Origin: Rubellimicrobium aerolatum
Lineage (GTDB): Bacteria > Pseudomonadota > Alphaproteobacteria > Rhodobacterales > Rhodobacteraceae
DNA: 64,000 nt
Direction of reading: 5' to 3'
Assembly: GCF_017872975.1 (NCBI RefSeq)
Contig: NZ_JAGGJP010000003.1
Location: 124,001 to 188,000, forward strand
Part shown: one piece after another, positions 1-64,000 of the stretch
Numbering within the stretch: position 1 is the first letter of the stretch
How the letters are laid out: each line of letters begins with the position of its first letter
Program-made: the position numbers and the translations under genes
Notes under the pieces: model-generated
The model's input: the letters and a program-made list of their open reading frames with translations, nothing else
What the model was told of the DNA's origin: nothing
The model's database searches: none

Positions 1-533
1 GCGCCCAGGCCGAAGTCCGGTTGCCGACCGCCGATCAACTCCAGATAGACCTCGGCCAGGATCTGGCTGTCGAGAAGCGCGCCGTGCAGCGTCCGCGCCG
101 AGTTGTCGATCCCGAACCGCCGGCACAGCGCATCGAGAGAGGCCGGCGCGCCCGGGAACTTCCGCCGCGCCATCAGCACCGTGTCGATGGCGCGATCCAT
201 CGGCATGGGAGAGTAGCCCAGCCGCCCCAGCTCATGGTTCAAGAATTTCATGTCGAAGGCGGCGTTGTGGATCACCAGCTTCGCGTCGCTCACGAACTCC
301 ACGAACTTCGGGCCGATGGCGGCGAACTTGGGTTTGTCGCGCAGGAAGTCGTCGCCCAGGCCGTGCACCGCGAAGGCCTCGGGCGGCATCGGCCGCTCGG
401 GATTGATGTATTCGTGGAAGGTCTGCCCCGTGGGCATATGGTTCCACAGCTCGACCGCCCCGATCTCGACGATGCGGTCGCCAGTCTCGGGCTCGAAGCC
501 CGTGGTCTCGGTGTCGAGCACGATCTCGCGCAT
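1..533 (-). CDS. dnaQ: DNA polymerase III epsilon subunit (3'-5' proofreading exonuclease), partial
   Basis: The proofreading exonuclease of the replicative polymerase core. The gene runs off the left edge: 177 codons are present from an ATG at 531-533, and the C-terminus is missing. The three DEDD-type exonuclease motifs are visible: DTETTGFEP near residue 7 (Exo I, with the metal-binding Asp and Glu), HNAAFDMKFL (Exo II), and HGALLDSQILAEVYLEL (Exo III). An AGGAGCC-type ribosome site sits just upstream on the minus strand. It is the last of the maf-aroE-coaE-dnaQ set and follows coaE by 11 nt, so it is probably co-transcribed. This order beside the replication origin is common in alphaproteobacteria. 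The identification is firm; only the 3' end is unseen. Confidence 0.95.
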   Translation of the reverse strand, partial: MREIVLDTETTGFEPETGDRIVEIGAVELWNHMPTGQTFHEYINPERPMPPEAFAVHGLGDDFLRDKPKFAAIGPKFVEFVSDAKLVIHNAAFDMKFLNHELGRLGYSPMPMDRAIDTVLMARRKFPGAPASLDALCRRFGIDNSARTLHGALLDSQILAEVYLELIGGRQPDFGLG

Positions 534-544
534 GGGAGGCTCCT

Positions 545-1132
545 CTAGGCCGCGCCGTTTCGGATGTCGGACAGGATCTGTCGCACGGCGACGCGGGCGT
601 CCTCAAGGGTCTCGGTCGGCACGACCCAGCGCGCCCGCGCCCGCTTCTCCGCGTCCGGCATCTGCCGCGCGACCAGCATCGCGGCCCCCGCCCGGTCGAG
701 CCCGGGCCGCGCCAGCAGCCGCGCCATCTGCGTCTCCGACCGGGCCGAGGCCACCGCGACCCCGTCGCAATCCGCGTCGATCCCCCGCTCGAACAGCAGC
801 GGCACGTCCAGCACGACGATGTCGCCCTGGGCCACGGCCAGGAACCGCGCCCGGTCCTCGGCCACCAGCGGATGAACGACCGCCTCCAGCCGGGGGAACA
901 GCGACGGATCGCGCTCCAGCGCCTCGCGCAGGGCCGGCCGGCTCACCGCGCCATCGACCACCGCGTCCGGCACCAGCACCGCCACGGGCGCGACTGCCGC
1001 CCCCCCCGGCGCATAGAGCGCATGAACCGCCACGTCCGCGTCCCAGACCGCCAGCCCCTCGTCGCGGAACATCGCGGCCGTGGTGGATTTCCCCATGCCG
1101 ATGGAGCCCGTGAGCCCCAGCACGAAGGCCAT
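545..1132 (-). CDS. coaE: dephospho-CoA kinase
   Basis: Catalyses the last step of coenzyme A synthesis, ATP-dependent phosphorylation of the 3'-hydroxyl of dephospho-CoA, in the cytoplasm. The 195-residue product starts with [17 protein letters not shown], which contains a classic P-loop (GLTGSIGMGKS), followed by WDADVAVHALY, the family's substrate-contact motif. A lid region with RQMPDAEKRARA is seen towards the C-terminus. The length matches the family (about 200 residues). The ATG at 1130-1132 overlaps the aroE stop by one base (TGATG), implying translational coupling. Confidence 0.96.
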   Translation of the reverse strand: MAFVLGLTGSIGMGKSTTAAMFRDEGLAVWDADVAVHALYAPGGAAVAPVAVLVPDAVVDGAVSRPALREALERDPSLFPRLEAVVHPLVAEDRARFLAVAQGDIVVLDVPLLFERGIDADCDGVAVASARSETQMARLLARPGLDRAGAAMLVARQMPDAEKRARARWVVPTETLEDARVAVRQILSDIRNGAA

Positions 1133-1959
1133 CAGGCCATCACCGCCGCGCGCAAGGCGTCGTCCACCTCGGGCCGGACCCCGAACCAGCGCGCGAAGGC
1201 CGGCACCGCCTGATGCAGCAGCATCCCGAGCCCGTCCACCGCGACAGCCCCCGCCGCCCTGGCCTCCCGCAAGAGCCGCGTCTCCAGGGGCGCATAGACG
1301 AGGTCCATCACCACCTGTCCCTGCCGCAGCCCGTCCAGGGGCACCCGCAGCCCGGGCTTGCCCACCATGCCGAGCGAGGTCGTGTTCACGATCATTCGCC
1401 CTTCCTCCACCGCGTTCCCCGCCTGCACCCAATCGAAGACCCGCACCCGTTCGCCGAACTCCCCGGCCAGGGCGTCGGCGTTCTCCCGCGTGCGGTTCGT
1501 CAGCAGCACCTCCGGCGCGCCCGCGTCGAGCAGCGCCACGATCACCGCCCGCGCCGCGCCCCCGGCGCCCAGCACCGTCGCTGGCCCCGCGCCGGCGTCC
1601 CACTCCGGCGCGCCCTGCCGCAGCGATTCCAGGAACCCCTCGCCATCGGTGTTGTCCGCGAGGATGCGGCCATCCTCGAAGACGAGCAGGTTCGCCGCCC
1701 CGATCCGCCGCGCCCGCTCCGTCGCCTCGTCGGCGAGCGCGAGGGCGGCGGCCTTGTGGGGGATCGTCACGTTCACGCCCCGGAACCCCGCCTTGGGCAA
1801 GGCGCGCAGCACCTCCGCGAGATCCGCCTCGCCCACGTCCATCGCGACGTAGTCCCCGGCGATCCCGTGCCGGGCGAGCCAGTGGCGGTGAAGCTTGGGG
1901 GAACGCGAATGCGTGACAGGGCGTCCGACGACGCCGGCCAGGGGGAAGGAGCTGCTCAT
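1132..1959 (-). CDS. aroE: shikimate dehydrogenase (NADP+)
   Basis: Reduces 3-dehydroshikimate to shikimate in the aromatic amino-acid and chorismate pathway. The 275-residue protein has the substrate-binding N-terminal motif [13 protein letters not shown], the catalytic Lys/Asp context GVNVTIPHK and ADNTDGEGF, and a Rossmann glycine loop [10 protein letters not shown] for NADP. Length is normal for the family. The start ATG at 1957-1959 overlaps the maf stop by four bases (ATGA), and its own stop overlaps the coaE start, so maf-aroE-coaE reads as one operon. Confidence 0.96.
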
Positions 1960-2558
1960 GCCGGGATGCTCCCCCGCACCGACAGGAAAGACAAGAGGGG
2001 CAGGAGCGGCAGTCCGAGGATGGTGAAGTGGTCGCCCTCGATCCGCGTGAACAGCCGCACTCCCTCGGCCTCCACCTGGTAAGCCCCGACCGAATGGCGC
2101 ACGGCCTCCCAGTTCCGCCCGAGATAGCCGTCGATCCACTCCTCCGACAGTCGCCCCATGGTCATGCGCGCCTCCGCGACGTGCCGCCAGACCGGCTCCG
2201 CGCCGCGATGGATCACCGCCGCCGAATGGAGCCGGTGCGTCCGCCCCATCAGGAACGCCAGTTGCGCGCGCGCCTCCTCCACCGTCGCGGGCTTGGAGAA
2301 CACGCGTCCCTCGCAGGACAGCACCTGATCGCAGCCGAGCGCCAGCGCCTCGGGCCGCCGCGCGCCCACCCGCGCCGCCTTCATCTCCGCCAGCGCATCC
2401 GCGAGGTCGCGCGGGCTCGTCCCTTCGGCCAGCAGCGCCGCCTTCAGCGCCGCCTCGTCCACGCGCGGCACCACGACCTCGAACTCCAGACCCGCCGCGC
2501 GCAGCATCGTCGCCCGCGTGGCGGAGCCGGAAGCCAGGATGAGCGGTTCGGACGGCAT
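1956..2558 (-). CDS. maf: Maf family nucleoside triphosphate pyrophosphatase
   Basis: Maf proteins hydrolyse non-canonical or modified nucleoside triphosphates to the monophosphate and pyrophosphate. The 200-residue product begins [19 protein letters not shown], with the family's substrate-binding LASxSxxR-type loop. It continues with a DE pair (RVDEAALKA), GCDQVL containing the catalytic acidic residue, and [10 protein letters not shown]. The exact substrate (TTP/UTP class or m7GTP class) cannot be settled from the sequence alone. The ATG at 2556-2558 is the first gene start left of the candidate origin, and a DnaA-box-like 9-mer begins one base upstream of it. Confidence 0.9.
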
Positions 2559-2946
2559 TGTGGACAACCCTGCGGAGGAACGGGGGACGGAACGCCCGGC
2601 ACTCTGGACGACTCGGGGACCGGACGGAAGGCCTGTGGGGGACTCGGGGATTCGCGCCCCGAGTCGCCCCGAGTCCCCCACGGGGGATAGGGATAAGTCG
2701 GGCCTGTGGACGAATCGGAGTCTTGCCATCGCGGCTCGGCTGGCTTCCGGTAGGAACATCTGCGAAATCAATGGTCTGCTCGACTCCATGTGGCCATTCG
2801 GCCCGTCCTGCCTGTTGATTCGGCTGTGGACTCCTTTGGGGAGGACGGGCGGCCCGAGCGCTTGTCCACACTCCAACCGCCATCCACCTCCCCTTTCCCT
2901 ATCGGGAATCTTAAGAGAAGGTGGGCCGACCCAAAGGCCGCCCGGA
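2559..2946. other. candidate chromosomal replication origin (oriC), gene-free gap between maf and hemJ
   Basis: No credible gene is seen here. The gap separates two outward-facing gene sets. It contains DnaA-box-like 9-mers: TGTGGACAA at 2559-2567, TGTGGACGA at 2705-2713, TGTGGACTC at 2825-2833 and, on the other strand, TTGTCCACA at 2862-2870, the exact complement of the first. The consensus is TGTGGATAA, so the first and last differ by one base. A cluster of GACTCGGGG repeats lies at 2610-2681, and a modestly AT-richer patch with CTTAAG is near 2910. In Caulobacter and relatives the origin lies upstream of maf-aroE-coaE-dnaQ. Oppositely oriented flanking genes and parS plus parAB within 8 kb support the call. 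It is inferred, not proven; a promoter region for maf and hemJ must also be here. Confidence 0.6.
2610..2681. repeat. GACTCGGGG repeat cluster with a 15-bp inverted repeat
   Basis: The 9-mer GACTCGGGG occurs at 2610-2618 and 2641-2649, and its complement CCCCGAGTC at 2657-2665 and 2667-2675. The second and fourth copies are embedded in a perfect 15-bp inverted repeat with arms 2635-2649 and 2667-2681 and a 17-base spacer. The last two copies are tandem with a 10-base period, about one helical turn. The pattern resembles protein-binding iterons in origins, or a strong cruciform/hairpin. Its function is unknown. Confidence 0.8.
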
Positions 2947-3408
2947 ATGCTCGACGCCCTTCAACCCCTCTATCCCTGGATCAAGGCCGCCCATGTGATC
3001 GCGATGGTCGCGTGGATGGCGGGGATCTTCTACCTGCCGCGCCTTTTCGTGTATCATGTCGAGGGCTTGCGGAAGCAGGGCGTGGTTCGGGGCAGCGACA
3101 TGGACCTGCTCTTCCAGCATCAGGAAAGGCTGCTCCTCCGCGCGATCATGAACCCCGCCATGGTCGCGACATGGGCGCTCGGCGTCCTGCTGATCGGCTT
3201 GGGCGGCTGGTGGTCCTCGGGCTGGCTCTGGGTCAAGCTCGCGGCGGTGGTGGCGCTCACGGGGTTCCACATGTGGCTCGCCGCGCGGCGGCGCGACTTC
3301 GTGGAGGGCCGCAACACCCTCAAGGGCCGCAGCTACCGCATCATGAACGAGGTGCCGACGCTGCTCCTTCTCGTCATCGTCGTCATGGTGATCGTGAAGC
3401 CGTTCTGA
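2947..3408 (+). CDS. hemJ: protoporphyrinogen IX oxidase, HemJ type
   Basis: Membrane enzyme that oxidises protoporphyrinogen IX to protoporphyrin IX in haem and chlorophyll synthesis. The 153-residue protein begins [37 protein letters not shown]; the early His16 and the [15 protein letters not shown] signature are typical of this family. Four hydrophobic segments can be picked out (about residues 14-33, 74-95, 98-112 and 137-151). Length matches the family. It is the first gene right of the candidate origin, a position often held by a haem gene in alphaproteobacteria. Confidence 0.88.
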
Positions 3409-3419
3409 GGGAGGTGGCC

Positions 3420-3761
3420 ATGCTGGTGCGCCTGGCCGAGATCGAGGTCGATCCCGAGAACCTCGAACGATACCTGACCCTGCTGCGCGAGGAGATCGAG
3501 GCTTCCGTGGCCAACGAACCGGGCGTGCTCGCCCTCCAGGCCATGGCGCTCCGGGATCGACCGGGCTGCATCCGGCTCCTGGAGGTCTACGCCGACGCCG
3601 GGGCCTATGCGGCGCACCTGCTCTCCCCCCACTTCCTCGCCTACAAGGCCGGGGCGGAAGGTCTGGTCCGATCGCTCCGCCTGACCGAGGTCGACCCCGT
3701 TCTCCTCCGCGCCCAGGACGGATTCGGCTCGGCCGGCGGGGATCGCGATGAGCCCGGTTGA
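3420..3761 (+). CDS. small antibiotic-biosynthesis-monooxygenase-like (ABM) protein
   Basis: The 113-residue product starts [42 protein letters not shown]. This is the shape of the dimeric ferredoxin-like ABM/YgiN fold: a beta strand, a helix with repeated acidic residues, then an EPGVL turn. [13 protein letters not shown] matches the family's second helix. Members include quinol monooxygenases and many proteins of unknown role, so no substrate is assigned. A GGGAGG ribosome site precedes the ATG at 3420, and hemJ ends 11 bases upstream, suggesting one transcript. The last 15 or so residues look non-conserved. Confidence 0.72.
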
Positions 3762-3891
3762 CCGGACGCCGAGAGATGCCTATCTCTGGGGCGCCCTCCC
3801 GTCCGGGAACGGCGCCTCACGCGCATACCTCCGCTCCGACCGCCGCCCGACATGGGGCGCGCGCGGTCGCGCCGGACCTTTCAGGACTTCC

Positions 3892-5166
<1,275 letters not shown>

Positions 5167-5223
5167 CGCGGGGCGCGCGCCGGGGAACGCCCGAGCCGCG
5201 CCTCTCCGCCCTTCTCATCTCGC

Positions 5224-5248
5224 GGCGCCCGGGACCGTCCCGGGCGCC
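5224..5248 (+). terminator. strong hairpin between rho and mnmE
   Basis: A perfect 11-bp stem (GGCGCCCGGGA with TCCCGGGCGCC) closes a three-base CCG loop, 58 bases after the rho stop. Only a weak T-run (CGTTTCC) follows. It could be an intrinsic terminator or a stem protecting the rho transcript end; transcription into mnmE may partly read through. Confidence 0.5.
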
Positions 5249-5268
5249 GTCCCGTTTCCGGTCCCGCC

Positions 5269-6567
5269 ATGAGCCCCGCCCCGCCCGCCTCCGACACGAT
5301 CTTTGCCCTGGCCACCGCGCCCGGCCGGGCGGGCATCGCCGTCCTGCGCGTTTCCGGCCCCGAGGCCCCGAGGGCCGCCCAAGCCCTTGCCGGCCCCTTG
5401 TCCCCGCACGGCCGCAGCCTCCGCACCCTGCGCGACGCCGCCGGAGAGCCGCTCGACCAGGCCCTCGTCCTCACCTTCGCGCCCCAGCGCAGCTTCACCG
5501 GCGAGCCCGTCGCCGAACTGCACACCCACGGCGCCCCCGCCGTGACCGCCGCCGTCCTGCGCGCGCTGTCCGCCCTCCCCGGCCTCCGCCCCGCCGAACC
5601 CGGCGAATTCACCCGCCGCGCCCTGGAGAACGGCCGCCTCGACCTCGCCCAGGTCGAGGGCCTCGCCGACCTCCTGTCCGCCGAGACCGAGGCGCAGCGT
5701 CGCCAGGCCCTGCGCGTCTTCGCCGGCGCGCTCGGGCAACGCGCCGGGGACTGGCGTGCCCGCCTCCTCCGCGCCGTGGCGCTGGTCGAGGCCACCATCG
5801 ACTTCTCCGACGAGGACGTGCCCGCCGACGTCTGGCCCGAGGTGCTGGACCTGATCGCCACGCTGGAGGAGGAACTGCGCGCCGAGGCCCAGGGCGCGCG
5901 GATCGCCGAACGCCTGCGCGACGGCTTCGAGGTCGCCATCATCGGCCCTCCGAACGTCGGCAAGTCCACCCTCCTCAACCGTCTCGCAGGCCGCGAGGCC
6001 GCCATCACCTCCGAGATCGCCGGCACCACGCGCGACGTGATCGAGGTCCGCATGGACCTCGCCGGCCTCCCCGTGACGCTCATCGACACCGCCGGCCTCC
6101 GCGAGGCGCAAGACCCCATCGAGGCCATCGGCATCGCCCGCGCGCGGGATCGCGCCGCGCGGGCCGACCTCCGCGTCCACCTCCACCTCGCCGGCGAGCC
6201 CGCCCCCGACCCCGGCCCCGACGACCTCCCCGTCCTCGCCAAGTCCGACCTCGCGCCCGGACCCGGCCTCGCCATCTCCGCCACGACCGGCGAAGGCCTC
6301 GACGCCCTCGTGGCCGAGATCGCCCGCCGCCTCTCCGCCCGCACCGCCGGCCTCGGCGTCGGCCTGCGCGAGCGTCACGCCCGCGCCATGCTCGACGCCG
6401 CCGGCCAGCTCGACGAAGCGCGGGCTCTCATCGACATCGGCGCCCCGGTCGAGATCGTGGCCGAAACCCTCCGCCGCGCCCTGCGCCAACTCGACGCCCT
6501 TGTGGGGCGGGTCGGGGTGGAGGATATACTCGGCGAGATCTTCGCAAGCTTCTGCATCGGCAAGTGA
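5269..6567 (+). CDS. mnmE: tRNA uridine-5-carboxymethylaminomethyl(34) synthesis GTPase MnmE
   Basis: Works with MnmG to modify the wobble uridine of certain tRNAs. The 432-residue protein has the N-terminal tetrahydrofolate-binding domain ([22 protein letters not shown] and [26 protein letters not shown]). The inserted G domain has P-loop GPPNVGKS near residue 226, then [11 protein letters not shown] and DTAGLRE. The protein ends in FCIGK, the CxGK tail with the catalytic cysteine. Although shorter than the E. coli enzyme (about 454), all key motifs are present. Its partner gene mnmG follows after only four bases, so the two are probably made together. Confidence 0.97.
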
Positions 6568-6571
6568 GGCG

Positions 6572-8443
6572 GTGTTTCACGTGAAACAGTTCGACGTCAT
6601 CGTGGTGGGCGGCGGCCATGCGGGCTGCGAGGCGGCGCACGCGTCCGCCCGCGCCGGCGCGCGCACCCTCCTCCTGACGCTCCGGCTGGCCTCCGTCGGC
6701 GTGATGTCCTGCAACCCGGCCATCGGGGGATTGGGCAAGGGCCATCTCGTGCGCGAGGTGGACGCCCTCGACGGCATCATGGGCCGGATGGCCGACCGCG
6801 CCGGCATCCAGTTCCGCCTCCTCAACCGTTCCAAGGGCCCTGCCGTCCAGGGCCCCCGCACCCAGGCCGACCGCCGCCTCTACCGCGAGGCCGTGCAGGC
6901 CGAGCTCGCCGCCTGCCCCAACCTCACGCTGCTGGAAGGCGAGGCCGCCGACCTCCTGGTCGAGAACAACCGCGTCGCCGGCCTCACCCTCGCCGACGGC
7001 GCCCGGATCCGCTCTGGAGCCGTGGTCCTGACCACCGGCACCTTCCTTAACGGCGTGATCCATGTCGGCGACCGCTCCCGCCCCGGTGGCCGCGTGGGCG
7101 AGCCGCCCTCCAAGGCCCTCGCCGACCGCCTCTACGGCCTGAACCTCCCCATGGGCCGCCTCAAGACCGGCACGCCCCCGCGCCTCGACGGCCGCACCAT
7201 CTCCTGGGACCGGCTGGAGCGGCAGGAGGCGGATGCCGACCCCGCGATGCTCAGCTTCCTGTCGGACGGCCCCACGGCCCCGCAGATCGCCTGCGGCATC
7301 ACCCACACCAATGCGCGGACACACGAGATCATCCGCGCCAACCTGTCCCGCTCGGCCATGTATGGCGGCCATATCCAGGGCGTCGGCCCGCGCTACTGCC
7401 CCTCCATCGAGGACAAGGTGGTGCGCTTCGCCGACAAGGATTCGCACCAGGTGTTCCTCGAACCCGAAGGGCTCGACGACCCGACCGTCTACCCCAACGG
7501 CATCTCCACCTCGCTTCCCGCCGAGGTGCAGGAGGATTACGTCCGCTCCATGGACGGGCTGGAGAACGCCGTCATCACCCAGCCCGGCTACGCCATCGAA
7601 TACGACTACGTGGACCCGCGCGCGCTCTCGCTCTCGCTGGAGGTCAAGGTCCTGCCCGGCCTCTGGCTCGCCGGCCAGATCAACGGCACCACCGGCTACG
7701 AGGAGGCCGCCGCCCAGGGCCTCGTCGCCGGCCTCAACGCCGCCCGCGCGACCCACGACCAGCCCCCGGCCGAGTTCAGCCGCGCCGACTCCTACATCGG
7801 CGTCCTGATCGACGACCTGACCACGCGCGGCGTGACCGAGCCCTACCGGATGTTCACCTCGCGGGCCGAGTTCCGCCTGTCTCTCCGCGTGGACAACGCC
7901 GACCAGCGCCTCACGGCCAAGGGCCGCGACTGGGGCGTCGTCGGCGACACCCGCTGGCAGGCGTTCTCCGAGAAGATGGACGCGCTCGACGCAGCGCGGG
8001 CCGACCTCCGCGCCCGCCGCTTCACCGCCCGCCGGATCGCGGGCGCGGGCCTCAACCTCAACCCCGACGGCGAGACGCGCGACGGCCTCCAGACCCTCGC
8101 CCTCACCGACGCGACCTGGGACCACCTCGCCGCGCTCGACCCCGCGCTCCCCCTGCCCGCGCCGAAGGTCCGCGAGCAGCTCAAGCGCGAGGCGCAATAC
8201 GCCACCTACCTCGACCGGCAGGAGCGGGACATCGCCCAACTCAAGCGCGAGGAATCCACGCGCCTGCCCGCCGACTTCGACTACGCGGCGGTCCCCGGCC
8301 TTTCCATCGAGCTGCGCCAGAAGCTCGAACGCGCCCGTCCCGCCTCCCTCCGCCATGCGGCCGAGATCGACGGCATGACGCCCTCGGCCCTCCTCCTCCT
8401 CGCCGCGCGGCTCAGGAAGCGCGCGGACGGCCTCGCCGCATGA
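6572..8443 (+). CDS. mnmG: tRNA uridine-5-carboxymethylaminomethyl(34) synthesis enzyme MnmG (FAD-dependent)
   Basis: FAD/NADH-dependent partner of MnmE in wobble-uridine modification. The product, 623 residues, begins [22 protein letters not shown], with the dinucleotide-binding GGGHAG loop. It carries [22 protein letters not shown], the [10 protein letters not shown] region, and the C-terminal MnmE-binding helical domain. No ATG is available; I use the GTG at 6572. A second GTG at 6581 (VKQFDV) has a better ribosome-site spacing, so the start is uncertain by three codons. The first codons coincide with a perfect parS palindrome (6573-6588), which appears to dictate the FHVKQ amino-acid string. 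Confidence 0.96.
6573..6588. other. parS centromere site (ParB binding), perfect consensus
   Basis: The 16-mer TGTTTCACGTGAAACA is a perfect palindrome and matches the parS consensus known from Caulobacter and Bacillus at every position. It sits at the mnmE/mnmG junction, within the first codons of mnmG, 3.6 kb right of the candidate origin and 2.5 kb left of parA-parB. ParB would load here and ParA would move the site during chromosome segregation. Confidence 0.92.
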
Positions 8444-9057
8444 CCGTGACGCGGGACCTCCCCGGACTGGACCTCCCCCCCGCGACGCTGGAGCGGCTGG
8501 GGGCCTTCGAGGCTTTGGCCCGTCGCTGGACGGGGAAGATCAACCTCGTCGCCCCCTCCACCGTCCCCGACCTCTGGACGCGCCATATCGCCGACTCCGC
8601 CCAACTCTGGCCGCTCGCGCCTAGCGCCGCCGCGACCTGGGCCGATCTCGGCTCGGGCGGCGGCTTCCCTGGCCTCGTCATCGCCATCCTGTCGGGCGAC
8701 ACCGGCCCCAAACTCACGCTGATCGAGAGCGACGGACGCAAATGCGCCTTTCTCCGCACCGCCGCGCGCGAGTTGGGCCTGTCCGTGACCATCCTCGATC
8801 AGCGCGTCGAGTCCGCCCCGTCCCAGGCCGCGCAGATCGTCTCCGCCCGCGCCCTCGCCCCGCTCGTCACCTTGCTTCCGCTCGTCGCCCGCCACCTCGC
8901 CCCCGGCGGCACCGCGCTCCTCCCCAAGGGCCGCGACTGGGCGGCCGAGATCGACGCCGCCCATGCCGGGGGCTGGACCTTCGACGCCGAGCCCATCCCC
9001 AGCACCACCGACCCCACCGCGCGCGTCCTGCGCCTCCAGAACATCGCCCATGGCTGA
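8440..9057 (+). CDS. rsmG: 16S rRNA (guanine527-N7)-methyltransferase
   Basis: Adds a methyl group to N7 of G527 in 16S rRNA using S-adenosylmethionine. The 205-residue protein shows KINLVAPST with the family's WNxxxNL/T-type region, then the SAM-binding loop [16 protein letters not shown] near residue 70 and a following [12 protein letters not shown] strand with an acidic end. The ATG at 8440 overlaps the mnmG stop by four bases (ATGA). Its own 3' end overlaps parA by eight bases. Loss of this enzyme gives low-level streptomycin resistance in other bacteria (family knowledge). Confidence 0.95.
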
Positions 9058-9841
9058 CCCGCGCAAGCTCCCCAAGATCATCGCCGTCGCCAACCAGAAG
9101 GGCGGCGTCGGCAAGACCACGACCGCCATCAACCTTGGCGCGGCTCTGGCGCGGCGCGACCGCCGCGTGCTCCTCGTGGACCTCGACCCGCAGGGCAACG
9201 CCTCCACCGGCCTGGGCCTCGCGCCCGAGGCGCGCAAGGTCTCCAGCTTCGACCTCCTCCTGGGCGAGGCCACGCCCGAGGAGGCGGCGCACCCGACCGC
9301 CAACCCCAACCTCCTCCTGGTGCCCGCCACCTCAGACCTCAGCGGCGCCGATTTGGAGCTGGGCAACCGCCAGGGCCGCACTGGCCTCCTGCGCGGCGCG
9401 CTGCGCCAGCCGCTCATGGACGCGCTGCGGCTCGATTACATCCTGATCGACTGCCCGCCCTCGCTGAACGTGCTGACGATCAACGCCCTCGTCGCCGCGC
9501 AATCCGTCCTCGTGCCGCTGCAAAGCGAGTTCTTCGCCCTCGAAGGCCTGTCCCAGCTCATGCTGACGATCCGCGAGGTTCGCCAGACCGCCAACCCCTC
9601 GCTCCGCATCGAGGGCGTGGCGCTGACCATGGTGGACCGCCGCACCAGCCTCGCCCAGATGGTCGAGGCCGACGCGCGCGAGAACCTGGGTGACCTCGTG
9701 TTCCAGACCGTCATCCCCCGCAACGTCCGCCTCTCCGAGGCCCCGTCGCACGCCCAGTCCGTCCTCGATTACGACCCCTCCTCGGCCGGCGCGAACGCCT
9801 ACCGCGCGCTCGCGGCCGAACTCCTCGCCCGCGAAAGCTGA
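9050..9841 (+). CDS. parA: chromosome partitioning ATPase ParA
   Basis: Dimerising ATPase that binds the nucleoid and pulls ParB-parS complexes apart. The 263-residue protein carries the deviant Walker A box NQKGGVGKTT with the signature lysine at K17, then LLVDLDPQGNASTGLG and YILIDCPPSLNVLTINAL (Walker B). The length and lack of an N-terminal DNA-binding extension fit chromosomal (type Ib-like/Soj) ParA. The start ATG lies inside the end of rsmG, an eight-base overlap. parB follows after eight bases. Confidence 0.96.
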   Translation: MADPRKLPKIIAVANQKGGVGKTTTAINLGAALARRDRRVLLVDLDPQGNASTGLGLAPEARKVSSFDLLLGEATPEEAAHPTANPNLLLVPATSDLSGADLELGNRQGRTGLLRGALRQPLMDALRLDYILIDCPPSLNVLTINALVAAQSVLVPLQSEFFALEGLSQLMLTIREVRQTANPSLRIEGVALTMVDRRTSLAQMVEADARENLGDLVFQTVIPRNVRLSEAPSHAQSVLDYDPSSAGANAYRALAAELLARES

Positions 9842-9849
9842 GACCGCCC

Positions 9850-10743
9850 ATGGCCGAGAAACCCCTCCTGAAACGCGGCCTCGGACGGGGTCTCTCGGCG
9901 CTGATGGCCGACCTCGGCACCGACCTCGCCAAGGAGGCCGCGCCCGCTGCGCCTCCACCGCGCAGCCCCGAGCGGCTCATGCCCGTCGAATCGCTGCGCC
10001 CCAACCCCGACCAGCCCCGCCGCACCTTCGAGCCCGCCGCGCTGGAGGAGCTGGCCGCCTCGCTCCGAACCAAGGGCGTGATCCAGCCGCTGATCGTCCG
10101 TCCCGACCCGCACGAGCCCTCGGCTTGGCAGATCGTCGCCGGCGAGCGGCGCTGGCGCGCGGCCCAGAAGGCGGGCCTGTCGGAGGTTCCGGTGATCGTC
10201 CGCAACTACGACGATGCCGAGCTGCTGGAAATCGCGATCATCGAGAACATCCAGCGCGACGACCTCAACCCCATCGACGAGGGCGCGGCCTACCGCAGCC
10301 TGATCGACCGCTTCGGCCACAGCCAGGAGCAGGTCGCCACCGCCCTCGGCAAGAGCCGCAGCCACGTCGCCAACCAGATGCGCCTCCTGGGCCTTCCCGC
10401 CGAGGTGCAGCGCATGGTCGCCGATCGCACCATCTCCGCCGGCCACGCCCGCCCGCTCATCGGCCATCCCCGCGCCCTCGACCTCGCCCGCCGCATCGCC
10501 GAGCGTGGCCTCTCGGCCCGCGACGCCGAGCGCCTCGCCAAGACCGCCCAAGCCGAGAAGCAGAAGCGCGAAAGGACCGAAAAGGACGCCGACACCCGCG
10601 CCATCGAGGGCGAGCTGTCGGCGGCGCTCAAGATGGGCGTCCGCATCGACCACGGTGCCGCCGGCGAGGGCGGGCGCGTGACGATCACCTACAGGAACCT
10701 CGACCAGCTCGACGACCTGCTGCGGCGGCTCTCGGGCGGCTGA
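9850..10743 (+). CDS. parB: chromosome partitioning protein ParB (CTPase, parS-binding)
   Basis: Binds parS and spreads as a CTP-dependent clamp. The 297-residue protein starts with a short basic tail (KRGLGRGLSALMADL) that stimulates ParA in relatives. The CTP-binding domain has GERRWRA at residues 98-104 and ENIQRDDLNPIDEG. The helix-turn-helix region is HSQEQVATALGKSRSHVANQMRLLGLP (about 154-180). A C-terminal dimerisation segment ends in LDQLDDLLRRLSGG. Two parS palindromes in this window (6573-6588 and 55578-55597) are its likely targets. Confidence 0.96.
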   Translation: MAEKPLLKRGLGRGLSALMADLGTDLAKEAAPAAPPPRSPERLMPVESLRPNPDQPRRTFEPAALEELAASLRTKGVIQPLIVRPDPHEPSAWQIVAGERRWRAAQKAGLSEVPVIVRNYDDAELLEIAIIENIQRDDLNPIDEGAAYRSLIDRFGHSQEQVATALGKSRSHVANQMRLLGLPAEVQRMVADRTISAGHARPLIGHPRALDLARRIAERGLSARDAERLAKTAQAEKQKRERTEKDADTRAIEGELSAALKMGVRIDHGAAGEGGRVTITYRNLDQLDDLLRRLSGG

Positions 10744-10751
10744 GGTCGAAT

Positions 10752-10807
10752 GGGGCTCTGCCCCCGTCTCCTTCGGAGACTCCCCCGGGATATTTGGAGC
10801 CAAAGAA
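10752..10807 (+). repeat. family A dispersed repeat, copy 1 (after parB)
   Basis: It starts nine bases after the parB stop. It has three parts: a small GGGGC/GCCCC hairpin, a second hairpin GTCTCC-TTC-GGAGAC, and the conserved core whose key strings are CCCGGGATATTTGG and AGCCAAAGAA (10784-10807). Related copies lie at 15331-15390, 22871-22930, 23363-23416 (inverted), 33832-33875 and, degenerate, 55821-55847. The double hairpin after a stop codon suggests an RNA 3'-end element. No name is assigned. Confidence 0.85.
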
Positions 10808-10822
10808 AGGCCAGTTCGGTAG

Positions 10823-10988
10823 AGCGGGTTTCAGCCCGCTTTCCTGCCGCTCCGCAACGGCGCGAACCTTCTCAAGTCGGAGACCGTCATCCCGTCGGAT
10901 GAAGTTCCACCCCACCATAGCTCCCGCGCATAGGGTGCGCTTCAGCGCACCAAATGAGGCCTCCGGAACGTGGTGCGCTGAAGCGCAC
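10823..10988. repeat. family B REP-like palindrome cluster, parB-hemW gap
   Basis: Three short palindromes of one type are present: 10823-10840 (AGCGGG...CCCGCT), 10934-10951 (GGTGCGCT-TC-AGCGCACC) and 10973-10988 (GTGCGCT-GA-AGCGCAC). The last two are inverted copies of each other over about 20 bases, including flanking TAG-G-GTGCGC context. Together they resemble REP/BIME elements. The same stem type, with TTCA or TGAA at the centre, recurs at 15421-15528. Confidence 0.75.
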
Positions 10989-11026
10989 TCTACGGACGCG
11001 GATAGGACGAGCTGCGTCCGAATTCC

Positions 11027-12208
11027 CTACGCCAGCAGGTCCCGCAGCACCGCATTGAGCACAGGCCGCCCAGAAGCGGTTGTCCGCAGCCGCCCGTCCT
11101 CGACCACCACCAGCCTCATCCCCGCCAAAGCCTTCGCACGCTGCCCGAGGTCGGGCAGCGCCCACAGCCGCGCCAACTCCACGCCCTCGGCCAACCGCAG
11201 CCCCATCATCAGCCGCTCCTCGGCGGCCTCGACCTCGGTCAGCCACTCCCGCCCGCTCTCGCCCGAGCCCTCCCCCTCGACCCGCGCAAGCCAGAGCCCC
11301 GGCGCCCGCTCCGTCTCGATCCCCGTCCGCGCGCCGCCCAAGGTCAGCCGTCCATGCGCCCCCGGCCCGACGCCGACCCAATCGCCGCCCCGCCAGTAGA
11401 CGAGGTTGTGCCGGCTCTCCTGCCCCGGCGCGGCGTGGTTCGACACCTCGTAGGCCGGCAGCCCCGCCGCCTCGGTCAGCCGCTGCGTCACGTCCCACAG
11501 GTCCGCCGCCCGGTCCTCGTCCGGCAGGTCGCGCAGCTTCCCGGCCGCGAAGCGGTCTCCGAAGGCCGTCCCCTCCTCGATGGTGAGCTGGTAGAGCGAC
11601 AGGTGGCCCGCTGCGAGGCGCAGCGCAGCGCCAAGCTCCGCCTCCCAAGCCTCCGGCGTCTGTCCTTGCCGGGCATAGATCAGGTCCAGGCTCACCCTCT
11701 CGAACGTGTCCCGCGCGATCCCGAAAGCCGCGACCGCCTCCTCGGCCGAATGCATCCGCCCCAGCGCCCGCAGGTCGCGGTCGTCCAGCGCCTGCACCCC
11801 CAGCGACAGCCGGTTCACGCCCGCGTCCCGATAGCCCCGGAACCGCCCCGCCTCGACCGAGGTCGGGTTGGCCTCCATGGTGATCTCGATGTCGTTCGCG
11901 AATCCCCAGGCCGCCCGCGCCGCGCCGATCACCGCCGCGACCGTCTCGGGCTCCATCAGCGACGGCGTCCCTCCGCCCAGGAAGATCGACCGCAGCACCC
12001 GCCCCGGCACCTCCGTCGCGGCCCGCGCGATCTCCGCCTCGTAGGCCCGCGCCCAGCGCCCCTGGTCGATGCGTTGCGCCACGTGCGAGTTGAAGTCGCA
12101 ATAAGGGCACTTGGCCGCGCAGAAGGGCCAGTGGACGTAGAGCGCGAAGCCCCCGGCCTCCCAATCCTCCCGCCGGACCTCGGCGACCGGGCGCGTCCCG
12201 TCAGCCAA
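11027..12208 (-). CDS. hemW: haem chaperone HemW (radical SAM family, formerly coproporphyrinogen III oxidase-like)
   Basis: HemW proteins are radical-SAM relatives of HemN thought to deliver haem rather than oxidise coproporphyrinogen. The 393-residue protein has YVHWPFCAAKCPYCDFNSH with the cluster cysteines C30, C34 and C37, then FLGGGTPSLM, SLGVQALDDRDLRALGRMHSAEEA and a C-terminal winged-helix-like part. The residues between the cysteines fit HemW better than HemN. The only plausible start is a TTG at 12206-12208 that overlaps the end of rdgB by eight bases. It is the third gene of a rph-rdgB-hemW operon. Confidence 0.9.
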   Translation of the reverse strand: MADGTRPVAEVRREDWEAGGFALYVHWPFCAAKCPYCDFNSHVAQRIDQGRWARAYEAEIARAATEVPGRVLRSIFLGGGTPSLMEPETVAAVIGAARAAWGFANDIEITMEANPTSVEAGRFRGYRDAGVNRLSLGVQALDDRDLRALGRMHSAEEAVAAFGIARDTFERVSLDLIYARQGQTPEAWEAELGAALRLAAGHLSLYQLTIEEGTAFGDRFAAGKLRDLPDEDRAADLWDVTQRLTEAAGLPAYEVSNHAAPGQESRHNLVYWRGGDWVGVGPGAHGRLTLGGARTGIETERAPGLWLARVEGEGSGESGREWLTEVEAAEERLMMGLRLAEGVELARLWALPDLGQRAKALAGMRLVVVEDGRLRTTASGRPVLNAVLRDLLA

Positions 12209-12809
12209 GGCAGGCCGCCTCGAAGGCGCGGATCGACCGGCCCCGGTGGCTGAGCGCGTTCTTCTCGTCGTGGGTCATCTCGGCAAAGGTCCTCGTCTCG
12301 CCCTCGGGCACGAAGATGGGGTCGTAGCCGTGCCCCATCACCCCGCGCGGCGGCCAGATCACGCGACCGTTCACCTCGCCACGGAACGACTCCTCGTGCC
12401 CGTCCGGCCAGGCCAACACCAGCACGCTGACGAACCGCGCCCGCCAGGGCTCCTCGGCCCCCGCCGCGACCAGCGCCCCGTGGGTCCGCGTCATGGCCCG
12501 CAGGAAGTCCCGCCCCCCCGGTCCCTCCGCCCAGTCCGCCGTCCGCACCCCCGGAGCGCCGCCCAGCGCCTCGACCTCAATGCCGCTGTCGTCCGCCAGC
12601 GCCGGCAGCCCCAGCGCCTTCGCCGCCGCATGGGCCTTGATCCGGGCGTTGCCGAGGAAGCTGTCCTCCGTCTCCTCCGGCTCGGGCAAGGCGTGATCCT
12701 TCAAGGACGTGATCGCGATGCCGCGCGGCGCCAGCAGCTCGCGCATCTCCTCGAGCTTGCCCGCGTTTCCCGTCGCCACCACCAGCGAGGGCTCCGTCAG
12801 CCGCCGCAT
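12201..12809 (-). CDS. rdgB: RdgB/HAM1 non-canonical purine NTP pyrophosphatase
   Basis: Removes dITP, ITP and XTP from the nucleotide pool to prevent mutagenic incorporation. The 202-residue protein has the substrate loop VVATGNAGKLEEM near the N-terminus, the catalytic ALADDSGIEVEALGGAPGVRTADWA, and a C-terminal SHRGRSIRAF. Length is typical. Its ATG overlaps the rph stop by one base (TGATG), a very common rph-rdgB pairing, and its end overlaps the hemW start. Confidence 0.95.
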   Translation of the reverse strand: MRRLTEPSLVVATGNAGKLEEMRELLAPRGIAITSLKDHALPEPEETEDSFLGNARIKAHAAAKALGLPALADDSGIEVEALGGAPGVRTADWAEGPGGRDFLRAMTRTHGALVAAGAEEPWRARFVSVLVLAWPDGHEESFRGEVNGRVIWPPRGVMGHGYDPIFVPEGETRTFAEMTHDEKNALSHRGRSIRAFEAACLG

Positions 12810-13513
12810 CACGCCACCGCCGCCATCTGCGCCTGCGCCAAGAGCCCGTTCCCCAGCCCCGCGAGGTCCAGCAGCACCGCCATCTGCTCGCGCGAGAAGG
12901 TCGCGCCCTCGGCGCTCATCTGCACCTCGATCAGCCGCTCGCCCGTCATCACGACGTTGGCGTCCACGCCCGCCTCGCTGTCCTCGGGATAGTCGAGATC
13001 CAGCACCGGCTGGCCCGCGTACATCCCCACCGAGATCGCCGAGACCGGCGCGGCCAGCGGGTCGCGCTGGATCGCCCCAGCCTTCAGCAGCTTGTTCACC
13101 GCCAGCCGCAGCGCCACCCAGCCCCCGGTGATCGCCGCGCAGCGCGTGCCGCCGTCGGCCTGGATCACGTCGCAGTCCACGGTGATCTGCCGCTCGCCCA
13201 GCGCCACGAGGTCGCACCCGGCCCGCAGGGACCGCCCGATCAGCCGCTGGATCTCCTGCGTCCGGCCCGAGGCGCCGTCGCGCTCGCGCCGCGTCCGCGT
13301 GTTGGTGGCGCGCGGCAGCATCCCGTATTCGGCCGTCACCCAGCCCTTGCCGGTGTTCTTGAGGAAGGGCGGCACCCGCTCCTCCAGCGAGGCGGTGCAG
13401 AGAACGTGCGTGTGCCCCACACGGATCAGGCAGGACCCCTCGGCGTGGCGGCTGAAGTTGGGCTCGATGGAGAGGGCACGCAGGGCGTCGGTGGCTCGGC
13501 CGGAGGGGCGCAT
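12809..13513 (-). CDS. rph: ribonuclease PH
   Basis: Phosphate-dependent 3'-5' exoribonuclease that trims tRNA precursors and rRNA. The 234-residue protein opens [39 protein letters not shown]. It contains [23 protein letters not shown] (phosphate and RNA contacts) and QTEIQR-like [15 protein letters not shown], followed by [22 protein letters not shown]. All are typical and the length matches (about 238). It is divergent from hrcA across a 172-base gap. Confidence 0.96.
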
Positions 13514-13629
13514 GGGAACTCCTGTGGGATGGGATCGGGCCGGTCCCTACAGGAGGCACGGCCCGAGGCCAACCCGGGCGCCGCCTTGTCGCCCTGTCCC
13601 CGCGCCCGCCGCCGCGTGCCCGCGTCCGG

Positions 13630-13658
13630 TTGACGCCCCGGCCGGGGTTGCTTACATA
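13630..13658 (+). promoter_or_regulatory. sigma-70-type promoter for hrcA-grpE
   Basis: TTGACG at 13630-13635 and TACATA at 13653-13658 are separated by 17 bases, 27 bases upstream of the hrcA ATG. Both boxes are close to consensus and stand out in otherwise very GC-rich sequence. No CIRCE-type inverted repeat (GCACTC/GAGTGC) is visible near it. Confidence 0.7.
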
Positions 13659-13685
13659 CGGCCGCCCCGGACTCCGCAGAGGCCC

Positions 13686-14768
13686 ATGCCCGACCGCTCG
13701 CCCGCCATCGAGGAGATGAACGACCGCTCGCGCGAGGTCTTCCGCCGCGTGGTCGAGGCCTATCTGGAATCCGGTCAGCCCGTCGGCTCGCGCAGCCTGA
13801 CCCGCACGCTCTCCGAGCAGGTCAGCGCCGCCACCATCCGCAACGTCATGCAGGACCTGGAGGAGATGGGTCTCCTCGGCCACCCGCACGTCTCGGCGGG
13901 CCGCGTGCCCACCCAGGCGGGCCTGCGCCTCTTCGTGGACGGCCTCCTGGAGGTCGGCCCCATGACCGGCGAGGACCGCGAGCGGCTGGAATCCACCGTT
14001 GCCGGCCCCCCCGCCCGGCGCGGCGCCGACGTGACCGACGCGCTCGACCGCGTGGGCGCGGCGCTCTCGGGCCTGACGCGGGGCGCCTCGCTCGTCCTTG
14101 CGCCCAAGCGCGACGGCGCGCCCATCCGGCACGTGGAGTTCGTCTCGCTCGGGCCCGACCGCGCCCTCGTGGTCCTCGTCTTCGCCGACGGCCACGTGGA
14201 GAACCGCGTCTTCGCGCCGCCGCCCGGCCAGACCCCCTCCTCGCTGCGCGAGGCCGCCAACTTCGTCAACGCGCTGGCCGAGGGCCGCACGCTCTCCGAG
14301 CTCCACGCCGCCATCGCCCGCGAGATGGAGACGCGGCGGCAGGAGCTCGACGCCCTCGCCCAGGCGATGGTGCAAAGCGGCTTCGCCACCTGGGCCAGCG
14401 AGGACCACGGCGCGCCCGAGCGTCTGATCGTGCGGGGGGCCGGCAACCTCCTCGACAGCCCCGAGGCGCAGGCCGACCTCGACCGCGTCCGCTCCCTCAT
14501 GGACGACCTCGAACGCAAGAGCGACATCGCCAGCTTCCTCGAGCTGGCCCAGGGCGCCGAGGGCGTCCGCGTCTTCATCGGGAGCGAGAACAAGCTCTTC
14601 TCGCTCTCCGGTTCCTCCCTCGTGGTGTCGCCCTACATGAACGCCGACCGGACGATCGTCGGCGCCATCGGCGTCATCGGCCCCACGCGGCTCAACTACG
14701 GGCGCATCGTCCCCATCGTGGACTACACGGCGCAGCTCGTGGGCCGCCTCCTCTCCGAACGTTCCTGA
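13686..14768 (+). CDS. hrcA: heat-inducible transcription repressor HrcA
   Basis: Repressor of heat-shock genes that binds CIRCE operators and is stabilised by GroEL. The 360-residue protein begins MPDRSPAIEEMNDRSREVFRRVVEAYLESGQPVGSRSL. It has the winged-helix segment SAATIRNVMQDLEEMGLLGHPHVSAGRVPT and a C-terminal GAF-like part (VFIGSENKLFSLSGSSLVVSPYMN). The ATG at 13686 was chosen because residues before it are not conserved and the promoter lies just upstream. grpE follows after 10 bases. No CIRCE copy is visible in this window, so its targets are probably elsewhere (groESL). Confidence 0.93.
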   Translation: MPDRSPAIEEMNDRSREVFRRVVEAYLESGQPVGSRSLTRTLSEQVSAATIRNVMQDLEEMGLLGHPHVSAGRVPTQAGLRLFVDGLLEVGPMTGEDRERLESTVAGPPARRGADVTDALDRVGAALSGLTRGASLVLAPKRDGAPIRHVEFVSLGPDRALVVLVFADGHVENRVFAPPPGQTPSSLREAANFVNALAEGRTLSELHAAIAREMETRRQELDALAQAMVQSGFATWASEDHGAPERLIVRGAGNLLDSPEAQADLDRVRSLMDDLERKSDIASFLELAQGAEGVRVFIGSENKLFSLSGSSLVVSPYMNADRTIVGAIGVIGPTRLNYGRIVPIVDYTAQLVGRLLSERS

Positions 14769-14778
14769 AGGGTTTCCC

Positions 14779-15330
14779 ATGTCCGACCAAACCGAACCGA
14801 TGTCCCTGGACGAGCTCGCCGCCGAGGCGGACGCGGAGGAAAGGGCGCAGGCCGACCTGCTGGCCGAGCTCGACGCCCTGAGGGCCGAGCGGGACGAGCT
14901 GAAGGACCGCGTCCTGCGCCAGCTCGCCGAAACCGAGAACATGAGGAAGCGCGCCGAGCGCGACCGCAAGGAGGCCGAGCAGTACGGCGGCTCCAAGCTC
15001 GCCCGCGACGTGCTGCCGGTCTACGACAACCTGCGCCGCGCGCTGGACGCCGTGACCGAGGAGCAGCGCGCCCAGAACGCCGCCCTCCTCGAAGGGATCG
15101 ACCTGACCATGCGCGAGATCGTCAGCGTCTTTTCCAAGCACGGCCTCAGGGTCATCGCGCCCCAGGTCGGCGACCGCTTCGACCCCGCCATCCACGAGGC
15201 GATGTTCGAGGCGCCCCTCCCCGGCACCAAGGCAGGCGACATCATCCAGGTCGCGACCGAGGGCTTCATGCTCCATGACCGCCTGCTGCGCCCGGCGCAG
15301 GTGGGCGTGTCCTCGATGCCGGCGTCGTAA
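14779..15330 (+). CDS. grpE: nucleotide exchange factor GrpE (DnaK co-chaperone)
   Basis: Releases ADP from DnaK. The 183-residue protein has an acidic N-terminal tail and a long coiled coil (about residues 20-75, ADLLAELDALRAERDELKDRVLRQ). The hallmark ENMRKRAERDRKEAEQYG follows, then the C-terminal beta domain FDPAIHEAMFEAPLPGTKAGDIIQVATEGFMLHDRLLRPAQVGVS. All are diagnostic. Its partners dnaK and dnaJ are 43 kb away in this window. A family A repeat begins directly after the stop codon. Confidence 0.95.
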   Translation: MSDQTEPMSLDELAAEADAEERAQADLLAELDALRAERDELKDRVLRQLAETENMRKRAERDRKEAEQYGGSKLARDVLPVYDNLRRALDAVTEEQRAQNAALLEGIDLTMREIVSVFSKHGLRVIAPQVGDRFDPAIHEAMFEAPLPGTKAGDIIQVATEGFMLHDRLLRPAQVGVSSMPAS

Positions 15331-15390
15331 GGGGGGCTCCGCCCCCCGCGCGTTCCGCGCTCCCCCCGGGATATTTGGAGCCAAAGAAGG
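15331..15390 (+). repeat. family A dispersed repeat, copy 2 (after grpE)
   Basis: It begins at the base after the grpE stop. It has a 7-bp hairpin GGGGGGC-TCC-GCCCCCC, then GCGCG-TTC-CGCGC, then the core with CCCGGGATATTTGG and AGCCAAAGAAGG. It differs from copy 3 (22871-22930) at only two of 60 positions by eye. The first hairpin could serve as a terminator-like stem for hrcA-grpE although no T-run follows. Confidence 0.88.
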
Positions 15391-15420
15391 GCAGGAGCGC
15401 CGGAGAGGCGGTGATCGTGG

Positions 15421-15528
15421 GGCGGGCTTCAGCCCGCCAGCGACGGCAAGGCCGGGGGCGCTCCAGATGGTCAGGGCGGGCTGAAGCCCGCCCTACGGCC
15501 TTGCCTTCGTAGGGTGGGGTTCACCCCA
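15421..15528. repeat. family B REP-like palindrome cluster, grpE-mutS gap
   Basis: Three palindromes occur here: 15421-15438 (GGCGGGCT-TC-AGCCCGCC), 15474-15493 (GGGCGGGCT-GA-AGCCCGCCC) and 15515-15528 (TGGGGT-TC-ACCCCA, preceded by GTAGGG). The first two are inverted relative to each other. The set mirrors the cluster at 10823-10988 and again follows a family A copy. Confidence 0.78.
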
Positions 15529-15551
15529 GCACGGCCCCGCCGCCGGACGCC

Positions 15552-18179
15552 TCACCCTTCCCCCAGCAGCCCCTTCAGCTCGTAGACCAGCGCCAGCGCC
15601 TCGCGCGGGGACAGGTCGTCCGCCCGCACCGCGCGCAGCCGCTCCTCCACCGCCGAGGGCTCGCGTGCGGGTTCGGCCTCCACTCCCCGCGCGAAGAGAG
15701 GCAGCTCCTCCTCCAGCGTCCGCGGCCCGCCCTCGCGCGCCCGCGCCTCCAGCCCCCGCAGCACCGCCCGTGCCCGTGCCACCACCTTCGGCGGCAGCCC
15801 GGCCAGCTTGGCCACCTGCACCCCGTAGCTCCGATCCGCCGCCCCCTCGCGGACCTCGTGGAGGAACACCACCTCCCCCTCCCAGTCCGCCACCGCCACA
15901 TGGGCGTTCCCCGCGCCCGGCAGGGACGCGGCCAGCGTCGCCAGCTCGTGGTAGTGCGTGGCAAAGATCGCCCGACAGCGGTTCACGCCCTCCAGATGCT
16001 CCAGCACCGCCCAGGCGATCGACAGCCCGTCCCAGGTCGCCGTGCCCCGCCCGATCTCGTCCAGCAGGACCAGCGACCGGTCGTCCGCTTGGGTAAGGAT
16101 CGCCGCCGTCTCGACCATCTCGACCATGAAGGTGGACCGCCCGCGCGCGAGGTCGTCCGAGGCCCCCACACGGCTGAACAGCCGGCTCACCAGCCCCATC
16201 TCCAGCCTCTGCGCCGGCACATAGCTCCCCGCCTGCGCCAGCACCGCCAGCAGCGCCGCCTGCCGCAGGTAGGTGCTCTTCCCCCCCATGTTCGGCCCCG
16301 TGAGCAGCCGCACCGGCCGTTCCGACAGGTCGCAGTCGTTGGCGACGAAGGCCTTCCCCTCGCGCCGCAGCGCCGCCTCCACCACCGGATGCCGCCCGCC
16401 CGTCACCCGGAACGCGCGGCTCCCGTCCAGCACCGGCCGCGTCCACCCCTCCGCCAGTGCCAGGTCCGCCAGCGCCGCCGCCACGTCCACCTCGGCCAGG
16501 GCCGCCGCCACCCGCGCCAGCCCCTCCGCCTCGGCCAGCACCGCCCCCCGCAACTCCCCGAAGATGCGCCGCTCGATCGCCAGCGCCTCGCCGGCGGCGT
16601 TCAGGAGCCGCGCCTCCGTCTCGCTCAGGGCTTGCGTGGCAAAGCGCACCGCCGATCCCGTCGTCTGCCGATGGTGGAACACCGCATCGAAGGGCGGCCG
16701 CTTCAGCTTCTCCGCCTGTGCCGCCGTCACCTCCACCACGTAGCCCAGCGTCCCGTTGTGCCGGATCTTCAGCGAGCCCACCCCCGTCTCGGCCGCATAC
16801 TCCGCCTGCATCGCGGCGATCACCGCCCGCCCCTCGTCCCGCAGCCGTCGCGCCTCGTCGAGGTCGCCCGCGAACCCTGCCGCCACGAAGCCCCCGTCCC
16901 GCGCCAGCGTCGGCGGCGCGGCGACCAGCGCCTCGTCCAGAAGCCCGGCCAGCCCCTCCGGCCCCACCAGCCCCGCCCCGGCCAGAACCCCGGGCAGCGC
17001 CTCCGGCCCCAGCAGCCCCGCCACCCGCTCCGCCGCCCGCAGCGCGTCGCGCAAGGCCCCGAGGTCGCGCGGCCCGCCCCGGTCCAGCGCCAGCCGCGAC
17101 AGCGCCCGGTCCATGTCCGGCGCCCCCCGCAGCGCCTCGCGCACCTCCCGCGTCAGCGAGGGCCGCTCCACCAGCGCCTCGACCGCATCGACCCGCCCGG
17201 CGATCACCTCCAGCCGTCGCGACGGCGCCGCGATCCGCGCCTCCAGCAGCCGCGCGCCCCCCGCCGTCACCGTCCGGTCGATGCAGCCCAGAAGCGACCC
17301 CGCCCGCCCGCCGCCTAAGGCCCGCGTCAGCTCCAGCGAGGCGCGGGTGGCCGCGTCGATCTCCACCACCTCGCCCTCGCCCTCGCGCACGGGCGGGCTC
17401 AGATGCGGCCGAGCCCCCTTCTGCGTGAGGTCGAGGTAGTCCAGCAGCGCCGCCATCGCCGCCACCTCGGGCCGCCCGAACGCCCCCCAGCCGTCCAGCG
17501 TCGCCACCCCGAACCAGCCCTGCACCCGCCGCGCGCCCCCGTCGAAGGCCGCGCGCGGCAAGGGCGTCATCGGCACCCCCGCCTCCCGCGCGAGCCCACC
17601 GACCTCCCGCTCCAGCTCATCGCAGACCAGCAGCTCGCGAGGGGCCAGACGTGCAAGTTCCGCCCCCAAGCCGCTGATCCCGCAGGGCTTCACCCCGAAC
17701 GCGCCCGTGGAGATGTCGGCCCAGGCCAGCGCCCCCTCCCCTCCCCTTCCGCCCCAGGCGCACAGGAAGTTCGCCCGCCGCGCCTCCAGCAGCGCCTCCT
17801 CGGTCAGCGTCCCGGGCGTCACCAGCCGCACCACGTCGCGCTTCACGACCGACTTCGACCCGCGCTTCTTCGCCTCCGCCGGGTCCTCCAGCTGCTCGGC
17901 CACCGCGACCCGGAACCCCTTGCGGATCAGTTGCAGAAGATAGCTGTCCGCCGTCGCCACCGGCACGCCGCACATCGGGATGTCGCGCCCCAGATGCTGC
18001 CCCCGCTTGGTCAGCGCGATGTCCAGCGCGGCGGCGGCGGCCTCCGCGTCCTCGAAGAACATCTCGTAGAAGTCGCCCATCCGGTAGAACAGGAGAGCGT
18101 CCGGATGCCGCCCCTTGATCTCCAGGAACTGCGCCATCATCGGCGTCGCGGCACCCGTCTCCAGTCCCGTCCCGTCCAT
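15552..18179 (-). CDS. mutS: DNA mismatch repair protein MutS
   Basis: Recognises mismatches and, with MutL, starts repair. The 875-residue protein has the mismatch-binding domain with GRHPDALLFYRMGDFYEMFFEDA (the Phe-x-Glu wedge). The lever and clamp domains follow, then the ATPase: TGPNMGGKSTYLRQ (Walker A), SRLFSRVGASDDLARGRSTFMVEM, LVLLDEIGRGT (Walker B) and FATHYHEL. I chose the ATG at 18177-18179 with a G-rich ribosome site; an internal MMAQFLEIK start 13 codons later is possible. The gene reads away from maeB, a 129-base divergent gap. Confidence 0.97.
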   Translation of the reverse strand: MDGTGLETGAATPMMAQFLEIKGRHPDALLFYRMGDFYEMFFEDAEAAAAALDIALTKRGQHLGRDIPMCGVPVATADSYLLQLIRKGFRVAVAEQLEDPAEAKKRGSKSVVKRDVVRLVTPGTLTEEALLEARRANFLCAWGGRGGEGALAWADISTGAFGVKPCGISGLGAELARLAPRELLVCDELEREVGGLAREAGVPMTPLPRAAFDGGARRVQGWFGVATLDGWGAFGRPEVAAMAALLDYLDLTQKGARPHLSPPVREGEGEVVEIDAATRASLELTRALGGGRAGSLLGCIDRTVTAGGARLLEARIAAPSRRLEVIAGRVDAVEALVERPSLTREVREALRGAPDMDRALSRLALDRGGPRDLGALRDALRAAERVAGLLGPEALPGVLAGAGLVGPEGLAGLLDEALVAAPPTLARDGGFVAAGFAGDLDEARRLRDEGRAVIAAMQAEYAAETGVGSLKIRHNGTLGYVVEVTAAQAEKLKRPPFDAVFHHRQTTGSAVRFATQALSETEARLLNAAGEALAIERRIFGELRGAVLAEAEGLARVAAALAEVDVAAALADLALAEGWTRPVLDGSRAFRVTGGRHPVVEAALRREGKAFVANDCDLSERPVRLLTGPNMGGKSTYLRQAALLAVLAQAGSYVPAQRLEMGLVSRLFSRVGASDDLARGRSTFMVEMVETAAILTQADDRSLVLLDEIGRGTATWDGLSIAWAVLEHLEGVNRCRAIFATHYHELATLAASLPGAGNAHVAVADWEGEVVFLHEVREGAADRSYGVQVAKLAGLPPKVVARARAVLRGLEARAREGGPRTLEEELPLFARGVEAEPAREPSAVEERLRAVRADDLSPREALALVYELKGLLGEG

Positions 18180-18308
18180 GCCCTGCCCCCCGGTGAACCG
18201 CGTCCCGCAGGCTAGGCCCTCGCGCGCCCTCGGGCCAGCCCCCGCGCCTCCGGGTTGCGGCCGACGTGGCCGTCGCGCAATCTCCTCCGCAACAGGGGGG
18301 AACCGACC

Positions 18309-20569
<2,261 letters not shown>

Positions 20570-20573
<4 letters not shown>

Positions 20574-21436
20574 CCATCTGGAACCTCGGCAGCATCAACG
20601 CCGACCACGTCTACGCCCTGCCCCACATCCCCGCACCCGGCGAGACGCTGGCCGCCCGCTCCCTGACCCAAGGCTTGGGTGGCAAGGGAGCAAACATGTC
20701 GGTGGCCTGCGCCCGGGCTGGCGGCAAAACAAAGCACATCGGCGCAATCGGCCCCGACGGCGCGTGGATGGCGGACCGCCTGCGCGCCTACGGCGTGGAC
20801 ACCGCCGCGATCCTGACGCTCCCCGGCCCCTCCGGCCACGCGATCATCGCCCTGGACGACCGGGCCGAGAACACGATCATCGTCTTCCCCGGCACCAACC
20901 GGCAGATCCCGCCCGCCCACATCGACGCGACGCTGGCGGGCGCGGCCCCCGGCGACCTCTTCCTCACGCAGAACGAGACCAACCACCAGCCCGAGGCCGC
21001 CTTCTCCGCCAGGCTGCGCGGCCTCCGCGTGGCCTACGCGGCTGCCCCCTTCGACGCCGGGGCGGTCCGCGCGATCCTCCCCCACGCCGACCTCCTCCTC
21101 CTCAACGAGGTGGAGGCCGAGCAGCTCCGGCAGGCCACCGGCCAAGGCCCGGCCGACCTCGGCCTTTCCGACGTGATCGTGACGCTGGGCGCGCGGGGCT
21201 CCGTCTGGCTCCAGGGCGGGCAGGAGCACCGCGTCCCCGCCCCCCGCGTGACCCCTGTGGACACCACCGGCGCGGGCGACACCTTCACAGGCTACGTGCT
21301 GGCGGGCCTCGACGAAGGCCGCCCCATGCCCGACGCCCTCGCGCTGGCCACCCGCGCGGCCGCCCTCAAGGTCACGCGGCCGGGCGCCGCCGACGCGATC
21401 CCCACCCGCGCGGAGGCCGAGGCCTTCCACCCCTGA
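20570..21436 (+). CDS. PfkB-family carbohydrate kinase (ribokinase-like)
   Basis: Sugar kinase of 288 residues. It shows both PfkB signatures: the N-terminal glycine-rich GLGGKGANMSVACARAGG near residue 39, and the C-terminal DTTGAGDTFTGYVLAGL with the catalytic Asp and anion hole. The overall layout (NLGSINADHVYALPHIPAPGETL, then NETNHQPEAAF) is closest to ribokinase. The substrate is not certain: ribose, or another pentose or nucleoside, is possible, and no transporter or isomerase lies nearby. Its ATG overlaps the maeB stop, an unusual pairing. Confidence 0.85.
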
Positions 21437-21445
21437 AACGAAAAG

Positions 21446-21466
21446 GGGCGGGGAAACCCCCCGCCC
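21446..21466 (-). terminator. intrinsic terminator for argG (minus direction)
   Basis: Read on the minus strand, GGGCGGGG pairs with CCCCGCCC across a five-base loop and is followed by CTTTTCGTTTC, a good U-tract. It lies about 90 bases past the argG stop and just after the plus-strand kinase stop, so it may serve as the end point for both convergent genes. Confidence 0.7.
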
Positions 21467-21519
21467 GTGACACGTCCCGACCCGGTGTCCGCCCAGAGAG
21501 GCCGCCGGGCGTTCGGCGC

Positions 21520-21544
21520 GGCGACTGTCCCCCGGACAGTCGCC
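21520..21544 (-). terminator. perfect 11-bp hairpin 10 bases after the argG stop
   Basis: GGCGACTGTCC and GGACAGTCGCC pair completely around a three-base CCC loop. No T-run follows in either direction, so it may protect the argG mRNA end or act with the T-rich terminator further on rather than terminate alone. Confidence 0.5.
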
Positions 21545-21554
21545 CAATCGCGCC

Positions 21555-22787
21555 TCACCCCTTCGCCCGCGCGTTCCGCACCGCCACCAGCCGCAGCCGC
21601 AGCGCGTTCAGCCGGATGAACCCTTCCGCGTCCTTCTGGTCGTAGGCCCCCGCGTCCTCCTCGAAGGTCACGTGCTTCTCGGAATACAGCGACTGGTCCG
21701 ACCACCGCGCCACCGTCCGCGCGCTGCCCTTGTAGAGCTTCACCCGCACCGTCCCGCTCACGTGCTCCTGGCTCTTGTCGATCAGCGCCTGAAGCATCTC
21801 CCGCTCCGGCGAGAACCAGAATCCGTTGTAGATCAGCTCCGCATAGCGCGGCATGATCGAATCCTTGAGGTGCCCCGCCCCCGCATCCAGCGTGATCTGC
21901 TCGATCCCCCGGTGCGCCTCCAGCAGGATGGTCCCGCCGGGCGTCTCGTAGACCCCCCGCGACTTCATCCCCACGAAGCGGTTCTCCACGAGATCGAGCC
22001 GCCCGACCCCATGCCGCCCGCCGATCTCGTTCAGCCGCGTCAGGATCGTCGCCGGCGACATCCGCTCGCCGTCGATGGAAACGGCATCGCCCCGCTCGAA
22101 CCCGATCTCCACCACCTCCGCCTGATCCGGCGCCTCCTCGGGATCGACGGTCCGCTGATAGACGTAAGCCGGCGGTTCCTCGGCCGGATTTTCCAGGACC
22201 TTTCCTTCGGAGGACGTATGCAACAGATTGGCATCGACCGAGAACGGCGCTTCGCCCCGCTTGTCCTTGGCAATGGGAATCTGGTTCGCCTCGGCGAACT
22301 CCAGCAGCTTCGTCCGCGAGGTCAGGTCCCACAGCCGCCACGGCGCGATCACCTTCAGCGCGGGGTTCAGCGCCGCGACGCCCAGCTCGAACCGCACTTG
22401 GTCGTTGCCCTTGCCGGTCGCGCCATGCGCCACGGCATCGGCGCCCGTTTCCGCCGCGATCTCCGCGAGCCGCTTGGCGATCAGCGGCCGCGCGATCGAG
22501 GTGCCCAGCAGATACAGCCCCTCATAGAGCGCGTTCGCCCGGAACATCGGGAACACGAAGTCCCGCACGAACTCCTCGCGCAGGTCCTCGATGTGGATGT
22601 TCGAGGCCTTGATCCCCAGCAGCTCCGCCTTCGCGCGCGCCGGCTCCAGCTCCTCGCCCTGCCCCAGGTCGGCGGTGAAGGTCACGACCTCGCAGCCGTA
22701 TTCGGTCTGGAGCCATTTCAGGATGATGGAGGTGTCGAGCCCGCCGGAATAGGCGAGGACGACCTTCTTGGGGGCAGGCGCGGTCAT
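21555..22787 (-). CDS. argG: argininosuccinate synthase
   Basis: Joins citrulline and aspartate with ATP to make argininosuccinate, the penultimate arginine step. The 410-residue protein has the PP-loop [19 protein letters not shown] near residue 10, then [15 protein letters not shown]-type [20 protein letters not shown] and citrulline/aspartate contacts in [29 protein letters not shown]. Length is typical. The ATG at 22785-22787 follows AAGGGAG. argJ of the same pathway is at 50405-51622 but is not in the same operon. Confidence 0.97.
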
Positions 22788-22870
22788 GTGGGGCTCCCTT
22801 GGGGCAGTTCGCCGCGCCCCTAGCCCGTTTCGCCCACCCCGGCAAGCGAGCCCCCCGCGTCCACCGTCGA

Positions 22871-22930
22871 GGGGGGCTCTGCCCCCCGCGCGTTCCGCGC
22901 TCCCCCCGGGATACTTGGAGCCAAAGAAGG
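22871..22930 (+). repeat. family A dispersed repeat, copy 3 (upstream of argG)
   Basis: Nearly identical to copy 2, with hairpins GGGGGGC-TCT-GCCCCCC and GCGCG-TTC-CGCGC and a core with GGATACTTGG in place of GGATATTTGG. Unlike the other full copies it does not follow a stop codon on its own strand. It faces copy 4 (23363-23416) head-on across 432 bases. Confidence 0.88.
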
Positions 22931-23362
22931 GCTCCCGCGCGCGTGGCACGGCCCTTCGGGGTGTTGCGCGGATCGCGCCCGACCGTTCGTTGCTGACACT
23001 CCGGGTTAACGCTTCCGTGCGACTCTCTCCCTCGCACGACCCCACGCAAGCGGCCCCCGTCCGCACGGCCCGGCGCTCCCCAGGGGCGGAGACGCCGGCA
23101 CCGACGGCGGGGGGCGGAAAGGAGAGACAAGGACGAAGGGACGCCCATCCGCAAGGAGGGCTCGAACGAACGCGATGGGCCAGGAGCGGCCAGATACCCG
23201 GCCAGGGAGGCCGAGGCGCCCCACGGGCGTTCTCCCTCGATGCCACTGAGACCCAGCCCGCTAAATAGCGGCCGGTGCTCCCGCTCGCGCGCCCCTGGTC
23301 CCCGCGAGCCGGCGAGTGAACCCGGAGGCTTCGCGGGGATTTAGTCTGTCCGAGACCCCCCT
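22931..23362. other. 432-bp gap bounded by inverted family A repeats; no gene recognised
   Basis: Both strands were read; the long open frames here are low-complexity GC-rich shadows without a recognisable product. No tRNA or rRNA fold was seen. One GTTAAC lies near 23004, and a region of short mixed stems runs from about 23260 to 23345. The argG promoter should be in or just left of this gap but no convincing boxes stand out. It could hold a small RNA, or be an intergenic remnant. Confidence 0.4.
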
Positions 23363-23416
23363 CCTTCTTTGGCTCCAAATATCCCGGGGGGAGCGAAGCG
23401 GGGGGCGGAGCCCCCT
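23363..23416 (-). repeat. family A dispersed repeat, copy 4, minus orientation (after NUDIX gene)
   Basis: Read on the minus strand it starts at the stop codon of the NUDIX gene, overlapping it by two bases. A GGGGGCTCCGCCCCC hairpin comes first, then a shortened GCTTCGC stem, then the core with CCCGGGATATTTGG and AGCCAAAGAAGG. This placement matches copies 1, 2 and 5, which also lie just after a stop codon in the same reading direction. Confidence 0.88.
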
Positions 23417-23849
23417 ACGTCATCAGCCGTCGCAGGAACTCCCGCTCCCCGTCGTTCGCCAGCAGCCCCAGAGCCACCCTGGGGCTCGCCCACAGCGCGA
23501 CGTGCCCCGGCTCCGACGGCTCCCCCAGCCGCCGCACCGGCCGGGCCAGCCAGACCTGGCATACCTTCTCGGCCCAGAGATCGTATTCCGGCATGAAGGC
23601 GAAACGCCGGTAGGCCCCCAGCCGCCGCGCCCCCGCGATGCTCCAGCCGGTCTCCTCCCGCACCTCGCGATGCAGCGCCCGGAGCGGCGACTCGCCCGGA
23701 TCGATCCCGCCGCCCGGCAACTGCACCTCGGGCTCGGGCTCGGCCTGGAAGGTCAGCAGCAGCTCGCCCTCGCGCCACAGGATCGCATAGGCCCCCGGCC
23801 GGCGGCGGTAGACCCGCCCCCGCTCCACCGCCCCGCCCCATCGCCGCAT
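23415..23849 (-). CDS. NUDIX hydrolase
   Basis: Hydrolyses a nucleoside diphosphate linked to another moiety; the substrate is not known. The 144-residue product starts MRRWGGAVERGRVYRRRPGAYAILWREGELLLTFQ. It carries a complete Nudix box, GGIDPGESPLRALHREVREETGW (about residues 47-69), with the RE..EE metal-binding residues. The rest, AFMPEYDLWAEKVCQVWLARPVRRLGEP, gives no substrate motif I recognise. It is divergent from hslO across 117 bases. Confidence 0.85.
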   Translation of the reverse strand: MRRWGGAVERGRVYRRRPGAYAILWREGELLLTFQAEPEPEVQLPGGGIDPGESPLRALHREVREETGWSIAGARRLGAYRRFAFMPEYDLWAEKVCQVWLARPVRRLGEPSEPGHVALWASPRVALGLLANDGEREFLRRLMT

Positions 23850-23966
23850 CCCGTCCCCCTTCAACACCCGGCCTCGCGGCCCTATATGGACCACCGACCC
23901 CCTCCCCGGCCAGTCGCGCCCTCTCCCCCGTTGGAGGCGCCGGCATTCTTCGCTAAGGATTTTCCC

Positions 23967-24974
23967 ATGGATCTCGGAGCCCGCATTGCCTGGGACGATA
24001 CCGTCCTGCCCTTCCAGCTCGACGCCTCGGACATCCGGGGCCGCGTGGCCCGTCTCGACGGCACGCTGGAAAGGGTGCTGGCCCAGCACGACTATCCCCC
24101 CGCCATCGAGGCGCTGGTGGCCGAGACCGCCCTCCTCGCCGCGCTGATCGGGCCGACGGTCAAGCTGCGCTGGAAGCTGTCGCTCCAGATCCGGGGCGAC
24201 GGCCCGGCCCGCATCATCGCCGCCGACTACTACGCCCCGGAGGCCGACGGCGAGCCCGCGCGCATCCGCGCCTGGGCCAGCTACGACCCCGCCCGGCTCG
24301 ACCCCGCCGGCGAGGGCTTCGGTCAGATCGGCAAGGGCTACTTCGCGATCCTGATCGACCAGGGCGAGGGGACGACCCCCTACCAGGGCATCACGCCCCT
24401 CTCGGGAGGCTCGCTCTCGACCTGCGCCGAAACCTACTTCGCGCAGTCCGAGCAGTTGCCCACCCGCTTCGCCCTGTCCTTCGGCCGCTCCCGCCTTGTG
24501 GGGGGGGCCGAGCAGTGGCGCGCGGGCGGCGTGATGATCCAGTCGATGCCCAAGGCCGGCATGGGCGTCGCTGCCGCCGAGGGCTCGGGCGACAACGGCC
24601 TCCTCCATCACCGCGACCTCCTCGACGGCGAGGAGGGCGAGAACTGGTCCCGCGCCAACATCCTCCTCGACACCGTGGAGCCGCTGGAACTCGTGGGTCC
24701 GCAGGTGCACCCGACCGACCTGCTCGTGCGGCTCTTCCACGAGGACGGGCCGCGCATCTTCCCGGCCCATCCCGTCGCCTTCGGCTGCTCCTGCGGCGAG
24801 GACAAGGTGCGCCAGTCCCTGTCGATCTACTCGGCCAAGGACATCCGCCACATGACCACGCCCCAGGGCGTCGTCACCGCCGACTGCCAGTTCTGCGGCG
24901 CGCATTACGAGTTCGATCCCACGACCCTCGGCTTCGAGGCCACCTCCCCGGCGGGCGCGGGTGCGTCCGTCTGA
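23967..24974 (+). CDS. hslO: redox-regulated holdase chaperone Hsp33
   Basis: Cytoplasmic chaperone switched on by oxidation. The 335-residue protein has the N-terminal beta/alpha domain (RVARLDGTLERVLAQHDYPPAIEALVAETALLAALIGPTVKLRWKLSLQI). The C-terminal redox switch has zinc cysteines C274, C276, C307 and C310 (GCSCGEDK and DCQFCG), the family's CxC...CxxC pattern. It is longer at the C-terminus than E. coli Hsp33 (292). I chose the ATG at 23967 (MDLGARIAWDD); an upstream extension is not conserved. The 3' end overlaps the next gene by 14 bases. Confidence 0.94.
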   Translation: MDLGARIAWDDTVLPFQLDASDIRGRVARLDGTLERVLAQHDYPPAIEALVAETALLAALIGPTVKLRWKLSLQIRGDGPARIIAADYYAPEADGEPARIRAWASYDPARLDPAGEGFGQIGKGYFAILIDQGEGTTPYQGITPLSGGSLSTCAETYFAQSEQLPTRFALSFGRSRLVGGAEQWRAGGVMIQSMPKAGMGVAAAEGSGDNGLLHHRDLLDGEEGENWSRANILLDTVEPLELVGPQVHPTDLLVRLFHEDGPRIFPAHPVAFGCSCGEDKVRQSLSIYSAKDIRHMTTPQGVVTADCQFCGAHYEFDPTTLGFEATSPAGAGASV

Positions 24975-25581
24975 GGCCGAGCCCCTGCTGCGCCGGGCGC
25001 TGGCGGTCCCCCGGGCCGCCTCGTCCGACTACGACCTCGACCCCGGCCTGCCCCGCCCGGAGGGCCGGGCGCTGCGCCCCGCTGCCGTGCTCCTCGCCGT
25101 GGACCTGTCGGGACGCGAGGCGCGGGTGATCCTGACCAAGCGCTCGGCCCACCTGCGCCACCACCCCGGCCAGATCGCCCTGCCCGGCGGCAAGCTGGAG
25201 CCGGGCGAGGACGCCCCCGCCGCCGCCCTGCGCGAGGCGCGCGAGGAGATCGGCCTGCCCCCCGGCCAGGCCGAGGTGCTGGGCGCCTACGGCCCCCACG
25301 AGACGGTGACCGCCTTCGAGGTCACCGCCGTCCTTGCCCTGGTCCGCCAACCCTTCATCGCCCGCCCCGAGGCTGGCGAGGTGGCCGAGGTCTTCGCCGT
25401 GCCCTTGTCGCATCTCGCCTCGCTGGACCGCTACCGGGTCGAGGGCCGCCGCTGGCAGGGCCGCCACCGCCGCTATTGGGTCGCGCCCTGGGGCCCGTAT
25501 TATGTTTGGGGCGCCACCGCCCGCCTCCTGCGCGAGCTGGCGGCGCGGATGGACGCCGCCCGATCCGAAGGTTCCGCATGA
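24961..25581 (+). CDS. CoA pyrophosphatase-type NUDIX hydrolase
   Basis: Likely splits CoA or its oxidised forms to phosphopantetheine and 3',5'-ADP. The 206-residue protein has the CoA-specific motif before the Nudix box, LTKRSAHLRHHPGQIALPGG, immediately followed by GGKLEPGEDAPAAALREAREEIGL. The start is a GTG at 24961 inside the end of hslO. No other start fits before the conserved region (RRALAVPRAASSDYDLDPGLP). The stop overlaps the next ATG by four bases, coupling it to the CCA enzyme. Confidence 0.88.
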   Translation: MRPSEAEPLLRRALAVPRAASSDYDLDPGLPRPEGRALRPAAVLLAVDLSGREARVILTKRSAHLRHHPGQIALPGGKLEPGEDAPAAALREAREEIGLPPGQAEVLGAYGPHETVTAFEVTAVLALVRQPFIARPEAGEVAEVFAVPLSHLASLDRYRVEGRRWQGRHRRYWVAPWGPYYVWGATARLLRELAARMDAARSEGSA

Positions 25582-26744
25582 CCGACCCGATCCCTGCCGC
25601 CCTCCTGTCCGACCCGTCCGCCGCCCGCGTCCTTCGCCTGCTGGGCGAGGGCGGCCACCGCGCCTGGATCGTCGGCGGCGCGGTGCGCGACGCGCTGCTG
25701 GGCCGCCCCGTCGGCGACATCGACGTGACCACCGACGCCCCGCCCGAGCGGGTGGCCGAGCTGGCGGGCCAGGCCGGCCTCAAGGCCCTGCCCACCGGCA
25801 TCGAGCACGGCACCGTCACCCTCCTCGCGCCCCGGCCCGTGGAGGTGACGACCCTGCGCCGCGACGTGGAGACCGACGGCCGTCACGCGACCGTCGCCTT
25901 CGGCACCGAGCCGGAGGAGGACGCCCGCCGCCGCGACTTCACCATGAACGCGCTCTACCTCACGGCGGACGGCGCGCTGCTCGACCCGACCGGCGGCCTG
26001 CCCGACCTCCACGCCCGCCGCATCCGCTTCGTCGGCGACGCCTCCACCCGCATCCGCGAGGATTACCTGCGCGCCCTGCGCTACTTCCGCTTCCACGCGC
26101 AGGTGGGCGACCCCGAGGAAGGGCTCGACCCCGACGCGCTCGATGCCATCGCCCGCAACCTCGACGGCCTCGACACCCTCTCGCGCGAGCGGGTGGGCCA
26201 CGAGATGCTCCGCCTCCTCGCCACCCCCGACCCCGCGCCCGCCGTCGCCGCCATGCGCGCGACCGGAGCGCTGGCCCGCGTCCTCCCCGGAGCGGGCGAC
26301 GGCCTGCTCGCCCCGCTCGTCCACATCGAAGGCGAGGCCGGCCTCCCGCCCGACCCCCTGCGCCGCCTCGCAGCCCTGGGCGGCGAGGATGTCCCCGAGG
26401 CGCTGCGCCTGTCGCGCCAGCAGGCCAAGCGGCTCGACCGGCTCCTCGACGGCATGGGCACGTTCTCGGCTCCTGGCGAGCTGGGCTACCGGCTGGGCGA
26501 GGCGGAGGCGCTCGACGTGCTCGCCCTCCGCGCCGCGCTGTCGAACGCGCACCTCGACCCCGAGGCCGCCCGCCTCGCCCGCCACGGCGCGGGCCAGCGC
26601 TTCCCGTTGGCCGCCGCCGACCTCGCGCCCCTTGCGGGTCCCGCTCTCGGCCATCGCCTGCGGGCGCTCGAACGGGCCTGGATCGACTCGGGCTTCGCCC
26701 TATCGCCCAAGTCGCTGCGGACCCTCCCCGAGGAACCTGCCTGA
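25578..26744 (+). CDS. cca: CCA tRNA nucleotidyltransferase / poly(A) polymerase family protein
   Basis: Adds or repairs the 3'-CCA end of tRNAs. The 388-residue protein shows the class II nucleotidyltransferase head AWIVGGAVRDALLGRPVGDIDVTTDA, with the catalytic DxD, then RRRDFTMNALYLTADGALLDPTGGLPDLHARRIRFVGDA and the neck EDYLRALRYFRF. The body and tail helices are typical in length. ATG at 25578 overlaps the preceding NUDIX stop (ATGA). A poly(A) polymerase role cannot be strictly excluded, but in alphaproteobacteria a single such gene usually serves CCA addition. Confidence 0.88.
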   Translation: MTDPIPAALLSDPSAARVLRLLGEGGHRAWIVGGAVRDALLGRPVGDIDVTTDAPPERVAELAGQAGLKALPTGIEHGTVTLLAPRPVEVTTLRRDVETDGRHATVAFGTEPEEDARRRDFTMNALYLTADGALLDPTGGLPDLHARRIRFVGDASTRIREDYLRALRYFRFHAQVGDPEEGLDPDALDAIARNLDGLDTLSRERVGHEMLRLLATPDPAPAVAAMRATGALARVLPGAGDGLLAPLVHIEGEAGLPPDPLRRLAALGGEDVPEALRLSRQQAKRLDRLLDGMGTFSAPGELGYRLGEAEALDVLALRAALSNAHLDPEAARLARHGAGQRFPLAAADLAPLAGPALGHRLRALERAWIDSGFALSPKSLRTLPEEPA

Positions 26745-26858
26745 AAACCCGGCACCTCCGGTTTCCCCAGCCTCCCGCCCGGCCTATATCCGCCGGGCAA
26801 CCCCGTTCCCCTGGCCCGCTCCGCCACCGCGCGGCAGCGGCCCCCTTTTGATGATCCC

Positions 26859-28727
26859 ATGTTCCGCTTCTTCGAGAACCTCGTCGATCCCTTCGCGCCG
26901 CACACCCCGGTGAACGACCCGCCGCGCCGGCTCTGGCCGTTCCTCAAGGGCTACATGGGTCCGTTCCGGGGCGTGTTCCTCGCCACCGGCCTCTTCGCCG
27001 CCGCCGTCGCGGCGGTGGAGCTGTGGCTGATCTCCTGCTCCGGCCGCCTGATCGACACCCTGACCGCCTCCTCGCCGGAGGCGGTCTGGCGCGACCACGG
27101 GACCGAGCTGCTGCTCGTCGCCGCCTTCGTGCTGCTCGTGCGGCCCTTGGTGTTCGGGGTGCAGGCGCTCCTGCTCAACAACGCGATCCTGCCGAACTTC
27201 GGCACGCTGATCCGCTGGCGCGCGCACGGCCACGTCCTGCGCCAGTCGGTCGGCTGGTTCGAGAACGACTTCGCCGGTCGCATCGCCAACCGCGTCATGC
27301 AGGCCCCCCCGGCGGCGGGGGATGCCGTCTACAACGCCTTCGACGCCATCGCCTATGCGATCTCCTACATCGCCGGCGCGGCGGTGCTGCTCTGGACGGC
27401 GGACCCGCGCCTGCTGATCCCGCTCGCGCTCTGGGTCATCCCCTACGCCGCGCTAGTGGTCTGGGTCGTGCGCCGCATCGGCCCGGCCTCCGAGGCCTCG
27501 TCCAACGCCCGCAGCCAAGTCAACGGCCGGGTGGTGGACGCCTACACCAACATCCATTCCGTGAAGATGTTCGCTCAAGGCGACCGCGAGTTGCACGAGG
27601 CCCAGGCCGCCATCGCCGAGACCCGCCGCACCTTCCAGCGCGAGATGCGGCTCTTCACGATCATGGACCTGGTGCTGACGCTGCTGAACGGCCTCCTGAT
27701 CGTGGGCGTGGTGGGCTGGGCCATCGGGCTCTGGACCGGCGGCCTCGCGAGCGTCGGCATCGTCGCGGCGGCCTCGGCGCTGGTGCTGCGGCTGTCCAAC
27801 ATGTCGGGCTGGATCATGCTGTCGGTGTCCGACTTCTTCCGCTCGCTCGGCACCGTGGCCGAGGGGATGCAGACCATCGCCCAGCCCATCGAGCTCCTCG
27901 ACGCGCCGGACGCCAGGCCCCTCCGCGTGACCGAGGGCCGGATCGAGATCCGCGACCTATCCCACCACTACGGGAAGGGCGGCGGCGGCCTCGACTGCCT
28001 GACCCTGACGGTCGAGCCCGGCCAGAAGGTCGGCCTCGTCGGCCGCTCGGGCGCGGGCAAGTCCACGCTGGTCAAGCTGCTCCTGCGCTTCTACGACGCC
28101 GAGAGCGGGTCCATCCGCATCGACGGCCAGGACATCCGCGCGGTGACGCAGGATTCGCTCCGCTCCGCCATCGGCATGGTCCAGCAGGACTCCTCGCTCC
28201 TTCACCGCACGGTGCGCGAGAACATCCTCTACGGCCGTCCCGACGCCACCGAGGCCCAGATGATCGGCGCCGCCCATCAGGCCGAGGCGCACGACTTCAT
28301 CCTCCGCCTCCAGGACGGCGAGGGGAACCGCGGTTACGACGCCAAGGTGGGCGAGCGGGGCGTGAAGCTCTCGGGCGGCCAGCGCCAGCGGATCGCGCTT
28401 GCCCGCGTGATCCTCAAGGACGCGCCCCTCCTCATCCTCGACGAGGCGACCTCGGCGCTGGACTCCGAGGTCGAGGCCGCGATCCAGGGCACGCTGGCGA
28501 CGATGATGGAGGGCAAGACGGTCATCGCCATCGCGCACCGCCTGTCCACCATCGCCCGCATGGACCGCATCGTCGTCCTCGACGACGGCCGCATCGCCGA
28601 GGACGGCGCGCACGAGGCGCTGCTGGCCCAAGGCGGCCTTTACGCCCGCTTCTGGAACCGGCAGTCCGGCGGCTTCCTTGACCTGGACGCGGAGCCCGAG
28701 CCCGCCCTCACGGAGATCGCCCGATGA
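26859..28727 (+). CDS. ABC transporter half-exporter (membrane domain fused to ATPase), first of pair
   Basis: The 622-residue protein has an N-terminal membrane domain with about six hydrophobic segments (residues 30 to 330), followed by an ATPase domain. Visible motifs are Walker A GRSGAGKST, the Q-loop VQQDSSLL, signature LSGGQRQR, Walker B LLILDEATSALD with the catalytic Glu, and the switch His in IAHRLST. This is the type IV (MsbA/MDR-like) exporter layout. The substrate is unknown. The stop overlaps the second half-transporter by four bases, and the two ATPase domains are alike, so the functional unit is probably a heterodimer. Confidence 0.9.
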   Translation: MFRFFENLVDPFAPHTPVNDPPRRLWPFLKGYMGPFRGVFLATGLFAAAVAAVELWLISCSGRLIDTLTASSPEAVWRDHGTELLLVAAFVLLVRPLVFGVQALLLNNAILPNFGTLIRWRAHGHVLRQSVGWFENDFAGRIANRVMQAPPAAGDAVYNAFDAIAYAISYIAGAAVLLWTADPRLLIPLALWVIPYAALVVWVVRRIGPASEASSNARSQVNGRVVDAYTNIHSVKMFAQGDRELHEAQAAIAETRRTFQREMRLFTIMDLVLTLLNGLLIVGVVGWAIGLWTGGLASVGIVAAASALVLRLSNMSGWIMLSVSDFFRSLGTVAEGMQTIAQPIELLDAPDARPLRVTEGRIEIRDLSHHYGKGGGGLDCLTLTVEPGQKVGLVGRSGAGKSTLVKLLLRFYDAESGSIRIDGQDIRAVTQDSLRSAIGMVQQDSSLLHRTVRENILYGRPDATEAQMIGAAHQAEAHDFILRLQDGEGNRGYDAKVGERGVKLSGGQRQRIALARVILKDAPLLILDEATSALDSEVEAAIQGTLATMMEGKTVIAIAHRLSTIARMDRIVVLDDGRIAEDGAHEALLAQGGLYARFWNRQSGGFLDLDAEPEPALTEIAR

Positions 28728-30619
28728 CCGACGCCGCGGATCACCGCCCCGCCCGCCCGTCCTGGGCCGATCGGTTCTCGCGCCTGATCCCGCCCTTCGA
28801 CGAAGGCCCGGTGCCGCCGCCGCCCACGACGCTCTGGCGCTTCTTCGCCTGGTGCCTGCGCGGGTCCTTCCCCGTGCTGCTGGTGGCGTCGGTCGTCAGC
28901 GTGCTGGCGGGCTCGGCCGAGGTGGTCTCGGCCATGCTGCTCGGCACGGTGATCGACGCCGCCAGCGCGAGCGGCCCCGACGCGCTCTGGAGCGAGCACA
29001 CGCTCCTCTTCGCGGCCATCGCGGTGTTCCTGATCGTGCTGCGGCCGCTGACCTTCGGCGCCTCGGCGCTGTTCCAGTCGGTGGTGATCGGCCCGTCGCT
29101 GAACGTGCTGGTGCTGTCGCGCCTGCACCGCTGGACGCTCGGGCAGGACATCACCTTCTTCGACAACGACTTCGCGGGCCGCATCGCGCAGAAGCAGATG
29201 CAGGCGGGCCGGGCGGTCACCGAATCGACGGTGGAGTTCATCAACACCATCGTCTTCGCGCTCTCCTCGGTCATCGCCACGCTGATCCTCGTGGTCGCGG
29301 TGGACTGGCGCGTCGGCCTCGCGCTCGGCCTCTGGTTCGTGGGCTACCTCCTCTACATCCGCCGCTACCTCCCCCGCATCCGCAAGCAGGCCGAGGGCCG
29401 GGCGGCGGCGCGCGCTGTGGTGACGGGGCAAGTGGTGGACACCATCACCAACATGCGGACCGTCAAGCTCTTCGCCCATGCCGAGGCCGAGGACGAGGCC
29501 GCCATCCGTGCCATGGCCCGCTACCGCGACACCACGCTCGACTACGGCACGATCTCCACCAGCTTCCGCTATGGCCTCATGGTCATCGCCGGCATCCTGC
29601 CGGTGCTGATGGTCGGCCTGACGCTGCACTTCTGGACGCAAGGAACAGCGACGGCGGGCGACATCGCCGCCACCGGCACCGTCGCCCTGCGGATCGCGCA
29701 GATGACCGGCTGGGTCAGCTTCGCCCTCATGGGCCTTTACGCCAACGTGGGCGAAGTCGAGGACGGCATGAACACCCTCGCCCACAACCATTCTCTCGTG
29801 GACGCCCCCGACGCCGTGCCCCTGCGGAGCGCCGAAGGCATCCGCTTCGAGCACGTCCATTTCACCTACGGCCGGCAAGGCGAGGAGGACGAGGGCGGGG
29901 GCCTGCACGACCTCGAGCTGTTGATCGCCCCGCGCGAGAAGATCGGCCTCGTCGGTGCCTCGGGCGCTGGCAAGTCCACGCTCGTCGCGCTGCTCCTGCG
30001 GCTCTACGACGTGGAGCGGGGGCGGATCACCGTCGGCGGCCAGGACATCCGGCACATCACGCAGGAATCGCTCCGCAAGGCCGTCGGCATGGTCACGCAG
30101 GAAACGGCCATGTTCAACCGCTCGGCCCGCGACAACATCCGCTACGGCCGCCCCGACGCCACCGACGAGGAGGTGGTCGCCGCGGCCAAGGCGGCCCGCG
30201 CCCACGACTTCATCCTGACGCTGGAGGACTTCAAGGGCCGCACCGGTTACGACGCCCACCTGGGCGAACGCGGGGTGAAGCTTTCGGGCGGCCAGAGGCA
30301 GCGTATCGCGCTGGCCCGCGCCATGCTCAAGGACGCGCCGATCCTGGTGCTGGACGAGGCCACGTCCGCGCTCGACTCCGAAGTGGAGGCCGAGATCCAG
30401 GCCGCGCTGGAGGAGGCCATGGTCGGCAAGACCGTCATCGCCATCGCGCACCGCCTGTCTACCATTGCCAGCATGGACCGGATTGTTGTTATGGACGCCG
30501 GAACCATCGTCGAGGAAGGCACGCACGAGGCGCTGCTGGCGCGCGGCGGCCTCTACGCCCGCTACTGGAACCGCCAGTCAGGCGGCTTCCTGACCATGGA
30601 GGCCGAGGCGGCCGAATGA
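28724..30619 (+). CDS. ABC transporter half-exporter (membrane domain fused to ATPase), second of pair
   Basis: A 631-residue partner of the preceding gene, with the same order: membrane domain (FFAWCLRGSFPVLLVASVVSVLAG onward, about six segments), then ATPase with GASGAGKST, VTQETAMF, LSGGQRQR, VLDEATSALD and IAHRLST. Both ATPase sites look fully canonical, unlike many heterodimeric exporters in which one site is degenerate. The shared FDNDFAGRIA/FENDFAGRIA motif in the membrane domain supports duplication. Substrate unknown; no regulator or outer-membrane component is adjacent. Confidence 0.9.
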   Translation: MTDAADHRPARPSWADRFSRLIPPFDEGPVPPPPTTLWRFFAWCLRGSFPVLLVASVVSVLAGSAEVVSAMLLGTVIDAASASGPDALWSEHTLLFAAIAVFLIVLRPLTFGASALFQSVVIGPSLNVLVLSRLHRWTLGQDITFFDNDFAGRIAQKQMQAGRAVTESTVEFINTIVFALSSVIATLILVVAVDWRVGLALGLWFVGYLLYIRRYLPRIRKQAEGRAAARAVVTGQVVDTITNMRTVKLFAHAEAEDEAAIRAMARYRDTTLDYGTISTSFRYGLMVIAGILPVLMVGLTLHFWTQGTATAGDIAATGTVALRIAQMTGWVSFALMGLYANVGEVEDGMNTLAHNHSLVDAPDAVPLRSAEGIRFEHVHFTYGRQGEEDEGGGLHDLELLIAPREKIGLVGASGAGKSTLVALLLRLYDVERGRITVGGQDIRHITQESLRKAVGMVTQETAMFNRSARDNIRYGRPDATDEEVVAAAKAARAHDFILTLEDFKGRTGYDAHLGERGVKLSGGQRQRIALARAMLKDAPILVLDEATSALDSEVEAEIQAALEEAMVGKTVIAIAHRLSTIASMDRIVVMDAGTIVEEGTHEALLARGGLYARYWNRQSGGFLTMEAEAAE

Positions 30620-30697
30620 CCGTGTGCGACGCCCCGCCGACTTGCGCCGGGGACCGCCCTCGCCCATCTAGGCCGCCTTGACCTTCCGGGCCGCTTC

Positions 30698-31957
30698 ATG
30701 ACCGCAATCCCCGACACCGCCGCACGCGTCGCGACCCTCACGCACCACGGCCAAGGCCGCCTCGCGAACGGCACGCTGATCCCCCGTGTCCTGCCCGGCG
30801 AGGAGGTCGCGCCCCGCTCCGACGGGACGTGGCGGATCGTCACGCCCTCGCCCGACCGGGTGGCCGCTCCCTGCCCTCATTTCACCGCCTGCGGCGGCTG
30901 TGCCATGCAGCACGCCTCCGACGCCGTCGTGGCGGACTGGAAGGCGGGGATCGTGCGCGGCGCCCTCCAGGGCCAGGGCCTCGCGGGCGAGGTCGCGCGC
31001 GTCCTGACCTCCCCGCCCAACAGCCGCCGCCGCGCTCGCCTCGCTGCCCGGCGGCTGAAGAAGGGCGCGCTCCTGGGCTTCCACGCCCGCGCCTCGGACA
31101 CGGTGATCGACAACCCCCATTGCAAGATACTCACGCCCGGCCTCATGGCGCTGCGCCCCGCGCTCCTCGACCTCGCCCAGATGGCCGCCCCGCGCTCGCG
31201 CGAGATCGGGCTCCTGCTCACCGACAGCCCGGCGGGCGCGGATGTCGTCGTGGAGGACGCGCGCGACCTCGACCTCGCGCTCCGCCAGGACGCCGCCGCC
31301 TGGGCGGCCCGCGCCGGCGTCGCGCGCGTGACCTGGAACGGAGAGCCCACCTTCCAGCGCGAAGGCCCCTGGCAACCCATGGGTCGCGCCCGCGTCGTCC
31401 CGCCGCCCAGCGCCTTCCTCCAGGCCACGCGCGAGGGCGAGGCCGCGCTCGTCGCCCTGGTCCGCGAGGCGACGCGCGGCGCGACCCGCGTGGCCGACCT
31501 CTTCGCTGGCGTGGGCACCTTCGCCCTGCCCCTCGCCGAATCGGCCGAGGTTCACGCCGTCGAGGGCGAGGCCGCGATGCTCGACGCGCTCGCGAAGGGC
31601 TGGCGCTCCGCGCCGGGCCTCCACCGCGTCACGACCGAGGCCCGCGACCTCTTCCGCCGCCCGCTCGACCCGCTGGACCTGCGCCGCTTCGACGCTGCCG
31701 TGATCGACCCGCCGCGCGCCGGGGCCGAGGCGCAGGTCCGCGCGCTGGCCGAGGCGCGGCTGCCCGTCATCGCCTACGTCTCCTGCAACCCGGCGAGCTT
31801 CGCCCGCGACGCGAAGACCCTTCTCGCGGCGGGCTACCGGATGGACCCGATCACCGTCGTGGATCAGTTCCGCTGGTCCGCGCACGTGGAGCTGGCGACG
31901 CGGTTCACGCTCGGCCGGGATCAAGAATCCCTCGCGGAATCGGGAACGATGACGTAG
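30698..31957 (+). CDS. TrmA/RumA-family RNA uridine-C5 methyltransferase with iron-sulfur cluster
   Basis: Probably a 23S rRNA (uracil-C5) methyltransferase of the RlmD group. The 419-residue protein has a short TRAM-like N-terminus (THHGQGRLANGTLIPRVLPGEEV), then cluster cysteines in CPHFTACGGCAMQH with a later NPHC. The SAM-binding region is VADLFAGVGTFALPLAE, and the catalytic loops are VIDPPRAGAEAQV and YVSCNPASFARD, in which the Cys of SCNP attacks uridine. Which rRNA position it modifies cannot be told from the sequence. Confidence 0.88.
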   Translation: MTAIPDTAARVATLTHHGQGRLANGTLIPRVLPGEEVAPRSDGTWRIVTPSPDRVAAPCPHFTACGGCAMQHASDAVVADWKAGIVRGALQGQGLAGEVARVLTSPPNSRRRARLAARRLKKGALLGFHARASDTVIDNPHCKILTPGLMALRPALLDLAQMAAPRSREIGLLLTDSPAGADVVVEDARDLDLALRQDAAAWAARAGVARVTWNGEPTFQREGPWQPMGRARVVPPPSAFLQATREGEAALVALVREATRGATRVADLFAGVGTFALPLAESAEVHAVEGEAAMLDALAKGWRSAPGLHRVTTEARDLFRRPLDPLDLRRFDAAVIDPPRAGAEAQVRALAEARLPVIAYVSCNPASFARDAKTLLAAGYRMDPITVVDQFRWSAHVELATRFTLGRDQESLAESGTMT

Positions 31958-31997
31958 GATCGTCGGGGAACGGCGTCAGACCGGACAGGCGACAGTG

Positions 31998-32510
31998 ATG
32001 ATCTCCCGACGAAACCTCCTCCTGGGCGGCACCGCCCTGATTGGCCTCGCAGGCTGCGGCGCGCCCTCCAAGTTCCGCAAGTACAAGGGCCCGCGCGTCA
32101 CCCGCGTCCTGGTCTACAAGTCCGAGCGCAAGCTCTACCTGATGCATGGGGACAAGGCGCTGCGCGTCTTCGACTTTGAATTGGGCGGCGACCCGGTCGG
32201 CCCCAAGATGATGGAAGGCGACGGCAAGACGCCCGAGGGCACCTACCGCATCGATCGCCGCAACCCGAACTCGAGCTACCACCTGTCCATCGGGATTTCC
32301 TACCCGAACGAGATGGACAAGGCGCGGGCCGAGGCCATGGGCGTGCGCCCGGGCGGCGACATCTTCATCCACGGCCAGCCCCGGGGGATCGACGGCCGCG
32401 CCTACATCGACGGCGACTGGACCGCCGGCTGCATCGCCGTCCCCAACCGCGAGATGGAGGACATCTACGCGATGGTGCCCGATGGAACCCCGATCACCCT
32501 GTTCCCGTGA
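31998..32510 (+). CDS. L,D-transpeptidase (YkuD domain) lipoprotein
   Basis: Periplasmic cell-wall enzyme that links or trims peptidoglycan stem peptides. The 170-residue product begins MISRRNLLLGGTALIGLAGCGAP, a lipoprotein signal with lipobox LAGC and twin arginines near the start. The YkuD domain has the catalytic pair His125 (FIHGQP) and Cys145 in DWTAGCIAVPNREM. I use the ATG at 31998; a GTG three bases earlier is possible. Members of this subfamily also hydrolyse Braun-type links, so cross-linking versus cleavage is open. It converges with the CAP-domain gene. Confidence 0.88.
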   Translation: MISRRNLLLGGTALIGLAGCGAPSKFRKYKGPRVTRVLVYKSERKLYLMHGDKALRVFDFELGGDPVGPKMMEGDGKTPEGTYRIDRRNPNSSYHLSIGISYPNEMDKARAEAMGVRPGGDIFIHGQPRGIDGRAYIDGDWTAGCIAVPNREMEDIYAMVPDGTPITLFP

Positions 32511-32529
32511 CGCGAGGCGCGGGCCGCCG

Positions 32530-33051
32530 TCAGGTGGCCAGCACCAGCGTCCACCAGATCTTGCCCGAGGGCTCCTGGAACCAGGCCAAGCCCAGCCGGG
32601 TCGCCGTGCGGTCGAGAAGCACGGCCCGGGTCGTCGGGTCCTCGGCCCAGGCGGCGAGGGTCTGCAACTCGTCCTCGTAGGTTTCCGAGATCAGCTCCCC
32701 CACGAGGCGGCCCTGGTAGCCTACGCGCTGGAGGCGATCCACCGCCGAGGAGCCGTCCGAGCCGAAGTGCCAGGGCCGGTTCTGCACCGCCATGTCGCGG
32801 CTGTGGGTGGCGGCGGCGGCGTTCAGCGCCGGGTCGAGCGCCACCGGCGCGGCCCCGGCCGCGGTCCGCAGCGTGTTGAGCGAATCGGCCAGCCGATAGC
32901 CGATCTCGGCCTCCATCTCGGGCGTGATTCGATAGACCGTCGGCAGCGGCAGGCCGTCCGGCCCCACCAGCGGCCGGGCCGCGCGCCCGCCTCCGCAGGC
33001 CGAAAGCCCCAGCAGGGCCAGTCCCGCCGCCATCATCGCCCTGCGCTGCAT
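32530..33051 (-). CDS. CAP/SCP-domain lipoprotein
   Basis: The 173-residue product starts MQRRAMMAAGLALLGLSACGGG, a lipoprotein signal with LSAC. The mature part has a CAP/SCP1-like domain: LNTLRTAAGAAPVALDPALNAAAATHSRDMAVQNRPWHFGSDGSSAVDRLQRVGYQ, with the His of THSRDM and a second His in WHFGSDG in the usual cavity positions. Bacterial CAP proteins of this kind are exported and mostly of unknown function. It lies between two L,D-transpeptidase genes, converging with the first and divergent from the second, which suggests a shared envelope role (inference). Confidence 0.8.
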   Translation of the reverse strand: MQRRAMMAAGLALLGLSACGGGRAARPLVGPDGLPLPTVYRITPEMEAEIGYRLADSLNTLRTAAGAAPVALDPALNAAAATHSRDMAVQNRPWHFGSDGSSAVDRLQRVGYQGRLVGELISETYEDELQTLAAWAEDPTTRAVLLDRTATRLGLAWFQEPSGKIWWTLVLAT

Positions 33052-33218
33052 CCCGAGAAACCCCTGATCGCTGTCCCAGCGGCTCCTTTAGCCGCGCGCC
33101 CCGGGGGTTTCAAACGGGTTCGCCACAGTGGGACGCATCTGACGAGACCTTGAGTTGTGACGCCGCGACAGGGATTGTAACGCTCCGCTCACGAAGACGG
33201 CAGAAAAGGGCAGGCAAC

Positions 33219-33821
33219 ATGGCCGACGGCAAGGGAATCACTCGCAGGGGCGTGCTGGGCGCGGGCATGGCGATGCTGGGCGCGGGGCTCGCGGCCCCGG
33301 CGCTGGCGCAGCAGGCCAACTCCACGGAGATGGAGGCCGAGATCTCCCAATCGACGCGTCACAACATCTCGGCGTTCCGCACCGTGAATTGGCAGGACCA
33401 CTTCGCCACCACGGCGGGCGGCGTCATCATCTGCGACATCCAGTGCCGCGCGCTGCATTACTGGAGCGCGGACCAGTCGATCTACCGCCTCTACCCGACC
33501 TCCGTGCCCGCCACCGACGAGCTGACCCGCCTGGGCGAATGCTCGGTGGTGGACAAGGTCGTCGCGCCGCCGTGGCGTCCCACGCCCTCGATGCGCGAGC
33601 GCAACCCCGACTGGCCCGAGTTCGTGGCGGGCGGCGATCCGATGAACCCGCTCGGGCCCTATGCGCTCTACCTGAGCTGGCAGTTCTACCGCATCCACGG
33701 CACCCACGACACGCGCAAGATCGGCCGCCGCTCCTCGAACGGCTGCATCGGCCTCTACAACGAGCACATCGCCGAACTGTTCAGCCTCACCAACGTCGGC
33801 ACGCAGGTGAAGCTGATCTGA
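33219..33821 (+). CDS. L,D-transpeptidase (YkuD domain), probable Tat-exported
   Basis: The 200-residue protein begins MADGKGITRRGVLGAGMAMLGAGLAAPALAQQ, a twin-arginine-type signal with an ALAQ cleavage context. The YkuD core has FYRIHGTHDTRKIGRRSSNGCIGLYNEHIAELF, with His160 and catalytic Cys176. The N-terminal half (ICDIQCRALHYWSADQSIYRLYPTSVPATDELTRLGE) is typical of the family. A family A repeat follows the stop by 10 bases. Together with the gene at 31998 it makes two different transpeptidases within 2 kb. Confidence 0.88.
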   Translation: MADGKGITRRGVLGAGMAMLGAGLAAPALAQQANSTEMEAEISQSTRHNISAFRTVNWQDHFATTAGGVIICDIQCRALHYWSADQSIYRLYPTSVPATDELTRLGECSVVDKVVAPPWRPTPSMRERNPDWPEFVAGGDPMNPLGPYALYLSWQFYRIHGTHDTRKIGRRSSNGCIGLYNEHIAELFSLTNVGTQVKLI

Positions 33822-33831
33822 GGTCGAGAGA

Positions 33832-33875
33832 GGGGGGCTTCGCCTCCCCTCGGGATATTTGGGGTCAGAAGAAAG
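33832..33875 (+). repeat. family A dispersed repeat, copy 5 (after L,D-transpeptidase)
   Basis: A shorter, diverged copy just after the stop codon. One hairpin (GGGGGGC-TTC-GCC-TCCCC, slightly imperfect) is followed by a core CTCGGGATATTTGGGGTC and AGAAGAAAGG. The second hairpin of copies 1-3 is absent. Confidence 0.75.
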
Positions 33876-33932
33876 GCCGGGTCTTGGTTTTCGTGCCTTT
33901 CCTCGTCTAACTCCGCGACGGGAGGACCGACC

Positions 33933-34607
33933 ATGAGCCACGCCGTCACCATCTGCCCTTCCATCCTCGCCGGCGACTTCGCCGCCCTGGGGGCCGAGTG
34001 TCGCGCCCTGGGCGAGGCGGGGGCGGACTGGATCCACGTGGACGTGATGGACGGGCACTTCGTCCCCAACATCACCTTCGGCCCGCAGATGTGCGCGGCG
34101 CTGCGGCCCCATGTCACGGGGGTCATGGACGTCCACCTGATGATCGCGCCGGTGGACCCCTACATCGACGCCTTCGCCAAGGCCGGGGCCGACGTCATCA
34201 CCGCGCATCTGGAGGCCGGGCCGCACGTCCACCGCACGCTCCAGGCCATCCGGGGCGCGGGCTGCAAGGCCGGGCTCGCGATCAACCCCGGCACGGGGAT
34301 CGAGGCGGTGGGGCACCTGCTCGACGACATCGACCTCCTTTGCGTCATGACCGTGAACCCCGGCTTCGGGGGGCAGTCGCTGATCCCCGCGATGGTGGAG
34401 AAGGTCCGCGCCCTGAAGGCCCTGACCGCCGGCCGGCCCATCCGCATCCAGGTGGATGGCGGCGTGACCCTCAGGACCGCTCGCAGCGTCGCGGCGGCCG
34501 GGGCGGACCTCCTCGTGGCCGGGTCGGCGGTGCTCCAAGGCGGCCCCGCCGCCTACGCCCGCAACATCGCCGCCCTGCGCGACGCGGCGCTGGGCGTCCT
34601 CGTCTAG
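33933..34607 (+). CDS. rpe: ribulose-phosphate 3-epimerase
   Basis: Interconverts ribulose 5-phosphate and xylulose 5-phosphate in the pentose phosphate and Calvin cycles. The 224-residue TIM barrel has ICPSILAGDFAALG, the metal-binding WIHVDVMDGHFVPNITFGP, MDVHLMI, MTVNPGFGGQ and IQVDGGV, all diagnostic. Length is typical. Start ATG at 33933 follows GGGAGGACC. No cbb genes are adjacent, so pentose-phosphate metabolism is the simplest role. Confidence 0.96.
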   Translation: MSHAVTICPSILAGDFAALGAECRALGEAGADWIHVDVMDGHFVPNITFGPQMCAALRPHVTGVMDVHLMIAPVDPYIDAFAKAGADVITAHLEAGPHVHRTLQAIRGAGCKAGLAINPGTGIEAVGHLLDDIDLLCVMTVNPGFGGQSLIPAMVEKVRALKALTAGRPIRIQVDGGVTLRTARSVAAAGADLLVAGSAVLQGGPAAYARNIAALRDAALGVLV

Positions 34608-34620
34608 GGCCGTCTCCCGC

Positions 34621-35925
34621 TCAGGGCCGGAGATACCCCGCCGCCGTCATCTCCTGCAAGGCGATCCGCTGCGCCATGGCCAGCGCCTCCTCGGGCGTCC
34701 GCTCCCCGGTCAGGACGGAGGCGATCACCTCGCCCACGGCATTGCCGAGGCCCTGGAACTCGGGGATGGCCACGAACTGCACGCCGACATAGGGCACCGG
34801 CTCCACCGCGGGATCGGACGGATCGGCGGCCAGGATCGACCTTAGGGTGAGCTCCGCGAAGGGCGCGGCGGCGCGGTAGTCGGGGCTCGCATAAAGCGAG
34901 GCGCGCGTCCCCGGCGGCGCGGCCGCCCAGCCGTCCCGCTCCGCCACCAGCTCCGTGTACCCCCGCGAGGTGGCCTAGGCGACGAACGCCCGCGCCTCGG
35001 GCACCGCGTCCGAGGAGGCGGGCACCGCCAGCGCCCAGGCCCAGAGCCAGCTCGCCCGCCGCCCCAGCCCCGCATCGGGGGCAAGCGCATAGCCCAGCGT
35101 CCCGGGCGCGCCCTCCAAGGCCGAGGCCGCCACCGTCGCGTCGATCAGGAGCCCGCAGCGCCCGTCGCGGAACAGGGCCACCGTCTCGTTGAAGCCCCGC
35201 GCCTCCGCGCCCGGCGGCCCCAGCGCCAGCAGCTCCAGGTAAAGGTCGAGCGTCGCCCGCCAGGCCGGCCCGTCGAGCTCGGGCCGCCAGGCCTCGTCGA
35301 ACCACCGCCCGCCCAGCGAATTCGCCATCGCCGTCAGCAGGGCGACGTTCTCGCCCCATCCGGGCTTGCCGCGCAGGCAGATGCCGTAGGGTCCCGCCTC
35401 GGGATCGTGGACCGCCCGCGCCACCTTGCGGATGTCGTCCCAGGTCGGCGCCTCGGGCATCGCGACCCCCGCTCGGGCCAGCAGGTCGGCCCGGTGGATC
35501 GTCATGGACGACTCCCCGTAGAACGGCACCGCGTAGAGCGTGCCCTCCAGCGACAGCGCCTCGCGGATCGGCGGCAGCAGGTCCTCCACCTCGTAGGCGG
35601 CAGGCAGGTCGTCCAGCGGCACGAGCCAGCCCCGCCCGCCCCAGATCGGCACCTCGTAGGTGCCGAGCGTCAGCACGTCGTAGCGGCTGCCGCCCAGCGC
35701 GATCTCGGTCCCCACCTGCCGCCGCAGGGTTCCCTCGTCCAGCACCACCCATTCGAGCCGGAGGCCGGGATGTTCGGCCAGGAAGGCCCCGGACAGGGCC
35801 TGCATCCGCGCCATGTCCGGGTTGTCCACGGTCGCGATGGTCAGCGTCACCGGCTCCGGCTCCTGCGCCAGGGCGGGACCGGTCAGGCAGGCCAGCGCGG
35901 CCAGGAACCGGCGCATCATGGACAT
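34621..35925 (-). pseudogene. sugar-type ABC transporter solute-binding protein, broken by an in-frame amber codon
   Basis: Translation from the ATG at 35923-35925 (good GGAGGA site) gives a signal peptide MSMMRRFLAALACLTGPALAQ and an extracellular family 1 binding protein of 316 residues ending ...PEARAFVA. An amber TAG then lies at 34975-34977. Beyond it the same frame continues for 117 conserved residues (ATSRGYTELVAERDGWAAAPPGTRASLYASPDYR...). Relatives have tryptophan in this place (FVAWATS), so a single TGG to TAG change explains the break. Full length would be 434, like sorbitol/mannitol-type binding proteins. No permease or ATPase gene is adjacent. Either a recent pseudogene, a readthrough case or a sequencing error. 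Confidence 0.85.
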
Positions 35926-36041
35926 GGCTCCTCCCCAGGGCCGGCGTGACCCCGACCTCGGTCCTCGCGTCCGGAGAGCCTAGCGCGGGCGCCCCGCCAT
36001 CGTCCATGCGCGATTCCGGCCGTGGGGCAGGCCGCGCCGGA

Positions 36042-37106
36042 TCAGATCCAGCCCCCCAGGCTCCGCAGGATCGCCCCCGTAAGCGCGTCCAGATGCGCGG
36101 GGTCGTCGTTGAGGCAGGGGATGTAGGTGAACTGTTCCCCGCCCGCGTGCTCGAAGGCCTCGCGGATCTCGCCCTCGATCTCCTCCAGCGTCTCGATGCA
36201 GTCGGCCGAGAAGGCGGGCGCGCAGACGGCGAGGCGCTTCACGCCCTCCTCCTTCACCAGCCGCGCCACTTCCTCGACGGTGTAGGGCTTCAGCCATTCC
36301 TCGGGGCCGAAGACGCTCTGGAACGTCGTGCGGACCTTGGTCCTGTCCCAGCCCAGCGCCTCGCGCAGCAGGCGCGTCGTCTTCTGGCACTGGCAATGGT
36401 AGGGATCGCCCTGCATCAGATACCGCTTCGGCATCCCGTGATACGAGCAGACCAGCAGCTCGGGCTCCCGCTCCGCCGCCGCCCAGCCCCGCCGCACCGA
36501 GCCCGCCAGCGCCTCGATATAGGCCGGATCGTCGAAATAGGGGTCCATGACGCGGGCGATGGGCTGCCAGGTTTCGGCCATCAGCGCGCGGAAGAACTGG
36601 TCGCAGGCCGTGGCCGAGGTCGCGCCCGCGTATTGGGGATACAGCGGCACGAAGAGGATGCGCTGGCACCCCTCCTCCACCATCCGGTGCAGCACCGCCT
36701 GCGTGGAGGGATTGCCGTATCTCATGCAGAACTCGACCCGCACCCCGTCACCGAAGCGCGCCACCAGCCGGTCGCGGAGCCCCTCGGTCTGCGCCTTGGT
36801 GATGGTGAGGAGCGGGCTCTCGTTGCGCTCCCTGTCCCAGATCTTGCGGTAGTTGGCCCCCGAGGTGAAGGGCCGCTTGGTCAGGATGATGGTCTGGAGC
36901 AGCGGCTGCCACTTCCAGGCCGGGTAGTCGATCACCCGCCTGTCGGACAGGAACTCGCTCAGGTAGCGCCGCATCGACCAGTAGCCGGGATCGTCCGGCG
37001 TCCCGAGATTGGCGAGCAGGATGCCGATCCGGGCGGGCTGGACCGCCGGGTGCCCCTCGGGGGCATGGGCGGGGATGGCGGGCGGAAGGGGCGTCAGGGC
37101 GTTCAT
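36042..37106 (-). CDS. hemH: ferrochelatase
   Basis: Inserts Fe2+ into protoporphyrin IX, the last haem step. The 354-residue protein has GILLANLGTPDDPGYWSMRRYLSEFLSDRRVID, EFCMRYGNPS, FVPLYPQYAGATSA, the catalytic His region LLVCSYHGMPKRYLMQGDPYHCQCQKT, TFQSVFGPEEWLKPYT and CAPAFSADCIETLEEI. The cysteine-rich YHCQCQKT and APAFSADC regions suit a [2Fe-2S]-type enzyme as in related alphaproteobacteria, but I cannot prove cluster binding. ATG at 37104-37106. Confidence 0.95.
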   Translation of the reverse strand: MNALTPLPPAIPAHAPEGHPAVQPARIGILLANLGTPDDPGYWSMRRYLSEFLSDRRVIDYPAWKWQPLLQTIILTKRPFTSGANYRKIWDRERNESPLLTITKAQTEGLRDRLVARFGDGVRVEFCMRYGNPSTQAVLHRMVEEGCQRILFVPLYPQYAGATSATACDQFFRALMAETWQPIARVMDPYFDDPAYIEALAGSVRRGWAAAEREPELLVCSYHGMPKRYLMQGDPYHCQCQKTTRLLREALGWDRTKVRTTFQSVFGPEEWLKPYTVEEVARLVKEEGVKRLAVCAPAFSADCIETLEEIEGEIREAFEHAGGEQFTYIPCLNDDPAHLDALTGAILRSLGGWI

Positions 37107-37195
37107 GGTGTCTCCCGAAACAGCGCCCGGCACCTTGCCGGGACCGGGGGGCGGGGGCAAGGGAGGATGCGCCGCAACTCCCTGCCCCGGCTGGA

Positions 37196-38002
37196 TCAAT
37201 TCGGCTCGACCGGAGGTCCGTCCCCGCGTCGCGCCTCCTCCAGCGCGTCGGACAGGCGGCGGGTGGCCGAGCCGGGCCGCAGCGCCTTGGGCTGGCCCGG
37301 CGCGGGGGCCCAGGCCGACAGCGTCACGACCTCGAAATGCGCCACCGCCCGGCCTTCGGCCAGCGGATAGCGTGCCGCCGCGCCCGCGATCACCGCGCGC
37401 CGGGTGAAATGGCGCACCCGCCCCTCCAGCGCGTTGGCCTCTCCCATCGCGCGCAGGTCCCGCATGAGAGCGAGCGCGTCGGGATAGCTCACGTCGTAGG
37501 GCAGCGAATCGGCCACCGGCAGCGCGAGCCCGACACGGCCCAGCAGGTTCCCCAGGTCGCGGATCTCCCCCATCGGCGCGACGCGCGGGCTCAGCCCGCC
37601 TGTCGCCTCGACCTCCGCCTCGGCCAGCGCCGCGCGCAGGTCGGCCAGCGTCGTCCCCCCGAACAGCGTGGCGAGCAGCAGCCCATCGGGCGCGAGCGCG
37701 CGGGCGCATTGCACGAGCTGGCCCACCGGGTCGTCGGCCCAGTGCAGGCAAAGGTCATGGATCACGAGGTCATGCGCGCCGGGCCGCAGGTCCAGCACCT
37801 CGGCATCTGGCAAAAATGTCGCGCCGGGCAGGCGTTCGGCCCAGACCTGCGGGAAAGGCGTCACCACGGCGGGTGCCGTGAACCGCCTCTTAACCTCGAC
37901 CAGTCTATCCTGCACCTCGTCGGCGACCGCTTCCCGCAGGAACAAAGCGGAGGCCCGCCGGCGGTGTCGCAGCAATGCGGTCTGGTCGGTGAGCTTGGCC
38001 AT
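37196..38002 (-). CDS. SAM-dependent methyltransferase-like protein, NDUFAF5/BioC-related, with degenerate motif I
   Basis: The 268-residue product matches the C-terminal two-thirds of NDUFAF5/BioC-like methyltransferases: HDLVIHDLCLHWADDPVGQLVQCARALAPDGLLLATLFGGTTLADLRAAL, then LSPRVAPMGEIRDLGNLLGRVGLALPVADS and ALMRDLRAMGEANAL. The N-terminal part, EVKRRFTAPAVVTPFPQVWAERLPGATFLPDAEVLDLRPG, lacks the glycine-rich GxGxG loop that normally binds S-adenosylmethionine. It may be inactive, or act as a hydroxylase/assembly factor. I prefer the start at 38002 (MAKLTDQ); 38011 is also possible. It diverges from comF across 25 bases. Confidence 0.75.
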   Translation of the reverse strand: MAKLTDQTALLRHRRRASALFLREAVADEVQDRLVEVKRRFTAPAVVTPFPQVWAERLPGATFLPDAEVLDLRPGAHDLVIHDLCLHWADDPVGQLVQCARALAPDGLLLATLFGGTTLADLRAALAEAEVEATGGLSPRVAPMGEIRDLGNLLGRVGLALPVADSLPYDVSYPDALALMRDLRAMGEANALEGRVRHFTRRAVIAGAAARYPLAEGRAVAHFEVVTLSAWAPAPGQPKALRPGSATRRLSDALEEARRGDGPPVEPN

Positions 38003-38027
38003 GCCGCCCATGTAGGGGAGGGAACGA

Positions 38028-38780
38028 ATGTTGCAAAGCGCGCGCGCGACGATGACGGACACGGCGATCGTGCTTCGCCGCGCGGTCTACCCGCCCGCCT
38101 GCGTGGCCTGCGGGGCGATGACCGAATCCGAGTTCGCGCTCTGCGGCCCCTGCTGGCGCGAGGCGGGCTTCCTTGCCGGCGCGCTGGTCTGCGACCGCTG
38201 CGGAACGCCCCTGCCCGGCCGCGACGTCGCCCTGGTGCTCTGCGACGACTGCCTCCGCCGTCCCCGCGCCTGGAGCCGAGGCCGCGCCGCCCTGCCCTAT
38301 CGCGGCACCGGCCGGACCCTCGCCCTCGCGCTCAAGCACGGCGACCGGGCCGACCTCGCCCGCCCGCTCGGCGTCTGGCTCGCCGCCGCCGCGCGCCCCC
38401 TGCTGACCGGGGATCAGGTCCTCGTCCCCGTGCCCCTGCACTGGGGCCGCCTCCTGCGCCGCCGCTACAACCAGGCCCAGCTCCTCGCGACCGAGGCCGG
38501 GCGCGTCCTGAACCGCCCCGTCCTGCCCGACGCGCTGATCCGCCGCCGCTCCACCCGCGCGCTCGGCCATGGCGGGCGGGACGCGCGGTCCCGGGCCATG
38601 GCCGACGCCATCGCGCCGCATCCCCGGCGCGGCGCGGCGCTCCGGGGCCGGGCCGTGCTGCTGGTGGACGACGTGATGACCTCCGGCGCGACGATGAACG
38701 CCTGCGCCGAGGCCGCGCGGGCCGCAGGCGCGTCGGACGTGCGCGTGCTGGTCCTCACCCGAGCGCTGCTCGAACCCTAG
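38028..38780 (+). CDS. comF: ComF family phosphoribosyltransferase-like protein
   Basis: The 250-residue protein has an N-terminal zinc-ribbon with four CxxC pairs (CVAC, CGPC, CDRC and CDDC) and a C-terminal phosphoribosyltransferase fold with the PRPP-binding motif VLLVDDVMTSGATMNAC and the loop GRLLRRRYNQAQLLA. ComF proteins take part in natural DNA uptake in some bacteria, but many act in unknown processes. The ATG at 38028 has a GGGAGGG site; a later ATG at 38052 is possible. No other competence gene is visible here. Confidence 0.85.
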   Translation: MLQSARATMTDTAIVLRRAVYPPACVACGAMTESEFALCGPCWREAGFLAGALVCDRCGTPLPGRDVALVLCDDCLRRPRAWSRGRAALPYRGTGRTLALALKHGDRADLARPLGVWLAAAARPLLTGDQVLVPVPLHWGRLLRRRYNQAQLLATEAGRVLNRPVLPDALIRRRSTRALGHGGRDARSRAMADAIAPHPRRGAALRGRAVLLVDDVMTSGATMNACAEAARAAGASDVRVLVLTRALLEP

Positions 38781-38835
38781 AACACCGATGGCCCAAGCCC
38801 TAGCTTGATCCGGAACCCCTTCCAGGAGGCCCACC

Positions 38836-39096
38836 ATGCCGACCGTCGAGATCTACACCTCCCCCACCTGCGGCTACTGTCACGCGGCCAAGCGGCTCCT
38901 GACGCAGAAGGGGGTCAGCTTCACCGAGGTGGACGTGGCGCGCGACCCCGCCCGCCGCCCCGAGATGATGCAGCGCGCCAACGGCCGCCGCACCGTGCCG
39001 CAGATCTTCATCGACGGCCGCCACGTCGGCGGCTGCGACGACCTTTACGCGCTGGAGGAGTCCGGCAAGCTCGACCCCCTCCTGACCGCGACCTGA
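38836..39096 (+). CDS. grxC: glutaredoxin 3
   Basis: Small dithiol reductase using glutathione. The 86-residue protein begins MPTVEIYTSPTCGYCHAAKRLL with the active-site pair C12 and C15 (CGYC in place of the more usual CPYC), then TVPQIFIDGRHVGGCDDLYALEESGKLDPLL, the TVP and GGxDD glutathione-binding motifs. AGGAGG-type site upstream. It overlaps no gene but lies five bases before the nitrilase-family gene. Confidence 0.94.
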   Translation: MPTVEIYTSPTCGYCHAAKRLLTQKGVSFTEVDVARDPARRPEMMQRANGRRTVPQIFIDGRHVGGCDDLYALEESGKLDPLLTAT

Positions 39097-39101
39097 TCCC
39101 C

Positions 39102-39917
39102 ATGCGTGCCGCGCTGATCCAGTTCACCTCCTCGGACGACCCTCAGGACAACCTCGCCCGCCTCCGCCCCCTGATCGCCGAAGGCGCCAGGGACGGCGCG
39201 CAGCTCCTCTGCACGCCCGAGGTGACGAACGTCGTGGCCCCCCGCGACCGCCTGCGGGAGGTCGCGACGACCGAGGACGCCGACCCGGTGCTTGCCGGCC
39301 TGCGCGAGGAGGCGTCGCGCCACGGCCTCTGGATCGCCGCCGGCTCCCTCGCGATCCGCACGGACGACCCGGACGGCCGCCTCGCCAACCGGTCTTTCCT
39401 CCTCGCCCCCGACGGCGCCATCGCCGCGCGCTACGACAAGATCCATATGTTCGACGTGGACGTGTCGGCGACCGAGACATGGCGCGAATCCAAGGGCTTC
39501 CGCCCCGGCGACCGCGCGGTGACGGCCGCCCTGCCCTTCGCGACCCTTGGCCTCGCCATCTGCTACGACCTGCGCTTCCCGCACCTGTTCCGCGCGCTGG
39601 CCAAGGCCGGCGCGCAGGTCCTCCTGGTCCCCGCCGCCTTCACCCGCCCGACGGGCGAGGCGCATTGGGAAACCCTTCTCCGCGCCCGCGCCATCGAGAC
39701 GGGGTGCTTCGTCCTCGCCGCCGCCCAAACGGGCGAGCACGCGGGCCGCCGCCTCACCCATGGCCATTCGCTCGCCGTCGCCCCGTGGGGCGAGGTCCTG
39801 GCCGACGCGGGGCGCGCCCCCGGCGTGACGCTCGTGGACCTCGACCTCGCGCGGGTGGCCGAGGCCCGGCGGCGCATCCCCGCCCTCCTCCACGACCGCC
39901 CGTTCGCCGGGCCCTGA
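39102..39917 (+). CDS. carbon-nitrogen hydrolase (nitrilase superfamily, Nit-like amidase)
   Basis: The 271-residue protein carries the catalytic triad of the family: E40 (CTPEVTN), K113 (RYDKIHMFDVD) and C154 (ICYDLRFP). The motifs IHMFDVDV and CYDLRFPHLFRALAKAGAQVLLVPAAFT place it near the Nit1/Nit2 branch, whose members deamidate side products such as deaminated glutathione or omega-amidate. Sitting right after a glutaredoxin gene fits a glutathione-repair role (inference). Its stop overlaps the next ATG by one base (TGATG). Confidence 0.87.
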   Translation: MRAALIQFTSSDDPQDNLARLRPLIAEGARDGAQLLCTPEVTNVVAPRDRLREVATTEDADPVLAGLREEASRHGLWIAAGSLAIRTDDPDGRLANRSFLLAPDGAIAARYDKIHMFDVDVSATETWRESKGFRPGDRAVTAALPFATLGLAICYDLRFPHLFRALAKAGAQVLLVPAAFTRPTGEAHWETLLRARAIETGCFVLAAAQTGEHAGRRLTHGHSLAVAPWGEVLADAGRAPGVTLVDLDLARVAEARRRIPALLHDRPFAGP

Positions 39918-40699
39918 TGCGGTCGCTCGGCCTCGCAACCGATCTCCTGGCGCTCTCAGGCCTCGCCTGGATCGAGGAGCATCCCGGCCATGTCGTCATC
40001 CGCACGCCCTCGGAGCCCGACTACTGGTCCGGCAACCTCGTGATCCTCCTCGGCCCGCCCGGCCGTCCGGCGGAGGAGATCGCCCTCTTTCGCCACCACG
40101 TCCCCGAGGCCCGGCACGTCAGCCTCGCCTGGGACCTCCCCGACCTCGACCCCGGCCCGCTCCGCGCCCTGTGGGAGCCGTTGGGCTTCGCCGTCGAGGT
40201 CGGGGATGTTCTGGCCTGCACCGGCCCCCCGCCCCGGCCCGAGCCGCCCACTGGCTATGTTCTCCGCGAGCTTCACGGTGACGCCGACTGGGCCGAGGCC
40301 CTGCGCCTTGGCCTTCGGATCGCCGCCGAGGAAGGCTACGACCTTCCGCGCCATGAGACTTATCTGCGCCGCCGCCTCGCCGGGCAGCGCCGGCAGGCCG
40401 AGGCCGGACGCGCCCGCTGGTGGGGCGCCTTCGCCGGACCGCGCCTCGCCGCCTCGCTGGGGCTGGTGGAGGGCGACGGCCTCGCCCGCTACCAGGACGT
40501 GCACACGGAACCGTCCGACCGCCGCCGGGGGCTCTGCTCCGCGCTGCTCGGCCACGCCGCCCATGCGGCGCTCGGACGCGACCCGTCGATGCGCCTCGTC
40601 ATCGTCGCCGACGCCGAGGGCGCGCCGGGACGCCTCTACCGCCGCGCGGGCTTCGCCCTGGCCGAACGGACCGTCGGCGTCCTGCGCTCCGGCTACTGA
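39917..40699 (+). CDS. GNAT family N-acetyltransferase
   Basis: The 260-residue protein has a C-terminal GNAT core with the acetyl-CoA loop QDVHTEPSDRRRGLCSALLGHAA (the R/QxxGxx/A-like RRRGLC) and a following strand VIVADAEGAPGRLYRRAGFA. The N-terminal 110 residues (TDLLALSGLAWIEEHPGHVVIRTPSEPDYWSGNLVILL) are not typical GNAT and may form a second, degenerate lobe. The substrate is unknown. It is translationally coupled to the hydrolase upstream. Confidence 0.8.
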   Translation: MRSLGLATDLLALSGLAWIEEHPGHVVIRTPSEPDYWSGNLVILLGPPGRPAEEIALFRHHVPEARHVSLAWDLPDLDPGPLRALWEPLGFAVEVGDVLACTGPPPRPEPPTGYVLRELHGDADWAEALRLGLRIAAEEGYDLPRHETYLRRRLAGQRRQAEAGRARWWGAFAGPRLAASLGLVEGDGLARYQDVHTEPSDRRRGLCSALLGHAAHAALGRDPSMRLVIVADAEGAPGRLYRRAGFALAERTVGVLRSGY

Positions 40700-40709
40700 G
40701 GCCTGCGCG

Positions 40710-41483
40710 TCAGTCCCGCACGCTCGTGGTGACGTAGTTCACCGACAGGTCCCGCTCGAACAGGCGCCAGTTCCAGCCCAGCGGGTTGAACACCATCCCC
40801 ATCCGGTCCACCGGCCGCAGCCCCGCCCCGCGCAGCAGGTCGAACAGCTCGTCGGGCGTGATGAACTTGCGCCAGTCGTGCGTGCCGCGCGGCAGCCAGC
40901 GCATCACCCGCTCGGCCCCGACGATCGCCATAGCATAGCTCTTCGCGTTCCGGTTCAGCGTCGAGCAGACGTGCAGCCCCCCCGGAACCAGCAGCGCATG
41001 GACCGATCGCAGGTAATCCGCCGGGTCGGCCACGTGCTCGATCACCTCCATGTTCAGCACGATGTCGAACCGCTCGCCCGCCTCGGCCAGCGCCTCGGCC
41101 GTCGCGTGGCGGTAGTCGATCGCCAGCCCCGACCGCTCCGCATGGAGCCGCGCGACGGGGATGTTCCGCGCCGCCGCATCCGCGCCCACCACCTCGGCAC
41201 CCAGCCGCGCCATGGGCTCGCTCAGCAGACCCCCTCCGCAACCGATGTCGAGAAGCCGCAGACCCGAAAAGGGCCTCTCCGCCTGCCGGTCCCGCCCGAA
41301 ATGCGCCGCAATCCTCGTCACGATGTAATCGAGCCGCACCGGGTTCATCAGGTGGAGCGGCTTGAACTTTCCCTGCGGGTCCCACCATTCGGCGGCCATG
41401 CGCTCGAACTTCTCGACCTCCTGGGCGTCGATGCTGCGACCGGACGCCCCCTTCCCTGCCAGGCCGTCAGAACGCATATCCAT
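40710..41483 (-). CDS. ubiG: 3-demethylubiquinol / 2-polyprenyl-6-hydroxyphenol O-methyltransferase
   Basis: Carries out both O-methylation steps of ubiquinone synthesis. The 257-residue protein has the family start [32 protein letters not shown], the SAM-binding [45 protein letters not shown] and [14 protein letters not shown]. All match UbiG/Coq3. It converges with the GNAT gene and diverges from the iminopeptidase across 47 bases. Confidence 0.95.
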
Positions 41484-41530
41484 GTCTCATCCCCTCGCAA
41501 CCGCGCCACAAGGAATGATATAGCCCGGCC

Positions 41531-42586
41531 ATGGACAAGGTCTCCGCGCCCCTTTCGTCGCGTTTCGCGCCCCATCCCGCCCTTTATCCGGGGCAGGAGC
41601 CCTTCGCGACGCACGCGCTCGACGTGGGCGACGGGCATCGGCTCTACGTGGAGGAATGCGGCAACCCCGACGGGTTGCCGGTGGTGGTGCTCCACGGCGG
41701 CCCCGGCGGCGGGTGCAGCCCGGCGATGCGGCGCTACTTCGACCCGCGCCTGTTCCGCGTCGTGCTCTTCGACCAGCGCGGCTGCGGCCGGTCCCGCCCC
41801 CACGCGAGCGTCGAGGCCAACACCACCTGGCACCTCGTCGCCGACATCGAGCGTATCCGCGAGCACCTGGGCGTGAACGCCTGGGCCTGCGTCTTCGGCG
41901 GCTCCTGGGGGGCGACGCTGGCGCTGATCTACGCCCAGGCCCACCCCGAGCGGGTGCGCGGCCTCGTGCTGCGCGGCGTGTTCCTGATGACGCAGGCGGA
42001 ACTCGACTGGTTCTATGGCGGCGGCGCGGGGGCCTTCTGGCCCGACCTCTGGGACCGCTTCGCCGGCCTCATCCCCGAGGCGGAGCGCGGCGACCTCATC
42101 GCCGCCTACCACCGCCGCCTGTTCTCGGGCGACCCGCGCGAGGAGGTCCGCTTCGCCCGCGCCTGGGCCGGGTGGGAGAACGCGCTCGCCTCCATCGACA
42201 GCGAGGGGCCGGGCGGCACCCATGCCGCGACCGGGGCGCCGCTCGGCGGCTTCGACGCGCCGGCCGACTACGCCCGCGCCTTCTCGCGCATCGAGAACCA
42301 CTATTTCGTGAACAACGGCTTCCTGCGGCCCGACCAGGCGATCCTGTCCAACATGCACCGCATCGGCCACATCCCCGGCGCGATCGTGCAGGGCCGCTAC
42401 GACATGATCTGCCCGCCCTCCTCCGCCTGGGCGCTGGCGCGGCTCTGGCCCGCCGCCCGGCTGGAGATGGTCGCCAAGGCCGGTCACGCCCTGAGCGAGC
42501 CCGGCATCACCGCCGCCCTGGTCCGCGCCATGGACGCGCTGGGCGACCGCCTGTCCCCCGTCCGACAGCGGCAGGCCGCCCCGTGA
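41531..42586 (+). CDS. pip: proline iminopeptidase (alpha/beta hydrolase, peptidase S33)
   Basis: Removes N-terminal proline from peptides. The 351-residue protein shows the oxyanion-hole motif VVLHGGPGGGCSPAMRRYFDP, FDQRGCGRSRPHA, the nucleophile elbow VFGGSWGATLAL (Ser125), GRYDMICPP with the catalytic Asp and KAGHALSEPG with the His. Good match in length and motifs. Its stop overlaps the GTG start of the next gene, a peptide-type binding protein, which suggests linked peptide use. Confidence 0.93.
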   Translation: MDKVSAPLSSRFAPHPALYPGQEPFATHALDVGDGHRLYVEECGNPDGLPVVVLHGGPGGGCSPAMRRYFDPRLFRVVLFDQRGCGRSRPHASVEANTTWHLVADIERIREHLGVNAWACVFGGSWGATLALIYAQAHPERVRGLVLRGVFLMTQAELDWFYGGGAGAFWPDLWDRFAGLIPEAERGDLIAAYHRRLFSGDPREEVRFARAWAGWENALASIDSEGPGGTHAATGAPLGGFDAPADYARAFSRIENHYFVNNGFLRPDQAILSNMHRIGHIPGAIVQGRYDMICPPSSAWALARLWPAARLEMVAKAGHALSEPGITAALVRAMDALGDRLSPVRQRQAAP

Positions 42587-43908
42587 CGCCCCGCCGCCCC
42601 GCGCGCCCCCTGCGCCGCCTGGACTCCCGCATGAGCCGCCGGGGGCTCCTCGGGGCCGGGGTGCTGGCCGGGGTGCTGGCGGCCAGCGGCGTGCCGCTCC
42701 AGGCGCGGACGCGGGGCGGCGCGCTGCGCCTGGGCCTCGCGGGGTCCCTGCCCGGCCGCGACTGGACCCGCGCGCCCGCCGTCCTCGCCCAGGGCGCCGT
42801 CTACGAGACTCTCACCGAGATCGGCCCCACCGGCGACCTCCGGGGCGAGCTGGCCGAGGCCTGGGAGGCCGCGCCCGGCGCCCGCGTCTGGCACATCGCG
42901 CTCCGCCCCGAGGCCCGCTTCCACGACGGCCGCCCGCTGGGGGCCGAGGACGTGCTGGCCTCCCTCGCCCGCCACCGCGACGGCGTGCTGTCCGGCGTGG
43001 AGGAGATCGCCCCCCAAGGCCCCCTCGCCCTGCGGATCACCCTGGCCGAGGGCGATCCCGACTTCCCCCTCCGCCTCGCCGACCCGCGCCTCGTGATCGG
43101 GCCGGAGGGGCGGCTCGACGGCACCGGCAGCGGGCTCTACCGGCTGGCCGCGACCTCGCCCGACCGCCTGAGGCCCGACCGCTTGCGGCTCGACCGCGTG
43201 GCCGCCCATCCCCGCGACGGCCGCGCCGGCTGGTTCGACGCCATCGAGGCGCGCAGCCTCCCCGACCCCGCCCAACGGCTCGACGCCCTGCTCGCGGGCG
43301 AGGTGGACGTGGTGGACCCCCTGCCCCCCGACCTCCTGCGGGTCGCCCAGGAAGCCGGGCTCCTGGCCACCGCCGTTCAGGGCAACCGCCAGCTCCACGC
43401 CCGTCTGCCGCCCGACGCCGACCCGGCGCTCGCGGCGGTCCTGCCCCGCGCGCTCGACCGTGCCGCTCTGGCCGAGGCTTGGGGCGGCACGCCCGCCGCC
43501 GACCATCCCCTCGGGCCGCTGCACCCGGCGCTCGCCGCCCTGCCCCCGCCCGCCTTCGACCCCGGCGCGGCCGCCGCGCTGGCGGGCCACGCCCCCCTCC
43601 TGTCCGCCTGGGGGGGCCGCCCGACCGAGGACGCGACCTTCCGCCTCGCCCTCGCCGGGCCCTGGGGTCCCTTGCGCGACGACCCCGATCTCCGCGCCCA
43701 CCTCGCCGCCGCCCGCGCGACCGAGGGTGAGGCGCGCGCCGCCCATTACGCCGCCGCCCAGGCGCTCTGCGCCGCCCGCGCGCCGGTCGCGGTGGTGGCG
43801 CACATTCCCGCCGTGACTCTCCACTCGCCGGCGCTGGCCCACGACGCTGTGTCCCCGCTCGCCCCTCTCGACGGCGGCCGCATCGCCAAGAGATGGTGGT
43901 TCGCCTAA
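42583..43908 (+). CDS. peptide-type ABC transporter solute-binding protein (family 5)
   Basis: The 441-residue product has a twin-arginine-like leader LDSRMSRRGLLGAGVLAGVLAASGVPLQA. The family 5 layout follows: GGALRLGLAGSLPGRDW, YETLTEIGPTGDLRGELAEAWEA, WHIALRPEARFHDGRPLGAEDVLASL. It is shorter than usual (500-540 residues) in the C-terminal half, so some lobes are reduced. The start is a GTG at 42583 that overlaps the pip stop (GTGA); an ATG at 42631 would also work. No permease or ATPase genes are adjacent, so it may serve a transporter elsewhere. Confidence 0.82.
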   Translation: MTPRRPARPLRRLDSRMSRRGLLGAGVLAGVLAASGVPLQARTRGGALRLGLAGSLPGRDWTRAPAVLAQGAVYETLTEIGPTGDLRGELAEAWEAAPGARVWHIALRPEARFHDGRPLGAEDVLASLARHRDGVLSGVEEIAPQGPLALRITLAEGDPDFPLRLADPRLVIGPEGRLDGTGSGLYRLAATSPDRLRPDRLRLDRVAAHPRDGRAGWFDAIEARSLPDPAQRLDALLAGEVDVVDPLPPDLLRVAQEAGLLATAVQGNRQLHARLPPDADPALAAVLPRALDRAALAEAWGGTPAADHPLGPLHPALAALPPPAFDPGAAAALAGHAPLLSAWGGRPTEDATFRLALAGPWGPLRDDPDLRAHLAAARATEGEARAAHYAAAQALCAARAPVAVVAHIPAVTLHSPALAHDAVSPLAPLDGGRIAKRWWFA

Positions 43909-43913
43909 ATCCC

Positions 43914-43942
43914 TTGCAACAGGACGCGGCCTTCCCTATATG
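43914..43942 (+). promoter_or_regulatory. sigma-70-type promoter for rimP-nusA-infB
   Basis: TTGCAA at 43914-43919 and TATATG at 43937-43942 with a 17-base spacer, starting five bases after the preceding stop. The transcript would have a leader of roughly 95 bases, which is T-rich just before the rimP ATG (TCTTTTCGTTTTCAGG). Confidence 0.7.
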
Positions 43943-44043
43943 CCCTTCAACAGCGGCGTGCCGGCCTCCACCCCCGGCACTCCACCGGCAGACTATCGAC
44001 GGGCCGCGCGCCCGTCTTTTCGTTTTCAGGACTGCCCTAGACC

Positions 44044-44664
44044 ATGTCTGACCTCATCGCCAAGACCGCCATCGACAAGCGCCTCGCCGAGATCATCGAG
44101 CCGGTGGCCGCCGACCTCGGCCTCGAACTCGTGCGCCTCCGGCTCATGAGCGGCCAGCACCCCACGCTGCAGATCATGGCCCAGAAGCCCGACGGCAGCA
44201 TGGAGGTGGACGACTGCGCCCGCCTGTCCACCGCCGTCTCGGCCGTGCTGGACGTGGAGGACCCGATCACCGAGGCCTACACGCTGGAGGTCTCCAGCCC
44301 CGGCATCGACCGCCCGCTGACCCGCCTCAAGGACTTCGACGCCTGGGCTGGCCACGAGGCCAAGCTGGAGCTCTCCGAGGCCGTGGACAACCGCAAGCGG
44401 TTCAAGGGCACGCTCCAGGGCACCGAGGGCGACGAGGTTCTCATCGAGATCGAGCAAGGCGAGGAGCATGTGACCATCGGCCTCAAGTTCGACTGGATCG
44501 CCGACGCCAAGCTGGTGCTGACCGACGACCTGATCCGCGAGACGCTGCGCGGCCGCCGCGACGCCGGCCAGATCGACGAGGCGCAGTTCGACGCCGTGGA
44601 AGAAATCATCGAGGGGGACGACGAAGGCGAGACGCCCGCCCCCACTTCGCAGGAGACCCACTGA
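44044..44664 (+). CDS. rimP: ribosome maturation factor RimP
   Basis: Needed for 30S subunit maturation. The 206-residue protein begins [35 protein letters not shown] and has [43 protein letters not shown], the family signature. An acidic C-terminal tail ([19 protein letters not shown]) is common in alphaproteobacteria. Its stop overlaps the nusA ATG by one base (TGATG). It leads the rimP-nusA-ylxR-infB operon. Confidence 0.95.
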
Positions 44665-46262
44665 TGGCCATCACCTCCGCCAACCAGCTCGAGCTGCTGC
44701 AAACGGCCGAGGCCGTCGCGCGCGAGAAGATGATCGACCCCGGCCTCGTGGTCGAGGCGATGGAGGAGTCGCTCGCCCGCGCCGCCAAGTCCCGCTACGG
44801 CGCCGAGATGGACATTCGCGTGAAGATCGACCGCAAGACCGGCCGCGCCACCTTCACCCGCGTCCGCACCGTGGTCGAGGACGACGGCGTGGAGAACTAC
44901 CAGGCCCAGCTCACCGTCGAGCAGGCCAGGCAGTTCCTCCCCGAGCCCAAGGTCGGCGACGAGATCATCGACGAGGTCCCCCCCGTGGACCTCGGCCGCA
45001 TTGCCGCGCAGTCGGCCAAGCAGGTCATCCTCCAGAAGGTCCGCGAGGCCGAGCGCGACCGCCAGTTCGAGGAGTTCAAGGACCGGATCGGCACCATCAT
45101 CAACGCCACCGTCAAGCGCGAGGAATACGGCAACGTCATCGTGGACGTGGGCGCCGGCGAGGCGATCCTGCGCCGCAACGAGAAGATCGGCCGCGAGGCC
45201 TACCGCCCCGGCGATCGCATCCGCGCCTATGTCAAGGACGTGCGCCGCGAGTTGCGCGGGCCCCAGATCTTCCTTAGCCGCACCGCGCCCGAGTTCATGG
45301 CCGAGCTGTTCAAGATGGAGGTCCCCGAGATCTACGAGGGCGTCATCGAGATCAAGGCCGTGGCCCGCGATCCCGGCTCGCGCGCCAAGATCGCCGTCAT
45401 CTCCTACGACAGCTCCATCGATCCGGTGGGCGCCTGCGTGGGGATGCGTGGATCCCGCGTGCAGGCCGTCGTGAACGAGCTTCAGGGCGAAAAGATCGAC
45501 ATCATCCCCTGGAACCAGGACATGCCGACCTTCCTCGTCAACGCGCTCCAGCCGGCCGAGGTGTCCAAGGTCGTGCTCGACGACGAGGCCAACAAGATCG
45601 AGGTGGTGGTCCCCGAGGAGCAGCTCTCGCTCGCCATCGGGCGGCGCGGCCAGAACGTGCGGCTGGCCTCCCAGCTCACCGGCCTCGCCATCGACATCCT
45701 CACCGAGGAGGAGGAATCCAAGCGCCGGCAGGCCGAGTTCGACGAGCGCACCAAGCTCTTCGTCCTGGCGCTGGATCTGGACGAGTTCTTTGCCCAGCTC
45801 CTCGTGGCCGAGGGCTTCCGTACCCTGGAGGAGGTCGCCTACGTCGATCAGGAGGACCTCCTGTCCATCGACGGCGTGGACGAATCCACCGCACAGGAAC
45901 TCCAGGCCCGCGCCCGCGACCACATCGAGGCCGAGCGCAAGAAGGTGCTCGACCGTGTGCGCGCCTTGGGCGTCGAGGAGACCCTCATCAACTTCCCCGG
46001 CCTCACGCCCCCGATGATCGAAGCTCTGGCCCAGGACGGCGTCAAGACGCTGGAGGACTTTGCCACGCTCGCCGACTGGGAGCTGGCTGGCGGCTGGACC
46101 GAGCAGGACGGCCAACGCGTCAAGGACACCGGCATCCTCGAGCCCTTCGACCTCGGGCTGGAGGAAGCCCGCGACATGGTGATGTCGGCGCGCGTCGCCT
46201 TGGGCTGGGTGGACCCGGACGACATCGAGCAGGATGCCCGAGAGGAGGCGGAGGGGGTCTGA
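44664..46262 (+). CDS. nusA: transcription termination/antitermination protein NusA
   Basis: RNA polymerase-binding factor for pausing, termination and antitermination. The 532-residue protein has the N-terminal domain ([39 protein letters not shown]), an S1 domain, two KH domains with GSRAKIAV and [29 protein letters not shown], then [16 protein letters not shown]. Two C-terminal acidic repeat domains end the protein, as in alphaproteobacteria. All features are standard. Confidence 0.97.
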
Positions 46263-46281
46263 CCTCCTCCGGATCGCCGCG

Positions 46282-46923
46282 ATGACGCGAGGCGGAGCCA
46301 GACTGGAACGCGAGGAGCCCGAGCGGCGCTGCCTCGTCACCAACGAGACGGGGCCCAAGTCGGGCCTTGTCCGTTTCGTGGTAGGGCCCGACAATGTGGT
46401 CGTGCCCGATATTTCCGGAAAACTTCCGGGACGGGGGATGTATGTGACGGCCTCCCGCCCCATATTGGAGCAGGCGAGGAAGGGCCAGTTCGCCCGCGCG
46501 GCGAAGGCGCCCGTCAACGTGCCCGAGGGCCTTGCCGACGAGGTCGAGCGTCAGCTCGTCCATCGCGTGGTGGATCTCGTGTCGCTCGCGCGGAAGGCGG
46601 GGCTCGCGATTGCGGGCTTCGAGAAAGTGAAGGAGGCCTTGGCCTTGGCGGGCGAAGGCCTCGGCAAGCGGGCCTGGTCCAAGGTGCGCGTCCTGCTCCA
46701 GGCCTCCGACGGGTCCGAGCGCGGGAAGGCGAAGCTCTGGACGCCTGAGGGCGCGCGCTACTTCAGCTGCCTCACGAGCGAGGAATTGGGGCAGGCCTTC
46801 GGTCGTGGAACCGTGATTCATGCGGCTTTGGCGTCTGGCGCCTTGGCCGACCGTGTTGTAGAGGAGGCCGCGAAACTCCGTGGCCTGAGAGAACTGGATG
46901 ACGGCGACCGCGCCGCTCCCTGA
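46282..46923 (+). CDS. YlxR (DUF448) RNA-binding protein fused to an L7Ae-like domain
   Basis: The 213-residue product has an N-terminal YlxR part, [51 protein letters not shown]-terminal part resembles the L7Ae/ribosomal L30e fold ([28 protein letters not shown]). This fusion between nusA and infB is typical of alphaproteobacteria. Its role is probably nucleic-acid binding linked to transcription or translation; it is not well defined. I use the ATG at 46282 (MTRGGARLE), which matches relatives; an upstream ATG at 46234 overlaps nusA. Confidence 0.88.
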
Positions 46924-46939
46924 GGAACAGATACCCTTC

Positions 46940-49462
46940 ATGAACGATACCGGCGACAAGAAACCCCTTGGCCTTCGCGCTCCCGGCGCCCGGCCCGGCA
47001 ACGTGAAGCAGAGCTTCTCGCATGGCCGGACCAAGAACGTCGTTGTGGAGACCAAGGCCCGCAAGCGCGTGGTCGCGGCGCCGCCGTCGGCCAGCCCCGC
47101 GCCGGCCGGAACGGCCACGCGGGCGAGCGCCATCTTGGGCGATCCCTCCAAGCGGCCCGCCGGCATCTCAGACGCCGAGCTTGAGCGTCGCATGAAGGCC
47201 CTGGCGGCCGCCCGCGCCCGCGAGGCCGAGGATGCCGCGCGCCGCGCCATTGAGGATGCGGCCCGCGAGGAGGAGCGCGCCCGCAAGCGCGCCGAGATCG
47301 AGGCCCGCGAACGCGAGGAGCGCGAACGCGAGGAGGCCGCCCGCGCCGCCGCCGCCGAAGAGGAGCGTAAGCGACTCATCGCCGAACGCAAGGCCGCCGC
47401 GCAGGCCTCGGCCGCCGCGCCGTCCCGCGCCCCTGTCCAGCCCGGCCCGCCGCCCTCCGAGGAGGATCGTCGCGCCGCGCTCCAAGCCCGCAAGCCGGAC
47501 CGCGAGAAGGGTGACGCCCGCGGCCCCGCCAAGGAGGTCAAGGCCAAGCCCACCCGCGAGACCGAGGAGCGGCGGGGCGGCAAGCTCACGCTCACGCAGG
47601 CTCTCGATGGCGGCGACCGCCAGCGTTCCATGGCCGCGATGCGCCGCAAGCAGGAGCGGGCGCGTGCCAAGGCCATGGGCGGGCACGACCCGCGCGAGAA
47701 GGTGGTGCGCGACGTGCAGCTTCCCGAGGCGATCACGGTGGCCGAACTGGCCAACCGGATGGCCGAGCGCGTGGCCGACGTCATCAAGGCCCTGATGCGG
47801 AACGGCATCATGGCAACGCAGAACCAGACGCTGGATGCCGACACGGCCGAGCTCATCATCGACGAGTTCGGGCACCGCGTCGTGCGCGTCTCGGACGCGG
47901 ACGTGGAGCAGGCGATCGACACCGTCATCGACAAGGACGAGGACCTCAAGTCGCGTCCGCCCATCGTGACCATCATGGGTCACGTGGACCACGGCAAGAC
48001 CTCGCTCCTGGACGCGATCCGCCACGCCAACGTCGTGGCGGGCGAGGCCGGGGGCATCACCCAGCACATCGGCGCCTATCAGGTGAAGACAGAGTCCGGG
48101 GCCGTGCTGAGCTTCCTCGACACGCCCGGCCACGCTGCCTTCACGTCCATGCGCGCCCGGGGCGCGCAGGTGACGGACATCGTGGTGCTGGTGGTGGCCG
48201 CTGACGACTCGGTGATGCCGCAGACCATTGAGGCCATCAACCACGCCAAGGCCGCCAAGGTCCCGATGATCGTGGCGATCAACAAGATCGACAAGTACGA
48301 GGCCGATCCGCAGAAGGTCCGCACGGAGCTTCTGCAGCACGAGGTCGTAGTCGAGGCGATGTCGGGCGATGTGCAGGATGTGGAGGTGTCAGCCAAGACG
48401 GGGCAGGGGCTCGACAACCTTCTCGAAGCCATCGCGCTTCAGGCCGAAATCCTGGAGCTCAAGGCCAACCCGAGCCGCCCTGCCATGGGCGCGGTGATCG
48501 AGGCCAAGCTCGACGTGGGCCGCGGCCCCGTGGCAACGGTGCTCGTGCAGAACGGCACGCTTCGCAAGGGCGACATCTTCGTCGTCGGCGAGAAGTGGGG
48601 CAAGGTCCGCGCCCTTATCAACGACAAGGGCGAGACCGTCACCGAGGCCGGCCCGTCGGTTCCCGTGGAGGTCCTGGGCCTCGACGGGACGCCGCAGGCC
48701 GGGGACGTGCTGAACGTCGTCGAGACCGAGCAGCAGGCCCGCGAGATCGCCGACTACCGCGAGAAGGTCACGCGCGACAAGCGCGCGGCGGCGGGCGCGG
48801 CGACGACGCTGGAGCAGCTCATGGCGCGCGCCAAGGCCGACAAGAGCGTGGCCGAGCTGCCGGTTGTGGTGAAGGCGGACGTCCAAGGCTCGACCGAGGC
48901 GATCGTGCAGGCGCTGGAGAAGGTCGGCAACGACGAAGTGCGCGTGCGTGTGCTACATTCGGGCGTGGGCGCCATCACCGAGTCCGACATCGGTTTGGCC
49001 GAGGCGTCCAAGGCGCCGGTCATCGGCTTCAACGTTCGGGCCAACGCCCCGGCGCGGGCCTCTGCCAACCAAAAGGGCGTGGAGATCCGCTACTATTCGA
49101 TCATCTACGACCTGATGGATGACATCAAGGCGGCGGCATCGGGCCTGCTCAAGGACGAGGTGCGCGAGCGCTTCATCGGCTACGCCCGCATTCTCGAAGT
49201 CTTCAAGGTCTCGGGCGTGGGCAAGGTCGCGGGTTGTCTCGTCACCGAAGGCGTGGCGCGCAAGTCGGCTGGCGTGCGGCTCCTGCGCGACAACGTCGTG
49301 ATCCACGAGGGCACGCTCAAGACGCTCCAGCGGTTCAAGGATCAGGTCAACGAAGTCCAGTCCGGCCAGGAATGCGGCATGGCCTTCGAGAACTACGACG
49401 ACGTCCGCCAAGGCGACATCATCGAGATCTTCGAGCGCGAGACGGTCGAGCGTACGCTCTGA
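46940..49462 (+). CDS. infB: translation initiation factor IF-2
   Basis: GTPase that brings initiator tRNA to the ribosome. The 840-residue protein has a basic/acidic low-complexity N-terminal region rich in Ala, Arg and Glu (about residues 70-200). The G domain follows, with [34 protein letters not shown] and VAINKIDKY, then domains II to IV ([46 protein letters not shown]). Start ATG at 46940 ([32 protein letters not shown]) matches relatives. It closes the operon, ending in a hairpin; rbfA, often next, is absent. Confidence 0.97.
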
Positions 49463-49489
49463 CCGTCATCGCCAGCCCAGTCAAAATAA

Positions 49490-49520
49490 CGGAGGAGCTG
49501 ACATCTCGTCGGCTCCTCCG
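49490..49520 (+). terminator. intrinsic terminator after infB
   Basis: A 13-bp stem with one G-U pair (CGGAGGAGCTGAC with GTCGGCTCCTCCG) closes a five-base ATCTC loop and is followed by CTTCGTTT. It lies 27 bases after the infB stop and should end the rimP-nusA-ylxR-infB transcript. The next 230 bases hold nothing I recognise. Confidence 0.8.
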
Positions 49521-49753
49521 CTTCGTTTATGCATCTGGTCAGGAAACTTGGCCGGACGGCGGGGCAGGGCCCTTTATGGAACCAGGCCACCCATGGGCTG
49601 GGAGCGTGTGATGAGCCGTGTCTGCCCTGAGTTCCGCGCACATGGAGCCACGTCGCGGAGTGCGGGAGCACCGACTGGTCCCTGTCCCTTGGACCTTGAC
49701 ACTGGAGCGGCAAACCGTGGTCGGTCGCCGCAGCCAGAATTTCACTGCAAACG

Positions 49754-49900
49754 TCAGGCCACCCGGGCGAGTGGGCGCTCGACAGGGAAGCCTTTGTAGA
49801 CCTTCTCGTCGACCCGGATGATGACACGGCCATCGTCCAACTGGCGGACGAGGATGCCCTGCACCGACATGCAGCTCCCGATCTGGATTGTACGAAGCAT
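49754..49900 (-). CDS. small conserved-looking protein (48 residues), function unknown
   Basis: The product reads MLRTIQIGSCMSVQGILVRQ followed by LDDGRVIIRVDEKVYKGFPVERPLARVA. The alternating hydrophobic and charged pattern predicts a small beta-rich protein. The ATG at 49898-49900 is preceded by an excellent ribosome site (GGGGAGGAATC), rare in this genome stretch. Similar short proteins beginning with an IQIG/VQG pattern occur in Rhodobacterales as far as I recall, but I cannot name the family. An earlier in-frame start (15 codons upstream) lacks a ribosome site. Confidence 0.65.
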   Translation of the reverse strand: MLRTIQIGSCMSVQGILVRQLDDGRVIIRVDEKVYKGFPVERPLARVA

Positions 49901-49997
49901 CTGATTCCTCCCCTGCAAGCTCTCGTCATAAAAGTGCCACAGCAATAGTTAATAAACCATTTAAAGCGAGCAAGAACTCATCAAGTTGTAGAGATTT
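49901..49997 (-). promoter_or_regulatory. AT-rich leader/promoter region of the small gene
   Basis: This 97-bp gap is markedly AT-richer than its surroundings. On the minus strand TTGCTC is followed 17 bases later by AACTAT, a possible promoter. Two TTAA half-sites (49949-49952 and 49961-49964) are eight bases apart, resembling but not matching the CtrA box spacing of seven. Confidence 0.35.
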
Positions 49998-50408
49998 TCA
50001 GAGCCAGTCCCGCAGGATCGGGATCAGTGGGATATCGGCGGGCGGCATCGGGTAGCTTTGCAGCTTGTTCGGCTTTGCCCAAGCCAAGGTTTGACCTTCC
50101 CGGGGCTGCGGCGTGCCTTGCCAGCGCCGACAGGCGAAGAGCGGCATCAGGAGGTGGAAGCGCTCGTAGGCGTGGCTCGCGAAGGTCAGGGGGGCGAGGC
50201 AGGAGGCGTGGGTGTCGATGCCCAGCTCCTCGTGCAACTCGCGGATCAGGGCGGCTTCGGGGGTCTCGCCGGGCTCGACCTTGCCGCCGGGGAATTCCCA
50301 GAGGCCGGCCATGGACTTGCCCTCGGGGCGCTGGGCCAGGAGGATGCGGCCGTCGGCGTCGATGAGCGCGACGGCCGCCACAAGGAGGAGCGGCCGGGGG
50401 TCGGTCAC
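49998..50408 (-). CDS. mutT: (deoxy)nucleoside triphosphate pyrophosphohydrolase, MutT type
   Basis: Likely clears 8-oxo-dGTP from the nucleotide pool. The 136-residue protein has [55 protein letters not shown], i.e. the MutT-type [11 protein letters not shown] lead-in and a full Nudix box. The start is a GTG at 50406-50408 that overlaps the argJ stop by four bases (GTGA), so it is translationally coupled to argJ. The argJ-mutT pairing is common in alphaproteobacteria. Confidence 0.92.
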
Positions 50409-51622
50409 GAGCGGTAGTCAGCGTTGATGTCGATGTAGCCGTGGGTCAGGTCGCAGGTCCAGACGGTCGCCGCGCCGTCGCCGAGGCCGAGGTCCACGCC
50501 GATCTCCAGTTCCTGCCGCTTCATGTAGGCCGAGGCGGCCTCCTCGGAGTAGTCGGGGGCCCGGAAGCCGTCGAGGGCCACGACGATGTCGCCGAAGCGG
50601 ATCGACAGGCGGTCGCGGTCGGCCTGGGCCCCGGACTTGCCCACCGCCATGACGATGCGGCCCCAGTTGGCGTCCTCGCCCGCGATGGCGGTCTTGACCA
50701 GGGGGGAGTTGGCGATGGCCATGGCGGTGCGGTGGGCGTCGGGTTCGGAGGCGGCGCCGGTGACGCGGACCTGCACGAGCTTGGTCGCGCCCTCGCCGTC
50801 GCGGACGACCTGGAGGGCGAGGTCGAGGAACACGGATTCCAGCGCCCGCGCGAAATCGGGCTGGCCGGAGGCGTCCACGCCCGAGGCCCCGGTCGCCGCC
50901 ACGAGCAGCGTGTCCGAGGTGGAGGTGTCGCTGTCCACGGTGATGCGGTTGAAGCTGCGGTCGCAGGCGGCGGAGGTGAGGGCCTGAAGCTCCTCCCGGC
51001 CGATGCGGGCGTCGGTGAAGACATAGACCAGCATCGTCGCCATGTCGGGCGCGATCATGCCCGAGCCCTTGGCGATCCCGGCGATCCGCACCGTGCCGCC
51101 GGGCAGGTCGAGCTCGGCCGAGGCGCCCTTGGGGAAGGTGTCGGTGGTCATGATGGCGCGCGCCGCCGCCTCAATGCCGTCGGGGGCCAGCGCGTCGCGC
51201 AGGGCGGGCACGGCGTCGGCGATGCGCTGCCAGGGCAGGGGCTCGCCGATGACGCCGGTGGAGGAGGTGAAGATGCGCGACGGCGGGAGGTCGAGCGCGG
51301 CAGCGGCGGCTGTGCAGATGCCGTGCACCGCCTCCTCGCCCAAGCGGCCTGTGAAGGCGTTGGAGTTGCCGGAATTGACGAGGAAGGCAGCTCGGCCGCC
51401 CTCGGAATGTGCCAGTTTGCTTTGCCCGTCGCGCACGGGGGCCGAGCGGGTGGCCGAGCGGGTAAAGGTGCCGGCGACGGTGGCCTCCTCTATGACGGCG
51501 AGCATCACGTCGGTGCGGCCCTTGTAGCGGACGCCGGCGGCGGCGGATGCGAAACGGACCCCCCCGATGATGGGGAGGTCCGGGAAGCGGGCGGGCGCCA
51601 GAGGCGAGACCTTGGACGCCAA
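50405..51622 (-). CDS. argJ: bifunctional glutamate N-acetyltransferase / amino-acid N-acetyltransferase
   Basis: Recycles the acetyl group in arginine synthesis. The 405-residue protein contains [34 protein letters not shown], and the self-cleavage site [16 protein letters not shown], where the chain splits before the Thr that becomes the nucleophile. [14 protein letters not shown] and the C-terminal [17 protein letters not shown] are typical. The only start fitting the conserved N-terminus is a TTG at 51620-51622, one base after the upstream stop. Whether it performs one or both acetyl-transfer steps is unknown. Confidence 0.94.
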
Positions 51623-51623
51623 C

Positions 51624-52568
51624 TCAGTCGTCCAGGAGGGTCGCGTCGTTCAGCACAGCGGGGTCGAATTGGCCGGGCGCAGGCCGCGTGACCTCGGCCT
51701 GTCCTTCGAGCTCGGTCAGGCGGGCCTGCACGGCCTCCTGCTGGAGCTGGCCCTCGATCTCGCCGCGCACCTCGTCGAGGGTGGGGGGCGTCGTCGGGCG
51801 GGTGTCGTTGAGGCGGATGACGTGCCAGCCGAACTGGGACTGGACGGGGGCGGAAAGGGCGCCCTTCTCCAGGCCGGCGACGGCCTGCTCGAACTCGGGC
51901 ACCATCATGCCGGCGGTGAACCAGCCGAGCGCGCCGCCCTGGGCACCCGAGCCGGTGTCGGTCGAAAGCTCGGTGGCGACGGCCTCGAAGGCCTCGCCGG
52001 CGGTGATGCGCTCGATGGCGGCGTTGGCCTCCTCCTCGGTGACGACGAGGATGTGGGAGGCGTCCCATTCCGTGCCGGGCTCGGCGCTGGCGTATTGGGC
52101 GTCGTATGCGGCCTGCACCGCCTCGTCGCTGACGGCGCCCGTGGCGATGTCGCCGATCACCTCGTTGGCGAGGAGCGAGCGGCGCTGGTTCTGGAGCGCG
52201 ATCTCGGTGGCGGCGGAGGGGGTCGTGACGGTCTCGGCCAGGAGCTCCTGCTGGATGAGCTGATCGGTCACGCCGGAGAAGATCACGTCGGGCGGGAGCT
52301 GCTGGTATTGCGGCGGGAGCTGGCGCACGGCGACGAGAAGCTGGCCGAGGGTGATGTCGGTGCCGTTCACGGTGGCGACCACGGTGTCGCGCGTCACGTC
52401 CTGGGCGGGGGTCGCAGTTTCGGCCGTCACAGAGCCTTCGACCGGCGTGTCGGTCGCGGGAGCCTCGGGGGCGGGCGCTTCCGTCGTCGCCTCCTGCGCG
52501 GTAGCTGGCAAGGCCAAGGCCAGGGCCAGCACCGAGGCGGTCTGGAGGAGCGTGAGCTGTTTCAGCAT
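51624..52568 (-). CDS. periplasmic peptidyl-prolyl cis-trans isomerase, parvulin type
   Basis: Folding helper for exported proteins. The 314-residue protein has a signal peptide ([26 protein letters not shown]), then a Pro/Thr/Glu-rich linker (about 26-60), an N-terminal SurA-like helical part ([48 protein letters not shown]) and a parvulin domain ([48 protein letters not shown]...[10 protein letters not shown]). It diverges from secA, the gene for the export motor, across 199 bases. Confidence 0.9.
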
Positions 52569-52605
52569 GGAACGAAGCCTTGATCGGGCGGCCCGCCGGG
52601 CCGCG

Positions 52606-52634
52606 TTGACAGCGCGACAGCCCCCCCTTATGTC
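52606..52634 (+). promoter_or_regulatory. candidate sigma-70-type promoter for secA
   Basis: A perfect TTGACA at 52606-52611 is followed after 17 bases by TATGTC (52629-52634), or after 16 by TTATGT. It points towards secA, leaving a leader of about 125 bases. The -10 box is only partly consensus. Confidence 0.55.
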
Positions 52635-52767
52635 CGCGAACATCCCGAGGGGGCACACCGGCCCCCATCTAGGCCGGGCGTGCGCGGGCCACAAGGAACC
52701 TCCTCTCAATTTGGCGGGAGTCCCGGTCCAGCCCGGAGGGCGCGGACAGAGGACGAGGACGACGATC

Positions 52768-55548
52768 ATGGGTTTGGGCACGCTCGCGCGGAGCATCTTC
52801 GGCACCCCGAACGACCGCAAGGTCAAGTCGGTTCGTCCGCTCGTCCAGGCCATCAACGCCCGCGAGGCCGAGGTCAAGGCGCTGAGCGACCAGGGCCTGA
52901 AGGACGCGACCGCCGCGCTGCGCGAGCGGGCGCGGGGGGCCGAGGACCTCGACCGGTTGCTGCCGGAGTGCTTCGCCCTCGTGCGCGAGGCGGCGTGGCG
53001 CGCGCTGGGGCTGCGGGCCTTCGACGTGCAGCTCGTCGGCGGCATCTTCCTTCATCAGGGCAACATCGCCGAGATGAAGACCGGGGAGGGCAAGACCTTG
53101 GTCGCGACCTTCCCGGCGACGCTGAACGCGCTCGCTGGCAAGGGCGTTCATGTGGTGACGGTGAACGACTATTTGGCACGCCGCGACGCGGAATGGATGG
53201 GCAAGGTCTACGGGATGCTGGGCCTGACGACCGGGGTCGTGGTGCCCCAGCAGCCCGAGCCCGAGAAGCGCCTAGCCTATCAGGCCGACATCACCTACGC
53301 GACCAACAACGAGCTGGGCTTCGACTATCTCCGCGACAACATGAAGTCGGACCTTGGGCAGATGACCCAGCGCGGCCACAACTACGCCATCGTGGACGAG
53401 GTGGACTCGATCCTCATCGACGAGGCGCGCACGCCTCTCATCATCTCGGGGCCGTCGCAGGACCGCTCGGACCTTTATATCCGCATGGACAAGCTGATCC
53501 CGCTGCTGCCCGAGAGCGGATATTCGGTGGACGAGAAGACGCGCAACGTCACCTTCACGGACGAAGGCAACGACGTCTTGGAGGAGAAGCTGCGCGAAGC
53601 GGGGCTGCTGCCCGAGACGCAGAGCCTCTACGATCCCGAGTCCACGACGCTGGTCCACCACGTCAATCAGGCGTTGCGGGCGCACAAGCTGTTCCAGCGT
53701 GACAAGGATTACATCGTCCGCGACGGCAAGGTGGTGCTGATCGACGAGTTCACCGGCCGCATGATGATCGGTCGTCGCCTGTCGGACGGCCTGCACCAGG
53801 CTATCGAGGCCAAGGAAGGCGTGAAGATCGAGCCTGAGAACGTCACGCTCGCCTCCGTGACATTCCAGAACTACTTCCGGTTGTATAGTAAGCTGGCCGG
53901 GATGACCGGCACCGGCCTGACCGAAGCTGACGAGTTCCGGGAGATCTATGGGTTGGGCGTCGTGGAGATCCCAACGAACCGTCCCGTCGCCCGCAAGGAC
54001 GAGCATGACGCTGTCTACCGCACCGCGCGCGAGAAGTACGAGGCCATCGTCAAGGCCATCCGCGAGGCGCACGAGCGGGGGCAACCGATCCTGGTCGGCA
54101 CGACATCCATCGAGAAATCCGAGATGCTGTCGGGCATGCTGCGGAAGGATGGCATCCCCCACAACGTCCTGAACGCCCGCGAGCACGAGCGCGAGGCGCA
54201 GATCGTAGCCGAGGCCGGGCAGCCGGGCGCCGTGACCATCGCGACCAACATGGCGGGGCGGGGCACCGACATCCAGCTTGGCGGCAACGTCGAGATGAAG
54301 GTTCTGGAGGCGCTGGCGGCCGATCCCGAGGCGCACCCCGACGAGGTGCGCGCCCGCATCGAGGCCGAGCACGCCGCCGACAAGGAGCGGGTGAAGCAGG
54401 CTGGTGGACTTTACGTGCTGGCCACCGAGCGGCACGAGTCGCGTCGCATCGACAACCAGCTCCGTGGCCGATCGGGCCGTCAGGGCGACCCGGGGCGGTC
54501 GAGCTTCTTTCTCTCGCTCGAGGACGACCTGATGCGGATCTTCGGATCCGAGCGGCTGGACAAGGTGCTGTCCACTCTGGGGATGAAGGAAGGCGAAGCC
54601 ATCGTCCACCCTTGGGTGAACAAGTCTCTGGAGCGCGCGCAGGCCAAGGTCGAGGGGCGCAACTTCGACATCCGCAAGCAGCTTCTCAAGTTCGACGACG
54701 TGATGAACGATCAGCGCAAGGTGATCTTCGCCCAACGCCGGGAGATCATGGAATCCAGGGACATTGGCGAGATCGTCGCCGACATGCGGCATCAGGTCGT
54801 CGCGGATCTCATGGACGACTTCATGCCGCCGCGCTCCTATCCGGAGCAGTGGCAGGCCGAGGCGCTCTACGAGTCGGTCAAGCTGAAGCTCGGTCAGGAT
54901 CTGCCCATCCTGCAGTGGGCGGCCGAGGAAGGGGTGGATCAGGACAAGATCCGCGAACGTATCGTCGAAGCTACGGACAAGGCAATGGCCGAGAAGGAGG
55001 CCGCCTTCGGTCCCGAGACGATGCGAAGCATCGAAAAGCAGGTCCTGCTGCAAACCATCGACGCCAAGTGGCGGGATCACCTGCTGCGGCTGGAGCACCT
55101 CCGCTCGGTCGTGGGCTTCCGGGGCTACGCCCAGCGCGACCCCCTGAACGAATACAAGACCGAAAGCTTCCAATTGTTCGAGAAGCTGCTCGACGGCTTG
55201 CGCGAGGAGGTGACGCAGAAGCTTTCCGCCCTCCGCCCCATCACGCCCGAGGAAAGCCAGGCCATGATGCAGAACCTGCTCGCGCAGCGGCGGGCTCAGG
55301 CGGCCGCGCAAGCTGACTCCGCATCGGCGGGGCAGGGGGGGAGTGTGGCCAACGCGATTCGGGTCGGGACGCCTGCCTTGGTGACGGCGGGTACGGAGAA
55401 CGGGGCTCTGCAGCCGCAGCCGGACGTGGGCCTCGTTCGCCCTGGGTTCGATGTCGAGGATCCGTCGACATGGGGTAATCCCTCGCGCAACGATCCGTGT
55501 CCCTGTGGCTCGGGGCAGAAGTTCAAGCATTGTCATGGGGCGTTTTGA
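52768..55548 (+). CDS. secA: preprotein translocase ATPase SecA
   Basis: Motor that pushes unfolded proteins through SecYEG. The 926-residue protein shows [23 protein letters not shown] (Walker A), [53 protein letters not shown] and [21 protein letters not shown]. The C-terminal zinc motif [14 protein letters not shown] binds SecB. I chose the ATG at 52768 ([22 protein letters not shown]); upstream residues in frame are not conserved. A parS-like palindrome follows 30 bases after the stop. Confidence 0.97.
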
Positions 55549-55577
55549 GGAACCCGCAGGACAGGCAGCACGGTCTG

Positions 55578-55597
55578 GACGTTTCACGTGAAACGTC
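55578..55597. other. second parS-type site
   Basis: The 20-mer GACGTTTCACGTGAAACGTC is a perfect palindrome whose central 14 bases (GTTTCACGTGAAAC) equal the parS core. Compared with the consensus 16-mer only the two outermost bases change (C..G for T..A), symmetrically. It lies 49 kb from the first site, still in the origin-proximal region. Confidence 0.82.
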
Positions 55598-55820
55598 GGA
55601 CTCCGCGATGCGGGCCGGCTTCACGAGGGTGATCTGAGAGGATCCTAACTCGGCGGCACTTGCCGTCCTCCGCCTTGGCAGACGGCAAAACAAGACCGCA
55701 GAATTGAGGGGCGTCTTTCAAGTCCAATCTCGGGCTCATGCCGTGGCGACATTTTTCGGCCTTGGCATGATTCGATCTGAAACGCAGTAGGGACTCTGCC
55801 CTTCGTCCCTGCGGGCCTCA

Positions 55821-55847
55821 CCCCGTGATATTTCAAGCCGAAGAAGG
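55821..55847 (+). repeat. family A dispersed repeat, degenerate copy 6
   Basis: CCCCGTGATATTTCAAGCC followed by GAAGAAGG resembles the family A core with several substitutions and lacks clear upstream hairpins. It lies 272 bases after the secA stop. Confidence 0.5.
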
Positions 55848-55929
55848 CCGGATGCACCCAACGGGGTGCGCTGGAGTCCTTGCCAGACATGGAGAAGCGG
55901 TTGCCGATGTGACGCCGTCGCCTGTGGTC

Positions 55930-56694
55930 TTACAGGTACCCTTCCGCCCGGAAGCTCAGTTCCCGCTCTCGCCCGATGATGAGATGGTCATGCAGCGAGA
56001 GGCCCAACGCCTGCGCCGCTGCCTCGACCTGCGCGGTCATGTCGATGTCGGCTTGGCTGGGCGTGGGATCGCCCGACGGATGGTTGTGGACGAGGATCAG
56101 GGCCGAGGCGTTCAACTCCAGAGCCCGCTTGACCACCTCGCGCGGGTAGACCGGAACATGGTCCACGGTGCCGCGCGCCTGCTCCTCGTCGGCGATCAGC
56201 ACGTTCTTGCGGTCGAGGAACAGGACGCGAAACTGTTCCTGCTCCCGATGCGCCATGACCGTGTGGCAGTAGTCGAGAAGCTGGGCCCAGCTTGAGACCA
56301 CGTGCCGCCGCAGCACCTTGGCCCGTGCCATCCGATGCGCCGCCGCCTCGATGATCTTCAACTCGGTCGCTACCGCCTGTCCCACCCCCTCGATTTGGAG
56401 AAGGCGGGGCAGGGGGGCTGACAGCACCGAGGCCACGTCCCCGAACGTCTCCAGGAGCCGCCGCGCCAGCGGCTTCACATCCTGTCGTGGGATCGCGCGA
56501 AACAGCACCAATTCCAGAAGCTCATAGTCCGGCAGCGCCGCCGCGCCCCCATCGAGGAACCGTTGCCGCAGCCGTGCCCTGTGGTCGGCGATGTAGGATG
56601 GGAGCTTGCTGCCGGACAGCGGGACAGGCAAAGCCTCGTCCCCGTCCAACGGGAAAAGCGCGAGTGAATCGGACAGGCCAGGCGGCTTGGTCAT
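55930..56694 (-). CDS. radC: RadC/JAMM-domain DNA-associated protein
   Basis: The 254-residue protein has an N-terminal helix-hairpin-helix segment ([21 protein letters not shown]) and a C-terminal JAMM metalloprotease-like fold with the motif [19 protein letters not shown], giving two His and an Asp for zinc. The RadC name is historical; a DNA-repair role is doubtful and the function is unsettled. A linker with [28 protein letters not shown] is typical. The gene converges with secA. Confidence 0.92.
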
Positions 56695-56850
56695 GCCCCC
56701 AATGATGCCTGCGAATAATTAAGATCCGGTGAAGGACAGCCTCGGAAACGATATGAAGCGGCGGCCGGGGCCAGTCCCGGACCACCGCTCTCCGCCTTCG
56801 ATGACGATCGGGGGGCCCTACCGGGCATCCCGCCCCGAAGAAGGGACAGT

Positions 56851-58008
56851 TCAGCCCTTCATCGAGTCCCAGAAGCCCTTAACAGCCGAGAAGAACCCGG
56901 CGCTCTGAGGATTGTTCTTCTGCTCCGAGAGCTTGTCGAACTCGCGGAGCAACTCCTTCTGACGGGAAGTCAGGTTCACCGGAGTTTCGACCGCAAGCTC
57001 GATGAACATATCGCCCACGTCCTTGGTCCGCAGGACGGGCATTCCCTTGCCGCGCAGCCGCATCTGGCGACCCGCCTGCGAGCCCTCGGGGATGCGGACG
57101 CGGGCGCGGCCGCCGTCGATGGTCGGCACCTCGATGTCGCCGCCCAGGGCCGCCGTCGCCATCGACACTGGCACCCGGCAGTGCAGGTCCGCGCCGTCGC
57201 GCACGAAGATCGCGTGCTCCTTGACCTCGACGAAGATGTAGAGGTCGCCCGTGGGGCCGCCGCGCATCCCCGCCTCGCCCTCGCCGGCGAGCCGGATGCG
57301 CGTGCCCGTCTCCACCCCGGCGGGGATGTTGACGGAGAGCGTCTTCTCCTTCTCCACGCGGCCGGCGCCGTGGCAGGCCTTGCAGGGGTTCTTGATCGTC
57401 TGGCCCAGGCCGTTGCAGGTCGGGCAGGTGCGTTCGACGGTGAAGAAGCCCTGCTGCGCCCGCACCTTGCCGATGCCGGAACAGGTGGGGCAGGTCTGCG
57501 GCTCGGACCCACCCTCGGCGCCTGTGCCCTTGCACACGCCGCAGGTGACGGCGGTGGGGACCTGGATCGTTTTTTGCAGGCCCTGGTGGGCCTCCTCCAG
57601 AGAGATGCGCAGATTGTAGCGCAGGTCGTTCCCCCGCGCCGCCGCCCGCGCCCGGCCTTGCGCCCCGCGCGCGCCCATGATGTCGCCGAAGAGGTCGTCG
57701 AACACGTCCGAGAACGCGCTGGCGAAATCGCCGTTGGGCCGGAACCCGCCCGCGCCGCCCGGCCGCGCGCCGCCCATGCCGCCGTCAAAGGCCGCGTGGC
57801 CGAAGCGGTCGTAGGCCGCCTTCTTCTGCTCGTCCTTCAGGACCTCGTAGGCCTCGTTCACGTCCTTGAACTTGGCCTCGGCCTGCGGGTCGTCGGCGTT
57901 GCGGTCGGGGTGCAATTCCTTGGCCTTGGCCCGGTAGGCCTTCTTGATCTCCTCGGCCGAAGCGCCGCGGGTCACGCCCAGGGTCTCGTAGTAGTCGCGT
58001 TTCGCCAT
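56851..58008 (-). CDS. dnaJ: chaperone DnaJ (Hsp40)
   Basis: Co-chaperone that delivers substrates to DnaK and triggers its ATPase. The 385-residue protein has the J domain [41 protein letters not shown] with HPD, a Gly/Phe-rich linker (about 75-105), and four zinc repeats [24 protein letters not shown] and CKACHGAG, then the client-binding C-terminal domain. I use the ATG at 58006-58008; a GTG one codon earlier is possible. It follows dnaK after 79 bases containing a hairpin. Confidence 0.97.
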
Positions 58009-58040
58009 CACTCACATCCTCCGGCCCCTGAAACGAAAGC

Positions 58041-58063
58041 GGCCGGCCCGTGGCGGGCCGGCC
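58041..58063 (-). terminator. intrinsic terminator between dnaK and dnaJ (minus direction)
   Basis: A perfect 10-bp stem (GGCCGGCCCG with CGGGCCGGCC) around a three-base loop is followed, on the minus strand, by GCTTTCGTTTC. It lies 24 bases after the dnaK stop and probably lowers dnaJ expression relative to dnaK while allowing readthrough. Confidence 0.7.
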
Positions 58064-58087
58064 CTTCCCCGATCAGGGGCCCCGCCC

Positions 58088-59998
<1,911 letters not shown>

Positions 59999-60105
59999 GG
60001 TCAAATCCCTTTCAGGCGGTTTGAGCGTGGGGGCCCTGACGCATGAGGCACCCCCATATGGTTGATGGGTGTTGCGGGCGGGGCGGCCCCGCCGCGGACG
60101 CACGG

Positions 60106-60134
60106 TATATAAGGAGGGGGTCCAAGCCGCGCAA
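60106..60134 (-). promoter_or_regulatory. promoter for dnaK-dnaJ
   Basis: Reading on the minus strand, TTGCGC (60129-60134) is followed 17 bases later by TATATA (60106-60111). The spacer contains CTTGGACCCCC, which resembles part of a heat-shock sigma-32 -35 element (CTTGAA), so heat-shock control is plausible but not shown. The divergent alkB gene begins 70 bases beyond. Confidence 0.6.
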
Positions 60135-60204
60135 CCACGCCCGGCCGGCCCCCTGCAACGAATTTGAGCGGGTGTCCGCGAAACCCCGCGACGAAGGGAG
60201 CCGC

Positions 60205-60807
60205 ATGGCGATGATCGATGTCCGAGGGGTGGAGATCCGGGCGGGCGTCCTGTCCCGCCCGGAGCAGGAGGCGATGCTGCGCGACGTGCTGGCGGTGCAG
60301 GCCGCCGCGCCTCCGTTCCATCCCGTCACCCGCTGGGGGAAGGCCATGTCGGTGGCCATGACCTCGGCCGGGCGGTTCGGCTGGGTGTCGGACCGGAGGG
60401 GCTATCGCTACGAGCCGCGCCACCCGTCGGGCGTTCCCTGGCCGCCGATCCCGGACTCGGTGCTGGCGGTCTGGCGGGCCGTCGCGCCGGGGATGCGCGA
60501 GCCGGAGTGCTGCCTCGTCAACCTTTACCGCGCGGGCGCGCGGATGGGGTTGCACCAGGACCGGGACGAGGCGGATCTCTCGCAGCCCGTCGTGTCGATC
60601 TCGCTCGGCGACGAGGCGCTGTTCCGGGTGGGGAACCTGGAGCGGGGCGGGACGACCGAGTCCGTCTGGCTCCGGTCGGGCGACGTGGCGGTGATCGGCG
60701 GGGCGGCGCGCCTGATCCACCACGGCATCGACCGGGTGCGCGACGGCTCCTCGGACCTGATCCCCAGCGGCGGGCGGATCAACCTGACGCTGCGGGTGGT
60801 GACGTGA
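60205..60807 (+). CDS. alkB: AlkB-family 2-oxoglutarate/Fe(II)-dependent dioxygenase
   Basis: Repairs alkylated bases such as 1-methyladenine and 3-methylcytosine by oxidation. The 200-residue protein has [19 protein letters not shown] with the iron ligands H117 and D119, a distal His (H172/H173 in LIHHGIDR) and the 2-oxoglutarate Arg region INLTLRVV. The nucleotide-recognition lid is [26 protein letters not shown]. Length fits (E. coli AlkB is 216). It is divergent from dnaK; no ada gene is visible nearby. Confidence 0.92.
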
Positions 60808-60904
60808 GGCACGCGGGGAAACTCGCCGAGCCGCCCGTGGGATGGGAACGCCCGCCGCGCTGCCGGGTTGCCCGCACGGATGGACCCACAACCCGAGGAA
60901 CCCG

Positions 60905-61198
60905 ATGGACCAGAACCAGACCGCCGGCGGCGATCAGGGCGACCAGCGCAGCCAATCCCTCCAGCGTCGCTACCAGGTGCGCGAGGTCACGCAATACCAG
61001 GCCTCCTGGGTCGAGCAGGGCCGGGGCGAGGACGGCAAGTTCACCCTCCAGCTCATCCTCGACAACGGGGTGGAGGAATACATCCTCGAACCCACCGAGG
61101 ACGACATCGACGTGATTCTCAAGCTCCTGGGGCAGAGCAAGCACACGATGTTCGACATGGAGCGCAAGGTGCTGATGTTCTCGAACCTCAAGGCCTGA
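60905..61198 (+). CDS. conserved hypothetical protein, 97 residues
   Basis: The product MDQNQTAGGDQGDQRSQSLQ begins with a hydrophilic, Gln/Asp-rich tail (about 20 residues). A compact part follows with YQVREVTQYQASWVEQGRGEDGKFTLQLILDNGVEEYILEPTEDDIDVILKLLGQSKHTMFDMERKVLMFSNL. No signal peptide or membrane segment. I recognise similar proteins as widespread in Rhodobacterales but not a function. It starts 97 bases after alkB on the same strand, so co-transcription is possible. Confidence 0.75.
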   Translation: MDQNQTAGGDQGDQRSQSLQRRYQVREVTQYQASWVEQGRGEDGKFTLQLILDNGVEEYILEPTEDDIDVILKLLGQSKHTMFDMERKVLMFSNLKA

Positions 61199-61237
61199 GC
61201 GCGGCCCGCGCGGGGGGCGTCCGCGCCCCTCGCTCCC

Positions 61238-61831
61238 TCAGGGCGGGGCCAGCGTGCAGCAGCCTTCCAGCACCGGCCCGTCCCGATCCCAGACCAGCGC
61301 CGTCAGCCCATAGGGTCGGTCGCTCATCCCGTCCGAGCAGGCGGCGCGCACCACCGTCAGGTCGCGCGTCGCGCCGTCGTCGTCGAAGGCCAGCACGAAG
61401 CCCGAGAATCCCGTCCCCCGTCCGATCTCGCGCAGCGCCCGCTCCCCCTCGGGCGTGGAGAAGGTTGCGCCCTCCGCCGTGACGGTCAGGTTCCAGAAGG
61501 GCTCGGTTCCCAGGCAGGCCAGCGGCACGGGCACGGCGCGCGGGTCGGCGGGCTCCTCGGCCAGGAAGCGGCGGGCCACCCAGCCCTCGCCCTCGGGCCG
61601 GCCAATCCGCGCCCAGGTTCCGTCGGGCGACAGGCCCAGCATCTCTACCCCTGTCGCGTCGGGGGGCAGCGTCGCCAGCACCTCCGCCCCGGCCGAGGGC
61701 GCGGCACGGACATTGAGCGCATCCCCCGCGGCCACGCCCGTCACGGCGGCGCGGGCCGGAAAGGGTTCGGCCGCGGCCGGCCCTGCCAGCGCGAGGGTCG
61801 TGGCGCAGAGAAGGGCACGGGGCAGGGGCAT
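61238..61831 (-). CDS. exported SH3-domain protein with COG3650-like C-terminal domain
   Basis: The 197-residue protein has a signal peptide (MPLPRALLCATTLALAGPAAAEPFPA). A bacterial SH3 domain follows (GDALNVRAAPSAGAEVLATLPPDATGVEMLGLSPDGTWARIGRPEGEGWVARRFL, about 37-92). The C-terminal half is of the COG3650 type (LACLGTEPFWNLTVTAEGATFSTPEG and a later FSGFVLAFDDDG). Bacterial SH3 domains often bind peptidoglycan, so a periplasmic role is likely. The start at 61831 was chosen because it opens the signal peptide; upstream in-frame residues do not look like a leader. Confidence 0.8.
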   Translation of the reverse strand: MPLPRALLCATTLALAGPAAAEPFPARAAVTGVAAGDALNVRAAPSAGAEVLATLPPDATGVEMLGLSPDGTWARIGRPEGEGWVARRFLAEEPADPRAVPVPLACLGTEPFWNLTVTAEGATFSTPEGERALREIGRGTGFSGFVLAFDDDGATRDLTVVRAACSDGMSDRPYGLTALVWDRDGPVLEGCCTLAPP

Positions 61832-61962
61832 GGCGCGTCTCCGAACGGATCGCCCCATTGCACCACGCCCGACCCCCGCCCGGCAAGCTCCGGCTTGCCC
61901 ATCCCCCTCCGCCACCTCATAACGGCCGGCATTCCCGAGGCAGCGGGACGGGAGGGACCCCC

Positions 61963-62760
61963 TTGGACTTCGACCATCTCTGCGAGACCCTGCGTCGCCT
62001 CGCCCTCGCGGCGGGCGAGGCCATCATGGAGATCTACGAGGCCCCGGACCTGGGCGTGACGCTCAAGGCCGACGCCTCGCCGGTCACCGCCGCCGACCTC
62101 GCCGCCGACCGGATCATCTCGGAGGGGCTGCGCGCCGCCTTCCCCGACGTGCCGCTGGTGACCGAGGAGCAGGCGGACACCCACACGGCGCTAGCCGGCG
62201 ACTTCCTGATCGTGGACCCGCTCGACGGCACCAAGGAGTTCGTGCAGCGGCGCGGCGACTTCACGGTCAACATCGCCTTCGTCCGCGACGGCATCCCCGT
62301 GCGCGGCGTCGTCTACGCGCCCGCGCAGGGGCGGATGTTCTACACCAACGCCGTCGGTGATTCGGTCGAGGAGGACGGCACACGCGACCCTACCCGCGTC
62401 GGCGTCTCGCTCCCCATCCGGGTCTCCGAGCCCGACAACCGCGCCCTCCGCGTCGTCGCCTCGAAAAGCCACCGCGACGCCGCGACCGACGCCTACATCG
62501 CCCGCTACGAGGTCGCCGACTTCCGCAGCGCCGGAAGCTCGCTGAAGTTCTGCCTCGTGGCCTCCGGCGAGGCCGACCTGTATCCGCGCCTTGGCCGCAC
62601 GATGGAGTGGGACACGGCAGCGGGCCACGCCGTGCTCCTGGGCGCGGGGGGGCGCGTCGTGCGCTTCGACACCCACGCGCCGCTCGGCTACGGCAAGCCC
62701 GGCTACGAGAACCCCTTCTTCATCGCCCATGCGCCGGGCGTCGCACTGAAGCACCCCTGA
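61963..62760 (+). CDS. cysQ: 3'(2'),5'-bisphosphate nucleotidase CysQ
   Basis: Hydrolyses 3'-phosphoadenosine 5'-phosphate, a by-product of sulfate assimilation. The 265-residue protein carries the lithium-sensitive phosphatase motifs: VTEEQ with a metal Glu, IVDPLDGTKEFVQRRGDFTVNIA and the C-terminal EWDTAAGHAVLLGAGG. The start is a TTG at 61963 (LDFDHLCETLRRLA) after a GGGAGGG site; no ATG or GTG fits between the preceding region and the first conserved residues. It is coupled to kdsB by a one-base overlap. Confidence 0.92.
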   Translation: MDFDHLCETLRRLALAAGEAIMEIYEAPDLGVTLKADASPVTAADLAADRIISEGLRAAFPDVPLVTEEQADTHTALAGDFLIVDPLDGTKEFVQRRGDFTVNIAFVRDGIPVRGVVYAPAQGRMFYTNAVGDSVEEDGTRDPTRVGVSLPIRVSEPDNRALRVVASKSHRDAATDAYIARYEVADFRSAGSSLKFCLVASGEADLYPRLGRTMEWDTAAGHAVLLGAGGRVVRFDTHAPLGYGKPGYENPFFIAHAPGVALKHP

Positions 62761-63560
62761 TGTCCACGCTCCTCGTCATCCCCGCCCGCCACGCCTCCTC
62801 CCGCTACCCCGGCAAGCCGCTCGTCCCCCTGCGGGGCGCCACCGGCGAGGCAAAGAGCCTCCTGCGCCGTTCCTGGGAGGCCGCCCGGGCCGTGCGCGGC
62901 ATCGATCGCGTGGTGGTCGCCACCGACGACGAGCGCATCCGCGCCCATGCCCTGTCCTTCGGGGCCGAGGTCGCCATGACCTCCGACCGCCACCTCAACG
63001 GCACCGAACGCTGCGCCGAGGCGCTGGCCCAGGCCGGAGCGGGCTTCGACCTCGTGGTGAACCTCCAGGGCGACGCGCCGCTCACGCCGCCCTGGTTCGT
63101 CGAGGCGCTGGTCGAGGGGCTGCGCACCCGGCCCGAGATGCAGGTCGCCACCCCCGTCCTGCGGATGGAAGGGGCGGCGCTCGCGGGGTTCCTGGAGGAC
63201 CGGCGCGCGGGCCGCGTCGGCGGCACCACGGCGGTCTTCGGAGCGGAGGGCCGGGCGCTCTACTTCTCCAAGGAGGTGATTCCCTACACCGGCCGTCCCT
63301 ACGCCGGGCACGAGGCCACGCCCGTCTTCCACCACGTCGGCGTCTACGCCTACCGGCCCGACGCACTCGCAGCCTACGGGGCCTGGGAGCCGGGGCCGCT
63401 GGAGATTTTGGAGGGATTGGAACAACTTCGTTTCCTGGAACGCGACTGGCCGGTGCTTTGCGTCGAGGTGGAGGCGAGAGGGCGGCAGTTTTGGGAGCTC
63501 AACAACCCGTCCGACGTGCCACGTCTCGAAGGGATGATGGCCGAAATGGGGCTTCCCTGA
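62760..63560 (+). CDS. kdsB: 3-deoxy-manno-octulosonate cytidylyltransferase
   Basis: Activates KDO with CTP for lipopolysaccharide core synthesis. The 266-residue protein has VIPARHASSRYPGKPLVPL, VVVATDDERI, LNGTERCAEAL, VVNLQGDAPL, and a C-terminal HHVGVYAYRPDALAAY and VEARGRQFWELNNPSDVPRLE. Length is slightly above the E. coli enzyme (248). GDAP in place of the usual GDEP is noted. Start ATG overlaps the cysQ stop (TGATG). It shows the organism makes a KDO-containing or related surface glycan. Confidence 0.94.
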   Translation: MSTLLVIPARHASSRYPGKPLVPLRGATGEAKSLLRRSWEAARAVRGIDRVVVATDDERIRAHALSFGAEVAMTSDRHLNGTERCAEALAQAGAGFDLVVNLQGDAPLTPPWFVEALVEGLRTRPEMQVATPVLRMEGAALAGFLEDRRAGRVGGTTAVFGAEGRALYFSKEVIPYTGRPYAGHEATPVFHHVGVYAYRPDALAAYGAWEPGPLEILEGLEQLRFLERDWPVLCVEVEARGRQFWELNNPSDVPRLEGMMAEMGLP

Positions 63561-63617
63561 CCGAAGGTCGCAGGCAGGGATAAGCCGCCCTGCATCTCGC
63601 GCCGCGATGCGGCGTAT

Positions 63618-63645
63618 TTGCCTCGTCTAGGAGGCGTGCTAAGTT
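63618..63645 (+). promoter_or_regulatory. candidate promoter for galU
   Basis: TTGCCT at 63618-63623 and TAAGTT at 63640-63645 with a 16-base spacer, 34 bases before the galU ATG. A small CGCCGC-GAT-GCGGCG hairpin (63600-63614) just upstream may end kdsB transcription. Confidence 0.4.
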
Positions 63646-63679
63646 CAGGCAGCAACCAAGGCGAGCAAAAGGGATCGTG

Positions 63680-64000
63680 ATGCAGCGCAAGGTGACCAAG
63701 GCGGTCTTCCCGGTCGCGGGAATGGGAACCCGGTTCCTGCCCGCCACCAAGTCCGTCCCCAAGGAGATCATGACGCTGGTCGATCGGCCGCTGATCCAAT
63801 ACGCGATCGACGAGGCGCGGGCTGCCGGCATCACCGAGTTCATCTTCGTCACCGCCCGTGGCAAGAACGCGCTCGAAGACTACTTCGACTGCGCCCCCGA
63901 GCTGGAGTCGAAGCTGGAGCGTGACGGCAAGCACGAGCTTCTGGAGGTCCTGCGGTCCACCTACATGGACTCCGGCGCCATCGCCTACATCCGTCAGCAC
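63680..64000 (+). CDS. galU: UTP-glucose-1-phosphate uridylyltransferase, partial
   Basis: Makes UDP-glucose from UTP and glucose 1-phosphate. The gene runs off the right edge; 107 codons are present. [70 protein letters not shown] has the nucleotide-binding [11 protein letters not shown] loop and typical GalU spacing. A GTG three bases upstream could also start it. The gene follows kdsB with a 119-base gap containing a possible promoter. Confidence 0.95.

Follow-up and report, generated by a model that had tools for sequence, protein, structure and literature searches.

A candidate chromosome origin between maf and hemJ in Rubellimicrobium and its crowding with CcrM sites

Where does the chromosome of Rubellimicrobium begin its replication, and could methylation by CcrM bear on that step? 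Both questions are raised by a short gene-free gap between maf and hemJ in the draft genome of Rubellimicrobium aerolatum (3.76 Mb in 59 contigs; genome code G000), which a preliminary description had read as oriC. The window, the whole 64,000-nucleotide stretch analysed here, is C3:124001-188000 of that draft. A literature search returned nothing on a Rubellimicrobium origin.

The gap, its neighbours and its conservation

The preliminary description had noted a 388-bp gap from which genes point outward and four DnaA-box-like 9-mers within it, the outer two facing each other. All of this is confirmed: the bordering genes are divergent, the four 9-mers are in place, and those at 2559 (plus) and 2862 (minus) are exact 9-bp inverted copies of one another, separated by 294 bp. 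The features of the gap and its borders, in window positions, are as follows.

2559-2946, no strand: candidate oriC (maf/hemJ gap), 388 bp, gene-free, with divergent borders
1960-2558, minus strand: maf, Maf-like nucleotide pyrophosphatase, left border, start at 2558 (PF02545, 144.6 bits)
2947-3405, plus strand: hemJ, protoporphyrinogen oxidase HemJ, right border, start at 2947 (PF03653, 183.2 bits; TIGR00701, 143 bits, above the cut-off of 138)
2559-2567, plus strand: DnaA-box-like TGTGGACAA, with a TGTGGA core
2705-2713, plus strand: DnaA-box-like TGTGGACGA, overlapping the GANTC at 2712 (TGTGGACGAATC)
2825-2833, plus strand: DnaA-box-like TGTGGACTC, with the GANTC at 2829 inside it
2862-2870, minus strand: DnaA-box-like TGTGGACAA (TTGTCCACA), hemJ-proximal
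2720-2810, no strand: locally AT-richer stretch, a candidate unwinding region (GC 0.55-0.60 in 60-bp bins starting at 2720-2780, against 0.71 for the window)

Box-like sequences are concentrated here. Five copies of TGTGGACNA occur in the 64-kb window, three of them in the gap, whereas shuffles average 0.58 and none of 100 reached five, and four of the window's 13 TGTGGA/TCCACA cores fall inside the 388 bp. GC content is 0.65 over the gap, dipping to 0.55, against 0.71 for the window, in which a search with Rfam at gathering thresholds gave no match. TGTGGAYAA has 16 copies in the 3.76-Mb draft, and pairs of it about 300 bp or less apart occur at three places, the maf/hemJ gap being one. The other two, upstream of nrdJ-like and uvrC-like genes (names taken from open reading frames), were rejected as origins because each has two boxes in a promoter-like position. 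These are the TGTGGATAA pairs at G000:C1:228356-228451 and G000:C9:6964-7145, upstream of a B12-dependent ribonucleotide reductase-like gene and the uvrC-like gene, respectively, and they are possible DnaA-regulated promoters. The preliminary description had also taken the GAC that replaces GAT in the boxes for a lineage-specific variant. That idea now looks weak, because the first box of the congener G002 reads TGTGGATAA and because GC-rich bacteria usually have TTGTCCACA as their DnaA box.

The arrangement is widespread in the family. We assembled two sets of loci. The first has 30, from the window's genome and 29 relatives, which ranked best among 53 genomes with a match; the second consists of the 80 best named loci out of 452. 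Divergent maf, gap and hemJ were present in 25 of the 30, the other five having no maf in reach, and in 73 of the 80, the other seven having no hemJ match. Four of the 98 gaps were longer (about 1.2 and 2.2 kb) and were excluded; dropping exact duplicates from the remaining 94, all of at most 500 bp, and retaining near-duplicates left 89 distinct gaps of 336-477 bp (median 401 bp). These hold 193 copies of TGTGGA/TCCACA, where three control hexamers have 7, 11 and 9; at least one core is present in 79 of the gaps, and the cores favour certain distances from hemJ (counted before duplicate removal). GC content is lower in the gap than in its flanks at 22 of 25 loci of the first set and 72 of 73 named loci. 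A CATCATC element precedes hemJ by 46-89 bp (about 63 bp) in 56 of the 89 gaps, against 1 and 2 for controls, and adjoins an AT-rich peak; averaged over the other family gaps, AT content has maxima about 30-60 and 165-195 bp ahead of the gene. The core count, gap size, GC dip and CATCATC element across the family fit an origin, and the comparison with relatives that the preliminary description had suggested thus finds both gap and boxes conserved. Within Rubellimicrobium the alignment keeps the places of the boxes, with TGTGGAYAA at the equivalent of the 2559 box in five of seven gaps.

In the window gap the CATCATC element is degenerate; it has a period of three and resembles a DnaA-trio with different letters. 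Identifying CATCATC with the DnaA-trio was dropped, as its letters do not match the trio consensus. The full CtrA site TTAA-N7-TTAA is absent from the window gap, which has one TTAA, so that Caulobacter-type CtrA control of the gap was rejected; in the family the site occurs in 4 of 89 gaps, and a 5-bp spacer gives equally many.

The preliminary description had further pointed to maf-aroE-coaE-dnaQ and to parAB and parS close by. Profile searches identify maf, rho, mnmE, mnmG, parA and parB near the gap, and aroE, coaE and dnaQ beside maf are named from their open reading frames; together with the parS-like sites and PMC4793288, these results uphold the claim.

6575-6586, plus strand: parS-like core GTTTCACGTGAAAC, near the 5' end of mnmG
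9047-9838, plus strand: parA (PF13614/PF01656)
9850-10740, plus strand: parB (PF02195, PF17762, PF23552)
55582-55593, plus strand: second parS-like core in the window

Four of the five parS-like GTTTCACGTGAAAC sites in the genome are on contig C3, where they flank the gap on both sides (81.6, 103.2, 130.6 and 179.6 kb), and dnaA lies 95 kb to the left of the gap. In the Ketogulonicigenium vulgare genome paper the predicted origin lies next to maf, a location described there as conserved in Rhodobacteraceae according to DoriC; this predicted oriC (DoriC/Ori-Finder) has the same position beside maf as the window gap (PMC4793288). That account of the origin was not found to mention GANTC or dnaA. 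The location itself is thus ordinary, being already known as a family prediction.

Strand bias around the gap

A skew minimum at the gap, as the preliminary description had expected, does not appear on the window's contig. GC skew there is negative to the left and right of the gap, with no sign change at it; the change in strand bias lies about 42 kb further right, at window 43.5-48.4 kb (C3 167.5-172.4 kb), where the polarity of GGGNAGGG switches and GC skew rises. To the left of the gap GGGNAGGG occurs 12 times forward and 34 times reverse; the counts are 2 and 24 over the following 41 kb, then 39 and 16 past C3 168 kb, where the skew rises without staying positive. Strand bias changes between +36 and +47 kb in the congeners G007 and G002; G001 is indistinct.

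In the single-contig relative G010 the skew changes sign at the gap, being -0.039 over 10 kb on the hemJ side and +0.038 over 10 kb on the maf side. There, two arms meeting at the gap account for 25 of 28 sampled stretches (14/14 negative on one, 11/14 positive on the other), the opposite switch falls between 1.46 and 1.62 Mb, and 5-kb values near the gap are noisier. G020 is noisy and agrees only roughly: over the first 15 kb on the maf side its skew is +0.003, and at +138 kb it is back at -0.05. The polarity of GGGNAGGG is displaced from the GC-skew switch in G010 as well and is therefore a poor marker of the origin.

Gene order around the window gap is that of G010 on both sides, sampled from about -60 to +57 kb, apart from one gene at +30 kb that was best matched elsewhere and whose expected G010 place (3,440,001-3,450,000) lay outside the sampled stretches. 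This comparison, where sampled, found no rearrangement that would account for the displaced strand bias, and an inversion is ruled out there by the matching order on both sides.

One could instead suppose that the origin of Rubellimicrobium has shifted about 42 kb to the right, to what reads as rimP-nusA-infB, and that the gap is its relic; the GGGNAGGG switch and the skew rise found there in three species speak for this. However, the stretch at 43.5-48.4 kb contains no TGTGGACNA, no TGTGGAYAA or box cluster and no large gene-free gap, while the G010-like gene order, the likewise displaced GGGNAGGG polarity of G010 and the box places kept within the genus also count against a shift, which we consider very improbable. 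We favour the maf/hemJ gap, which is very likely the DnaA-dependent chromosome origin of this Rubellimicrobium species: family conservation, the skew change in G010, parAB/parS and the published prediction (PMC4793288) all support the oriC reading of the preliminary description. We go no further than this mainly because of the displaced strand bias in Rubellimicrobium. Position, boxes and conservation of the gap are observed; that it fires as an origin, and in what manner, we infer.

CcrM sites within the gap and ahead of dnaA

The gap also contains 11 GANTC sites, the CcrM motif, and a hairpin; neither these sites nor the hairpin arms (2632-2649/2667-2684) were mentioned in the preliminary description.

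2610-2910, no strand: cluster of 11 GANTC (CcrM) sites, at 2610, 2641, 2649, 2661, 2671, 2712, 2718, 2782, 2817, 2829 and 2906
2632-2684, no strand: inverted repeat (hairpin), 18-nt arms at 2632-2649/2667-2684, 94% complementary, 17 nt between
2603-2614, plus strand: composite box/GANTC repeat TCTGGACGACTC, box-like TGTGG merged with GANTC
2634-2645, plus strand: composite repeat TGTGGGGGACTC, in the left hairpin arm
2671-2682, minus strand: composite repeat CGTGGGGGACTC, in the right hairpin arm, its GANTC column filled in seven of seven Rubellimicrobium gaps
L251:2356-2983 (C3 31435-32062): GANTC cluster upstream of dnaA, 13 sites in 300 bp

The 11 sites lie within 301 bp; for the gap the mean density of the window predicts 0.54, and the best 400-bp stretch of the window outside the cluster has four. 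We also sampled 1,049,002 bp of the draft (27.9%), non-randomly, as nearly all of C3 and spaced stretches of ten other contigs. In this sample the rpsT-dnaA intergenic region ranks first with 13 sites per 300 bp, the maf/hemJ gap second with 11, and the third stretch has 7.

The crowding extends to the genus. Seven Rubellimicrobium gaps (an eighth genome, G004, had only weak hemJ matches and was left out) together contain 49 GANTC against 14.6 ± 3.6 in 200 shuffles, the largest of which had 25. Dinucleotide shuffles of the single gaps, 1000 each, reached the observed number 0 (window), 4, 0, 55, 2, 2 and 89 times, so that two are non-significant singly (G005, 55/1000; G002, 89/1000). None of the 15 other palindromes of the form XYNyx (16 in all) is comparably raised in these gaps. 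The 84 other family gaps have no excess of GANTC (123 against 147.7 ± 12.2 in shuffles), although some other palindromes, such as ATNAT, are raised in them; an origin at maf/hemJ therefore does not need GANTC. At least five GANTC occur in 6 of 82 distinct gaps from outside Rubellimicrobium. GANTC-rich gaps elsewhere (L141, L105, L023, L104) include those of Sinirhodobacter with 8, Falsirhodobacter with 6 and two further lineages with 7 and 5, and were perhaps gained independently.

In the genus alignment GANTC starts fall in 22 columns, of which one is filled in all seven species, one in six and one in five, so that density has been kept while many places turn over. Columns in the hairpin arms (2632-2684) are filled in six and seven of the seven species. 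Several sites are merged with a box-like TGTGG into 12-mers (TCTGGACGACTC, TGTGGGGGACTC, TGTGGACGAATC, CGTGGGGGACTC and TCGGGGCGACTC; also TGTGGACTC), and such composites occur in six of the seven species, by a loose pattern that had no control. Over the whole window TGTGGACGANTC with up to three mismatches is in no excess (149 matches against 163 expected) and only its local crowding may be notable.

Upstream of dnaA the window's genome has 14 GANTC sites. The count is 10-14 in six Rubellimicrobium genomes, the window's included, and 4 in G005, which has no cluster (123 of 500 shuffles reach that number); G010, where a contig end cuts the region, and G001, whose dnaA is in two pieces and outside the 30 loci, were not counted. 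The two overlapping dnaA matches in G001 (G001:C5:136219-137617), a possible frameshift, lie only about 12 kb from hemJ. Six Rubellimicrobium regions together have 71 sites against 20.5 ± 4.0 in shuffles, while TGNCA (26 against 10.2), GTNAC (18 against 8.0) and AANTT (11 against 4.6) are raised less in the six species. In 22 other genera the region has 2-6 sites against 0.1-1.6 expected, a mild family-wide rise, so that the dnaA part in Rubellimicrobium is an increase and not an invention. As a candidate oriC the dnaA-upstream region was rejected: it has the highest GANTC density sampled, yet no TGTGGA/TCCACA core in 631 bp of the window's genome.

Could the sites be functionless passengers of a duplicated TGTGGACGACTC-like repeat or of the hairpin element? 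Several of them do sit in repeats and hairpin arms. Their spread over 22 columns in seven species, the lack of a comparable rise in other palindromes and the equal enrichment upstream of dnaA, where the window's genome has no TGTGGA/TCCACA cores, make this explanation quite unlikely. We think it probable that the gap is oriC and that its GANTC cluster is functional, whatever its exact action.

The proteins that such an action might involve are partly in evidence. A CcrM-like methylase gene (L073:706-1812), 138 kb from the gap, matches PF01555 and RAMA over the cut-off; its best NCBIfam match is CcrM (NF050803), at 630 bits under a cut-off of 830. GcrA is present in the window's genome. SeqA (PF03925) has no match in G000 (95.6% complete) and among 14 controls was found in E. 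coli only.

Methylation and initiation in the light of known systems

Direct control of chromosome initiation by CcrM is an unsettled question, on which reports from Caulobacter, Agrobacterium and Rhodobacterales conflict. Several GANTC are reported for the origins of C. crescentus and its near relatives (PMC3973325, citing Shaheen 2009). Overexpression of CcrM reportedly raises chromosome number in C. crescentus (PMC3973325, PMC6090056), for which PMC6090056 also states that CcrM is not required for initiation. Agrobacterium depleted of CcrM or overexpressing it is described in PMC11514494 as having no clear change at the DnaA-dependent ori1, only at ori2. A comparative paper has CcrM activating the Caulobacter dnaA promoter (PMC2877005); in PMC3885167 mutating a putative methylation site of that promoter is given as having no significant effect. 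PMC8116508, also comparative, suggests that replication-linked methylation may have no major gene-regulatory part in Rhodobacterales.

What appears to be new is that, in one genus, CcrM sites crowd both oriC and the region upstream of dnaA, some of them lying within DnaA-box-like repeats. We found no report of joint crowding in Rhodobacteraceae, in a search that mostly left out subscription journals; PMC2877005, which counted GANTC over 500 bp before the cell-cycle genes of alphaproteobacteria, may have touched on the dnaA part already.

Given the anatomy of the gap, and reports that Caulobacter CcrM works at the close of S phase, so that origin-proximal GANTC stay hemimethylated long after the fork (PMC11514494, PMC8116508), a sequence of events can be proposed. 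DnaA would bind the four TGTGGA-core boxes and their degenerate relatives and open the AT-richer part; forks would leave the gap outward, and parAB/parS would segregate the sister origins. Soon after initiation the passing fork would leave both the gap and the dnaA-upstream region hemimethylated, a state that would last until the late-cycle action of CcrM. Hemimethylation could lower both DnaA binding at the composite repeats and transcription of dnaA, restraining a second initiation, and the restraint would end once CcrM restores full methylation. A reader of the hemimethylated state, itself speculative, might be GcrA or another protein. That methylation by CcrM couples initiation to the cell cycle through the gap and dnaA-upstream sites is a tentative proposal, possible on present evidence. 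The fuller version is unlikely, namely that Rubellimicrobium evolved a methylation-gated origin, with CcrM sites inside DnaA-box-like 12-mers (TGTGGACGANTC) and crowded upstream of dnaA, hemimethylation shutting origin and dnaA until CcrM appears, as an independent alphaproteobacterial counterpart of Dam/SeqA without SeqA.

Alternatively, the gap may be oriC with a GANTC cluster that serves transcription, through hemJ and maf promoters responsive to CcrM/GcrA like many others in alphaproteobacteria, and has no part in initiation. The presence of GcrA is in keeping with this, as are the 2-6 dnaA-upstream sites of 22 other genera, most of which lack an origin cluster, the intergenic enrichment of GANTC reported for the great majority of alphaproteobacterial chromosomes (PMC8116508), and the Agrobacterium result, in which CcrM influenced repABC expression while ori1 showed no visible response (PMC11514494). 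Yet 11 sites in about 300 bp are well over the third-ranked cluster, several coincide with DnaA-box-like repeats, and we know of no evident need of maf or hemJ for such control; on balance we hold a purely transcriptional role to be somewhat unlikely. For a role in initiation, Rubellimicrobium, with its sites piled up at oriC and dnaA, offers a natural system in which to study direct CcrM control, and its sister genera without the clusters offer controls.

Caulobacter Cori and ori1 of Agrobacterium and Sinorhizobium share the neighbourhood of maf, rho, mnmE-mnmG and parAB with the window gap. Where those origins are bordered by hemE, the window gap is bordered by hemJ. CtrA sites of the form TTAA-N7-TTAA are a feature of Cori, unlike the window gap, which has none; the GANTC of the gap are very dense and overlap box-like repeats. 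GANTC-rich origins and repE promoters are described for the repABC replicons of alphaproteobacteria (PMC6090056), which resemble the gap in this respect, and ori2 is CcrM-responsive (PMC11514494). RepABC replicons, however, have the RepC origin of secondary replicons, whereas the gap is a candidate DnaA chromosome origin.

In E. coli, both oriC and the dnaA promoter are crowded with GATC, the site of the orphan adenine methylase Dam, and are subject to SeqA sequestration. The likeness lies in an origin and an initiator promoter that are both crowded with the sites of one orphan adenine methylase; the differences are that the pair is GANTC and CcrM here, that the draft has no SeqA match and that any reader is hypothetical. 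In the iterons of RctB on V. cholerae chromosome 2 and of plasmid P1 the methylation site lies inside the initiator repeat itself, and the composite repeats of the gap follow the same principle, with a repeat that is DnaA-box-like and a site that is GANTC.
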